From: Bacteroidales bacterium
Lineage (GTDB): Bacteria; Bacteroidota; Bacteroidia; Bacteroidales; UBA932
DNA: 47,362 bases
Assembly (NCBI GenBank): GCA_017651465.1
Contig: JAGCCX010000039.1
Span: 1-47,362, forward strand
Direction of reading: 5' to 3'
Each line of letters begins with the position of its first letter. Position 1 is the stretch's first letter. The notes under the pieces are model-generated. The model saw only the letters and a program-made list of their open reading frames with translations. It did no database searches and had not been told where the DNA came from. Position numbers and translations under genes: made by a program. Shown one piece after another: positions 1 through 47,362 of the stretch.

Positions 1-614
1 AGTAGTTGTTTTGTGCCCGATTAATAGGGCTGATAAAATTAATCATTGTCCTAAATAAATTTGACATTAAACATATTCTCCTGTCAACTTATTTCAGGAC
101 AAGTCACATCTGGCGGCAGGCTGCCGGCGGCACCGTTCGCTTCGCTCTATCCAGCCCCTCCCGGCGTCTACTACGTCAAGGTCGCAAGGCTTATGGAAGA
201 GCATAATAAACTCCGCCCCTTGATTATCAGCTACTTACCAAAACTGACCTGGTGCGCTTTTACCAGGTCGAAATGGGTAAGTGGTTGATAATGAGGGGCT
301 GGCTGTCCTGCTTTAGCACTGCCATAAAGGCGCTCTGCGGCACTTGCACGGTGCCTATCCCGCAGGGCGTGGGCTTGTATCCGTCGGGCCCCTCCCTCTA
401 CAAGCGAGGGTGCTTACGGTTCCGAAACAGTACCGCCGCCTCCTGGCCGCTGCCATGGCGTTGTCTATGTCGGAGGTATCCCAGCGGCTGGCGGGGTCTC
501 CGACGTTTTAGGCGGTTTTCGTTGGAGGTGTCCCAGCGGCTGGCGGAGTCTCCGACGTTTTAGGCGGTTTTCGTTGGAGGTGTCCCAGCGGTTGGCGGGG
601 TCTCAGACGTTTGG
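1..614. other. Gene-poor left end with palindromes and tandem repeats
   Basis: No reading frame here resembles a protein. The short open frames overlap palindromes and repeats and carry no domain-like sequence. The stretch holds an 85-nt nested palindrome, a 52-bp tandem repeat, several short inverted repeats (for example CCCTC/GAGGG near 392-408) and a GC-rich stretch at about 110-165. That stretch shares TTCGCTTCGCTC and GCCCCTCCCG with the insertion in folC. A TAAATTTG box at 56-63 resembles a -7 element, but nothing obvious follows it. Confidence 0.6.
215..299. repeat. 85-nt nested imperfect palindrome
   Basis: The outer arms run from 215 to 239 and from 275 to 299 and are complementary with a few mismatches and a one-base offset. 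Inside them lies a perfect 8-bp inverted repeat, GACCTGGT (246-253) with ACCAGGTC (262-269), around an 8-nt loop. As RNA or cruciform DNA it would form a long two-part stem. There is no U-tract, so it is not a simple terminator. It resembles a REP/MITE-type non-coding palindrome, but no family can be named from one copy. Confidence 0.6.
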
Positions 615-615
615 A
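472..615. repeat. 52-bp tandem repeat, about 2.8 copies
   Basis: Copies start at 472, 524 and 576 with an exact 52-nt period. Each begins GGAGGT(A/G)TCCCAGCGG and continues through a CTCCGACGTTTTAGGCGG segment; the third copy is truncated and ends near 615. Copies differ by a few substitutions. There are no unique spacers, so it is not CRISPR. It lies just downstream of the terminator that closes the parC-region transcript. Confidence 0.8.
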
Positions 616-619
616 GGTA

Positions 620-652
620 ATAAAAAAGGTGGCCGGATTGTGCCGGTCACCT
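620..652 (-). terminator. Rho-independent terminator after the parC-region operon
   Basis: Read on the minus strand, GGTGACCGG (651-643) pairs with CCGGCCACC (636-628) around a 6-nt loop with one internal mismatch, followed by a run of six T (627-622). It lies 24 nt beyond the stop of the 58-aa membrane protein and would end the exbB-to-parC transcript. Confidence 0.8.
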
Positions 653-675
653 TTAGATGTTCAGAGTGTTGATGC

Positions 676-852
676 CTAGATCCTGTCGCGAATCAGGAAA
701 TAATACACCAGCAGGCCGATCCAGCTGAATGCAAGCACTGCGATGGCAAGAACGATTTTCCAAAGAAGGTTGAGCTTGGGCTTCTTGAAAATGTCGATTA
801 CGCACCAGATGGCGGCAATCAAACCTACGATGTAAACGATTTTTGCAATCAT
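676..852 (-). CDS. Small two-helix membrane protein, PLDc_N-like
   Basis: This 58-residue frame is too short for a typical ORF cutoff. It starts at ATG 852, 12 nt after the parC stop, and ends in TAG at 676. The protein has two hydrophobic helices, about residues 2-19 and 31-54, separated by a short basic loop (FKKPKLN), and ends in IRDRI. The pattern WxxIDIFKKPK, then a helix with SWIGLLVYYFLIR, resembles the phospholipase D nuclease N-terminal (PLDc_N) membrane module found as a stand-alone small protein in many Bacteroidetes. The assignment is from memory of that pattern. It is probably an inner-membrane protein of unknown role, co-transcribed with parC, and a terminator follows closely. 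Confidence 0.7.
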   Translation of the reverse strand: MIAKIVYIVGLIAAIWCVIDIFKKPKLNLLWKIVLAIAVLAFSWIGLLVYYFLIRDRI

Positions 853-864
853 AACTGTAATTAT

Positions 865-3800
865 TTAAAATAGTGTTGGTTCTTCAAAAAGTAGTTCGAT
901 CGGCTCGTCTTCAGTTTCCGGAATCCTTATTTCTGTTCCGGGTTTGATGGCGGGAGCGGGTTTCCTGGAAGCTTTTCCGCCGGATTTTTTGGTGGAAGGG
1001 GCTTTTTTCTTGGGGGCTTCCGGGGCGGGCATGCTGGGAAGCTGCTGCAAAACTAAGGTCTCCGCTTCGGCAGGCTCAGCGGCCGGGGCTTTCGCCGCGG
1101 TGGACTTGGCGGCCTTAGCGGCTGGCGCTTTCACCTCAGCAGGCTTGGCGGCCTTGGCAGGCTCGGCGGCCGGGGCTTTCACCTCGGTAGGCTTGGCGGC
1201 CTCGGTGACCGGACCTTTCGCTTCGAATGGCTCAACGACCGGTGCGGCCTCCGCCTTGGCAGGTTCAGCGACCTCAGCGACTTCGGCGACCGGTGCGGCC
1301 TCCGCCTTGGCAGGTTCAGCGACCTCAGCGACCTCGGCGTCCGGAGCCTCCGCCTTGGCAGGTTCAGCGACCTCGACAGCCTCTACAGCCTCAGCGACCG
1401 CCTCCGCCTCCGCCTCAACAGCTTCTACAGCCTCAGCGTCCGGAGCGACCTCGTCGTCCTCGGGCAGATGCAGGGGCTCGCCGAAGCGGACGCTCTTGAC
1501 CTCACCCCTCTCGACCACTTTCTTGCCCTTGGCGCCGTAGCCTTTCTTGCCTATCCACTGCTCGGCGTCGATCAGCTCGGGAGCCTTGTCGGAGAGCTTC
1601 CAGATGACTTCGTAGCGCGGGTGTTTGTCGTCGGTGAGCGCCACCAGGTAGGATTTGCTGCCCTCGGCTATGAAACTCAGGGGCGTATTGTCGCTCACTA
1701 CGAAGGAGAACCTCTTGACGTAGAACGACTTGACTCCGGCATCCCAGTACAGGGCGGTGAAGGTCTTGTCGGGGTCGAACTTCTCTATGCGGAGCACGTC
1801 TCCCTGGTAGCGGTTCACAAGGTCGAACGAAGTGGTGTAGAAGGTGCCGTTCTTGAACACGGCGAGCACTTTGTCGTTCTCGCTGAACTCGCCCAGATAC
1901 AGGCCGTGACCCTCGTCGTTGAGCTTCTGGATGTCGGTATCGTACCAGATCTGCTTGCCGGCTATGGTGCTGACTCCCTTGCTCTTGAGGCTCACGTTGC
2001 GGATGACGTTCTTGCTCACCAGGTTGCCGCGGGCCGTCTTGCTCTTGATGCCGAGGGTTGAGAAATCGTACTCGAACGTTGTCTTCTTGAGCTTGGGTTT
2101 GGGACGCAGCTGCACCCGCACGGTTTCGGCTTCGCCGTTGTGGTTGGCGGTGAACCAGATAATCTGGGAGCCCTCGATGCCGGTGGTGATGTCGTATTCT
2201 TTGTCGCGGGTGACCGAGGTCACGGCAAAACGCTTGGCGTAGTAGATGGATGTCTTGCCCTCGCGGTAGATGACGTTGTAGATGGTGCGGCTGTCTCCGC
2301 GGTTGAACACGCCCACGTAGAGCAGGTCCTTACCGAAGAATGCCTTGTCGCTGACCTTGGTGACTATGTACTTGCCATCGCGGCGGATGACTATTATTTC
2401 CGACAGGTCGGAGCAGTCGCAGATGAACTCTCCGCCGTCGTCCCTCTTGAGCCCGATACCTACGAAGCCCTCGGCGAGATTGGCGCTGAGCTTGGCGTTG
2501 TTGTTAACAACGCGGGTGGCGGTAATGGTCTCGAAGTCGGTGAGTTCGGTGCGGCGGGGATAGTCTTTGCCGTACTTCTTTTTGAGTCCCTTGAACCAGT
2601 CGATGGTAAAGCGGTCGATGTGGGCGATGTTGTCGCGCACCTTGGACATCTCTTCTTCCACGCCCTTGATGTGCTCTTCGACGGCCTTTACGTCGAACTT
2701 CGAGATTTTGCGCACGGGCTTGTCCACCAGGCGGTCGATATCTTCCATAACCACAGGACGCCGGAGCGAAGGCTCGTAGGTCTTCATTACCTCCAGGGTC
2801 TCCTGTTTCTGCTCCTCCCAGCTGGACTGGTCTTTTTCGAGTATCTTGTATATGCGGTTTTCGAAGTAAATCTTTTCCAGCGAACTGTAATGCCAGTCTT
2901 TCTCGAGTTCTTCAAGGCGAATTCCGAGCTGCTGAAGCAGGATCTCCCGGGTGTGGAGGGTGCTGTAGCGAAGGATTTCGCTCACCGAGAGGAACTGGGG
3001 CTTGTTGTCCACGATCACGCAGGCGTTGGGCGCCAGGTTGCACTCGCAGTCGGTGAAGGCGTAGAGGGCGTCGATAGTCTTGTCGGGCGATACGTCTCCG
3101 GGCAGATGGATGAGGATCTCCACCTTGTCGGTGGTCATATCCACTATCTTCTTGATTTTGATCTTGCCCTTCTCCTTGGCCCTGAGTATGGACTCGATAA
3201 GGTCTTTGGTGTACTTGCCGTAGGGAATCTCGGTGATGGCGATGGTGCTCTTGTCGATTTTATCGATTTTGGCGCGCACCTTCACGCGGCCGCCCCGCTG
3301 TCCGTCGAGGTACTTGGAGCAGTCGGCCGAACCTCCGGTGGGGAAGTCGGGGTAGAGCGCGAAGCTCTTGCCCTCGAGTATCGCTATGGAAGCGTCGATG
3401 AGCTCGTTGAAGTTGTGGGGAAGGATTTTGGAGGCAAGGCCTACGCCGATGCCGTCGGTGCCCTGGGCTAGCAGCAGCGGGAAGCGCACGGGAAGCTCCG
3501 TCGGCTCGTCGTTGCGGCCGTCGTAAGACTTCATTGTGCGGGTGACCTTGGGGTCGAAGAGCACTTCCTTGGCGAACTTGCTCAGGCGGGCCTCGATGTA
3601 TCGGGGAGCGGCGTTGGCGTCACCCGTGAGGATGTTACCCCAGTTTCCCTGGCAATCGACGGTGAAGCCTTTCTGGCCCAGGGTGACTAGGGCGCCGAGT
3701 ATGGACTGGTCGCCGTGCGGGTGGAACTGCATTGCCTGTCCCACAATGTTGGCCACTTTGGTGTAAGAGCCGTCGTCCATACGGTACATAGCGTGCAGGA

Positions 3801-4029
3801 CGCGGCGCTGTACCGGTTTGAGACCGTCGGCGATGTGGGGGACCGCACGGTGCAGGATTACGTACGAAGCGTAATCGAGGTACCAGTCCTTGAACATTCC
3901 GGAGAGCTTGAACTTGCGTGAGTCGCTTTCCAGAAGACGGTCGTACTTGCCGCTGGACTCAGCATCCTCGGACACCTCGATATCGTCGTCTTCGATGATT
4001 TCTTCTGTTACCTTATTCTCGTCTTCCAT
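865..4029 (-). CDS. parC: DNA topoisomerase IV subunit A (ParC) with long low-complexity tail
   Basis: This is the breakage-reunion subunit of a type IIA topoisomerase, 1054 aa, which decatenates and relaxes DNA with ParE. The N-terminal winged-helix domain shows the HPHGD motif near residue 103 and the catalytic tyrosine at Tyr144 (APRYIEARLS). The tower, coiled-coil and beta-pinwheel regions follow to about residue 840. Naming it ParC rather than GyrA rests on overall resemblance to Bacteroidetes ParC; no gyrB or parE lies nearby. From about 850 onward there is an unusual Ala/Glu/Val/Pro/Lys-rich tail of roughly 180 residues built on EPAKAEA-AEVAEVA repeats. It then becomes Lys/Ser-rich and ends in an acidic patch finishing EEPTLF. 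The gene lies 3 nt downstream of era and 12 nt upstream of the small membrane protein. Confidence 0.88.
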   Translation of the reverse strand: MEDENKVTEEIIEDDDIEVSEDAESSGKYDRLLESDSRKFKLSGMFKDWYLDYASYVILHRAVPHIADGLKPVQRRVLHAMYRMDDGSYTKVANIVGQAMQFHPHGDQSILGALVTLGQKGFTVDCQGNWGNILTGDANAAPRYIEARLSKFAKEVLFDPKVTRTMKSYDGRNDEPTELPVRFPLLLAQGTDGIGVGLASKILPHNFNELIDASIAILEGKSFALYPDFPTGGSADCSKYLDGQRGGRVKVRAKIDKIDKSTIAITEIPYGKYTKDLIESILRAKEKGKIKIKKIVDMTTDKVEILIHLPGDVSPDKTIDALYAFTDCECNLAPNACVIVDNKPQFLSVSEILRYSTLHTREILLQQLGIRLEELEKDWHYSSLEKIYFENRIYKILEKDQSSWEEQKQETLEVMKTYEPSLRRPVVMEDIDRLVDKPVRKISKFDVKAVEEHIKGVEEEMSKVRDNIAHIDRFTIDWFKGLKKKYGKDYPRRTELTDFETITATRVVNNNAKLSANLAEGFVGIGLKRDDGGEFICDCSDLSEIIVIRRDGKYIVTKVSDKAFFGKDLLYVGVFNRGDSRTIYNVIYREGKTSIYYAKRFAVTSVTRDKEYDITTGIEGSQIIWFTANHNGEAETVRVQLRPKPKLKKTTFEYDFSTLGIKSKTARGNLVSKNVIRNVSLKSKGVSTIAGKQIWYDTDIQKLNDEGHGLYLGEFSENDKVLAVFKNGTFYTTSFDLVNRYQGDVLRIEKFDPDKTFTALYWDAGVKSFYVKRFSFVVSDNTPLSFIAEGSKSYLVALTDDKHPRYEVIWKLSDKAPELIDAEQWIGKKGYGAKGKKVVERGEVKSVRFGEPLHLPEDDEVAPDAEAVEAVEAEAEAVAEAVEAVEVAEPAKAEAPDAEVAEVAEPAKAEAAPVAEVAEVAEPAKAEAAPVVEPFEAKGPVTEAAKPTEVKAPAAEPAKAAKPAEVKAPAAKAAKSTAAKAPAAEPAEAETLVLQQLPSMPAPEAPKKKAPSTKKSGGKASRKPAPAIKPGTEIRIPETEDEPIELLFEEPTLF
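1246..1375. repeat. In-frame 48-51 bp minisatellite in the parC tail
   Basis: Three similar units, with CCGCCTTGG anchors at 1251, 1302 and 1350, encode the repeated EPAKAEA(A)P(V/D)AEVAEVA segment. The spacings are 51 and 48 nt, both multiples of three. Copy-number change would alter tail length without shifting the frame. Confidence 0.75.
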
Positions 4030-4032
4030 CTG

Positions 4033-4914
4033 TCAATCTTCGTAGCCGAAGCGGCGTAATTCTCGTTTGTTCTCCCTCCAGTCGGGATCGACTTTAACAA
4101 AAATGGACAGGAATACTTTCTTCTGGAAAAAGTCTTCCATATCGATTCTGGCCTGGGTGCCAACTTTCTTGAGAGCGGCTCCCTTCTTGCCTATGATGAT
4201 GCCTTTCTGCGACTCGCGCATCACGTATATGACGGCGTCGATGTCGTAGCGTTCCTCTCCCTCGCGGAAGGCCTCGATGCCCACCTCGCAGCTATAGGGA
4301 ATCTCTTCCTGGTAGTTAAGGAAGATCTTCTCGCGTATGATCTCGGAGGCGAAGAAACGCAAGTTCTTGTCGGTAAAGGCGTCTTTGTCAAACCAGGGCG
4401 GGCATACGGGCAGCTGCTCAACCACCGCATCAAGTATGCTGTCGAGGTTGAAGCGCTCCTTGGCGCTTGCGGGAATGATGCGGGCGTTGGGGAGCTGTTC
4501 CTTCCACCAGGCGGAAAGCGCCAGAACCTTTTCCTGCGTGCTGATATCTATCTTGTTGATGACTACGATTACAGGGCATTCGATGCGCCGGAGTTTGCTC
4601 ACGTACTCCTCGTTCTTGTCCGGGGTCTCCACCGTGTCGGTGACATAAAGGATTATGTCGGCGTCACCCAGGGCTCCGTCCACAAAGTTCATCATATTCT
4701 GCTGAAGCCTGTAGCTGGGCCTCAGGATACCGGGAGTATCGGAGTAAACAATCTGCCAGTCCTCGCCGTTGACGATGCCCATTATACGGTGACGGGTAGT
4801 CTGGGCCTTGGCGGTGACTATGGAGAGCTTCTCGCCCACCAGCGCGTTCATCAGCGTAGATTTGCCTACATTGGGGTTGCCGATGATGTTGACGAATCCT
4901 GAACGGTGGTCCAT
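4033..4914 (-). CDS. era: GTPase Era
   Basis: Era is an essential GTPase that binds the 3' end of 16S rRNA during 30S maturation. At 293 aa it has the normal length. The GTPase domain carries G1 GNPNVGKST at residues 12-20, G3 DTPG at 59-62, G4 NKID at 120-123 and a SAK motif near 160. The C-terminal KH domain has the GxxG-type loop IIGKKGAALKK near residue 245. The start overlaps the stop of the upstream pseudouridine synthase by one base (TAATG), and parC begins 3 nt after the Era stop, so all three are very probably one transcript and translationally coupled. Confidence 0.96.
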   Translation of the reverse strand: MDHRSGFVNIIGNPNVGKSTLMNALVGEKLSIVTAKAQTTRHRIMGIVNGEDWQIVYSDTPGILRPSYRLQQNMMNFVDGALGDADIILYVTDTVETPDKNEEYVSKLRRIECPVIVVINKIDISTQEKVLALSAWWKEQLPNARIIPASAKERFNLDSILDAVVEQLPVCPPWFDKDAFTDKNLRFFASEIIREKIFLNYQEEIPYSCEVGIEAFREGEERYDIDAVIYVMRESQKGIIIGKKGAALKKVGTQARIDMEDFFQKKVFLSIFVKVDPDWRENKRELRRFGYED

Positions 4915-6152
4915 TATACGTAGGCCCCCATTTTGAGCATATTCACTTCACTGTCCGACAGATAGCGCCACGCGCCCTTCTTGAGCCCCTTCTTGGTGAG
5001 GCCGGCGAAGTAAACTCTGTCAAGAGCCTTGACGGTGTATCCGAGCGACTCGAAGATGCGGCGCACGATGCGGTTCTTGCCGGAGTGGATCTCTATTCCG
5101 AGCTTGCTGTGGTCGTGCTCGTCCACATATTCCAGTTCGTCCGCCTGCACGAAGCCGTCTCCGAGGGTGAGACCTTGCACTATCTTGTCAAAGTCTTCCT
5201 GGCTCAGGCTGCGGTCGAGGGATACCTGGTAAATCTTCTTCTTGTCGTATGAGGGATGGGTAAGGCGCTCGGCAATCTCGCCGTCGTTGGTGAACATCAG
5301 CACTCCGGTAGTGGCCTTGTCCAGGCGGCCTACGGGGTAAACCCTTGTGGGGCAGTTCTTGATGAGGTCCATAACGGTCTTGTCGGCGTGAGGGTCGGAG
5401 GCGGAAGTAACATAGCCTTTGGGCTTGTTCATCACCAGATACACCTTGCTCTCGCCCTTTAGACGCTCGCCGTTGAAGCGCACATCGTCGTCGAATATGT
5501 TGACCTTGGTGCCAAGTTCGGTCACCACCTGTCCGTTAACCGTTACGCATCCGGCCTCGATGAACGTGTCCGCCTCGCGGCGGGAACAAACGCCCGAATT
5601 GGCCATAAAACGGTTGAGGCGGATTTCGTTCTTTACCACCTCGGGCTCATAGGCGGGACCGTCGTAAGGCTGGTCCACGCGGGGCCTGCGGTTGATCATT
5701 CGCTTGATACCCTCGTTGGCTGCGGGGCTGGGACCGCGCTTGCCGCCTTTGCGGGGCTTTGCGGGGCGGTCGCCATAAGGCCTCTGGGGGCGCTCGCCGT
5801 AGGGCTTGCCCTCACCGAAGGAGCGGCGTTCGCCGTACGGCTTACCCTCGCCATAGGGGCGGTTTTCGCCGTAAGGCTTGCCCTCGCCGTAAGCTCTATG
5901 CTCGCCGTAGGGTCTCTGGGGACGATCACCGTAAGGCCTTTGAGGGCGGTCACCATAGGCCTTGTGCTCACCGTAAGGCTTGCGCTCGCCATAGGGCTTG
6001 CCGTAGGGTTTGTGGTCGGAGAAACTGCGCCTCTCGCCGTAGGGGCGGGGGCTGCTCTCGGAAGAGAAATCTACTTTTTCGGTACGTACTGCACCTGCAG
6101 CTGTTTTCCGTGGTCTAAGTTTTCGGCCGTCTTTAGAAAAACCATCCATCAT
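4914..6152 (-). CDS. RsuA/RluB-family rRNA pseudouridine synthase with PYGE-repeat N-terminus
   Basis: This 412-aa protein should isomerise a uridine in rRNA. The S4 RNA-binding domain begins near residue 170 (RLNRFMANSGVCSRREAD) and the catalytic domain follows with VGRLDKATTGVL, whose Asp is the family nucleophile, then KNRIVRR. The first 130 or so residues are basic, Tyr/Gly/Pro-rich and built from about a dozen KPYGE/RPYGD-type repeats, probably disordered and RNA-binding. The frame is open further upstream, but the ATG at 6152 overlaps the preceding stop as ATGA, and residues encoded upstream of it look like tonB read out of frame, so I chose 6152. Repeat tails of this kind are known on Bacteroidetes family members; the target uridine cannot be told. 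Confidence 0.88.
   Translation of the reverse strand: MMDGFSKDGRKLRPRKTAAGAVRTEKVDFSSESSPRPYGERRSFSDHKPYGKPYGERKPYGEHKAYGDRPQRPYGDRPQRPYGEHRAYGEGKPYGENRPYGEGKPYGERRSFGEGKPYGERPQRPYGDRPAKPRKGGKRGPSPAANEGIKRMINRRPRVDQPYDGPAYEPEVVKNEIRLNRFMANSGVCSRREADTFIEAGCVTVNGQVVTELGTKVNIFDDDVRFNGERLKGESKVYLVMNKPKGYVTSASDPHADKTVMDLIKNCPTRVYPVGRLDKATTGVLMFTNDGEIAERLTHPSYDKKKIYQVSLDRSLSQEDFDKIVQGLTLGDGFVQADELEYVDEHDHSKLGIEIHSGKNRIVRRIFESLGYTVKALDRVYFAGLTKKGLKKGAWRYLSDSEVNMLKMGAYV
5755..6050. repeat. Degenerate PYGE-coding repeats
   Basis: Repeated CCGTAAGG/CCATAGGG modules spaced about 15-27 nt apart encode alternating KPYGE, RPYGD and AYGE units in the N-terminal tail of the pseudouridine synthase. All spacings keep the frame. 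Nucleotide divergence between copies suggests the repeats are old. Confidence 0.8.
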
Positions 6153-6931
6153 TTTAGGTTGAATATATAGGTTATTGTGCCCTCTTGTAAAGCCGGAGCA
6201 CTGGAGCTCATATTGAAGCCTGTTTCGAGCGCCGCGTTGCGGGCAGCCGTCCATAAGGCCCTGTCGGTCACGGTGGTGCCGTCCGCTCCCGGAACGGCTT
6301 TCTGGACCTTCCCGTACTGGTCCACCCAGATCTTGACCACCACCTTGCCGCTTTCCTGCGATGTGTAAACCGGCTTCTTGAGGCCGGCCTTGTCCACGGT
6401 GCGGCCCTCCAGGTGGGCATTGGGTTTGCCGTCGGTGTTGCCGGTCTTGACATTGCCGGTAGGCTGGCCGGGCTTGAAGGTGGTCCCGGGCTCGGAAGCG
6501 CCGTGCTGGGCCGTGAGCGTGGTGTCTTTCTTGCCCATTCCGGGGAAGGTGGCCCTGGGGTCGAGCTTGGGCTCCTCGTCACGTTTGGGCTCGTTTACGG
6601 CCACATCCCCGTGGGTGTCGGGTTTGGTAGCAGGAGTCAGGTTGGGCTTCTTGCTCACGTTGGGCGACTCGCTGCGCTGGATCAGCTCGACTTTCTCGTC
6701 GGGATTGACATCTTCACCCCTGGGGTCACGCCCTTCATTCTGCTTTACCTCCACCTGTTCTTCTTCAAAATCGAGCAGGAATGTGTTTTCCACAGGCGGC
6801 GGATAGAGATACTTTATGCCCGTGAACGACACCAGCAGGGCGGCGCTGACGTGAACGGCCAGCGTCATTATGATGCCGGTCATTACAGCATTGCGCTGCC
6901 TTTCGCCTCGCTCTCGGAGATACTGTTTCAT
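6149..6931 (-). CDS. TonB-family energy transducer
   Basis: This 260-aa protein has the TonB layout. A short cytoplasmic N-terminus is followed by one transmembrane helix at about residues 16-37 (MTGIIMTLAVHVSAALLVSF). A periplasmic linker of about 140 residues rich in Lys, Glu, Pro and Thr comes next. The C-terminal domain contains GKVVVKIWVDQYGKV and ends TITYIFNLK, typical of TonB-like C-termini. It would couple the proton motive force harvested by ExbB/ExbD to outer-membrane receptors. The start overlaps the exbD stop by 4 nt (ATGA) and the stop overlaps the next start in the same way. The pairing with exbBD directly upstream supports the call. Confidence 0.88.
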   Translation of the reverse strand: MKQYLRERGERQRNAVMTGIIMTLAVHVSAALLVSFTGIKYLYPPPVENTFLLDFEEEQVEVKQNEGRDPRGEDVNPDEKVELIQRSESPNVSKKPNLTPATKPDTHGDVAVNEPKRDEEPKLDPRATFPGMGKKDTTLTAQHGASEPGTTFKPGQPTGNVKTGNTDGKPNAHLEGRTVDKAGLKKPVYTSQESGKVVVKIWVDQYGKVQKAVPGADGTTVTDRALWTAARNAALETGFNMSSSAPALQEGTITYIFNLK

Positions 6932-7338
6932 TCGGGTTGTGTGGCCAGGATTACTTTATAGTGATTACGTTTGGCGATATTCATCACCTGCACGATTTCC
7001 TTGATGGGAACGCTCTCGTCCGAGTAGATGGAGAAGGTGGGGTCCTCCTCGGTCTGGAGAAGCTCCACCAGCCCGTCTTCCACCTGCTCCAGGGGAACGG
7101 GAGTCTCGTTTCCGTTGATGTGGAAGGTGTACTGATCCTCACCCCAGTCCTTGATGGAGACGCTCACGGTGGCCTTGGCGCCAACCTGCCCGGTGCTCTT
7201 GGGAAGCAGGAGCTTGAGGGCGTTGGGATTCACCAGCGTGGAGGTCACCAGGAAGAATATGAGCAGGAGGAACACTATGTCGGTCATACTCGACATCGAC
7301 ATATTAGGGTCCGCCTTGGTGATTCGCTTGAGTGCCAT
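6928..7338 (-). CDS. exbD: ExbD/TolR biopolymer transport protein
   Basis: ExbD is the single-pass partner of the ExbB proton channel. The 136-aa protein shows the diagnostic N-terminal stretch NMSSMTDIVFLLLIFFLVTS at about residues 14-33, where Asp20 is the proton-carrying residue. A small periplasmic domain follows, including VPIKEIVQVMNIAKRNHYKVILAT. It overlaps exbB by one base (TAATG) and the TonB-like gene by 4 nt, so the three subunits are made together in the inner membrane. Confidence 0.94.
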   Translation of the reverse strand: MALKRITKADPNMSMSSMTDIVFLLLIFFLVTSTLVNPNALKLLLPKSTGQVGAKATVSVSIKDWGEDQYTFHINGNETPVPLEQVEDGLVELLQTEEDPTFSIYSDESVPIKEIVQVMNIAKRNHYKVILATQPE

Positions 7339-8042
7339 TATTCCTCTTCTTTAACGCCCTGCGGATCTTCCAGCAGGTCCATGAACTCTATGGTGCTGCT
7401 CTCCATCTGGAATACCACGTTGGACACCTTGGAGGTGAGCCAGTTGTATCCGAAGTAAGCGATGATACCTACGATAAGACCTCCCACCGTGGTGATCATA
7501 GCGGTGTAGATACCGCTCGACAGGAGGGTGATGTCGATGTTGTTGCCGGCCTGCGACATATTGAAGAAGGCCTGCACCATACCCATCACGGTGCCGAGGA
7601 ATCCGATCATCGGAGCGCCGCCGGCTATCATTGCCAGGTAGGGGAGACCTTTCTCGAGGCGGGCCACTTCAACGTTGCCCACGTTCTCGATGGCGGTCTG
7701 GATGTCCCCGAGGGGCTTGCCCATACGCTCGATACCGCTCTCCACCATACGGGCCACGGGAGTGTCGAACTTGGAACAAAGGGTCTTGGCGGACTTGATT
7801 TTACCGTCGTGGATGTAATCCTTGATGTCCATCATAAAGTCCTTGTCGATCTTGGAAGCCTGGCGGATCATCCACCATTTCTTGCCAAAAATGTAAATAG
7901 CCACCAGCGAAAGGGCCAGCAGCACAATCATAAGCCAGCCGCCCTTGACGGCCATGTCGATAAGGGAGAAGGACATTTCCTGCTGCACCGGAGCGGCCTG
8001 TACCGCGTCTACGATGTCGGCCTGAAGAAGATAGTTTAGCAT
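7338..8042 (-). CDS. exbB: ExbB/TolQ/MotA proton channel
   Basis: This 234-aa inner-membrane protein has a first helix at about residues 34-52 (GGWLMIVLLALSLVAIYIF) and a cytoplasmic loop region. Two more helices, near 137-160 and 178-202, carry the conserved motif APMIGFLGTVMGMVQAF and TTVGGLIVGIIAYFGYN. It forms the pentameric channel around ExbD. It is first in the exbB-exbD-tonB-rluB-like-era-parC run. A TATATTTG box at 8064-8071 lies about 22 nt upstream of the start on the same strand. That box would give a short leader. Confidence 0.94.
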   Translation of the reverse strand: MLNYLLQADIVDAVQAAPVQQEMSFSLIDMAVKGGWLMIVLLALSLVAIYIFGKKWWMIRQASKIDKDFMMDIKDYIHDGKIKSAKTLCSKFDTPVARMVESGIERMGKPLGDIQTAIENVGNVEVARLEKGLPYLAMIAGGAPMIGFLGTVMGMVQAFFNMSQAGNNIDITLLSSGIYTAMITTVGGLIVGIIAYFGYNWLTSKVSNVVFQMESSTIEFMDLLEDPQGVKEEE

Positions 8043-8063
8043 ATCAATAGAATCTTTAACTTA

Positions 8064-8071
8064 CAAATATA
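8064..8071 (-). promoter_or_regulatory. Putative -7 box (TATATTTG) for exbB
   Basis: Read on the minus strand, TATATTTG matches the Bacteroidetes -7 consensus TAnnTTTG. No clear TTG was found 19-21 nt further upstream, so only half of the promoter is supported. Confidence 0.55.
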
Positions 8072-8187
8072 AATAAAATTGCTGAATACGCATACGATGA
8101 GAGACTATTTAATAGGAAAGAAATGGTGTTGATGGCCCGGACGCAGCGAATAAATACCGTAAAATCTATAAACTCAGCGCCTTTATA

Positions 8188-8253
8188 ATGATTCTATGTT
8201 ATCTGCTACTATTATCTATCACTATTGTGCTATTCTTATTATTATTCTGTTAA
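8188..8253 (+). other. Possible 21-residue hydrophobic micro-ORF
   Basis: An ATG frame of 21 codons ends in TAA at 8253. Apart from two Cys, a Tyr, a Ser and a Thr it encodes only Met, Leu, Ile, Val and Phe, so it would be a single membrane helix. It lies 30 nt before a hairpin with a plus-strand T-tract, as a small membrane peptide gene or sRNA might. No recognisable promoter or ribosome site precedes it and AT-rich chance is a serious alternative. Confidence 0.2.
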
Positions 8254-8283
8254 CGGATTAACTTATAAACAGTGTATGATTGA

Positions 8284-8316
8284 GAGGCCCGGGGTTAAGG
8301 ACTCCCGGCCTCTTTT
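8284..8316 (+). terminator. Hairpin with T-tract between the bat operon and exbB
   Basis: GAGGCC (8284-8289) pairs with GGCCTC (8307-8312), extended by GGG/CCC across one bulged C, followed by TTTT at 8313-8316. The T-tract favours plus-strand termination, yet no plus-strand gene is established upstream. On the minus strand the same stem lies 125 nt beyond the bat operon stop and may end that transcript despite lacking a proper T-tract. Confidence 0.5.
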
Positions 8317-8441
8317 GATAAACGTAAAATGTAAAGGACTGGTAATCAGTTAAAACTATATTTGCCATAGTTCACAATGACTATAGCGATTTCTGTTCTG
8401 GCTGATTATCAAACAGATACAGTTTACGAACCCAAAGGCAA

Positions 8442-11051
8442 TCAAATTACCGTTATGCTGCCGGAGGGGATCCAGCCCTGGCGGCCGTCGGCGAGCTCGA
8501 TGTTCTGCCAGTCACCGACGGTCTCGAGGGTTTTGACCTTGGTGCCCTCGTGGAGCACGAACAGGCTAACTCCGCTGCCCGGGGAACTCTTGACCTCCGA
8601 GACTGCTGCGGTAACTATGGCGCTTTGATGACTGAGTCCCTCGCTGCGTTGCCAGAAGGCGAACCAGAAGCACATCAGGCAAAGAATCAAGGCAACAAGG
8701 CCGCTGAAGAAGCCCGCTTTACGCGCGCCGCCTCTTCCGAGCAGGAACAGTAGCAAGCACGCCAACACTGCTCCCAGAAGCACCAGCGTCAGAACTGCCC
8801 AGGCATTTGAAGGTAGCAGCCAGCAGAGTTTACGCGCCCAGCTTTTAAGGAAGAACTCCGGAATATCCTCAATGCGGTCCTGAATCTGCGTGCGGACAAA
8901 AGCTAAATTAACCCGGGCGTCCTCGTATGAAGGATCCACCTTAAGAGCCCTTTCGTACCACAGGATGGCGTGTGCCACATCGCCCCCCTTATAGAAGGCG
9001 TTGCCTATGTTGTAATACAGCGATGCGCTCTCCTGACCGGCCTGGGCAATCTGCATCCAGGAGTCGGCGGCATCTTGCCAGCGGGACTCGCTGTAGGCTG
9101 TCACGCCCTCGTTCCACAGCTGATCCGGCTGCACCTGGGCGCGGACTCCGAAAGGAAGCACCATCAGCAAGGCAAGCAGGGCTGCGGCAGCGCCGCCGCG
9201 CGATTTATGTTTCATAGATGAATCGATTTCGGAGATGACGCTCACCGCTCCCTCGTAATGGCTGTTCATGGCCTCATGCCCCTCGGAAGGGGCGTAGCGG
9301 GCAAACTCGCAGGCGTCGAGCAGTGCCGTAAAGCGTGCGGCCTGCTCTGAGGAAGCACCTCCCTCCACCAGCCTCTCGGCTATGTTTTCCTTGCTAAGGT
9401 CGGCGGCGGGCATGTTGAGCTTGTCGCTCACGAAGCCCAGCAGGGCCTTGTGAAGCTCCTCGTAGAATGCGGTGTAGAGGTCTTTGCGCAGGAATTCGCC
9501 GGCCTGCGAGAGGCGCTTGCGCGCCATCTTGGTGGCGGCCCTGTTCTTGCTGCCCACTACATCGGCCCTGCGCTCCGAGAGCTTGCGGGAGATAAAGTAC
9601 ACTGCCGCCGCCAGGGCGCACAGCAGCGCTGCAATGGCCCAGAAGAGCCCCGATCCGGCAAAGAAGTATCCGGCACGTGTGAGAGCGGGCTCCTTGGTGG
9701 CGATGAATCGTATGTCGCTACCCAGGTCGCGCACGTCCTTGCGGTTGGGGTTGACCACCAGCTGTCCGCCGCCGGCGGCGGGGGCGGTTTCTTCGCCCTT
9801 GGCTACCTTGATCGGCATCTCGGCGCTGCGCAGGGTGACGAATTTGCCGCCTGCAACGTCGTAATAGCTGTATTCTACCGGCCCTATGACGAATTCCCCG
9901 TGGCTGCGGGGGATGAACGGATACTCGAAGGTCTTGCTCCCGCCGCCCTCGCTGGTCTTTACGTCGTACACTTCAAAGTCGGGCGGGAAGTTGATCTTGG
10001 GTGCTTCCAGCAGCGATATGTTGCCCTTGCCGCTGATGGTTACCTTTAGCGCCGCCGCATCGTGGGTGCGGAGCGAGTCGCGGGTGAGCGATGCGTTCAT
10101 ACGGAAGGTGCCCACGCCGCCCCCGAACGAAGCGGGAGCCCCTGCGGGAATCTTGCTCACCTGGACCTTGATGGCGGGAGTGGTGACACGTTTGCGTATG
10201 GTGCGGTATTCGTCCTGGAAGAAGCTGTCGAAGATGCTGCCGGAGTTGCTGTTCTGGCTGCGAACGTTCACCAGGCACACCAGTTCGGCAGGGTCGATGA
10301 CCACCTCTCCGGCCTGCTGGGGGATGAGGGTCCAGGAGCGCAGCACGGCGGCGTTGTAAATCTTGTCGCCTACGCTCTCGCGGTGAAATTCGATGTTGGT
10401 GGGAGCTTGCACTTCCTGGCTCCAGAAGCCGTTGAAAGTGGGGAAGCGGGCGTCTTCGAAGCCGCCGATATTGACCCGGTGATAGAGCTTGAGAGTGGCG
10501 CTTATGGTCTCGCCCACCACAGCCCTGGTCTTGCTTAAACTAAGGCGCAGGAATATGTCTTCGGAGGGAACCGTGCCGGCATTGACTCCGGGGCTACCGC
10601 CGCCTTGCTGGGCGTTTGAGGAAGAGCCTCCCTGCTGGGCCTGGCCGCCGCCTTGAGCAGCGGCGCCGTTGCTGACTACCTGTATGGATACGCGCTTGGA
10701 AGAGATGGTCTCGCCTTTGATTGTGGCGCTTGCCGCCGGCAGCTGGAAGGTGCCGGTGCTGCGGGGCATAAGTACGTAAGTATAAGTAGTTTGCGACGAC
10801 TGTGTCTTCTTGCCGTTAATGATGCTGATGGAACTGGAAGTGCCCTTTTGGGGCCCCCATACGAGCTGGAAATCCTCGCCGGGCGACCACTGGAAATCGC
10901 TCACCTTGCCCTCGCCGTCGATGATGAAAGAAATATTGAACTGCTCGTCCAGGGCTACCAGGTTCTGCACGTTCACCTTAATGGTGTTCTGGGCGCAGAG
11001 CGAGGCGGCGGTGGCAATCAACAACAGTATGGAAGTGTAAATTCGTTTCAT
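8442..11051 (-). CDS. batD: BatD-BatE fusion (aerotolerance operon)
   Basis: This 869-aa protein joins two Bat proteins that are usually separate. Residues 1 to about 612 are BatD: signal peptide ending SLCAQ, periplasmic beta domains, a Gly/Gln-rich linker near 135-155, a helix at about 455-480 and a cytoplasmic domain. At Met613 a complete signal-peptide-like segment (MKHKSRGG, a Leu/Ala-rich core, then FGVRAQ) starts a BatE-like part. That part has TPR repeats (ASLYYNIGNAFYKGG, AILWYERALKVDPSYEDA), two helices and a C-terminal SH3-like domain ending GWIPSGSITVI. The internal segment would serve as a second membrane crossing and put the TPRs in the periplasm. I chose ATG 11051, two nt after the batC stop, over a TTG nine nt upstream. 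Confidence 0.85.
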   Translation of the reverse strand: MKRIYTSILLLIATAASLCAQNTIKVNVQNLVALDEQFNISFIIDGEGKVSDFQWSPGEDFQLVWGPQKGTSSSISIINGKKTQSSQTTYTYVLMPRSTGTFQLPAASATIKGETISSKRVSIQVVSNGAAAQGGGQAQQGGSSSNAQQGGGSPGVNAGTVPSEDIFLRLSLSKTRAVVGETISATLKLYHRVNIGGFEDARFPTFNGFWSQEVQAPTNIEFHRESVGDKIYNAAVLRSWTLIPQQAGEVVIDPAELVCLVNVRSQNSNSGSIFDSFFQDEYRTIRKRVTTPAIKVQVSKIPAGAPASFGGGVGTFRMNASLTRDSLRTHDAAALKVTISGKGNISLLEAPKINFPPDFEVYDVKTSEGGGSKTFEYPFIPRSHGEFVIGPVEYSYYDVAGGKFVTLRSAEMPIKVAKGEETAPAAGGGQLVVNPNRKDVRDLGSDIRFIATKEPALTRAGYFFAGSGLFWAIAALLCALAAAVYFISRKLSERRADVVGSKNRAATKMARKRLSQAGEFLRKDLYTAFYEELHKALLGFVSDKLNMPAADLSKENIAERLVEGGASSEQAARFTALLDACEFARYAPSEGHEAMNSHYEGAVSVISEIDSSMKHKSRGGAAAALLALLMVLPFGVRAQVQPDQLWNEGVTAYSESRWQDAADSWMQIAQAGQESASLYYNIGNAFYKGGDVAHAILWYERALKVDPSYEDARVNLAFVRTQIQDRIEDIPEFFLKSWARKLCWLLPSNAWAVLTLVLLGAVLACLLLFLLGRGGARKAGFFSGLVALILCLMCFWFAFWQRSEGLSHQSAIVTAAVSEVKSSPGSGVSLFVLHEGTKVKTLETVGDWQNIELADGRQGWIPSGSITVI

Positions 11052-11053
11052 AA

Positions 11054-11779
11054 CTACCAATTCTTTTCTTTCTGGCGGGACTTAAGCGCTTCGGCTTTCT
11101 CCTTTTTCACCTTGTCCTGGGTTTCTTTTTCCTTGGCCTGGATTGCCTGGAGCATTTGCTGGGCCTGCTGGGGCGAAATCTTCTGCTCCTGCTCCTGCTG
11201 ATCCTGGTTCTGGTCTTGCTGGTCCTGATTCTGATCCTGATTTTGCTGCTGGTCCTGATTCTGGTCCTGCTGATCCTGCTGCTGATCCTGGTTCTGATCG
11301 TTATTCTGCTGGTCCTGGTTCTGCTGGTCTCCGCCGCCACCGTTCTGCTGGTTCTGGAGCATCAGTTTGGCATAGATGTAATTCTCTTTGGCGTCGAGGT
11401 CGTCGGGAGTGAGCAGCAGGGCCTCGCGGAAAGCCTTGACGGCGGTGGCGTAGTCTTTCTTCTGGAGCGCCACATCTCCGCTGTTGTAGTGCCATCGAGC
11501 TGCATTTTCGGTGGACGGGGCAATGTCCTTTACCCTCTCCAGGGCCTTTCCCGCTCCCTCCCAGTCTTGCTGGCGGTACAGGGCGGAGCCCAGGTTGTAA
11601 TTGCCCGCCACCGACAGGGAATCTTTGACCACAGCTTTGCGGTAGTCGATCTCAGCCTCCTTGAAAGCTTCTTTCTTGAACTTGCGGTTGCCGGCGCGAA
11701 CTTCCCTCCGGTCGGTTTGGGCGCCCAGGGTGAAGCTCAGCGAGAGCAAGAGCAACAATGTGTGTATCAGGTACTTCAT
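11054..11779 (-). CDS. batC: BatC-like TPR protein
   Basis: This 241-aa exported protein has a signal peptide (MKYLIHTLLLLLSLSFTLGAQ) and TPR units from about residue 25 to 140, including VAGNYNLGSALYRQQDWEGA, RWHYNSGDVALQKKDYATAV and FREALLLTPDDLDAKENY. A Gln/Asp/Asn repeat of about 55 residues follows. It ends in a charged helix (QAKEKETQDKVKKEKAEAL). It overlaps batB by 4 nt (ATGA). BatC is thought to act with the VWA proteins BatA and BatB in the envelope; its molecular role is not settled. The Q/D/N tract is an expanded version of the short tracts common in BatC proteins. Confidence 0.88.
   Translation of the reverse strand: MKYLIHTLLLLLSLSFTLGAQTDRREVRAGNRKFKKEAFKEAEIDYRKAVVKDSLSVAGNYNLGSALYRQQDWEGAGKALERVKDIAPSTENAARWHYNSGDVALQKKDYATAVKAFREALLLTPDDLDAKENYIYAKLMLQNQQNGGGGDQQNQDQQNNDQNQDQQQDQQDQNQDQQQNQDQNQDQQDQNQDQQEQEQKISPQQAQQMLQAIQAKEKETQDKVKKEKAEALKSRQKEKNW
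11180..11340. repeat. Q/D/N-coding repeats in batC
   Basis: Variants of CTGGTCCTGATTCTG and CTGCTGATCCTG recur many times, encoding DQNQDQQ units on the minus strand. All units are multiples of three and the copies differ mainly at synonymous sites. Confidence 0.8.
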
Positions 11780-12777
11780 TCGAACAATCTCCTTTTGTGA
11801 CGGCGTTCGCCTATGAGCATTTCAAGCACCAGCAGAGCCAGTGCGGCGGCAAAGAAATACATAAACAGCTCGTCGTACTCTTCGAACACCACAGAATTGT
11901 ACTTCTCGGCCTCCATCTTCTTGATGTCGTCAATAATGGGGTTGAGGCCGAATTCTTCGTTGCCGGCGTGCACGTAGGCTCCGTGCCCAGCGTCGGCTAT
12001 CTGCTTGAGGGTGGCCTCGTCGAGGCGGCTCACGACGATATCGCCGTTCTTGTCTTTAAGAAGCTCACCGTTGATGGGTATGGGCTGGCCGCGGAGCGAT
12101 CCCACGCCGACGGTGTAAATCTTGATGCCGAGCTCCGCGACCTGGCGTGCCGCATCTACGGCGTCGTCCTCGTGGTTCTCGCCGTCGGTAATGACTATTA
12201 TGGCGCGGCTCTTCTCGCTCTGGGCGCTGAAGCTCTTGGCGGCGGTAAGGATCGCATCGCCTATCGCGGTGCCCTGCACGGGTACGGACCCCGTGTCGAT
12301 ACTGCCGAGGAACATTTTGGCCGACACGTAGTCGGTGGTAATGGGCAGCTGCACGAACGAGGTTCCGGCAAAGATGATCAGGCCTATCCTGTCGCCCTGG
12401 AGCTTATCTACAACGCGGGAGATGGCCAGTTTGGCCCTGTCCAGGCGCGAGGGCGAATAGTCCTGGGAGAGCATTGAGTTGGACACGTCCAGGCAGATCA
12501 TTATTTCCGCGCCCTTGGCTTCGTGCTCCTTGAGCTTTGCTCCCATCTGGGGGCGCGCAATGCCTATCACGAAGCAGAGGAATGCCAGGTCCCACAGGAT
12601 GATGCGTATCCAGCCTTTCGCGCCCGACCAGGAAGGCATAAGCGAGCGCACCAGGGCCTCGTCGCCGAAGCGCTTGATGCGCCTGCGCCTCAAGGCACGC
12701 AGGATTCCGTACACCACGGGGATGAGCGGAACGAGCAGCAGCAGCCACAAGAATTTGTGAGAAGCAAATATCAACAT
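11776..12777 (-). CDS. batB: BatB, VWA-domain membrane protein
   Basis: This 333-aa protein has two N-terminal helices (about residues 8-27 and 58-74), a VWA domain with an intact MIDAS (DVSNS at 97-101, a TAIGD threonine and ITDGE) and a C-terminal helix near 308-323, so the VWA domain faces the periplasm between anchors. The frame is open 21 codons further upstream, but ATG 12777 overlaps the batA stop as TGATG and begins a normal BatB N-terminus (MLIFASHKFLWLLLL), so I use it. Its start is thus coupled to batA and its end overlaps batC by 4 nt. Confidence 0.92.
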   Translation of the reverse strand: MLIFASHKFLWLLLLVPLIPVVYGILRALRRRRIKRFGDEALVRSLMPSWSGAKGWIRIILWDLAFLCFVIGIARPQMGAKLKEHEAKGAEIMICLDVSNSMLSQDYSPSRLDRAKLAISRVVDKLQGDRIGLIIFAGTSFVQLPITTDYVSAKMFLGSIDTGSVPVQGTAIGDAILTAAKSFSAQSEKSRAIIVITDGENHEDDAVDAARQVAELGIKIYTVGVGSLRGQPIPINGELLKDKNGDIVVSRLDEATLKQIADAGHGAYVHAGNEEFGLNPIIDDIKKMEAEKYNSVVFEEYDELFMYFFAAALALLVLEMLIGERRHKRRLFE

Positions 12778-13760
12778 CACGGCATCCTCCTTATCAGCAA
12801 TCGGATAACAAGCTCGAGCAGCAGGCACACAAGGGCCCACAGAGCGTATTTTCCGAACAATTCTTTATACACGGGGAAACTGTCGATGGTGGTGCGGGCC
12901 TTCTCCATTTTGTTGATTTCCGAGTAGATCTCCGACAGCTTGGTGTTGTCGGTGGCGCGGAAATAGCGCCCGCCGGTGAGGTCAGCGATGCTTTTGAGCA
13001 GGTCTTCGTCAATCTCCACCTTCATCTGCTGCACGTCCATTCCCCAGGGCGTGATCACAGGGTAGGGAGCCATACCGTTGGCACCCACACCGATGGTGTA
13101 AACCCTTACGCCGTAGGTCTTTGCGATTTCGGCTGCAGTCTGCGGCGACACTTCTCCGGAGTTGTTCACGCCGTCGGTGAGCAGTATCACCACGCGGCTC
13201 TTGGCGTCGGAATCCTTCATCCTGGCCACTGCCGTTGCAAGTCCGTTGCCTATGGCCGTGCCGTCTTCGATAAGTCCGGTCTGCACCTCCTTCATAAGGT
13301 TGATGAGGGTGGCGCGGTCGGTGGTAAGCGGGCACTGGGTGTAGCTCTCTCCGGCAAATACCACTATGGCCATACGGTCCGAGGGCCGCTGGGCGATAAA
13401 CTCTATGGCGATGTCTTTGGCGGCGCTGATACGGTCGGGATTGAAATCACGCGCCAGCATACTGGTCGAAACGTCCATCGCCAGGGTGATGTCGATGCCC
13501 TCCGTGTCTATTTTTTCTATTTCGGTGCTTGAGCGCGGGCGCGCAATGGCCACTATGATGAGGCACAACGCTGCCAGGCGCAGCAGGAAAGGCAGGTGGC
13601 GAAGTACGGCAAGCGGGGAAGTGCCTCCCTGAAGCCAGGGAGCGGCTTTCGACACCCTCAAATGCGGACGGCGCTCCTTAAGCTCCATCCATAGATAGTG
13701 GAGCAGGAGCAGCGCCGGAACGACCAGCAGCCAGAGCAGTTTGGGATACTCGAAATACAT
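12777..13760 (-). CDS. batA: BatA, VWA-domain membrane protein
   Basis: This 327-aa protein has the same fold as BatB: N-terminal helices at about 7-25 and 55-73, a VWA domain with MIDAS residues DVSTS (96-100), DGTAIGNG and LLTDGVNN, and a C-terminal helix near 305-325. The phrase GRYFRATDNTKLSEIY near the end of the VWA domain is typical of the aerotolerance proteins. It overlaps both neighbours by single bases (TGATG), which fits stoichiometric synthesis of BatA and BatB. Confidence 0.93.
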   Translation of the reverse strand: MYFEYPKLLWLLVVPALLLLHYLWMELKERRPHLRVSKAAPWLQGGTSPLAVLRHLPFLLRLAALCLIIVAIARPRSSTEIEKIDTEGIDITLAMDVSTSMLARDFNPDRISAAKDIAIEFIAQRPSDRMAIVVFAGESYTQCPLTTDRATLINLMKEVQTGLIEDGTAIGNGLATAVARMKDSDAKSRVVILLTDGVNNSGEVSPQTAAEIAKTYGVRVYTIGVGANGMAPYPVITPWGMDVQQMKVEIDEDLLKSIADLTGGRYFRATDNTKLSEIYSEINKMEKARTTIDSFPVYKELFGKYALWALVCLLLELVIRLLIRRMP

Positions 13761-14743
13761 CAGTCATCCGCGGCCTCCTGCCCGCCGGTTTCTTTTTCAA
13801 GGTCGGTTTGATATGTGGTGGTCACGAAGCGCACCGCCAGGGGCAGCGCCGCCGCGTTTTCCTGATCGGATGCTATGTGCTTTGCAAACTTCACAAAGTC
13901 CGCCCGCTCAAAGAGTTCCTTGAGCGAAGAGTACATCTCGGGAGTGATGTCTTTGTCGCTCTTGAGGGCATCGAAGAGCTCGGCCGTGGTCATCTCGGGA
14001 GCGTCCACTCCGAAGCGCTCGTCCATATAGAACTTTAGAGCGTCGGTGATGCCCGAATAGAAGGCCTTCTGCTTGTCGGGAGCCCAGTACTTGTCGGAGC
14101 GGTATTTGTCGAGTTCGCGCAGTGCCACTATATATGCCGGGTCTTTGGGCTTGAGGGCTTCCGCCTTGCGTTTGGAGGCCCTTACCAGGAGCCATACGAC
14201 AAGGGCGATGAGGGCGGCGCACAGCAGTCCTCCGCCAATCCAGGGCAGCAGTTCCTTGAAGGTAACGGGGTAGAGGATTTGCCCCTTTATGTCGTGAATC
14301 TCAAAGGTGGCGGTATCGACGGGCATAGTCTTTACGTCCATCTCCAAACCTTTGAAAATGAGCGTGTCCGATTCAAAGATCACCGGCACGTCGGGCAGTG
14401 CGTAGTGCCCTTCCTCGAAAGGAACCATTACTATGGAAGCCTTGAGCGCGAAGGGCTTGCGCAGGAGCTTTGCGGCGGCCTTGGCGTTGCGCGAGCGCAC
14501 GGCCTTGCCGTTGACCAGGGTGTCCAGCTGCCAGCCGCCCAGGATGGTGAGCGTGTCGTTGGATGCGGGCGTAAAGTCGGGCAGGGCTACTCTCTGCCCC
14601 GCCTTTACGTTATCGATGGTCACTCCGTATCTGAGCTGATCGGCAATGAGGATGGAATCCCGCTTCTGGAGCTGCTGCAAAGTGGCATCTCCCTGGGGAA
14701 CAACGTCCAGCAAGGCCGTCAGTATAAGTATCAACAGTTTCAT
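13760..14743 (-). CDS. Bat-operon membrane protein of unknown function
   Basis: This 327-aa protein has an N-terminal signal-like segment (MKLLILILTALLDVV), an extracytoplasmic region of about 140 residues probably of beta structure, and one helix at about 170-190 (IGGGLLCAALIALVVWLLVRA). The basic, helical cytoplasmic tail contains ALRELDKYRSDKYWAPDKQK and FYSGITDALKFYMDERFGV. A protein of this layout commonly sits between DUF58 and batA in Bacteroidetes operons; it is reminiscent of DUF4381 proteins and of the BatD cytoplasmic part. Function is not known. It overlaps the DUF58 gene by 4 nt and batA by 1 nt. Confidence 0.8.
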   Translation of the reverse strand: MKLLILILTALLDVVPQGDATLQQLQKRDSILIADQLRYGVTIDNVKAGQRVALPDFTPASNDTLTILGGWQLDTLVNGKAVRSRNAKAAAKLLRKPFALKASIVMVPFEEGHYALPDVPVIFESDTLIFKGLEMDVKTMPVDTATFEIHDIKGQILYPVTFKELLPWIGGGLLCAALIALVVWLLVRASKRKAEALKPKDPAYIVALRELDKYRSDKYWAPDKQKAFYSGITDALKFYMDERFGVDAPEMTTAELFDALKSDKDITPEMYSSLKELFERADFVKFAKHIASDQENAAALPLAVRFVTTTYQTDLEKETGGQEAADD

Positions 14744-15624
14744 TTATGGTGGAATAGCGCCATCAGGCCTTTGACATAGTCCTGGTCGGTGGCGATGTCT
14801 ATACTGTCTATCTGGTATTTGTTGTACAGTTTTTCTTCTTTCTGGCCGAGGGTGGCGAACCACTGCTCATAGGCCTTGCGCACCTTGGGGGAGTCGGTGT
14901 CGATCCAGGCCGAACGGCCGCTCTCGGCGTCTTTTATGTGTACGAGACCCACCGGTACGATGGAGCGTTCACGCGGGTCGTGGACCTTGATGATGGACAG
15001 CTCGTGCCTTCCGGCGGCAACCTTGAGGGCATCTTCATAGCGGGGCGAACCGCTCTCGTCCACGTCGAGCATATCGCTGAGTATGAATGCGGTACACTTC
15101 TTCTTGATGGCGTTGGCAAGGAAGCGCAGGGCGCCGCCTATGTCCGTTCCGTCCGACTGCGGCTCCAACTGGAGCATCTCGCGTATGATGTGCAGCAAGT
15201 GGCTGCGCCCCTTTCCGGGCGGGATGAACTTCTCTATCCGGTCGCTGAAGAACAGGGCTCCCACCTTGTCGTTGTTGAGTATGGCGCTGAAGCTCAGCAC
15301 CGCGGCAATCTCGGCAAGGGTTTCGCGCTTGGTCTGCGATGCGGTGCCGAACAGGCCCGAACGGCTCACATCCACCAGCAGCACCACCGTGAGTTCGCGC
15401 TCTTCTTCGAAGACCTTCACGTACGGGCTGCGAAGCCTCGCGGTCACGTTCCAGTCCATACTCCGCACATCGTCTCCCCACTGGTACTCACGCACTTCGC
15501 TGAATGCCATACCGCGTCCTTTGAAGGCGGAATGGTATTCACCTGCGAAGATCTGGTGCGAGAGAGCCTTGGTCTTGATCTCGATCTTGCGGACCTTCTT
15601 GAGCAATTCAGTCGCGTTGTCCAT
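14740..15624 (-). CDS. DUF58 protein partnering MoxR
   Basis: This 294-aa cytoplasmic protein carries the DUF58 signature FSEVREYQWGDDVRSMDW near residues 40-57. A VWA-like fold follows, including VVLLVDVSRSGLFGT and later GALFFSDRIEKFIPPGKG and LSDMLDVDES. The frame extends 37 codons upstream as a basic, low-quality sequence overlapping moxR. ATG 15624 overlaps the moxR stop as TAATG and starts a normal DUF58 N-terminus (MDNATELLKKVRKIEIKT), so I chose it. DUF58 and MoxR genes are almost always adjacent, and the pair is thought to act as a chaperone-like module for the VWA proteins downstream. Confidence 0.92.
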   Translation of the reverse strand: MDNATELLKKVRKIEIKTKALSHQIFAGEYHSAFKGRGMAFSEVREYQWGDDVRSMDWNVTARLRSPYVKVFEEERELTVVLLVDVSRSGLFGTASQTKRETLAEIAAVLSFSAILNNDKVGALFFSDRIEKFIPPGKGRSHLLHIIREMLQLEPQSDGTDIGGALRFLANAIKKKCTAFILSDMLDVDESGSPRYEDALKVAAGRHELSIIKVHDPRERSIVPVGLVHIKDAESGRSAWIDTDSPKVRKAYEQWFATLGQKEEKLYNKYQIDSIDIATDQDYVKGLMALFHHK

Positions 15625-16616
15625 TACGGTACTATGACTGCGTTGATGACCTTTTCGATAATCTGTTCGGTGGTGACGTTCTCGGCCTCGGCCTCGTAGG
15701 TGAGTCCGATACGGTGGCGCAGGACCTCGTAGCACACGGCCCTCACGTCTTCGGGGATCACATAGCCCCTGCGCTTGATGAACGCGTAGGCCTTGGCGGC
15801 AAGGCTCAGCGAGATGCTGGCACGCGGCGAGCCGCCGAATGCAATGAGGCTCTCGAGTTCCTTGAGGCCATACTCGGCGGGAGTGCGGGTGGCAAACACT
15901 ATGTCAACTATGTAGCGTTCGATTTTCTCGTCCATATACACCTCGCGGACGATCTTGCGGGCGCGGATTATGTCTTCAGGCGATACCACGGCGTTGGGCT
16001 CGGGGAACTGGCCGCCGTTGTTCATACGGACTATGAGTTTTTCTTCTTCTTTGCGGGGATAGTTCACTATGCACTTGAGCATAAAACGGTCCACCTGGGC
16101 CTCGGGCAGGGGATAGGTGCCTTCCTGCTCGACGGGGTTTTGGGTGGCCATCACCAGGAAGGGCTCGGGCAGAGGATAGGTCTGGTCGCCCAGGGTGACC
16201 TGGCGCTCCTGCATAGCTTCCAGCAGGGCCGACTGCACCTTGGCCGGGGCACGGTTGATCTCGTCGGCGAGGACGAAGTTGGCGAAGATGGGGCCCTTGT
16301 GAACCTCGAACTCCTCTTTCTTCTGGGAGTAGATGAGGGTTCCGGTTACGTCGGCGGGCAGCAGGTCGGGGGTGAACTGGATGCGGCTGAACTTGGCATT
16401 GATAGCCTTGGACAATGTGCTTATGGCCAAGGTTTTGGCAAGACCGGGCATACCTTCAAGCAGTATGTGTCCGTCGGCCAGGAGGGCTATCATCAGGTTT
16501 TCTACGAGCTGCTTCTGGCCTACGATGACCTTGCCCATTTCGAGAGAGAGGATATCAACGAATTCGCTTTCTTTCTGTATGCGGTCGTTGAGTTCCTTGA
16601 TGTTTACACTTTCCAT
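15624..16616 (-). CDS. MoxR-family AAA+ ATPase
   Basis: This 330-aa protein has Walker A GMPGLAKT at residues 55-62, Walker B LADEINRAP near 116-124, the sensor region MATQNPVEQEGTYPLPEAQVDRFM and a C-terminal lid domain (GGSPRASISLSLAAKAYAFIKRRGYVIPEDV). MoxR ATPases help assemble or activate VWA proteins. Here it leads the operon MoxR-DUF58-membrane protein-BatA-BatB-BatC-BatD/E, in which every junction overlaps or is within 2 nt. The 89-nt gap upstream, after truA, holds a GC hairpin and no clear promoter, so it may be transcribed from its own weak promoter or by read-through. Confidence 0.95.
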   Translation of the reverse strand: MESVNIKELNDRIQKESEFVDILSLEMGKVIVGQKQLVENLMIALLADGHILLEGMPGLAKTLAISTLSKAINAKFSRIQFTPDLLPADVTGTLIYSQKKEEFEVHKGPIFANFVLADEINRAPAKVQSALLEAMQERQVTLGDQTYPLPEPFLVMATQNPVEQEGTYPLPEAQVDRFMLKCIVNYPRKEEEKLIVRMNNGGQFPEPNAVVSPEDIIRARKIVREVYMDEKIERYIVDIVFATRTPAEYGLKELESLIAFGGSPRASISLSLAAKAYAFIKRRGYVIPEDVRAVCYEVLRHRIGLTYEAEAENVTTEQIIEKVINAVIVP

Positions 16617-16645
16617 ATTGTTTGGTTTATTAGCGCAATGGTTTA

Positions 16646-16667
16646 GCGCGCGGGTTATCCTGCGCGC
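16646..16667 (-). promoter_or_regulatory. GC-rich hairpin between truA and moxR
   Basis: GCGCGC at 46-51 and 62-67 of the 16,600 block pair, extended by GG/CC around a TTAT loop. On the minus-strand transcript it falls between truA and moxR and is not followed by a T-tract. It could be a weak terminator, an attenuator or a processing site. Confidence 0.45.
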
Positions 16668-16705
16668 GTCATTCTGCCTGCAAAAAATGTGCCCGTGTTA
16701 AGGCG

Positions 16706-17623
16706 TCAATAGCGGATGTCGGTAAGGAAAAGGGCGTGCCCGGGGACGGATTCGCCGGCGTTTGACCTTAGGCTCACTTTGCCTGCGGGCGGGGTGCTTC
16801 CGGGGGCCGGAGCATCGAGGATGAGCGAGGCAAAATCCTGCTCTGAGCGGCGCGAGCGGCCTGTTTCTAGCAGGGTGCCTACTATGGCCCGGACCATATT
16901 GCGGAGGAACCTGTCGGCCTCGATGGTGAATCGCCAGTAGATAACACCATTGCCGAAGTTTGCTGCCGGTCTGGAGCCTGCTCCGGCAGCATTTTCCCAA
17001 AGTTTTTTTGCTGCCGGAGCAGGCTCCAGACCGGCAGCATTCTCAAAGCTGCAGAGCTCCGGCGAGTAAGGCTCCCAGAGGGCTTTGTAAACTGTGCAGA
17101 CGGAGGTTTTGTTGTCGCCGCCGGACTTTTCGAAGCAGCTGAAATCGTGCTTTCCCAGGAGCAGCGCCGCCGCCCTGTTCATAGCGTCGAAATCGACGTC
17201 GGGATAGCCGAAATAGAACGAGCGGCTCTCGAGGAACGGGTCTTTGCGCCTGTGGAGGAAGTATTGATACTGGCGGCACACGGCACCAAAGCGGGCGTGA
17301 AAATCGGCGGCGACAGGGGTTATGCCTTGAATTGCGATAGCCTTGGGGAGTATGGCGTTGAGCTTGTAAGTCAATTGCTTACAGTCAACTGCGCCCTCTC
17401 TCTCCACGCCCTCGGGCACCTGGCCTTCGAAGTCGAAATGGGCCACGTAACGGCTCGCGCTTACTCCGGTGTCGGTGCGTCCCGCTCCCACCACTGTTAT
17501 GCTTGAGCGAAGCAGGGTGGAAAGAGCCTTTTCGAGCTCTTCCTGCACTGAGGGGGCGGAAGCCTGAATCTGCCAGCCGCAGAAAGGCGCGCCGTCGTAA
17601 CTGAGGTCTATCCGGTATCGCAT
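16706..17623 (-). CDS. truA: tRNA pseudouridine(38-40) synthase TruA with palindromic insertion
   Basis: TruA modifies positions 38-40 of tRNA anticodon arms. The 305-aa frame has the N-terminal YDGAPFCGWQIQ motif and the catalytic Asp in GAGRTDTGVSA. It also has HARFGAVCRQYQYFL and the C-terminal ADRFLRNMVRAIVGTLLE. Residues about 196-222 are an extra segment, with two ENAAG...PAA repeats, lying between the W-EPYSPELCSFE strand and NGVIYWRFTI. It is encoded by an inverted doublet of a 29-nt quasi-palindrome and makes the protein longer than the usual 245-270 aa. ATG 17623 is 4 nt after the phosphatase stop; the 19 codons upstream of it overlap that gene and look non-native. Confidence 0.93.
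   Translation of the reverse strand: MRYRIDLSYDGAPFCGWQIQASAPSVQEELEKALSTLLRSSITVVGAGRTDTGVSASRYVAHFDFEGQVPEGVEREGAVDCKQLTYKLNAILPKAIAIQGITPVAADFHARFGAVCRQYQYFLHRRKDPFLESRSFYFGYPDVDFDAMNRAAALLLGKHDFSCFEKSGGDNKTSVCTVYKALWEPYSPELCSFENAAGLEPAPAAKKLWENAAGAGSRPAANFGNGVIYWRFTIEADRFLRNMVRAIVGTLLETGRSRRSEQDFASLILDAPAPGSTPPAGKVSLRSNAGESVPGHALFLTDIRY
16962..17038. repeat. In-frame palindromic doublet inside truA
   Basis: Two 29-nt arms, 16962-16990 and 17010-17038, are perfect reverse complements separated by 19 nt. Each arm is itself quasi-palindromic: GCTGCCGG, 13 nt, CCGGCAGC. The 13-nt cores are in opposite orientation in the two arms, as in head-to-head REP doublets. Both arms are flanked by similar ATTYTC-CAAAG sequence on the right, so each may be a copy of one unit with flank. 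The element is read through in frame. Confidence 0.9.
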
Positions 17624-17627
17624 CGTA

Positions 17628-18977
17628 TCAATTCTTGACTTTGGGAGGGGCCTGGGTCGATGCGATGATGCCCTTGGCAAGTTCTATCCTCTGCAGGGCG
17701 AACGCGCGCAGGTCCTCCCACCGGTAGTAATAAGGAGTGCCGCAGTCGGCGATGGGCAGCGCCAGGTCGCGCTCGTTGTACATCATCCGCACCAGCACTT
17801 CGCCACGGCAGTTGCGGTAGAATACGAACTGCACGTTCAGCGACATAGGAAAGTCGTACGAGCGGAATACATCTTTGACCTCGGCGGCATTGCCCGCGGG
17901 CTTGTTGTAGCCGTCGATATCCAGCAGTACGAACAGCGACATTATGATGATATCGTGCCCGAAACGCAGCCTGGCGGCATATTCGCCGGTGCTGATGTCG
18001 TTGTCGGCCTTGTCGATTATCTCCTGCATCGTGCGCCAGACGAAAGCCCACTGGCGCCCTTTCTGCCACAGGGTGTCGGCTCCTTTGGAGCAGTAGAAGC
18101 GGTAGTTGTAGCACTCGAACAGCCTGCAGAGCTCCTCGTAGGGGATGAACTCAATCAGGTTGTTCTCGACCTTCTCGTTGCACTGGAGATTGACGGCTAT
18201 GGCGTACAAGTCGCGTTCGAGTTTGCGGGCGCCTCCGAACTCTTCGAGTATCGACAGATCTTTCAGCAGCGGGGCGAAAACCAATTCGGGCTTCTGCTGC
18301 TGCGCGCACATCTCGAGGAAGCTTTTCTGCCAGTAAGCGTACTTGTTGTTGTAGCCCTCGTCGGTGGGCTGAACATCGGGGTTGGAGAGGCTGAACGGGT
18401 TGAGGTAGCCCATAGTGGCGCCGCTCGCCTGCAAATCGATCTGCAGACGGGGATTGTCGTGCTGCAGCTGCTCGGCGAACGCCGACATAGTGAGTATGCA
18501 CCTCGGAACGATGGTCGATACGGCATCCACCCGGGCGTTCTTGCGGAATACCCTGGGGTAGTTCCGGTACATATTGTGGGCTATCTTGTGCTGCTGCTCG
18601 CGTCCCAGCCCGGTAAGGTCACCGCCGCGGTCCTTAACTACCTCGTAGGTAGGACCATAACGCTTGAGGAACTCCTCTCCGCGTTCGGTCAGCAGGCCCC
18701 TCTGGCCGGCGGCGCTGAAGAGGGCCATTATGGAATCGTAGTCGCTGTCGGAGGAGTGGTTGCGGGCTCCGTGCCGTCCGTAGTGGCTTATGTAGAATGC
18801 TTTGAATCCCTTGGGAGCGGCGGCATGGGCGGGTATCCCGTCGTGCTTGTACATATAGAATACCGTGCCTGCGCGGTTCGGGTCCTGGCGAATCTCTTCG
18901 AACGCGTTTCTGCTCTGGCCTGAAAGGGCTGCGGAAAGGCAGCAGAGGGAGAGCAAGAGCGCTAATTTCTTCATCAT
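17628..18977 (-). CDS. Secreted histidine-type (acid) phosphatase
   Basis: This 449-aa protein has a signal peptide (MMKKLALLLSLCCLSAALSGQ) and the branch-2 histidine phosphatase signature YGRHGAR, with the nucleophile His69 between Arg68 and Arg72. The proton donor motif is GHD (His341-Asp342). It resembles the periplasmic phytase/MINPP-like phosphatases of Bacteroides, so inositol phosphates or other phosphomonoesters are possible substrates; the sequence does not decide. It is followed after 4 nt by truA, an unrelated cytoplasmic enzyme. It is divergent from the DPP IV-like gene across 59 nt. A TATTTTCG box at 18999-19006 on the minus strand could be its -7 element. Confidence 0.87.
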   Translation of the reverse strand: MMKKLALLLSLCCLSAALSGQSRNAFEEIRQDPNRAGTVFYMYKHDGIPAHAAAPKGFKAFYISHYGRHGARNHSSDSDYDSIMALFSAAGQRGLLTERGEEFLKRYGPTYEVVKDRGGDLTGLGREQQHKIAHNMYRNYPRVFRKNARVDAVSTIVPRCILTMSAFAEQLQHDNPRLQIDLQASGATMGYLNPFSLSNPDVQPTDEGYNNKYAYWQKSFLEMCAQQQKPELVFAPLLKDLSILEEFGGARKLERDLYAIAVNLQCNEKVENNLIEFIPYEELCRLFECYNYRFYCSKGADTLWQKGRQWAFVWRTMQEIIDKADNDISTGEYAARLRFGHDIIIMSLFVLLDIDGYNKPAGNAAEVKDVFRSYDFPMSLNVQFVFYRNCRGEVLVRMMYNERDLALPIADCGTPYYYRWEDLRAFALQRIELAKGIIASTQAPPKVKN

Positions 18978-18998
18978 CTTTACTTAATTTAGCAATCG

Positions 18999-19006
18999 CG
19001 AAAATA
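18999..19006 (-). promoter_or_regulatory. Putative -7 box (TATTTTCG) for the phosphatase-truA transcript
   Basis: It is one substitution from TAnnTTTG and lies 22 nt upstream of the start codon on the minus strand. The -33 TTG is not clear. Confidence 0.4.
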
Positions 19007-19011
19007 GCAAT

Positions 19012-19029
19012 TATTTTTGATTATCTTTG
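19012..19029 (+). promoter_or_regulatory. Tandem -7 boxes before the DPP IV-like gene
   Basis: TATTTTTG (19012-19019) and TATCTTTG (19022-19029) both match TAnnTTTG exactly. The second lies only 7 nt before the ATG at 19037, so initiation from it would give an almost leaderless mRNA; the first would give a leader of about 10 nt. Confidence 0.55.
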
Positions 19030-19036
19030 TGTCTGT

Positions 19037-20962
19037 ATGAGACATTCATTTTTCTGTGCGGCCTTGTGGGTCGTGGTTTTGCTGGGGGCTCCGCTCTTTG
19101 GGCAGGAGGCCTCGCAGCGCACCGTAATCAAAAGTACCGTGGTCGGCTCTGATAAGGGCAAAATGTTGAACTGCAACGATATAACCCGCAGGGTCACCAC
19201 TCCGGGGCAGAAGTATTTCGGCTGGACCGAGGGCTCCGTCATTACGGACAAGCCGGTACGCCGGCAATACCGTGTTCCGGTGCTTCCCAAGTCGTCGAAT
19301 CCCGAGGTAATCTACGGCAAGGTGCCTTCCCGTAACGAGTTCGGAATAGGCGCCGGGTGGTATCCTTCGCCCGACGGCAGCCTGCTGGCAGTGTACCGCG
19401 TGGACGAAACAGCCGTCACCTCTTTCCCCCTGCTGGACGTGCGGCCCCGCGCCGGCAGCCTTAAATCTATCAAGTACCCTATGAACGGTATGCCCTCGGA
19501 GCACGTATCTTTGTGTGTGTGCGATACCTTGGGCAACGTCCTCAATACCTTGCAGGTTAATGAGTTCGATGACGAGCGCTATATTGCCGGCGTGAGCTGG
19601 ACTCCCAACTCCGGGGGGATACTCGTGCAGGTGCTTGACCGCGCCCAGCACAACCTCAAGATGCAGCTTTACAATGCTTCGACCGGGGCCTTGGAAGGCA
19701 CTCTGTTCGAAGAGCATAACGATGCGTGGGTGGAGCCGCGCGACGGGGTATGGTTCATTAAAGGGACGGAGTTCTTCATCTATCGTACCGACAACAGGGA
19801 CGGCTACCGGCAGCTCTATCTATGCGACCTGCAGGGCGGCATCAGGCGCCTTACAAGTTGCAGCGCCGATGTGTCTTATGTGGCTAACGACGGCGAGTGG
19901 GTGTACTATACATCTTCAGAAGTGTCTCCGGTGGAGAACCATCTTTTCAGGCTGCGCTTGACCAATCTCAAGGCGGGGCGTAAACCGCAGAAACTGGCCA
20001 AGATACGTATAGGCAAAAGCCAGCAGCTGACATCCGGGAGCGGCAGCCACCGCGTTCAGATGAGCGGCGACCTGACTCATTTCATCGACCGTTGGAGCGC
20101 CGTCGATGTGCTCCCGCGTACCGAGCTGCGCCGCTCTGACGGTACTCTTGAGAAGGTGCTGCACGAGGCATCCGACCCTATGGAGGCTTACCGCGGCGTG
20201 AGCGTGGAGATGGGAACGGTTCCTTCGGCCGACCCCGCTTTCGTCAATTACTACCGCCTCGTCAAGCCTGCCGGGTTCGATCCCTCAAAGAAGTATCCGC
20301 TCATAGTGTATGTGTACGGAGGTCCTCATTCCCAAATGGTTACCGACAGCTGGCTGGCCGGATACAGGCCGTGGGAGCTGCTTATGGCCCAGAAGGGATA
20401 CGTGCTTTACGTGCAGGACAACCGCGGTACCGACAACCGCGGGGCCGCCTTCGAGAAGGCGATTAACCGCCGCTGCGGGCAGGAAGAGATGGCCGACCAG
20501 ATCAAGGGCCTGGAGCAGCTGATTGCCGAGGGCTGGGTGGATACGGAACGCATAGGGGTGCTGGGATGGAGCTACGGCGGATTTATGACCATTACGCTCA
20601 AGACTTCGAGGCCCGACTTGTTCAAGGTCGCTGCTGCAGGAGGTCCGGTGATTGACTGGAAGTGGTATGAGGTTATGTACGGCGAGCGCTATATGGATAA
20701 TCCCGAAACCAATCCTGAGGGATTCGCTCTTACTTCGTTGGTTGACAAGGCGCCGCGGGTGAGCGGACGGCTGCTTATCTGCCAGGGTATGGAGGATGGT
20801 ACCGTGCTGCCTATCAATTCGTTGAGTTTTATTCAGTCGTGTGTGGAGCACAATGTGCTTGCCGATTATTTCCCTTACCCCTGCAGCGAGCATAACGTGG
20901 TGGGGGCGTGGCGGGAGCAGCTGTATTTGAAGGTTACGGATTATTTCGATACTTATCTTTAA
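19037..20962 (+). CDS. DPP IV-like S9 prolyl peptidase, N-terminally short
   Basis: This is a 641-aa exported serine peptidase of family S9, with signal peptide MRHSFFCAALWVVVLLGAPL followed by FGQ. The triad is visible as Ser512 in GWSYGGFM, Asp587 in GMEDGTV and His619 in SEHNVVG. The C-terminal hydrolase domain (YVYGGPHSQMVTDSW, DNRGTDNRGAAFE) closely follows the Porphyromonas/Bacteroides DPP IV pattern. In the propeller, RNEFGIGAGWYPSPDG occupies the place of the substrate-amino-binding Glu region. That motif lies near residue 100, some 80-100 residues earlier than I expect for full-length DPP IV, so part of the N-terminal propeller is missing. It likely cleaves dipeptides in the periplasm, but activity is uncertain. 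folC starts 20 nt later. Confidence 0.87.
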   Translation: MRHSFFCAALWVVVLLGAPLFGQEASQRTVIKSTVVGSDKGKMLNCNDITRRVTTPGQKYFGWTEGSVITDKPVRRQYRVPVLPKSSNPEVIYGKVPSRNEFGIGAGWYPSPDGSLLAVYRVDETAVTSFPLLDVRPRAGSLKSIKYPMNGMPSEHVSLCVCDTLGNVLNTLQVNEFDDERYIAGVSWTPNSGGILVQVLDRAQHNLKMQLYNASTGALEGTLFEEHNDAWVEPRDGVWFIKGTEFFIYRTDNRDGYRQLYLCDLQGGIRRLTSCSADVSYVANDGEWVYYTSSEVSPVENHLFRLRLTNLKAGRKPQKLAKIRIGKSQQLTSGSGSHRVQMSGDLTHFIDRWSAVDVLPRTELRRSDGTLEKVLHEASDPMEAYRGVSVEMGTVPSADPAFVNYYRLVKPAGFDPSKKYPLIVYVYGGPHSQMVTDSWLAGYRPWELLMAQKGYVLYVQDNRGTDNRGAAFEKAINRRCGQEEMADQIKGLEQLIAEGWVDTERIGVLGWSYGGFMTITLKTSRPDLFKVAAAGGPVIDWKWYEVMYGERYMDNPETNPEGFALTSLVDKAPRVSGRLLICQGMEDGTVLPINSLSFIQSCVEHNVLADYFPYPCSEHNVVGAWREQLYLKVTDYFDTYL

Positions 20963-20982
20963 CGGTTTTCCGGGTGCGTTTG

Positions 20983-22524
20983 ATGACGGTGGAGGATAAA
21001 TACACTGAGACTGTAGAACGTTTGTTCGAGAGGCACCGCAGCGTTCAGACGGCGGGCTTCAGTTCCGATGCTTATAAGCCCGGGCTGGGGCAGATGTTCG
21101 ATTATGCGGGGTTTCTGGGTGATCCGCAGTTGAGGTGGCGTGGGGTGCACGTGGCGGGGACTAACGGTAAGGGGTCGGTGTGTTCGATGCTTGCAGCCGC
21201 TTTTGCGGCAGGGGGGGTGAAGACCGGGCTTTATACTTCTCCTCATTTGGTGGATTTTCGGGAACGGATTAAGGTGCTGGCAGCTTTGGCCCAGGCAGCG
21301 GAGACCGGGAGCGGGGAGCTTCGCTTCGCTCATCCCTCCCAGCCTGCCGGCTGGGCCCCTCCCGTTCACGTAGCCACGGGCGGCTACGGCTCCCCGTCCC
21401 GGTCTCCGCTGCCCCAAGCAGAAGCATCTGAATCTCCACCCGATAACGTAGCCACGGGCGGCTACGGCTCCCCGTCCCGGTCTCCGCTGCCTCAAGCAGA
21501 AGCATCTGAATCTTCACTCGATAACGCAGCTACGGACTGCCACGGCTCACCGTCCGGAGCTCCTCTGCCGGAGGCCGAGATGATTCCACGGGAGGAGGTT
21601 TGTGATTTTCTGGAGCATTACGACCGGGAGGGACTGTCTTTTTTTGAAGTTACTACCGGCCTGGCTTTCAAGTGGTTTGCCGATAGCGGGGTTGATGTGG
21701 CGGTGATTGAAACGGGCCTTGGCGGGAGGCTTGACAGTACCAATATCATTACGCCTGTCATCAGCATCATAACCTCCATCGGCCTTGATCACTGCGCTCT
21801 CTTGGGAAGCACCCGCGCGGAGATAGCGGCCGAGAAGGCAGGGATTTTTAAACCGGGTGTACCCGCTCTTGTGTGGGGCCGCGACCCGGAAACTCAGCCG
21901 GTGTTTGAAAATGCGGCCGCAGAGGCCGGCTGTCCGCTCTACTATGCCGAGGATTTCCCCGTCCCGGAGGATTTCCCTCCTCTCGATCTCACCGGTCCTT
22001 GCCAGGATGTTAACCTTCGTACCGTCCTCGCTGCCCTTACCATACTTGGGGCCTCCCCCCTCCGCCCCGAGGTAAGGCGGGCCATAGCGGCAGCGGCAAG
22101 AATCACGGGGTTGCGGGGCCGCTGGGAGATAGTACTCCGCGAGCCCCTGACTATCTGTGACATAGCTCATAACCCTCCGGCCCTGGAGGTCAATATGGTG
22201 CGCCTCGCCTCCCTGCGCGGTGCCCCAAAGTGCCCCCTTCTGATAGTGTTCGGGGCTATGGCCGATAAAGACGAGGACTCGGTGGCCGCACTCCTCCCGC
22301 AAGATGCCGAATACTATCTGGTCAGGCCGGCTACGCCGAGGGCTATGAAAGAGAGCGATTTGGCACTGAAATTGAAAAGAAAACGCTTTTTGGTACAGTC
22401 ATCCGTAGCCGCGGGCGTTCAAGCCGCCCTGGATAGGGCAAAACTGTTGCCGGACCCTATAATTTACATAGGCGGAAGCACTTACGTGGTGTCGGAAGCC
22501 ATTTCATATTTAGAGAGCGTATGA
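20983..22524 (+). CDS. folC: Folylpolyglutamate/dihydrofolate synthase FolC with a ~100-aa repeat insertion
   Basis: FolC adds glutamate to folates and may also make dihydrofolate. The ATP-binding motif is HVAGTNGKGSVCSML. SPHLVDFRERIKV, ETGLGGRLDSTN, ITSIGLDH and EKAGIFK are all present, with a C-terminal Mur-ligase-like domain (CDIAHNPPALEVNM). The 513-aa length exceeds the usual 420 or so because residues about 99-199 are foreign. After RERIKV, where NGEMI would normally follow, there is an Ala/Ser/Pro/Gly-rich segment with 26-residue repeats containing VATGGYGSPSRSPLPQAEAS. The native sequence resumes at EMIPREEVCDFLE. ATG 20983 gives a normal FolC N-terminus; the frame upstream of it overlaps the peptidase gene. 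The stop overlaps the next gene by 4 nt. Confidence 0.92.
   Translation: MTVEDKYTETVERLFERHRSVQTAGFSSDAYKPGLGQMFDYAGFLGDPQLRWRGVHVAGTNGKGSVCSMLAAAFAAGGVKTGLYTSPHLVDFRERIKVLAALAQAAETGSGELRFAHPSQPAGWAPPVHVATGGYGSPSRSPLPQAEASESPPDNVATGGYGSPSRSPLPQAEASESSLDNAATDCHGSPSGAPLPEAEMIPREEVCDFLEHYDREGLSFFEVTTGLAFKWFADSGVDVAVIETGLGGRLDSTNIITPVISIITSIGLDHCALLGSTRAEIAAEKAGIFKPGVPALVWGRDPETQPVFENAAAEAGCPLYYAEDFPVPEDFPPLDLTGPCQDVNLRTVLAALTILGASPLRPEVRRAIAAAARITGLRGRWEIVLREPLTICDIAHNPPALEVNMVRLASLRGAPKCPLLIVFGAMADKDEDSVAALLPQDAEYYLVRPATPRAMKESDLALKLKRKRFLVQSSVAAGVQAALDRAKLLPDPIIYIGGSTYVVSEAISYLESV
21295..21412. repeat. Inverted-repeat element inside folC
   Basis: The 25-nt arm at 21295-21319 is complementary to 21389-21412 with a single one-base gap. 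The interior contains two further palindromes: CCCAGC/GCTGGG around 21338-21355 and GTAGCC/GGCTAC at 21370-21387. It also has TTCGCTTCGCTC and GCCCCTCCCG, shared with 135-163 at the left end of the window. The element is open in the folC frame. Confidence 0.85.
21370..21579. repeat. 78-bp tandem repeat in folC, 2.7 copies
   Basis: Copies start at 21370, 21448 and 21526 with an exact 78-nt (26-codon) period. The first two differ at only three positions; the third is diverged and ends where native folC resumes. The first copy overlaps the right arm of the inverted-repeat element, so the tandem array seems to have grown by duplicating one end of it. Confidence 0.92.
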
Positions 22525-25500
22525 AACGATTGACCATCACAATTGCACTAATTCTTTCATCTCTGATGTCATTTTCCCAAACTAAAGACTCCGACGGGCA
22601 TACCCTTGTAAGCCTGTGGAAAACTTATTACAAAGCCGAAGATGCCGACAAGCCTCAGGATCAGGCCAAGGCCCTCGAAGCCATCAAGCAAGAGGCTGTG
22701 CGCAGGCATCTTGCCTGGGATTTCTACGATGCTGCTTCCCGCTACGTGCAGGTAAAGAGCAGCATTAACTGGAAAGACCGCGAGAAGTTGAACACTGCTT
22801 TCGAGAGCGAAATCGACTCTCTTGCAGAGCCGGTGGTGGTGTTCTATCACCGTCACTATTATATGGGCAGCAAAGCCGCCGCTTTTTTGGACAAGAACAA
22901 GGAGGCCCTTCTCGCGTCGCACAACCCCGAGTTCTATTCCCGCGACCGGAACGTGACCGGAACTGTTTTCTCTAGCGCGCTGCTGCCGTTGCTCAAGAAC
23001 GACTACGAGTATGCTCTCTGGAGTATGTATATCAAGGGGGAGGCTTGCCCTCTCAAGGAATACTACGGCAACAGCTACCCTTGCGCGGCATTTGCCGAAT
23101 TCCATTCCATCAATAGTTGGAACTCGGAAACCAATTACAACAATTGGGGCAAGTTCGCCGAGAAATATAAAGACAAGGCGGTGTCGCTCCTTGCCCGGGA
23201 ATGCCGCCTGAACCACGAATTCTGGAAACTGCACAACGAAGACGGTTCCACTTCCGAAGACTTCAAGGCCCTCAGGGCCAAGTGCAGCAAGTTCGAGTCC
23301 GACCGCAAATCCTTTACCGGCTCGGAAAAAGCCATTGCCGACTGCTGCAAGAGAGTAAAGGATATCATCGAAGACCTCGATGCAGTCAATATCAGCAGTG
23401 ATATTAAAAACAGTGTGATCTCGCTGGACCTTCGCAATGTCAGCTCTCTGAAGTTCAGCATCGAGAACAAATACTCCGTCAATCTCACCAACAAGACAGG
23501 CTCCTATTATGTGATAGACAAGATCGAGCACAAATTGCCCGACTTTGACGACGGTGAGTACGATTATACGTGCAAGACAGGCGCCTATGAGCATATGGGG
23601 CGCTGGTGCAAATACACCCTCTCGGTGTCGATGCGCGCTGATTCCCAGGGGTACGGTGTGTACGTGGCCGATTTCTTAAGCGGAAAGCCCATTCCCGAAT
23701 GTGACTTCTATATCTACGACGCCGACCGTGTGCTGATCACTAAGGTGGAAGGAGTGAAGATGGACGGCTACACCCGTCTCCCCGAGGAAATAGGCAAGTA
23801 CATAACCGACGACTACAAGCACTACTATTTCCGTGCAGGCTTCAATGAAGGAGGCCGCCAGCGCTGGACCCAGTACATCAGTATGCACTCGCCCAACCCT
23901 GGAGCGGTCCGTCCCATAGTCAACAAGAAAGTAACCCGTGCTGTACTCCTCACCGACCGCGGCGCCTACAATCCCGGCGAGACGGTGAATTTCAAGGCGG
24001 TGCTCTACAACGGCACCTACGAGTATTCTCTCTGCCCTGAGGGAACCGCAGTCAAGGCTACCCTGATCGACACGCAGGGCAAGGAGGTTTCTTCCCTCGA
24101 CCTCAAGACCAACGCCTTCGGATCCGTGTCGGGTTCTTTCGCCCTCGACGGAGTGACACGCGGCGGAATGTACAGGGTGCGTATCGAGACCGACGACGAG
24201 TTCCTGACCAACAGGGAGATAAGGGTCGATGAGTTTGTCCTGCCCACTTTTGAACTGATTTGGGACGCCGATCCGGCGCTGTATCTGCCGGGCGACGTGG
24301 TGCACGTGTCCGGAAAGGTAAAAGCCTACTCGGGACATTCGCTCGCCAGCGCCAAACTCTATTACAGCGTATCCTGGACCAAACCGTCGATCGAGGACAA
24401 AGAGCTTCCTCTTTCGGCTGACGGTTCTTTCTCGTTCGAGTTCCCCAGCCGGTCGTCTTCCGGCGATACCTATGGCATAAACGTCAAGATAGTGGATGCC
24501 ACCGGCGAGACTCTGACTTTCAATACCTGGCGTATCGTTCACGGATCTCTTCCCCTGAGTGTCAGCCTGTTGAACAAGACTCCCGGCCAATTCTCGGTTG
24601 CCGGAGACACCCGCGTCAACTGGAGCTCGCGCGACTGGATTATCCGCGACGACTTTGCCCGGCTGCGCTTCAGCACCGACGAGCAGGTGCGCAAGGGCTT
24701 GGAAATCAGGTACCAGATCAAATACGGCGATAAAGTGGTGGCAAGCGGCACGGCCGACTCCCAGCAGACCTTGGACGTAAGCCTCAAGGGCCAGCCTTCG
24801 GGACTCTACGAGCTTGAGGCCACCGTCACCGCCAATGACATCGATGGCAAGCAGAAGAAGACCAAGGTAGAATACACCTTCATCAAGGCGGGAGACGACG
24901 ACACCGCCCTGAATATGCACGTGAGCAGTTTCTTCAAGGAGCTTCCCGGCGACCAGATAGCCCTGCAGGTAGGCGCTACCGAAGGCCCCATATGGGCGGT
25001 AGTAGAGCTGTTCGGCAGCGGTAACGTGTTGCTGGAGCATCAGATAGTCCACCTCAGCGGCGAGTTCGGCCGCGACGGCTCCCTTTATACCATACGATAC
25101 GACCGCAAGCCCGAGTATCCCGAGACTCTGTCGCTGCACGTGCTGTTTTTCCGTGACGGCTCCCGCTACGAATACAACCGCGTCATCAAGCTGCCGTTCA
25201 TCCGCAAGGAACTTCCCCTGAGTTTCACCCGCTTTATCGACAAGGCGCGCCCGGGGGAGGAGTGCCACTTCATCATCCAGACCAATCCGTCCATCGAATG
25301 TGCCGCTGCCATCTTTGACAAGGCCACCGAGACCATTCAGAATAACGTTTGGAACCGTGTCGATCCGATGCGCCGCCCGGAAGCAAGCGTGAGTTATTAC
25401 TCCGAGTGCGGATTGGACGGCTCCCGGATGTACTACAGGGTTATGGAAGATGCCATGGCCACAGGAGGACGTGCTGTCAGCAGGGCCGCAAAGTCACCGA

Positions 25501-27665
25501 TGCAAATGAACGAAGCAATGGTGGTGGAAGAGAGCGCCATGCTCGCTGATTACGATGCCGTTGAACCGCAGGCCCAGGCTCAGGCCCCCGACGTGCACGT
25601 GAGGGACAATCTGTCCGCCACAATGGCGTGGGAACCCTTGCTCCGCTCCAATGCCGACGGTGTAATTGACTTTATTTGCAAAGGCTCCGACCGCCTGAGT
25701 ACGTATTATGTACAGCTCTTTGCCCACGGCGAGGGTATGCAGAATGCGGTACTGCGCAAGGAAATGCAGGTTACGATACCCGTCAAGGTGGCCCTGGTGG
25801 AGCCCCAGTTCCTGTATGAGGGAGACCGGTACACGGCTCTTGCCACCGTTTCCAACAATCTTGAGAAAGAGGTCAGGGGACGGGTAGCCATCCGGTTCTA
25901 CGACGGAAAAGATTACAAGACCGCCCGTGTGCTCGGAACCAGGCAATCGACGATCAGCATCCCCGCCGGCGGCTCCGTACCGTTCGAGGCCCCGTTCGAA
26001 GTGCCCGGCGGTGTGTCCGACCTTGGCATTATGGTGAACTTCGTGTCCGACAATACCGAGCACGGTTCCGATGCCGTGTTTGTGAGCGCGCCTGTGCAGG
26101 TTCCTCTCCAGACCATCACGGAGGCCCATTCCGCCGTGCTGCTCGCCGGTGCCGACAGGGAAGCTCTCATCGCCTCGCTGAGGAGTATGTTCGTGAATAT
26201 CGACGGCTCTCTTCTCGAACCGGTTGAGCGCAACATCCTTCAGATGATAAAAGAGGCCATCCCCGACAAGGTCGAGCCCGAGTCGAACAACGTGCTGAGC
26301 CTTACCGAAGCATATTACTGCAACGTAATCGCCCGCAAGCTGGGTGCTCCGGGCGTATCCGATGAGGCTCTCAAGGATATGCTGGGCAAGATTGCGGCCT
26401 GTCAGAACCCCAGCGGCGGCATCTCGTGGTTCGAAGGAATGAGCTCCTCGCCCGTGGTCACCGCAGCCGTGCTGCAGCGCATTGCGGCTATGCCCGAGGA
26501 GGACCTGAGCGCCATCGATGTGGCGGCGGCCGTTCAGTATCTCGACAAAGAATACTTTGGCGAGGATGAGCGTCCCTGGTGGTGCGGCGGCATCTCGCTG
26601 CCCCTCTACCTGCAGACCCGCGCCCTTTATCCTCAGGTAGCGTTCAACTCTCCCGGAGGCAAGTTGTTCCGCCAGTTCAAGAAAGAGACCAAGGCCTATC
26701 TGGTGCCCCGCTCCGAGAGAGGTCTTAACGGACAGATTCTTGCCAAGGCACGGCGCCTGCGCACCCTGCAGAGCCTCGCCCTGCTGCCGGGGGGAGACAA
26801 ACTCGCCAAGTCGTGGGGCATAAAACTCCGCAAGAAAGTGCTCCGTTCGCTGGATGCCGACGTGGAGTCGCTGCTCCAGTATGCGGTCGATCACCGCAGC
26901 GGCGGGTGCTATTATCCCAATGCGGTAATGCCTTGGCGCGGCCTGATGGAGAGCGAGCTCTACGCCCATTCGCTCATCTGCGACCTCTTCACTTCTGCCG
27001 CCGAAGGCCGTTCCGACGCATCCTGGGCCGCTCCCGCCCTCAAAACCGCCGAGGGCATACGCCTCTGGATTATGATCCAGAAGGAAACCCAGCAGTGGGA
27101 TAAGGACGCCGCCTATCTGGAGGCCATCGCATCGGTGCTCAGAGGCACCCCCGAGACCCTCCAGACCAAGGTGATAGCCCTGAGCGGCGAGTGCACCAAG
27201 CCTTTCCCCGACATCAAGGCTTCGGGCAACGGATTTACAGTCAAAAGGGAGTTCTTTGTCAATGGAAAGATGCTCAGCGACGGCGACCCCGTCAAGGTGG
27301 GCGACCGCATAGTTGCAAACTACCGCATCTGGAACGAGGAGAACCGCAGCTTCGTGAGGCTGACCGCTCCACGTCCCGCATCGATGCGCCCCATCAACCA
27401 GTTGTCCGGCCATTACGGCTGGTGGCTCTCGCCCCTGAGGATAGGTGGCTGGAGCTTCTCGCCCCAGGGTTACCGCAACGTGCTCTCCGACAAGACCGAA
27501 TACTGGTTCGACTCCTATCCCGAAGAGAAGACCACCATCACAGAAGAGTTCTTCGTGACACAGGAAGGCGCCTTCCAGACACCTGCAGTAGAGATCGAGT
27601 CGCTTTACGCTCCTCACTATAGGGCCAATGATGAGGGCAGGAGTGCGCTTGTGTCGGGAAAATGA
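22521..27665 (+). CDS. Alpha-2-macroglobulin-like secreted protein, no thioester
   Basis: This 1714-aa protein has a signal peptide (MKRLTITIALILSSLMSFSQ) with no lipobox Cys. A helical N-terminal region of about 400 residues precedes macroglobulin-type beta domains, seen in AVLLTDRGAYNPGETVNFKA and FVLPTFELIW. An A2M domain begins near residue 1033 (TMAWEPLLRSNADG, YVQLFAHGEGMQN). An alpha-helical domain and a C-terminal receptor-like domain (GWWLSPLRIGGWSF) follow. The CxEQ thioester of trapping macroglobulins is not present where expected, near residues 1241-1290. Bacterial members are proposed peptidase inhibitors or envelope-maintenance factors. The ATG overlaps the folC stop (ATGA), so it belongs to the peptidase-folC operon. 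Confidence 0.88.
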   Translation: MKRLTITIALILSSLMSFSQTKDSDGHTLVSLWKTYYKAEDADKPQDQAKALEAIKQEAVRRHLAWDFYDAASRYVQVKSSINWKDREKLNTAFESEIDSLAEPVVVFYHRHYYMGSKAAAFLDKNKEALLASHNPEFYSRDRNVTGTVFSSALLPLLKNDYEYALWSMYIKGEACPLKEYYGNSYPCAAFAEFHSINSWNSETNYNNWGKFAEKYKDKAVSLLARECRLNHEFWKLHNEDGSTSEDFKALRAKCSKFESDRKSFTGSEKAIADCCKRVKDIIEDLDAVNISSDIKNSVISLDLRNVSSLKFSIENKYSVNLTNKTGSYYVIDKIEHKLPDFDDGEYDYTCKTGAYEHMGRWCKYTLSVSMRADSQGYGVYVADFLSGKPIPECDFYIYDADRVLITKVEGVKMDGYTRLPEEIGKYITDDYKHYYFRAGFNEGGRQRWTQYISMHSPNPGAVRPIVNKKVTRAVLLTDRGAYNPGETVNFKAVLYNGTYEYSLCPEGTAVKATLIDTQGKEVSSLDLKTNAFGSVSGSFALDGVTRGGMYRVRIETDDEFLTNREIRVDEFVLPTFELIWDADPALYLPGDVVHVSGKVKAYSGHSLASAKLYYSVSWTKPSIEDKELPLSADGSFSFEFPSRSSSGDTYGINVKIVDATGETLTFNTWRIVHGSLPLSVSLLNKTPGQFSVAGDTRVNWSSRDWIIRDDFARLRFSTDEQVRKGLEIRYQIKYGDKVVASGTADSQQTLDVSLKGQPSGLYELEATVTANDIDGKQKKTKVEYTFIKAGDDDTALNMHVSSFFKELPGDQIALQVGATEGPIWAVVELFGSGNVLLEHQIVHLSGEFGRDGSLYTIRYDRKPEYPETLSLHVLFFRDGSRYEYNRVIKLPFIRKELPLSFTRFIDKARPGEECHFIIQTNPSIECAAAIFDKATETIQNNVWNRVDPMRRPEASVSYYSECGLDGSRMYYRVMEDAMATGGRAVSRAAKSPMQMNEAMVVEESAMLADYDAVEPQAQAQAPDVHVRDNLSATMAWEPLLRSNADGVIDFICKGSDRLSTYYVQLFAHGEGMQNAVLRKEMQVTIPVKVALVEPQFLYEGDRYTALATVSNNLEKEVRGRVAIRFYDGKDYKTARVLGTRQSTISIPAGGSVPFEAPFEVPGGVSDLGIMVNFVSDNTEHGSDAVFVSAPVQVPLQTITEAHSAVLLAGADREALIASLRSMFVNIDGSLLEPVERNILQMIKEAIPDKVEPESNNVLSLTEAYYCNVIARKLGAPGVSDEALKDMLGKIAACQNPSGGISWFEGMSSSPVVTAAVLQRIAAMPEEDLSAIDVAAAVQYLDKEYFGEDERPWWCGGISLPLYLQTRALYPQVAFNSPGGKLFRQFKKETKAYLVPRSERGLNGQILAKARRLRTLQSLALLPGGDKLAKSWGIKLRKKVLRSLDADVESLLQYAVDHRSGGCYYPNAVMPWRGLMESELYAHSLICDLFTSAAEGRSDASWAAPALKTAEGIRLWIMIQKETQQWDKDAAYLEAIASVLRGTPETLQTKVIALSGECTKPFPDIKASGNGFTVKREFFVNGKMLSDGDPVKVGDRIVANYRIWNEENRSFVRLTAPRPASMRPINQLSGHYGWWLSPLRIGGWSFSPQGYRNVLSDKTEYWFDSYPEEKTTITEEFFVTQEGAFQTPAVEIESLYAPHYRANDEGRSALVSGK

Positions 27666-27666
27666 T

Positions 27667-27674
27667 TATATTTG
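27667..27674 (+). promoter_or_regulatory. -7 box (TATATTTG) 4 nt before the PurL-like gene
   Basis: It is an exact match to TAnnTTTG in the 13-nt gap after the macroglobulin gene. Four nt separate it from ATG 27679, so transcription from it would begin at or just after the start codon. Either it drives a leaderless mRNA, or the match is fortuitous and the gene is read through from upstream. Confidence 0.4.
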
Positions 27675-27678
27675 CGTG

Positions 27679-28716
27679 ATGATTAGCGCGCTCCACTCTA
27701 AATACATCATAGACGGAATCCCGCGGGAGCTTACTCCTGCCGGGATTTTGTCGTCTGTAATGGAGCGCGTGCCGGGGCCGGAAAACGGGTCTGACGTCAT
27801 TATAGACGAGTCTTTCGATCCTGCGCCAGTCCCCATCGTACTCGATTCGTCGCGTGTGGAGGATTATCTGCACAAGATTTCCGGCATCCAGGCTCAGGTG
27901 AGCGTGCCTTTTGCCGCTCCGAGCACCAGGGCCAGGGTGGCCGCCGCCCTCATCGACACCACGTGGCGCAGCGGCAATTTTAAGCTGGACGACCTGCATC
28001 TTACAGCCAAGTGGGCCTTCGACCCCGACAAAGTGGGGGATATGGCGGCGTTTTATGCTTCCGTTGAGGCCGCTGCCGATTATATCGACACTATGCGCTT
28101 GAACCTCAGGCGCATAAGCCTGGAGCGGGGGCCGTTCGACGTCCGCTTCGCCACTCCCTTCTCCGGCGCTCCGCTGCTGGTGGACGACTGCCTGCATCCC
28201 GACCCGCAGAGCTGGGTGATGTATCTGCCGTTCGACACCTCGGACTTCCGGCTGGGCGGCTCGCTCCTTTCGCAGGCCCTGGGCCTCAAAGGGGGGATGG
28301 CCCCGCAGGTCGAAGATGCCGACTACCTGATGGACTGCTTCGAGGTAGTGCGCGAGTTCGCCGAAGACGGAGTGCTGCTCAGCGCCGCCACGGTATCGGA
28401 AGGCGGCCTGTACTCCACTCTCCAGCGTATGTCCTCGGAGGGGACCGGCGTCCACGCCGACGTGTCCGGCATTATGCGCGCCTGCTCTGAAAAAGACCCC
28501 GTGCGGATACTCTTCGGCGAGGTTCCCGGGGCCGTAATCCAGATCCGCGACGCCGATTTCGACTATGTCGATGCGGAATTCCTTTTGCAGGACGTGGCAT
28601 TTTTCCCTCTCGGGCATCCGGCTTCCGATTCCCGGGTCCACCTCGAATACTCCACGATATCAGGTATACAGACCATACTCGAATCCCTTATGCAAAACGC
28701 CGAGGGCGAAGACTGA
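27679..28716 (+). CDS. PurL/PurM-like AIR-synthase C-terminal domain protein
   Basis: I recognise only the C-terminal two thirds of this 345-aa protein. The run FRLGGSLLSQALG, DADYLMDCFEVVREFAEDGV, LSAATVSEGGLYSTL and RILFGEVPGAVIQI follows the AIRS C-terminal domain of Bacteroidetes PurL (FGAM synthase). There the comparable motif is HDISAGG. The N-terminal part (ALHSKYIIDGIPRELTP and STRARVAAALIDTTWRSG) lacks the FGAM synthase ATP-binding and catalytic motifs, so it is not a complete PurL. It may be a regulatory or degenerate relative. ATG 27679 is chosen because codons upstream overlap the macroglobulin gene. phoH-like gene follows after 13 nt. Confidence 0.6.
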   Translation: MISALHSKYIIDGIPRELTPAGILSSVMERVPGPENGSDVIIDESFDPAPVPIVLDSSRVEDYLHKISGIQAQVSVPFAAPSTRARVAAALIDTTWRSGNFKLDDLHLTAKWAFDPDKVGDMAAFYASVEAAADYIDTMRLNLRRISLERGPFDVRFATPFSGAPLLVDDCLHPDPQSWVMYLPFDTSDFRLGGSLLSQALGLKGGMAPQVEDADYLMDCFEVVREFAEDGVLLSAATVSEGGLYSTLQRMSSEGTGVHADVSGIMRACSEKDPVRILFGEVPGAVIQIRDADFDYVDAEFLLQDVAFFPLGHPASDSRVHLEYSTISGIQTILESLMQNAEGED

Positions 28717-28729
28717 AACATAATAATCA

Positions 28730-30070
28730 ATGGGCAAATCAAAGATATACGTGCTCGACACGAATGTCATCCTGCACGACCACAAAGCCATCTGGAAGTT
28801 CAAAGACAACGACCTGGTAATCCCTACTGCCGTCATCGAAGAGGCCGACAAGTTCAAAAAGGGTAACGACACCCTTTCGTACCACGCCCGCGGTTTTATG
28901 CGCGAGCTTGACCTGATAAGCGACGGCCACTCTTTCGGCAAGAAGGGAATCCCCATCGGCAAGGGCCTGGGCCGCATCAAAGTGGAACCCAACCATCCTT
29001 TCCCTCCCGAGCTCTCCGAGCTGTTCAAAGACGATACCCAGGACCACCGCATACTTGCCACGGCTATATGGGTGAGGGACAATAATCCCGGCACCTTCGT
29101 GGCGTTGGTGACCAAAGACGTGAACCTGCGTCTTAAATCCAAGGCCGCAGGAATGGCCGTACAGGACTACCTGTCGGACAAGATCGAAGAAGATAAACTC
29201 GAGAACCGCCAGAGGGAGGTGCTGCGTATGAGCCTGCGCTCCGACCTGATGCAGGCTCTCTGCTACGGCCCCGAAACCTCCATCGACTGGAAGGACGTTC
29301 AGGAGCTCAAGCCGGAGCCCAACCAGCTCTTCCGTTTTGAATGGGAGAGCGGCTCGGACGAGACGGCCTGCGCCCGCTTCGACGCCGACCGGGGCAGGAT
29401 CGTGTTGGTCAAATCGCGCGAGGCATACGGAATCAGGCCGCGCAACGACGAGCAAAAAATGGCCCTGGACGCCTGCCTGAACCCGAAAGTGTCGCTGGTT
29501 GCGCTTACCGGCGGCGCGGGTACCGGCAAAACCCTCCTGGCCCTAGCATCGGCCCTGGAGCAGGAGCGCGACTATGAGCAGATAATACTCTCGCGGCCCA
29601 CCGTTATTCTGGGCAATCAGGATATAGGCTTCCTGCCCGGCGACCAGAAGAGCAAGATGAGCCCCTTCCTCCAGCCCCTGATGGACAATCTGAACGTTAT
29701 CAAGGAGCAGTTCCGCCCCGGCTCGCGGGAGGCGCAGCGCATTGAGGCGATGCTTACTATGGAAAAGCTTGTCATAGAGCCGCTTGCATATATCAGGGGC
29801 CGCTCGCTCGGCAAATGCTTCTTCATCATCGACGAAGCCCAGAACCTGACACCCCACGAAATCAAGACCATTATCACCCGCGCAGGCGAGGGCACCAAGA
29901 TGGTGTTTACCGGCGACGTGTTCCAGATCGACCAGCCTTACCTCGACCAATGGACCAACGGTTTGAGCCACATAGCCGAGAAGCTCTCCGGCCAGAAGCT
30001 CTTCGAACACGTGTTCCTGCGCAAGGGCGAGCGTTCGGCTCTCTCCGACCTGGCAGCCAAGCTGTTATAG
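28730..30070 (+). CDS. PIN domain-PhoH ATPase (PhoH2-like)
   Basis: This 446-aa protein fuses an N-terminal PIN RNase domain (VLDTNVILHD at residues 8-17, IEEADKFKKG, acidic DTQDHRILATA) to a PhoH helicase-like ATPase. The ATPase has Walker A GGAGTGKT near 261-268, Walker B FFIIDEAQNLTPHE and FTGDVFQID. PhoH2 proteins of this architecture couple RNA unwinding to cleavage. The catalytic acids of both domains are in place. It follows the PurL-like gene by 13 nt and is followed by a 92-nt gap with a promoter-like box, so it probably ends this transcript; no strong terminator is visible. Confidence 0.93.
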   Translation: MGKSKIYVLDTNVILHDHKAIWKFKDNDLVIPTAVIEEADKFKKGNDTLSYHARGFMRELDLISDGHSFGKKGIPIGKGLGRIKVEPNHPFPPELSELFKDDTQDHRILATAIWVRDNNPGTFVALVTKDVNLRLKSKAAGMAVQDYLSDKIEEDKLENRQREVLRMSLRSDLMQALCYGPETSIDWKDVQELKPEPNQLFRFEWESGSDETACARFDADRGRIVLVKSREAYGIRPRNDEQKMALDACLNPKVSLVALTGGAGTGKTLLALASALEQERDYEQIILSRPTVILGNQDIGFLPGDQKSKMSPFLQPLMDNLNVIKEQFRPGSREAQRIEAMLTMEKLVIEPLAYIRGRSLGKCFFIIDEAQNLTPHEIKTIITRAGEGTKMVFTGDVFQIDQPYLDQWTNGLSHIAEKLSGQKLFEHVFLRKGERSALSDLAAKLL

Positions 30071-30123
30071 CCTTCGGGAGCGTTTGGACGAAACTTATAT
30101 TTTTATTAAACGGAAATAATTGC

Positions 30124-30131
30124 TACATTCG
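30124..30131 (+). promoter_or_regulatory. Putative -7 box (TACATTCG) for ppdK
   Basis: It is one mismatch from TAnnTTTG, 32 nt upstream of the ppdK ATG, giving a leader of roughly 25 nt. No correctly spaced TTG is visible. Confidence 0.45.
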
Positions 30132-30162
30132 CGGATTGAAATTTTTGAAATTACCACAGAAT

Positions 30163-32883
30163 ATGTTTGAAAACAAGAAAAGAGTATATCGCTTTGGCGG
30201 AAAGACCGCAGAGGGCGACGGTACTATGAGGGAACTCCTCGGAGGAAAAGGCGCCAACCTGGCGGAAATGAGCAAACTCGGAATGCCTGTACCTGCAGGC
30301 TTTACCATCACCACAGAATGCTGCGCTGAGTATTATGAACTCGGCGGCGGTTACACCGAGCAGCTCAAGAATGACGTAGCTTCCGCTCTTGAAGCGACCG
30401 AGAAGCAGATGGGCAAGAAATTCGGCGATCCCGAAGATCCCCTCCTGGTCAGCTGCCGCTCCGGTGCACGCAGCTCTATGCCCGGTATGATGGATACCAT
30501 CCTCAATATCGGCCTTTGCTCCGCCACCCTGCCCGGTATGATCAAGAAAACCGGCAACCCCCGTTTCGTTTACGATGCATACAGGCGTCTGATAATGATG
30601 TACTCGGATGTGGTTATGGAGAAGGCCGAGGGTATCGAGCCCGAGGACGGCCAGGGCATCCGCCAGCAGCTCGACCGTATGATGGAAGAGCTCAAAGAGG
30701 CCCGCGGCTACAAGGCCGACACCGAAATCACCGCCGACGAACTCAAAGACCTCTGCGACAAGTTCAAGGTCAAAGTCAAGGAAGTCCTTGGCGTCGAGTT
30801 CCCCGATACTGCCGAGGCCCAGCTCTGGGGCTCCATCGGCGGCGTGTTCAAGTCCTGGAACGGCAAGAGGGCCATCGCCTACCGCCGCATCGAGAAGATT
30901 CCCGATGACTGGGGCACCGCAGTGAACGTACAGTCTATGGTATTCGGCAATATGGGAGAGACTTCCGCCACCGGCGTAGCATTCTCCCGCAACCCTGCCA
31001 CCGGCGACAATAAATTCTACGGAGAGTGGCTCATCAACGCCCAGGGCGAGGACGTGGTGGCGGGCATCCGCACCCCCAACCCCCTGAACGAGGCCACCAA
31101 GACCGAACAGAACAAGCATCTCCAGTCGCTGGAGGCCGCTATGCCCGAGGTTTATGTGGAACTCGACGCCATCCGCAAGAGGCTCGAGGACCACTTCCAC
31201 GATATGCAGGACATCGAGTTCACCATTCAGGAGGGTCACCTCTGGATGCTTCAGTGCCGTATCGGCAAGCGTACCGGTATAGCCGCCCTCCAGATGGCTA
31301 TGGATATGCTTTCCGAGGGTATGATCGATGAGAAAGAGGCGGTTATGAGGGTATCTCCCGCACAGCTCGACGAGATTCTCCACCCCATCCTCGATCCCGC
31401 ATCGGAAAAGAAGGCCGAAGTTATTGCCAAGGGTCTTCCCGCATCGCCGGGCGGAGCCGTGGGTACTATAGTATTCACCTCCGAGGCCGCAATGGAAGCA
31501 GCTGCTGCAGGCAAGAAGGTCATCCTCATCCGCGAGGAGACTTCTCCCGAGGATATCGAGGGTATGCGTGCTTCGGCCGGTATCCTTACCACCCGCGGCG
31601 GTATGACCTCTCACGCCGCTCTCGTGGCGCGTGGCTGGGGCAAGTGCTGCATCGTGGGCTGCGAGTCTATGAAGATCAACCTCGCCGGCAAGAGCGTGAG
31701 TTTCGGCGGCGTTACCTATAAAGAGGGTGACTGGTTCTCCCTGAACGGCTCCAAGGGCTATGTGTACGCCACCAGGCTCGACACGATGGACGCCAGCGAG
31801 AATCCTCTGTTCATCCGCTTTATGGAGATCGTGGACAAGTTCCGCCGTCTTGGCATCCGCACCAACGCCGACACTCCGGAAGACGCCGCCCGTGCACTGG
31901 CATTCGGCGCCGAGGGCATCGGCCTGTTCCGTATTGAGCATATGTTCTACGGCAAGAATTCCGAGACCCCTCTCTCCAAGCTCCGCAAGATGATCCTCAG
32001 CGACACTAACGAGGAGCGCAAGGCCGCCCTCTCCGAGCTCGAACCGTTTATGAAGGCCTCTGTCAAGAGCACCCTCAAGATAATGAACGGCAAGCCGGTC
32101 GTGTTCCGTCTGCTCGATCCCCCTCTGCACGAGTTCGTTCCCAAGGGAGCCGAGAAAGAGAAGGAACTTGCAGCCGAACTTGGCATTTCCGTAGCCGACG
32201 TCGAAAAGCGTGGCGAGAACCTCCACGAGGTCAACCCTATGATGGGTCACCGCGGTGTACGTCTGCACGTCACCTATCCTCTTATAGCCGAGACTCAGTA
32301 CAGGGCTATTTTCACCGCCCAGGCCGAGCTCCAGCAGGAGGGTCTGCACCCCATCCCCGAGATTATGATCCCCGTTACCGTGTCGGAGCGCGAGCTTCGT
32401 TTCCAGAAAGCCATCTGCGAGAAGATACGCGAGCAGGTAGAGCAATCCACCGGTGAGGCGCTGGTTTACAAGTTCGGAACTATGATCGAAATACCTCGCG
32501 CCGCCCTTACCGCCGACCGTATGGCCCGCACCGCCGAGTTCTTCAGCTTCGGTACCAACGACCTTACCCAGATGACCTTCGGCTTCAGCCGTGACGACGT
32601 GGGTACCTTTATGGGCGACTACCTTGGCAACAAGATCCTCGACAGCGATCCTTTCCAGACCATCGACGTGAAGGCCGTGGGCAAGCTCGTCGAGCTCGGT
32701 ATCCGCGGCGGACGCAGCAAGAGGCCCGACCTCAAGTGCGGTGTTTGCGGCGAGCACGGTGGCGATCCCGACTCGGTGCACTTCTTCAACAAGATCGGTG
32801 TGGACTATGTAAGCTGCTCACCTTTCCGCGTGCCTATCGCCCGTCTTTCGGCGGCCCAGGCAGCGATCAAGCAGAGCGCATAG
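30163..32883 (+). CDS. ppdK: Pyruvate, phosphate dikinase
   Basis: PPDK interconverts pyruvate, ATP and phosphate with PEP, AMP and pyrophosphate and is central to fermentative Bacteroidetes metabolism. The 906-aa product has the normal length. The nucleotide-binding N-terminus (YRFGGKTAEG, LLGGKGANLAEMSKLG) is followed by the phosphohistidine motif TRGGMTSHAALVARG with His484. The C-terminal PEP barrel has GIGLFRIEHMFYG, FSFGTNDLTQMTFGFSRDD and the C-terminal CGVCGEHGGD and YVSCSPFRVP. The frame is open far upstream, but that part overlaps phoH; the family N-terminus begins at MFENKKRVYRF (30163). A strong terminator follows 24 nt after the stop, so it is likely monocistronic. Confidence 0.97.
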   Translation: MFENKKRVYRFGGKTAEGDGTMRELLGGKGANLAEMSKLGMPVPAGFTITTECCAEYYELGGGYTEQLKNDVASALEATEKQMGKKFGDPEDPLLVSCRSGARSSMPGMMDTILNIGLCSATLPGMIKKTGNPRFVYDAYRRLIMMYSDVVMEKAEGIEPEDGQGIRQQLDRMMEELKEARGYKADTEITADELKDLCDKFKVKVKEVLGVEFPDTAEAQLWGSIGGVFKSWNGKRAIAYRRIEKIPDDWGTAVNVQSMVFGNMGETSATGVAFSRNPATGDNKFYGEWLINAQGEDVVAGIRTPNPLNEATKTEQNKHLQSLEAAMPEVYVELDAIRKRLEDHFHDMQDIEFTIQEGHLWMLQCRIGKRTGIAALQMAMDMLSEGMIDEKEAVMRVSPAQLDEILHPILDPASEKKAEVIAKGLPASPGGAVGTIVFTSEAAMEAAAAGKKVILIREETSPEDIEGMRASAGILTTRGGMTSHAALVARGWGKCCIVGCESMKINLAGKSVSFGGVTYKEGDWFSLNGSKGYVYATRLDTMDASENPLFIRFMEIVDKFRRLGIRTNADTPEDAARALAFGAEGIGLFRIEHMFYGKNSETPLSKLRKMILSDTNEERKAALSELEPFMKASVKSTLKIMNGKPVVFRLLDPPLHEFVPKGAEKEKELAAELGISVADVEKRGENLHEVNPMMGHRGVRLHVTYPLIAETQYRAIFTAQAELQQEGLHPIPEIMIPVTVSERELRFQKAICEKIREQVEQSTGEALVYKFGTMIEIPRAALTADRMARTAEFFSFGTNDLTQMTFGFSRDDVGTFMGDYLGNKILDSDPFQTIDVKAVGKLVELGIRGGRSKRPDLKCGVCGEHGGDPDSVHFFNKIGVDYVSCSPFRVPIARLSAAQAAIKQSA

Positions 32884-32906
32884 TTCTTTGATTCAAGATT
32901 CTCAAC

Positions 32907-32939
32907 CCGCGCCGGAGTTTTTGCTCTGGCGCGGTTTTT
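32907..32939 (+). terminator. Rho-independent terminator after ppdK
   Basis: CCGCGCC (32907-32913) pairs with GGCGCGG (32928-32934), with a partly paired upper stem, followed by TTTTT at 32935-32939. It closes the ppdK transcript. Confidence 0.9.
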
Positions 32940-32956
32940 GGGAAAAGTAAGGCGAT

Positions 32957-33352
32957 ATGAAAAAGATCCTGACCATTTTGCTCGTCCTGGCGGCTGCGGT
33001 AACTTTGTCCGCAGCGCCCCTTCACGCGCAGCGTAAAGCTGATGAACCGCAGATTGACTTTCAGCATCGCTATATGACGGATATGCACCTCAAGATGGGG
33101 CTGTCCAAGCTAAAGACTTTCAACAAACTGCTTCCCAACTCCCTGCGCCGCGAGATAGGGGACGAGTACTATCCGGCCATAAGGCGGCAGCTAAAAACCG
33201 CCGACAAATGCCAGTTCAAGGAGGGCGAGGCGGAGGTTGAACGCCTCTCCGACGGAAAAGTCAAGCTCAAGCTGATATTCCCCAATTTCTATATGACCAT
33301 CAGCAATGTAACCTGGGAGCAGCTTGACGTGATATTCTCCGAATACTTCTAA
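32957..33352 (+). CDS. Small secreted protein of unknown function
   Basis: This 131-aa protein has a clear signal peptide (MKKILTILLVLAAAVTLSAA, then PLHAQ). The mature part of about 105 residues is basic at first and contains MHLKMGLSKLKTFNKLLP and a short segment with alternating strands, EVERLSDGKVKLKLIFPNFY. I do not recognise the family. It starts 17 nt after the ppdK terminator and 14 nt before the EEP-family lipoprotein gene. An AAGG sits 7 nt before the start. It probably shares a transcript with the next two genes. Confidence 0.75.
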   Translation: MKKILTILLVLAAAVTLSAAPLHAQRKADEPQIDFQHRYMTDMHLKMGLSKLKTFNKLLPNSLRREIGDEYYPAIRRQLKTADKCQFKEGEAEVERLSDGKVKLKLIFPNFYMTISNVTWEQLDVIFSEYF

Positions 33353-33366
33353 TTTAACCTCGACAT

Positions 33367-34380
33367 ATGAAAAAACTATTCTCTCTCTTGCTGTCCGTCG
33401 CGCTCCTGGGTCTCGCAGTGGCTTGTACGCCCTCGCCCGTGCCCGACGACGGTCAAGAGCAGGGGCAGGAGCAAACCGACACTCCCGACGAGCCTGAGAC
33501 TCCTGAAACCCCTGAAACCCCTGAAACCCCTGAAACCCCTGAAACTCCCGAGACACCCGAAACCCCCGAGACTCCGGAAACCCCGGAGCCGGTTAGTTTC
33601 CGCCTGATGTCGTTCAATATACTTCAATCCACATCCGAGACTGCCGGGCGAGAGTGGGCGAGCGTGCGCAAGGCGGCGTGCATCAAGATGTTCAAGGACA
33701 TCAAACCGGATATCGTTTGCGTCCAGGAGGCCCGCAAGACCCAGTGCGCCGACCTGGCGACCGCCCTGACTCAGTATTCACAGATCAAATACCCCAAGGA
33801 CGGTATCGAGTCTAACGGAGGGCAGCGCAACCTCATAATGTACAACAATCTCAAGTTCCTGGTAGTCGAATGGGGCAAATTCTGGTTCAGCGAGGACGGG
33901 ACGGCAAATGGAGGCCGCTGGGGCGACGACGCCACCACCCAGAAGATGACGATCTACGTGCATTTCCGGGAAATGGCCACCGGACGGGAGTTCTGGGTGT
34001 ACGACACGCACTTCTTCGCCAAGTGCAACCTTGAGACTTCGCGCCCGCATTGCGTGGAGATGAGCCTGGCAAGCATCAAGGAGAAAGTGGGCGACGAGGG
34101 CGTGGTGTTCTTCTGCGGCGACCTTAACCTGCAACCCGACGATCCTGTGCTCAAGCCTATGTTCGACTATATGAAACACGCCGCTACCGACGCCGAAGAA
34201 TCGGACGGTGTGGGGGCCATAACGTACAACGGCTTCCGCGAGACCAATCTCAAGGTGCTCGACCATATTTTCTACCGCAACGCCACCGCCCGCACCTACA
34301 AGGTGGTCAACAGCCAGACGGCGTACGGTACCAAGTGGATATCGGATCACTATCCTGTTTACGCTGACGTTGAATTCTAG
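33367..34380 (+). CDS. Lipoprotein of the endonuclease/exonuclease/phosphatase family
   Basis: This 337-aa protein has a signal peptide with a lipobox-like end (LAVAC, Cys20), followed by a short linker and ten ETP tripeptides (residues 44-73). An EEP domain fills the rest. Its motifs are FRLMSFNIL (Asn), VCVQEA (Glu), YDTHFFAKCN (Asp/His), FCGDLNLQP (Asp/Asn) and ISDHYPVYADVEF (Asp-His). All the expected metal and catalytic residues appear intact, so it should hydrolyse a phosphodiester or phosphomonoester outside the cytoplasm; the substrate is unknown. The Pro/Glu/Thr stalk would hold the domain away from the membrane. The MFS gene begins 5 nt after its stop. Confidence 0.87.
   Translation: MKKLFSLLLSVALLGLAVACTPSPVPDDGQEQGQEQTDTPDEPETPETPETPETPETPETPETPETPETPETPEPVSFRLMSFNILQSTSETAGREWASVRKAACIKMFKDIKPDIVCVQEARKTQCADLATALTQYSQIKYPKDGIESNGGQRNLIMYNNLKFLVVEWGKFWFSEDGTANGGRWGDDATTQKMTIYVHFREMATGREFWVYDTHFFAKCNLETSRPHCVEMSLASIKEKVGDEGVVFFCGDLNLQPDDPVLKPMFDYMKHAATDAEESDGVGAITYNGFRETNLKVLDHIFYRNATARTYKVVNSQTAYGTKWISDHYPVYADVEF
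33496..33585. repeat. 9-bp ETP-coding repeat, ten units
   Basis: Ten consecutive 9-nt units GA(A/G)AC(N)CC(N) encode Glu-Thr-Pro. Units at 33505-33540 are four identical copies of GAAACCCCT, so slippage is plausible. It would change stalk length without breaking the frame. Confidence 0.92.
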
Positions 34381-34385
34381 AGTAT

Positions 34386-35603
34386 ATGTCCGACTTCTTT
34401 AAACGTGCGGGCCTTCCCAAAGGCCTTCTGTGGGGGTTTGTGGGTGTGCTCATCTTTATGATGGGCGACGGAGTGGAACAGACCTGGCTGAGCAAGTACA
34501 TTACCGACCACGGCTTTAATTCCGCCGACCTGTTTGCCGTTTACGGCGTAACTGTGGCCATTTCGTCCTGGCTCTCCGGAGTCATTGCCGAGACCTTCGG
34601 CGTCAAGCGCACTATGCTGGCTGGCTTCATTATGTACGCCCTGGGCGTGGCCGGATTTGCCGGGATAGGAATGAGCCAGATGAATTTCCCCGTGCTTATG
34701 GCTACCTATGCGGTCAAGGGCCTGGGATACCCGCTGTTTGCCTATACCTTTATGGTATGGATCACTTACAGAGTGGAGCAGGATACGCTGAGTTCAGCGC
34801 AAGGCTGGTTCTGGTTTGTGTTTACCGGCGGCTTGAACGTGCTCGGAGCGTACTGGGGCATCTTCGCCTATACGCATCTTGGCGTGCAGGCTACGCTATG
34901 GTCGGCCATAGTGTTCGCGGTCGTGGGCGCCGTGTTCGCCCTTTGGGTGAACCGTTCTCCTTCCGACAACAAGTTCGTCTCCGCCGATGAGCCGCGGGGC
35001 GGGCGCATCAAAGCCCTGTTCAAAGGCCTGTCCATCCTGGGCCGTGAACCCAAGGTGCTGCTTGGCGGTATCGTGCGTATTATCAACACTACCTCGCAGT
35101 TCGCGTTCATCGTGTTCCTTCCGCTTTATATGTTCGAATACGGCCTCAGCGAGACGCAGTGGGCCTCTATCTGGGCTATTATATTCCTATTTAATATAAT
35201 ATTTAACCTGGTGTTCGGCATTGTAGGCGACAAGATCGGTTGGAACAGGACCATTACCTGGTTCGGATGTATCGGTTGCGCCGTGAGCGTCCTGCTCTTT
35301 TACTATTCGCCCCAGATTCTTAACCAGTACTGGTTTATCTTGCTGTGCGGCTCGCTATGGTGTATCTGCCTCGCAGGATTTGTGCCTCTGTCGGCTCTGG
35401 TGCCCTCGCTGGTCGAGTCCGACAAGGGCGCTGCGGTGAGCGTGCTGAACCTCGGGGCAGGAGCTTCGGCTTTTGTGGGACCGCTCTTGGTAAGGGCTCT
35501 TTCAAAGAGCGTAGGCTACGACGGAATAGCCTGGACTCTGGCCGGTTTATACCTCGTAAGTGCCCTCCTGATGCGTTTTATTGGCGATAGACGCGAAAAA
35601 TAA
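34386..35603 (+). CDS. MFS transporter, CsbX/RbtT-like
   Basis: This is a 405-aa integral membrane protein with about 12 predicted helices. The N-terminal phrase GVLIFMMGDGVEQTWLSKYI and VYGVTVAISSWLSGVIAETFGVKR (the helix 2-3 loop motif) match the CsbX/ribitol-arabinitol transporter group of the major facilitator superfamily. NIIFNLVFGIVGDKIGWNR is the matching loop of the second half. A polyol or sugar is a plausible substrate, possibly a dephosphorylated product of the phosphoesterase encoded 5 nt upstream; that link is inference from position only. The promoter of the next gene begins 12 nt after its stop. Confidence 0.85.
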   Translation: MSDFFKRAGLPKGLLWGFVGVLIFMMGDGVEQTWLSKYITDHGFNSADLFAVYGVTVAISSWLSGVIAETFGVKRTMLAGFIMYALGVAGFAGIGMSQMNFPVLMATYAVKGLGYPLFAYTFMVWITYRVEQDTLSSAQGWFWFVFTGGLNVLGAYWGIFAYTHLGVQATLWSAIVFAVVGAVFALWVNRSPSDNKFVSADEPRGGRIKALFKGLSILGREPKVLLGGIVRIINTTSQFAFIVFLPLYMFEYGLSETQWASIWAIIFLFNIIFNLVFGIVGDKIGWNRTITWFGCIGCAVSVLLFYYSPQILNQYWFILLCGSLWCICLAGFVPLSALVPSLVESDKGAAVSVLNLGAGASAFVGPLLVRALSKSVGYDGIAWTLAGLYLVSALLMRFIGDRREK

Positions 35604-35614
35604 AGCAAAAAAAG

Positions 35615-35645
35615 TTGCACAAGAAAAATATTCTATATAAATTTG
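35615..35645 (+). promoter_or_regulatory. Full sigma-ABfr-type promoter for the collagen-like lipoprotein
   Basis: TTG at 35615-35617 and TAAATTTG at 35638-35645 are separated by 20 nt, matching the Bacteroidetes TTG-N19-21-TAnnTTTG consensus. It is the best promoter in the window and would yield a leader of about 115 nt. Confidence 0.75.
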
Positions 35646-35657
35646 CGCGTTAATATG

Positions 35658-35699
35658 TTTCGTGGACCAGAGGGTATTGTACCCGATTGGTCCGTGAAA
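35658..35699 (+). promoter_or_regulatory. Strong leader hairpin upstream of the collagen-like lipoprotein
   Basis: A 12-bp lower stem (35658-35669 with 35688-35699, including two G-U pairs) and a 5-bp upper stem (GGGTA/TACCC around TTG) are separated by a 2x3 internal loop. No T-tract follows. It begins about 8 nt after the expected transcription start and could stabilise the mRNA or bind a regulator. Confidence 0.65.
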
Positions 35700-35768
35700 T
35701 ATACAGGCAAGGTTACTAAACCCTAGAACAAAAATATTTTTTATAATTAACTTTTAAACAATTAATGT

Positions 35769-38700
35769 ATGAAAAAAATCTTTAGATTCGCAATTGTGTG
35801 CGCCGTCGCAGGTGCTGCACTTTTGACTGGATGTACCAAAGATTTCACCTCTGAGATTGATCAGCTTCAGAAGGACCTTGACGCTCTCACCGAGAAGGTT
35901 AATGGCCTTGAGCAAGACATCAAGAACGGAGCGCTCATCACCGACGTTAAGACCTTCTCTGATGGTAACGGCGGTATTGAGGTTGTCCTGAGCAACGGTA
36001 AATCTTACAAGATTAACAACGGTGCAAAGGGCGCTGACGGACAGGATGCTGACGTTTGGGAAATCAAGAAGGTTGGTGACGACTACTTCTGGTTCAAGAA
36101 CGGCAAGCAGACCGAGTTCAAAGCCAAGGGCGACAAGGGCGACAAGGGTGATCCCGGTGCTCCCGGTGCGCCCGGTGCTCCCGGCGAACCTGGTGCTCCC
36201 GGTGCTCCCGGTGCTCCCGGTGCTCCCGGTGAAACTGGCGCAACTGGCAACTATTGGAAGCCCGACGTGGACGCCAACAAGTGGGTTGAGTACACCAGCA
36301 AAGACGAGCCTACCGGCAAGACCATTGAGCCTATCTTCAAGGAAGGTGGCGCAGTGACCGCTGTCTGGAATGCCGAAGAAGGCACTCTCGAGTTCGCAAA
36401 TGTCAAGGATGCTCCTGAGGGCAAACTTAAGTTCAATCTGAACACCCAGCTCAAGGGCCTCGCATTTGTCCCCAAAAGAATCTTCGACGGTCTCGGACTT
36501 ATCTCCGTATGGGAAGTTTATGCACCTAAGGTTGGTAAGAAATTCCCCTTCATCGACAGGAAGAGCGAGGGTACTTTCCTTGCTACCGCACCGACCGAGG
36601 TTACTTATCGTCTGAACCCTCAGAATGTTGATCCTGCCAAGTATGACTGGAGCTTCATCAACCGCAAGGTTCTCACCGTCACCAAGGCTACCGCTGATGA
36701 CAACGACCTCGTGTCCATCGTCACCGGTCCTGTCAGGGATGGCAAACTCTATGACTTCACCATCAAGCTCAACAAGGCTGCCACTGAGGCTCATTTCAGC
36801 AAGGATGATAAGGACTACAACGACATCGTAGCCCTCAAGGCTGTTGCCAAGGATCCCAGCACTGTTGACGCTGAGTTCGAGAACATCGTTTCCGACTACT
36901 CTTACATCGAGAAGCTTACCAACAAGGATTTCTACATCATCCACAAGGACGGTGAGTTCCTGTATCATGACAAGACCGCTGACAAGGACGTCACCTACAC
37001 TTATGACAAGACAGATCCCAAGTACTATCGTTGGGAGAAGTATGTCGAGATGACCGATCCTTCCGATTTCAACGGTGCTAATACCGACGGAATCGATACT
37101 CCTGCACCTGGTGCTGGCAAAAACCCCAAGGCAATCTCTCTCCCTTACAACGGACAGGTAGACCTGCTCAACTATGTTGAGACCTATGCCCAGGAGTATG
37201 GTGACATCGCAGCTGAAATCGGCATCACTCCTACTTACACCTTTGAGTTTGCCGGCCAGAAGGATGGTTCTACCGATGTTGTTATCAACAGCGATCCTGA
37301 CAAGGCTCCTTATCTTGTATCCGAAGTTGATAAGACCAACCAGAACAAGTTCCTCAAATTCTCCGACAATGGCAGTGGCCAGGATGGTAAGTCCAAGTCT
37401 CTCATCAGCGTCAATGATGAATTTGTCTATAACCTTTCCCCTGCTATCGGCCGTACTCCTCTTGTGTACGTTCAGGCTATTTATGATGGTAAAGTTCTCG
37501 CCGAGTGCTTGATCAAGATCGAGATCACTGCTGAGGCTGCTGAGCCTGTCAAGAACCTCGGTTGGGATGTCTTCCTGTGGCACGATGCTACCTTCAAGTT
37601 CGACAAGCTTACCGCTACTGCTACTGCAAAGGGTGAGAGCTGCGCGTTCTCGACTCCTCACGCTCTTGCTGCTGCTGAAGGACACGGAAATAAGGCTGAC
37701 AAGGAGAAGTGTGACGATGGTCTGGTAGTTGGTTGGGACGAGGTTAACGTCTATGTCCTCAACGACGACTGCGTCAATATGTCTTACGAGATCTTCGGTA
37801 CCGAGAAGTACGATCTTGCAAATCCTCAGCTTATCCTTGCAAAGGATGGTACGGGTGCAGGTATCGAGCCTAAGGATCTCCCTGCGAAGGAAGATGCTAT
37901 CCTTGTAGGTCTTGCTGACATCAACACCTATTACAACAAGAATGCAACCGGTCTTGCTGTGACCAGCCAGAGCCCTGGTAACTGGAAGAACAACACCAAC
38001 ATTGTTGATCTCACCATCTCCAGCGACTTCGATCCTCTGAACGATTACGATGTCCACAATGTCTATGTTCTCTATCCTGCAAAGGATAACACCAAGAACA
38101 TCGATGTGGTTGTCAAGTTCAGCTTCAAGATCCTGCCTCACGAGCACGATTGGACTATCCTCAAGAAGTACGACGACAAGAACTTCTGGATCCTCAACCC
38201 TGACTACATCCTTGGAACCCAGGATCTCCTTATCGAGGAGAAACCCGAGCTCACCGACTACTACGGAACCGAGCCTTACGTCACCTACGGTGGTGTGAGA
38301 GTGAAGGGTCTCGAGACCGATCTCCGTTCCGCATTCAACGAGCACTTCAAGGAGTATGCTAAGGTATGGCAGGATTGCAACGAGAATTCAAGCTACACCT
38401 TCACCATCGTTAACTACAAGGCTGATGTCGTTGACATCGTTCCTGATAGGACCAGCACTACTACTGTTGGTACCGATGCTGATGGCTATGCATTCGTGAC
38501 TATCTCCGGCGCTGACCTCAAGGATATGGGCAAGGGTGACAAGGTAACTCCTTACATCTATGTCCGCAAGCCTGCTGGCCTGAACGTTGGACAGGATATT
38601 CTCGTCGAGGTTAAGGAAACTTGCACCGACATTGCAGACGGTCCTTCTATCTTCGGTTACTACTATGTTGTCTTCGAGGCCATCAAGCCTACCATTAAGT

Positions 38701-39236
38701 TCAACGAGGTTAAACTCGGCGACTTCAAGGATCAGAACGATTACGCTCTTATCTCTGAAATCGTGAAGGGTGTCTACGAGAGCGACGCTGCTGATGCAGT
38801 TGCACTGTTCGAGTGGGCTGAGGCTGAGACCGATGATACTGGTGCTGTCATCACTCCTGCCGGCTGGAAGCTCGGTCCTTCCGCAGCAACCTATGGCATC
38901 ACCGATGCAACCAAGCTTACCTTCAAGCTCAACAGGCTCATCTTCGACAAGACTCCTAAGGATACTGAAGATTCGTTCAAGAACCGTCTCAGCCTCTTCG
39001 AGGCAGGTGATTCTATCGAGCCTTGGCCTATACCTCTCGGCAGTGTTGCTGAAGCTGGTATTAACTGGAGGAACGATGGTACCAACCTCGAGCAGGATAA
39101 GCTTGCTGGCTTCGAACTTGAGGTCCTCTACGACGGTGAGTCCCTGACCACTGGCGAAGGTGAGGTCACAGTTATGAAGACCCTCTCCAAGCCTCATCCG
39201 AACCACAAGGAAGATGGTTCCATCTGGGAAGACTAA
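35769..39236 (+). CDS. Large surface lipoprotein with coiled coil and collagen-like repeats (DUF4988-like)
   Basis: This 1155-aa protein has a classic lipobox (AALLTGC, Cys22). Next come a heptad-rich coiled coil (IDQLQKDLDALTEKVNGLEQ, about residues 31-50) and a DUF4988-like segment (GIEVVLSNGKSYKIN). A collagen-like run of 13 Gly-X-Y triplets occupies about residues 121-160. Some 990 residues of beta-rich, unrecognised sequence follow. The coiled coil plus collagen run suggests a trimeric stalk, as known for collagen-like surface proteins. Codon use differs from its neighbours: Lys is almost always AAG, and GGT, GCT, CTC and ATC are favoured, which suggests very high expression. It has its own promoter, structured leader, AT-rich start region and a strong terminator. 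The ligand is unknown. Confidence 0.85.
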   Translation: MKKIFRFAIVCAVAGAALLTGCTKDFTSEIDQLQKDLDALTEKVNGLEQDIKNGALITDVKTFSDGNGGIEVVLSNGKSYKINNGAKGADGQDADVWEIKKVGDDYFWFKNGKQTEFKAKGDKGDKGDPGAPGAPGAPGEPGAPGAPGAPGAPGETGATGNYWKPDVDANKWVEYTSKDEPTGKTIEPIFKEGGAVTAVWNAEEGTLEFANVKDAPEGKLKFNLNTQLKGLAFVPKRIFDGLGLISVWEVYAPKVGKKFPFIDRKSEGTFLATAPTEVTYRLNPQNVDPAKYDWSFINRKVLTVTKATADDNDLVSIVTGPVRDGKLYDFTIKLNKAATEAHFSKDDKDYNDIVALKAVAKDPSTVDAEFENIVSDYSYIEKLTNKDFYIIHKDGEFLYHDKTADKDVTYTYDKTDPKYYRWEKYVEMTDPSDFNGANTDGIDTPAPGAGKNPKAISLPYNGQVDLLNYVETYAQEYGDIAAEIGITPTYTFEFAGQKDGSTDVVINSDPDKAPYLVSEVDKTNQNKFLKFSDNGSGQDGKSKSLISVNDEFVYNLSPAIGRTPLVYVQAIYDGKVLAECLIKIEITAEAAEPVKNLGWDVFLWHDATFKFDKLTATATAKGESCAFSTPHALAAAEGHGNKADKEKCDDGLVVGWDEVNVYVLNDDCVNMSYEIFGTEKYDLANPQLILAKDGTGAGIEPKDLPAKEDAILVGLADINTYYNKNATGLAVTSQSPGNWKNNTNIVDLTISSDFDPLNDYDVHNVYVLYPAKDNTKNIDVVVKFSFKILPHEHDWTILKKYDDKNFWILNPDYILGTQDLLIEEKPELTDYYGTEPYVTYGGVRVKGLETDLRSAFNEHFKEYAKVWQDCNENSSYTFTIVNYKADVVDIVPDRTSTTTVGTDADGYAFVTISGADLKDMGKGDKVTPYIYVRKPAGLNVGQDILVEVKETCTDIADGPSIFGYYYVVFEAIKPTIKFNEVKLGDFKDQNDYALISEIVKGVYESDAADAVALFEWAEAETDDTGAVITPAGWKLGPSAATYGITDATKLTFKLNRLIFDKTPKDTEDSFKNRLSLFEAGDSIEPWPIPLGSVAEAGINWRNDGTNLEQDKLAGFELEVLYDGESLTTGEGEVTVMKTLSKPHPNHKEDGSIWED
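36128..36250. repeat. Collagen-like GXY-coding repeat
   Basis: Thirteen 9-nt units encode GDK, GDP, GAP, GEP, GET and GAT. GGTGCTCCC units predominate, several adjacent ones identical, so the array can change length in frame. Confidence 0.9.
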
Positions 39237-39256
39237 TCCTTGATTAACTCTTAATA

Positions 39257-39290
39257 ATGGGGAGAGAGCTCTAACTCTCTCCCCATTTTT
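39257..39290 (+). terminator. Perfect 12-bp terminator after the collagen-like lipoprotein
   Basis: ATGGGGAGAGAG (39257-39268) pairs perfectly with CTCTCTCCCCAT (39275-39286) around CTCTAA, and the stem is followed by TTTT. It separates this gene from the fimbrillin-like gene. Confidence 0.95.
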
Positions 39291-39334
39291 CTTATAATCA
39301 CAATATTTAAACTTTTGTGAAAAGCTTCCATTAT

Positions 39335-41284
39335 ATGCGTTATCTTCGTCTTACCCTTTTTTGCTGTGTTTTAGCAACTTTCATTTCGTGTGAGAGTCGT
39401 AATGCCGTTCCTGAGTTACCTGAGCGACAGGAGGCTTCTCATCTTCTTTATGTTAGCTATGGCGGGGGACGGGACACGAAGACAATGTTTGGAGATTTCA
39501 CTTCGTCCGGCTCTTTTGCTGAAATCTATTGGAGCCCTGAGGATTCTATTAAAGTATTCTCCGACACCGGGCAAGGGCAACAAGATTATAAATATATCAC
39601 AGCTGAAGGTGGTAAAACGGCTGTGTTTAGTCGGGTAATCCAGGAACAACAGTCTGCTATCCCTATCTCTTCCGGTTCTTTTGGGCTTTATCCTTACCAC
39701 CAGGATGCAACTGCTAATCTTGCATCTTCTATAATTGAAGCTTCTATTCCATCTGTTCAGCGTGCTTATGCCGATACATTTGACCCGAGTGCTCTTTTGT
39801 CTGCAGGAGTTGCTACGGCTGAAGATAAGATGGTTTTCTATAATATTTGTAGTGGGATTTGTTTTACTCTGCAGAGTTCCGACTATAGTCGCATTGTGTT
39901 TAAGGGAGCAAATTCCGAGTCAATTGCAGGTGCGGTATCTATCTCTATGGCCAAACCGGATTCTCCTTCTGTCGTGCCTGCTTCGCAAGGTGCAGAATCA
40001 CAAATTGTGCTTGAAGCCCCTGACGGTGGCACTTTCGCCGCTGATTCACGGTATTATATAATGTTGCGTCCGGGTGATTTCACCAAGGGCTTCAGTATGG
40101 AGTTTTATGCTCCGAATTCACAACAGCCAGTTATTTGTACCTGCTCTTCCTTTGTCTCGTTCAAGCGTGGCGTTTTCGCTTTCGTTTCTGAGGTTGACAA
40201 TCCCGATAAACTTGCTGCTATCCGTGATGCATCCAGCCTTGCCGATAGTAAAGGACCTGCTAATTGTTATATAATTTCAAAGGCAGGAACATATAAATTT
40301 CCTCTTGTTAGAGGAAATGACCCTAACGATGCTTTGACTGGGGTTAGCCGCGTTGGAATTCTCTGGGAAACCGATAATACTAACAGTGCGGTACAAGTTG
40401 GTAGTATCATTTCTGAGGCAAGGATAAACGGTTCTTTTGTTTTCCTTCATATGCCCCAGACACTTAAGAATGGTAATGCTTTGGTAGCCGCTTATCGCGG
40501 TAACGATATTATATGGAGTTGGCATATCTGGGTTTTGTCGGATTATAATCCAGATGCTGATGCTCAGACACTTAAAGGTAAGCTTTTGCCTATGATGGAT
40601 AGAAATCTAGGCGCATTAAGTCGCACTCAGGGTCAATCGCTTACCAATGGCTTATTTTATCAGTGGGGCCGTAAAGACCCGTTCCCGGGAGCCGTAGAAG
40701 TTTCTGTGCCCGGTGATACTGGTGCGGGAACATTTATCTCAACAACTTCCGGTCCACTTAAGACAGCATTGAGTACTGATATTAATTCCACAGTTGAGTA
40801 TTCGATAGCCCATCCCGATGTGTATATTACTTCTGTCAACGGATGTTGGCTTATTGATGCTGTCAATTCCCTTTGGGGCGTAACGTCCAAGGGCTCGGTT
40901 GAAACGGCTGTAAAGTCGATATACGATCCTTGCCCTCCTGGTTGGAAGGTCCCTCGTGCACGAGTAATGTCCGGCACGCTGCACGTTGTAGAAGAGGAGG
41001 CTTGGGCAAGTGTCCCTTATACCCAATCTAGTCAAGGTGTAAGGCTTGAAACAGAAAGTGGAGAGAAAGCGTGGTATCCAAATAATGGCTACATTTCGCG
41101 GGATGGCGTTCTTCTTATGGTCGGACAGTATTCTTGTTACTGGTCGTGTAATCCATATGCTGGTGGACAAGCCTTTGGCCTGCAAATGAGTAAAGATATG
41201 GCGGGCAACCTTACTTATAACCCTATTCAGTATGGAAAGCTTACTGGCGAAGGCCATTCTGTGCGTTGCATTAAAGATAATTAA
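39335..41284 (+). CDS. Fimbrillin-like lipoprotein with FISUMP-like C-terminal domain
   Basis: This 649-aa lipoprotein has lipobox ATFISC. A GTG lies 18 nt upstream in frame, but ATG 39335 gives a standard signal peptide. The first half resembles fimbrillin/Mfa-like proteins (TKTMFGDF, AEIYWSPEDSIKVFS, GLYPYHQDA, FYNICSGICFTLQ). The second half follows the Fibrobacter paralogous-domain pattern: ANCYIISKAGTYKFPLV, IWSWHIWV, MMDRNLGAL, FYQWGRKDPFPGA, YDPCPPGWKVPRA and GEGHSVRCIKD. It is likely cell-surface exposed and may be an adhesin or pilus-tip-like protein. It is followed after 11 nt by the Big2 protein and has an interrupted paralogue at 44745. Confidence 0.85.
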   Translation: MRYLRLTLFCCVLATFISCESRNAVPELPERQEASHLLYVSYGGGRDTKTMFGDFTSSGSFAEIYWSPEDSIKVFSDTGQGQQDYKYITAEGGKTAVFSRVIQEQQSAIPISSGSFGLYPYHQDATANLASSIIEASIPSVQRAYADTFDPSALLSAGVATAEDKMVFYNICSGICFTLQSSDYSRIVFKGANSESIAGAVSISMAKPDSPSVVPASQGAESQIVLEAPDGGTFAADSRYYIMLRPGDFTKGFSMEFYAPNSQQPVICTCSSFVSFKRGVFAFVSEVDNPDKLAAIRDASSLADSKGPANCYIISKAGTYKFPLVRGNDPNDALTGVSRVGILWETDNTNSAVQVGSIISEARINGSFVFLHMPQTLKNGNALVAAYRGNDIIWSWHIWVLSDYNPDADAQTLKGKLLPMMDRNLGALSRTQGQSLTNGLFYQWGRKDPFPGAVEVSVPGDTGAGTFISTTSGPLKTALSTDINSTVEYSIAHPDVYITSVNGCWLIDAVNSLWGVTSKGSVETAVKSIYDPCPPGWKVPRARVMSGTLHVVEEEAWASVPYTQSSQGVRLETESGEKAWYPNNGYISRDGVLLMVGQYSCYWSCNPYAGGQAFGLQMSKDMAGNLTYNPIQYGKLTGEGHSVRCIKDN

Positions 41285-41295
41285 ATGAAGATAGC

Positions 41296-44200
41296 ATGAA
41301 CAAAAGTTTTAAAGCGATTATAGTTTTTTGTCTGGCAGCCTTTATTTGTGCCTGTGAGAAAGAACCTATACACGTAGAGCGTCTTATCCTTGATAAAGAA
41401 GCTCTTACCCTTGCGGAGTCTGAGACGCAAAAACTTATTGCTACGGCCTCACCGGCAAATGCCGAAGATAAAAAAGTCGTTTGGTCTTCTTCCGATTCAT
41501 CTGTCGCTACAGTTACACAGGACGGTATAGTTACTGGCATTGCTCCCGGTACGGCTTCAATAAAGGCCACATCCGACGACAGAGGCATTACAGCCGTATG
41601 TATTGTAACTGTTGTTTCCCGTGTGGTAACTGGTTTGACCATCGACCCGGCGGAACTTACATTGAAAGAACTTGAAAAAGCTGTCCTTAATGTTACTATT
41701 ACCCCTGATAATGCCAAGGAAAAGTCCATTGAATGGACAAGTTCCGACCCGGAGGTAGCATCGGTCAGCTATGGCGTTGTGTACGCCCTCAAGGCCGGCG
41801 AAGCCACCATTACTGCCAAAAGCGTAGAGGGAGACCGTTCGGCGACTTGCAAGGTCACCGTTATCTGCCCGGTTAAGGGTGTTAAATTCAGCGATCACGC
41901 AGTTACTCTTAAGGTTGGCAAATCCACTACACTTGAAGCTGAGGTTTACCCCTCAAGGGCTGATGACAAGTCACTCACCTGGACTACTGACAATACCTCT
42001 GTCGCTACTGTTACTAACTCGGGCGTTGTGACCGGCGTTGCTTCGGGTACGGCCATAATTACTGTCAGGACCACCGACGGTGATTTCACCGACGAGTGTA
42101 CTGTCGCTGTCGAGAGTGATGTGGAAGAGATTAGCCTCAACCGCACTGGGCTTCTTGAACTGGTGGTGGATGAAACCTTTGATTTCGTGGCTTCCATTAA
42201 GCCGGAAGGTGCTACCAATCCTTCGGTCAGATGGTCCAGTTCCAATCCTAATGTGGCGAGTATCGATGATAAGGGCCACGTGGTCGCCCTCCACGCCGGA
42301 GAGACTGTTATCTGTGCTACTTCTCAAGACGGCGGCTATCACGCTTTTTGTACCGTTAAGGTTCGTAACAAGGTAGATAAGATTGTTGTGAGTCCCGACA
42401 AGATTACTCTGTTGGTGGGTGGTAAAGGACAGACTCTCACATATACTACTTCCCCTGCCGATGCTGGTCACGTGGATATTGTTTGGAGTTCTTCTAAGGA
42501 AACTGTTGCGACTGTAGACCCCAATGGCAATGTTACGCCTGTAGGTAAAGGCACCGCCAAGATTTGGGCATCTACTTCGAATGGTGATGTTTACGGCGGT
42601 TGCGACGTTACTGTTCAGCAGCCTGTTACATCAGTCAGTGTCGATCCTGCATCTGCGGAAATGTGGACAGGGGAGAGTAAAGATTTTACCTTGACACTTC
42701 TGCCTGAAGATGCAAGCAACTTGAATTACAAGGTTATTGTAGCAAGCGGAAAGGACATTATCAGTACTACCCAAAAAGGTAATATTGTTACCGTTAAAGC
42801 TTTAAAGGTAGGAGATGCAAAGATTCAGTTCGTTCCTGAACTCCCTTCATCTTCCGAAATAAAGGCCGAGTGCGAGATTAATGTTAAAGCTCACGTCAGT
42901 TCAGTTTCTATAAAAGGTGGAGACGTTAGCATCGATGTGGGTAAGACCGTAGAATTGGAGGCTATAGTATCTCCCAGTGATGCTTATGACAAATCTGTCA
43001 CTTGGTCGGTTGACAAGAGTGAAATTGCAACTATCGACGATAACGGCAAAGTGACAGCTGTCGCTCCCGGTACTGCTACAGTAACCGTTAAAACTACTGA
43101 CAGTGGCAAGACGGCCACGTGTACAATTACTGTCAATCAACCGGTTGAATCTGTGTCTTTGAACAAGGCGACCCTCACCCTTACAGAAGGGACGTTTGAG
43201 ACTCTGGTAGCAACAGCATTTCCGGAAAGTGCCGACCAGAGTTTTATCTGGAGTTCTAACGCTACAAGTATTGCATCCGTCGATGACCAAGGAAAGGTGA
43301 CTGCTATTAAGGCTGGAACGGCGGTTATAACCGCGACTTCGAAGTCAAATACCACTAAAAAAGCCATCTGTACTGTTACTGTTAAGTCTGCGGTTGTTCT
43401 TGTCAGCTCTATTACTCTCGATCGTAAGAAGCTTCAACTTGAAGAGGGCCAAATGTTCACTCTCGAGGCTACCGTACTGCCTGAAAATGCAGCCAATAAG
43501 ACAGTAATCTGGTCATCTTCCGATAACTCTATTGCAACCGTCGCATACGGCGTGGTTGTGGCCAAGGCGGTGGGTACTTGCGTTGTAACTTGCCAGTCTC
43601 AAGGTAATCCGAGCGTCTCCGCTACTTGTGAGGTTGAAGTTTCCAAGGCTACTGTGGCGGTATCTTCAATCACATTGTCACCTAGTACTTTAACCCTTTC
43701 TTTCGGTTCTTCTCAATCCCTCACGGCCACGGTTTCTCCCGCCGACGCGACCGACCCCAGTATTACTTGGACAACTAGCGATGCAACCGTTGCTACTGTC
43801 TCTACTTCCGGCAGGGTCACCGCTCTGCGGAAGGAGGGAACCGCAGTTATTACTGCCACTTCGGTGTCCGATCCCACTATTTCCGCCACCTGTACGGTAA
43901 CTGTAAAGCCCGAGATTGTTAAACCGGATGGTGTTAAGGTTGATCCTCGTAACTTGTCTTTATATGTTGGCCAGACCAGGATTTTGAAAGCCTACGTAAC
44001 GCCACAGACAGTTCTTAACCCTAATAAGAAAGATGCCACGGACTTGACGGTTATCTGGCAGGCCGCAGGAGGAGCGGTTGTTTCAGTAAGACCTGATGGA
44101 GGAGTTTATACTTATAATAACCCCGATGATCCTACCGACCCGCTTAACGGTGTAAAGATGTCGAACGGAGTTGTTACTGGTCTCCAGGCAGGTTCCACAA

Positions 44201-44598
44201 ACGTGACCATATTCACTAGCGGGAAAGAGTATCAAACAACAGCATACATCAGAGTCTTGTGGAATGCTGTCCAGAGGATTGAATTGTCAGAGCAAGAAAT
44301 AACGCTCAAGGAGGGAGAGACATACGATCTTACAGCCACACCAATAGGCACTGCCGATCCTGAAGAGTGCCCGGAGCCGTCTAATCCCAGAGTTGCGTGG
44401 AGCAGTGGCGATTCGAGAATCGCAACGGTTAATAGTAACGGACGGGTGACCGCAGTCAAAGCTGGTGAAGTCAGTATCACAGTTGAATCTGCCGATCATT
44501 ATCAAAACCAAACCATAACCGCTGTATGCCGTGTTAGAGTAATTAGTAGTGCTGATGGCAACCACGAAGGCGTAGGTTTCGCTGACTGGAACTACTAA
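41296..44598 (+). CDS. Lipoprotein with about 12 bacterial Ig-like (Big2) domains
   Basis: This 1100-aa protein has a signal peptide ending in a lipobox (FICAC, Cys20). It then consists almost wholly of Big2 domains of about 80-90 residues, each with the pattern V-x-x-I-x-L/x-x-x-x-L-x-L-x-x-G, a TxxPxxAxxxxVxWSSS(D/N)xxVATV core and GxVTAxxxGTAxIxA. I count twelve starts. Domains 6 and 11 are the least canonical, the latter with an insert of about 25 residues. It ends in a short Gly/Asp tail (HEGVGFADWNY). Big2 arrays act as extended stalks in intimins and many surface proteins. No catalytic or C-terminal sorting domain is seen. It probably forms one transcript with the gene 11 nt upstream. 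Confidence 0.9.
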   Translation: MNKSFKAIIVFCLAAFICACEKEPIHVERLILDKEALTLAESETQKLIATASPANAEDKKVVWSSSDSSVATVTQDGIVTGIAPGTASIKATSDDRGITAVCIVTVVSRVVTGLTIDPAELTLKELEKAVLNVTITPDNAKEKSIEWTSSDPEVASVSYGVVYALKAGEATITAKSVEGDRSATCKVTVICPVKGVKFSDHAVTLKVGKSTTLEAEVYPSRADDKSLTWTTDNTSVATVTNSGVVTGVASGTAIITVRTTDGDFTDECTVAVESDVEEISLNRTGLLELVVDETFDFVASIKPEGATNPSVRWSSSNPNVASIDDKGHVVALHAGETVICATSQDGGYHAFCTVKVRNKVDKIVVSPDKITLLVGGKGQTLTYTTSPADAGHVDIVWSSSKETVATVDPNGNVTPVGKGTAKIWASTSNGDVYGGCDVTVQQPVTSVSVDPASAEMWTGESKDFTLTLLPEDASNLNYKVIVASGKDIISTTQKGNIVTVKALKVGDAKIQFVPELPSSSEIKAECEINVKAHVSSVSIKGGDVSIDVGKTVELEAIVSPSDAYDKSVTWSVDKSEIATIDDNGKVTAVAPGTATVTVKTTDSGKTATCTITVNQPVESVSLNKATLTLTEGTFETLVATAFPESADQSFIWSSNATSIASVDDQGKVTAIKAGTAVITATSKSNTTKKAICTVTVKSAVVLVSSITLDRKKLQLEEGQMFTLEATVLPENAANKTVIWSSSDNSIATVAYGVVVAKAVGTCVVTCQSQGNPSVSATCEVEVSKATVAVSSITLSPSTLTLSFGSSQSLTATVSPADATDPSITWTTSDATVATVSTSGRVTALRKEGTAVITATSVSDPTISATCTVTVKPEIVKPDGVKVDPRNLSLYVGQTRILKAYVTPQTVLNPNKKDATDLTVIWQAAGGAVVSVRPDGGVYTYNNPDDPTDPLNGVKMSNGVVTGLQAGSTNVTIFTSGKEYQTTAYIRVLWNAVQRIELSEQEITLKEGETYDLTATPIGTADPEECPEPSNPRVAWSSGDSRIATVNSNGRVTAVKAGEVSITVESADHYQNQTITAVCRVRVISSADGNHEGVGFADWNY

Positions 44599-44744
44599 TT
44601 GTGATTGCTCATAATGCTATTTAAATATCGTTAGATCTTTGTTTCTAAAGAATCGTAAATAATTCTTTAAGAATCAGCAAAATCTTTCATCAGCTATTGG
44701 TTTGACCGCGGCTCTTAGGTAGTTTAGCGCAAAAAATCGAAGCT
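44599..44744 (+). other. Intergenic region before the interrupted FISUMP gene
   Basis: It contains an AT-rich 7-bp inverted repeat (AAAGAAT/ATTCTTT, near 44646-44667) that lacks a T-tract. I found no exact TAnnTTTG box; CTTTG at 44639-44643 is a poor match. Confidence 0.4.
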
Positions 44745-44762
44745 ATGAAAGATTTTTGCTTT
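44738..44762 (+). repeat. 25-bp direct repeat, copy 1
   Basis: CGAAGCTATG followed by AAAGATTTTTGCTTT covers the 5' end of the interrupted FISUMP gene, including its start codon. An identical copy lies at 46803-46827, just after that gene's end. Confidence 0.9.
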
Positions 44763-46784
44763 ATGGGTTTTATAGCCCTGTTGGTTACCGGCTTACTTTA
44801 TTCCTGCGTTACTGGCGATATTGAACCTGATCCGTTAGAATCTGTAGAGCCTGAAATTCAATTTCAAGAGCCTCCTCTAGTTGAACCTGATAAGCCTGAC
44901 GGGTCGGTTCTCCGCGCCAGTTTTGCAGGCGGCAGAGCTACCAAAACCGACTTCGGCCGGTTTACAACATCTGCTTCTTATGCCGAGATATATTGGAGCG
45001 AGAACGATAGTATCAATGTTTTTTATCCGGTTCAGAGTTATGCCGAGAGCTGCAAGTATGTTACTGCGCAGTCCGGTCCTGTAGCCGATTTTGTTAACCA
45101 GTCCCAGGTGGCTCCATCCGGATCGTCTTTTTTGGGGCTGTATCCATATACTCGTTCAGCCAGTGCTGACATCAGTAGATCTACTATCCAGACAATTCTG
45201 CCATCGTCTCAGCTTGCCTATCCTGGCAAGTTCGATCCTGCCGCTCTTCTTGCGGTAGCTTCTTCTCAATCTGCAGACGAAATGGCTTTCTATAATGTAT
45301 GCAGCGGACTTTGCTTTACGCTTAAAGAGGGCGGCAAATACTCCCGTATAGATTTCCGAGGTGGTAGTAATGAAGAAGTTGCAGGTGCTATCAGCATCTC
45401 CCTTTCCAATCCTACGGCGCCCGTGGCAAGTTCGGCTTCTCAAGGCTCCTCGACTAAGGTTGAAATCAGACCCGCAGAGGGCGATACCTTTGCTGCGGGT
45501 ACACAGTATTATATTATGCTCAAGCCCTTTGAATTCAAGAACGGCTTCAGCCTTGACTTCTACACTCCCGGAGCCAGCAAGGCTACTCTTACGTGTACTT
45601 GTCCTTCTTTTGTTGTGTTCGGCAGAGGAGAATTAGTCCGTATTACCGAAGTTGACTCTCCTGGCAAGCTCTCCCGTATCCGTGACGGAATCGACCTTGC
45701 CGAAGACGGAGAGACCGCTAACTGCTATGTGGTTTCGAAGGCAGGCTCATATAAGTTCCCCCTTGTTATGGGAAATGACCCTGAACTCACGCTCAGTGAC
45801 ATCAGCAAAGTGACCGTGCTCTGGGAGACAGACAATACTTCATCTACCCAGCGTGTGGGCAGTATCGTTAGGGATGTCTCCTGTAACAGCAATTTTGTGT
45901 ACTTCAATACTCCTTCTACCCTTAAGAACGGCAACGCTGTAATTGCCGCCTGGCGCAGAGTCGAGGGTAAGGATACGATAGTCTGGAGCTGGCATATCTG
46001 GGTGTGCAAAGACTATGATCCCGATCAGAGTGCACAGACCCTCAGGCGCAAATCGAAACCTATGTTGGACCGCAACCTAGGGGCATTGAGCAGCAGTGCT
46101 ACAAGCCCTCTTTCCAACGGATTCTTCTATCAGTGGGGCCGCAAAGATCCGTTCCCCGGAGCAATCGAGAGCTATGTGGCCGCTGACGGAGGGGCAGGCA
46201 CCTATATGTCTACCACCGCCGGTGCACTGAAGCTTGAGCCCGCTGTCAATTCAACACGCACTGTCACAGTTGATTATGCGATTGCACATCCGGACGTGTT
46301 TATTACTTCGACAGATGGTTACTGGCTTCCTGCTTCTATAAATGTGCTCTGGGGCGTTGACAGCAAATATCAGGACGGGAAGATTACAGAGAGGGTTTAT
46401 AAATCGCTTTACGACCCTTGTCCTCCTAGTTGAAAGGTTCCCAGGGCACGAGTTATGAACGGTACCCAACACGTTGTGTCCCAGGAGACTTGGTCGGGTT
46501 ACGAACCTGCTGAATACCGCTGGGAGGCTTACGGACGCGGCATTTATCTTCCTGCTACTCAGGGCGAGGCTTGGTATCCTAACAATGGCTATATCACCAA
46601 GGAAGGAAGAGTAATAATGGTAGGGCAGTATTGCTGCTACTGGTCTTGTGACCCGTACAGCGGCGGTTTGTCGTTTGCAATGCAGCTCCTCAAGGATATG
46701 GGTGGTAGATTGTTGTTTAATCCTATCCAGTACGGGAAAGTTACCGGAGAGGGCCACTCGGTGCGATGTATTAAAGCTGATTAA
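44745..46784 (+). pseudogene. FISUMP-like lipoprotein gene interrupted by an in-frame TGA
   Basis: This is a paralogue of the lipoprotein at 39335, with lipobox LLYSC and the same motif order: TKTDFGRF, AEIYWSENDSINVF, GLYPYTRSA, ANCYVVSKAGSYKFPLV, IVWSWHIWV, MLDRNLGAL and FYQWGRKDPFPGA. At 46431-46433 a TGA stop falls exactly where the paralogue has Trp in CPPGWKVPRA; the codon before it is AGT instead of GGT. The frame then stays open through KVPRARVMNGT to GEGHSVRCIKAD and a TAA at 46782-46784. Without the stop it would encode 679 residues. As written it gives a 562-residue product lacking the last 116 residues. TGA is an ordinary stop elsewhere in the window, so recoding is unlikely. Read error, recent nonsense mutation or phase-like inactivation are the options. 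Confidence 0.88.
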
Positions 46785-46802
46785 CAATATAGCAAAAACA
46801 AC

Positions 46803-46827
46803 CGAAGCTATGAAAGATTTTTGCTTT
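46803..46827 (+). repeat. 25-bp direct repeat, copy 2, start of a remnant frame
   Basis: It is identical to 44738-44762, including the ATG and the first residues MKDFCF. The frame ends ten codons later in TAA, so this is a remnant of a further paralogue's 5' end or a duplication scar. The sequence upstream (AGCAAAAAC) is also similar to that before copy 1. Confidence 0.88.
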
Positions 46828-46849
46828 GTTAGAAATATTACTATCTTTG
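46821..46849 (+). promoter_or_regulatory. Putative hicAB promoter
   Basis: TATCTTTG at 46842-46849 matches TAnnTTTG exactly. TTG at 46821-46823 lies 18 nt upstream, one short of the usual spacing, and is contributed by the 25-bp repeat. The hicA start codon follows 23 nt downstream. Confidence 0.55.
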
Positions 46850-46872
46850 TAAAGCTATAAAGCCGGAGCGCA

Positions 46873-47061
46873 GTGAAATATTCAGAGATTCACCGTAAGC
46901 TCCGAAGGGCCGGATGCTTTATAGTAAAAAACGGTAAGAAACATCCTATATGGAAGAGCCCTATTACCGGACAGTTTTTTGAAACAAGTTACCACGAGTC
47001 GGAAGAGGCTAAGCCGGGGACGAAAAACGACATAGCCAAACGCTCGGGCGTGGCGCTGTAA
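46873..47061 (+). CDS. hicA: HicA-family toxin (mRNA interferase)
   Basis: HicA toxins cleave mRNA and are neutralised by HicB. This 62-aa protein, starting at GTG 46873, has the small dsRBD-like pattern: YSEIHRKLRRAGC, then NGKKHPIWKSPITG with the presumed catalytic His24, then YHESEEAKPGTKNDIAKRSGV. Length and order match the family. The antitoxin gene follows after 10 nt. It is the first non-surface gene after the lipoprotein block. Confidence 0.87.
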   Translation: MKYSEIHRKLRRAGCFIVKNGKKHPIWKSPITGQFFETSYHESEEAKPGTKNDIAKRSGVAL

Positions 47062-47071
47062 TTCATTCATT

Positions 47072-47362
47072 ATGAGTAAAGTGGCTATTATTGAAAGAGG
47101 TGCTGACGGGAAGTTCTCCATTTATATAGAGGACAAAAACTATCCTTATGGTATTATTGGTACCGGAGCTACTGTCAAGGAGGCTATGGAGGACTTTAAG
47201 TCGGGCTACCAGGAGATGAAAGAGTTCATCGAGAGTAGCGGCCAGCCGTTTGAAGAAGCCGATTTTGTATTTAAATACGATGTACCATCTTTTTTGCAGG
47301 AATATGCCTTCGCCTTCAGCCTGGCCGGATTGGAAAGGATAACCGGGATTAATCAAAAACAG
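47072..47362 (+). CDS. hicB: HicB-family antitoxin, cut by the window end
   Basis: The frame starts at ATG 47072, 10 nt after hicA, and is still open at the last base (97 codons). The N-terminal partial RNase H-like fold is visible as VAIIERGADGKFSIYIED, YGIIGTGATVKEAMEDFKSG and EEADFVFKYDVPSFLQEY. The DNA-binding helix-turn-helix begins with SLAGLERITGINQKQ, and its remainder lies outside the window. By analogy with other HicB proteins it should bind both HicA and its own promoter. Confidence 0.88.
   Translation, partial: MSKVAIIERGADGKFSIYIEDKNYPYGIIGTGATVKEAMEDFKSGYQEMKEFIESSGQPFEEADFVFKYDVPSFLQEYAFAFSLAGLERITGINQKQ

Follow-up and report, generated by a model that had tools for sequence, protein, structure and literature searches.

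Palindromic repeats inserted in frame in folC and other protein genes of Bacteroidales

An in-frame insert in folC

What kind of DNA can add 100 codons to folC, and how did it come to hold both a palindrome and a tandem array? The question is raised by the window, i.e. the whole stretch of 47,362 nucleotides that we analysed, from a draft Bacteroidales genome (2.5 Mb in 85 contigs, 95% complete). The gene and its insert comprise the following features.

20983..22524, + strand: folC (dihydrofolate/folylpolyglutamate synthase), which carries the insert, 513 amino acids plus stop
21277..21576, + strand: in-frame insert of 100 codons between RERIKV and EMIPREEV of FolC
21294..21413, + strand: palindromic element, with left arm 21294-21315 and right arm 21392-21413
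21358..21569, + strand: tandem array of the right half of the element and a short spacer, 78-bp (26-codon) period, 2.7 copies

The first-pass annotation had reported that FolC is expanded by about 100 residues between RERIKV and EMIPREEV, which agrees with the 100 codons found there. The inverted-repeat element that it described also stands, with outer arms of 22 nt that are 91% complementary, but its span is 120 nt instead of 118 nt. Likewise, the right end of the element is indeed duplicated with a period of 26 codons: the array units at 21358-21435 and 21436-21513 follow an exact 78-nt period and are 95% identical, and a third unit, from 21514, is degenerate. Mur_ligase_M and Mur_ligase_C of FolC both lie downstream of the insert, and the solved FPGS (1fgs) aligns to FolC on both sides of it (residues 44-98, and again from 217). 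An AlphaFold prediction of FolC from the single sequence had a mean pLDDT of 37.7 and is uninformative on the structure of the loop.

Relatives carry empty sites, as expected from the insertion proposed at first pass. The FolC of the nearest sister genome (G023), which is 90% and 84% identical to that of the window over its two parts, has 7 residues (LQPLPGA) at the insert site, giving a net gain of 93 residues in the window FolC. A second relative (G047) has a folC without insert, and a third (G027) has a different member of the repeat family described below at the same site (40.5 bits). From the 60 genomes with a FolC match, 30 loci were fetched, of which 29 were measurable. Only the window and G027 have more than 42 residues between RERI.. 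and FFE among these 29 loci, and the same insert with conserved length and sequence was absent from them. Some of the 30 genomes outside the measured set have FolC frames of 503-614 amino acids, so further FolC inserts are possible. In genome G006 (locus L035), the same FolC loop holds a further short segment (..CHFERSREISK..) that resembles another kind of in-frame repeat.

A dispersed repeat family with a folded core

The insert has many relatives in its own genome. By BLAST, the insert stretch gave 25 matches there, 21 of them outside folC, and the FolC protein gave 4 matches, of which only that of the window is full length among those listed; two of the other listed matches cover the element alone. 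A covariance model (R1) was built from 16 copies. The folC element scores 98.4 bits against this model at 21307-21407, being itself one of the 16 copies used to build it, and the second array unit matches model positions 51-83 (27.8 bits, at 21434-21466). Considering the 25 BLAST matches and the score of 98.4 bits, the folC insert is more than a chance palindrome.

The model found 49 matches in the own genome (E<=0.01). Counting the own genome each time, it matched 82 of 101 genomes of the genus (E<=0.001) and 5 of the 295 genomes sampled from the order (E<=1e-4). Assemblies with few contigs are among the carriers (G096, 5 contigs; G016, 8 contigs). A strict pattern scan of a collection of named sequences matched at least 114 stretches, many of them from ruminant metagenome-assembled genomes (MAGs); the titles of the 114 listed stretches name Bacteroidales, Bacteroidia, Bacteroidaceae and, once, Candidatus Cryptobacteroides choladohippi. 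As regards carriage by phages, no exact match to the element pattern was found in viral contigs. The folC insert thus belongs to a family of short palindromic repeats that is spread across the genus.

Read in one orientation, most copies share the order CTTCGCTTCGCTCATCCCTCCC, variable hairpin, GGGCCCCTCCCGTTCACG, further stem region. Beyond this common core, each copy has its own arms, usually self-complementary. A conserved core of about 70 nt with covarying stems lies between self-complementary arms that are specific to each site. In some cores (L308, L020, L320, L042), a second palindrome, around CCCCCTG..CCCC..GGGGAC, is nested, so elements seem to insert into elements.

In the folC copy, the stems of the core are located as follows.

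21338..21355, + strand: hairpin H2 of the core, CCCAGCC (21338-21344) pairing with GGCTGGG (21349-21355), a stem that covaries between copies
21361..21388, + strand: interleaved stems S1, CCCGT (21361-21365) with ACGGG (21376-21380), and S2, CGTAGCC (21369-21375) with GGCTACG (21382-21388)

Covariation was evaluated on 74 matches from 72 chosen loci, i.e. 71 distinct rows in an alignment fitted to the model. Of the 1953 cells, 88.2% are paired, compared with 73.5% after shuffling and no more than 42.7% in the slid controls, and 19 of the 28 core pairs change on both sides. Among five measures of covariation, one (further pair types) was not above shuffles (213/500). S1 is paired in 100% of cells over the 71 rows; three of its five pairs are invariant and two vary on both sides, with the variants CCCAT/ATGGG or CCCGC/GCGGG. 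S2 is paired in 90.1% of cells, with four of seven pairs varying on both sides and the third pair open in 45 of 71 rows. Judging from these pairings, S1 and S2 could coexist as a pseudoknot or could alternate; alternation seems sterically easier, because a single base separates them on the 3' side. In several copies, conservation is higher in the core than in the flanks, and the core may therefore have a function as DNA or RNA.

We then considered where copies lie. The follow-up covered 43 of the 49 matches in the own genome and 30 of the 36 in the sister, the 6 weakest or partial ones being left out in each case. Of the 43 own copies, 16 are in frame, including a partial one, and they occupy 14 recognisable genes and an unnamed ORF; the figure of 16 counts open in-frame copies, and broken genes among the other 27 lie outside it. 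The hosts, mostly housekeeping genes, are folC, trmB, an rlmI-like methyltransferase gene (two copies, one partial), rsmE, rsmA/ksgA, prmC, an aroE-aroK fusion, hemW, rlmB, a histidine phosphatase gene, pcrA/uvrD, tilS, an EamA transporter gene, aroB and one ORF without Pfam hit. These names are best family hits, several below curated cut-offs (far below for rlmI-like; 24.9 bits under a cut-off of 27.6 for aroB). The hemW copy lies where its contig stops. Copies occur in both orientations within unrelated genes: of the 15 complete in-gene copies, 7 have the orientation of the gene and 8 the opposite one, and several frames are used.

In named MAGs, 16 stretches match host genes with a core inside, and none contains a stop. 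Four are from the sister G023, one from G047 and 11 from other MAGs, and the genes are trmB, rsmE, ksgA, aroEK, rlmB, pcrA or tilS. This count leaves out a hemW stretch whose match is the rlmB element (L242), a ksgA stretch whose copy lies beyond the gene match (L230) and a prmC stretch in which no core was found (L255). The idea put forward at first pass, that palindromic DNA is inserted in tolerated places of proteins, is thus supported across the genus. An unusual scarcity of stop codons in the element was considered and rejected, the 3.48 open frames out of 6 (66 copies) being nothing special next to 3.20 in base shuffles. A gene of the phage-integrase family (L229:5186-6223) also holds an element in frame (100 bits).

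Inversion of the core and change of the arms at shared sites

Sites shared between the window genome and its sister were found by matching the flanks of the 43 own and 30 sister copies. Of the 22 shared sites, 12 have the core in the same orientation in both genomes (both flanks support this at 10, one flank at 2). At the other 10, the core is inverted and the flanks are unchanged (both flanks support this at 7, one flank at 3). All 22 core pairs agree better when both are read in the sense of the model (0.56-1.00) than when one is reversed (0.42-0.65). Orientation is therefore unambiguous, and it is the core that turned, not the flanks. Genes at inverted sites include trmB, rsmE, the histidine phosphatase gene and hemW, the last being the weakest case (one flank, truncated cores). 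In trmB, rsmE and the histidine phosphatase gene, the frame is open both ways and the encoded peptides differ. In more distant relatives, orientation differs in ksgA, pcrA and tilS, where independent insertion is harder to exclude, and not in the rlmB copies seen. Inversion is known between species and not within one population, since the data are draft genomes, one per species.

Arm pairing exceeds that of all 100 shuffles in 38 of the 43 own copies, and in 26 of 29 sister copies. Three of the five own copies without such arms are in genes (hemW, at the contig end; the ORF on contig C80; the partial rlmI copy). Arm columns were counted for 19 of the 22 shared pairs, the other three being interrupted by the end of a contig, by truncation of the core or by a nested insert. 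From 470 aligned columns, 300 are unchanged, 45 changed alike on both arms, 70 changed on one arm and 55 changed otherwise. By a hand calculation, about 1 concerted column is expected if the arms change independently, compared with the 45 observed. At one shared site (L079/L302), the arms changed in whole blocks. At another (L065 vs. L289), the core is identical over 70 nt and inverted, with arms unrelated along their full length, so that repeated switching or replacement is needed there and not simple correction. Compared by eye across sites, only the arms of L088 and L317 looked alike, leaving aside orthologues and a site represented by its two halves.

Empty and partly emptied sites were also found. 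The sister has no insert in folC, prmC and rlmI, and in its pcrA the core is mostly deleted with the arms kept. A long residual palindrome (11 bp, perfect) was present in only 3 of 11 empty sites, against a background of 1.4% (9 of 660 random windows), which is if anything too high, the windows having been drawn from these loci, where they may include the palindromes themselves. The possibility that the arms are inverted copies of the host flank was rejected by eye for rlmI and prmC, compared with the empty sister sites. In the trmB gene of the sister (L152), a tandem array of another kind, in frame and about 17 residues long, lies beside the element; repeat growth at such sites is thus not unique to folC.

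A second hairpin in the window lies in another gene.

16961..17039, - strand: 31-bp perfect palindrome with a 17-nt loop, inside truA (16706-17680, -)

The first-pass annotation had treated truA as a companion case to folC. As a copy of the same element it does not hold, because the best model score over truA is 10.1 bits (at 16794-16847). As a case of similar behaviour it does: the A/T-rich loop looks inverted, by eye, relative to truA of the sister.

Origin and remodelling of the element

The element is probably a selfish repeat that works like the Rickettsia palindromic elements, being tolerated in proteins and remodelled by template switching driven by its hairpin. It would be MITE-like and would persist where the protein tolerates it. 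In single-stranded DNA, a hairpin would allow the polymerase to switch template between the arms. One such switch could copy one arm onto the other, giving good pairing despite a fast-changing sequence, or could instead turn the spacer around. Slippage might delete the core or tandemly duplicate half of it, the latter being the proposed origin of the 78-bp array in folC. We ranked tolerated insertion with template switching first because homogenisation of the arms and inversion of the spacer are both seen, and because loop inversion affects two unrelated hairpins. Speaking against this reading, no transposase or integrase is linked to the element, most empty sites lack a long residual palindrome, and 5 of the 43 own copies have no arms above shuffles. 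Published parts of this process exist: in coding genes of yeast, template switching between the arms of inverted repeats is described as homogenising arms and inverting spacers (in the parts of PMC8604942 consulted), and in rRNA, also that of bacteria, it is reported to cause compensatory changes of several bases and inversions of loops (in those of PMC8794818). These mutations resemble ours by arm homogenisation with spacer inversion in coding DNA in the former, and by compensatory change with loop inversion in the latter; as far as these parts go, they concern ordinary repeats with short spacers, whereas the spacer here is a conserved, dispersed element of about 70 nt.

As a possible but unlikely alternative, the copies could be self-flipping coding cassettes, with arms that are rewritten and a core that inverts often, by DNA structure alone without recombinase, so that one population carries alternative peptides; in that case, movement would use the interleaved stems as its active single-stranded form. 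If true, such cassettes would vary tRNA- and rRNA-modifying enzymes, a helicase and folate synthesis within a population.

A programmed intragenic inverton, in which a recombinase of the host would turn the core so that the gene alternates between two encoded segments (phase variation), appears improbable. The inverted cores at 10 of 22 shared sites do mean that inverted repeats flank an invertible segment, both orientations are open in three genes (trmB, rsmE, histidine phosphatase), and Bacteroidales are known for invertible DNA from the literature as far as consulted. However, no recognition sequence common to the arms across sites was seen by eye, the hosts are mostly housekeeping enzymes, and the unrelated truA hairpin likewise shows loop inversion. 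Chanin et al. 2024 reportedly described intragenic invertons, i.e. DNA inversions inside genes; in our case, what inverts belongs to a dispersed repeat family, and no common recombinase site was seen.

It is also highly unlikely that the element is a functional structured RNA (a ribozyme, a regulator or an RNA excised from the mRNA). Its stems covary, the interleaved pair included, and flanks are less conserved than several cores. Against this, there is no strand preference (7 with the gene and 8 against, of 15), inversion is common, and copies are in frame and open, which is not required if they are removed at the RNA level. Moreover, the window scan gave no Rfam match at the gathering level, and three other loci gave one sub-threshold match (22.8 bits for a cut-off of 37, E 0.095). 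As changes in the stems are mostly Watson-Crick and strand preference is lacking, a single-stranded DNA form fits at least as well as RNA.

Mobilisation as a REP/REPIN element by a tyrosine transposase (RAYT) is very unlikely. The own genome has 5 Y1_Tnp matches, 3 of them over the cut-off; own inverted repeats surround some of these genes, and two variant copies lie upstream of one. Yet the model matches only 1 of 34 Y1_Tnp loci, namely the one with the two variant copies, against 2 of 30 control folC loci (the window and G027), and copies are often intragenic. The 34 loci, taken with 1.5 kb on either side, are the 5 own ones and 29 from other genomes (one each, part of the hits), and with 33 of them showing no element match we rejected this route. 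The family shares with REP, BIME and REPIN elements dispersed palindromes in many copies, but it is not confined to intergenic DNA and shows no general linkage to RAYT; REP and REPIN are also described with a GTAG or CGTC tag at one end (in the part of PMC3733652 consulted). A MITE of a DNA transposon would have shared terminal inverted repeats and a target-site duplication; the arms here differ between sites.

That the insert is a plain low-complexity linker or an assembly artefact, as an 85-contig draft with contig C29 ending at a copy might suggest, is scarcely credible and largely contradicted by the shared sites, homologous cores lying at the same sites in assemblies of other species and the element being also matched in genomes of 5 and 8 contigs.

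Protein-coding palindromic repeats are known chiefly from Rickettsia and Wolbachia. The family described here provides a second lineage, with many sites shared between sisters, in which entry, inversion, concerted change and loss from working genes can be measured. It also offers a genome-wide record of apparent template switching in bacteria, and it cautions against taking clustered amino-acid changes in these proteins as a sure sign of selection.

The closest known system is formed by the Rickettsia palindromic elements (RPE), described, in the parts of PMC2229807 and PMC10969869 consulted, as repeats of about 100-150 bp found between genes and in frame in unrelated conserved protein genes, apparently tolerated, with guanylate kinase as one tested case. 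The element here is likewise a palindromic repeat of about 100-150 bp, in frame in unrelated conserved protein genes. In contrast, its known carriers (all 114 listed stretches) are Bacteroidales and not Rickettsia; an RPE is said to code one conserved peptide (same part of PMC10969869), whereas peptides, frames and orientations differ here; and the arms differ between sites, with the core inverted at about half of the shared sites. No inversion of RPE was noticed in the consulted parts of these two papers. We did not file the element as an RPE since it differs in two features, the host lineage and the single conserved peptide. Among the papers listed in literature searches, no described Bacteroidales counterpart was recognised from titles and the beginnings of abstracts.

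Two other systems share part of these features, again from the parts of the sources consulted. In nematomorph mitochondria, long perfect inverted repeats lie inside working protein genes (PMC6649704); the arms there encode conserved protein regions, whereas ours are inserted segments with a mobile-looking repeat as spacer. Inversion in place is also reported for the short inverted-repeat Correia elements of Neisseria (as cited in PMC10969869); they are described mainly upstream of genes, whereas the present element is also in frame inside genes and has site-specific arms.

Other repeats were observed around these loci. In the window, a 52-bp repeat in 2.7 copies (469-624; GTCGGAGGTGTCCC..CTCCGAC..) has a like sequence upstream of a Y1_Tnp gene (L058) and looks like another dispersed hairpin family. 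Short tandem repeats of 9-bp and about 12-33-bp units lie at 33493-33584, 36147-36231 and 11181-11325. The Y1_Tnp genes of L056, L057 and L059 are flanked by long inverted repeats, as in REP-RAYT systems, and these repeats are unlike the element apart from a GGGAGGG in L057. Finally, at about position 1470 of L065, GTTCCACGTGGAAC, which we take to resemble a parS site, is located within a few bases of a copy, and its sequence is also conserved in the sister.
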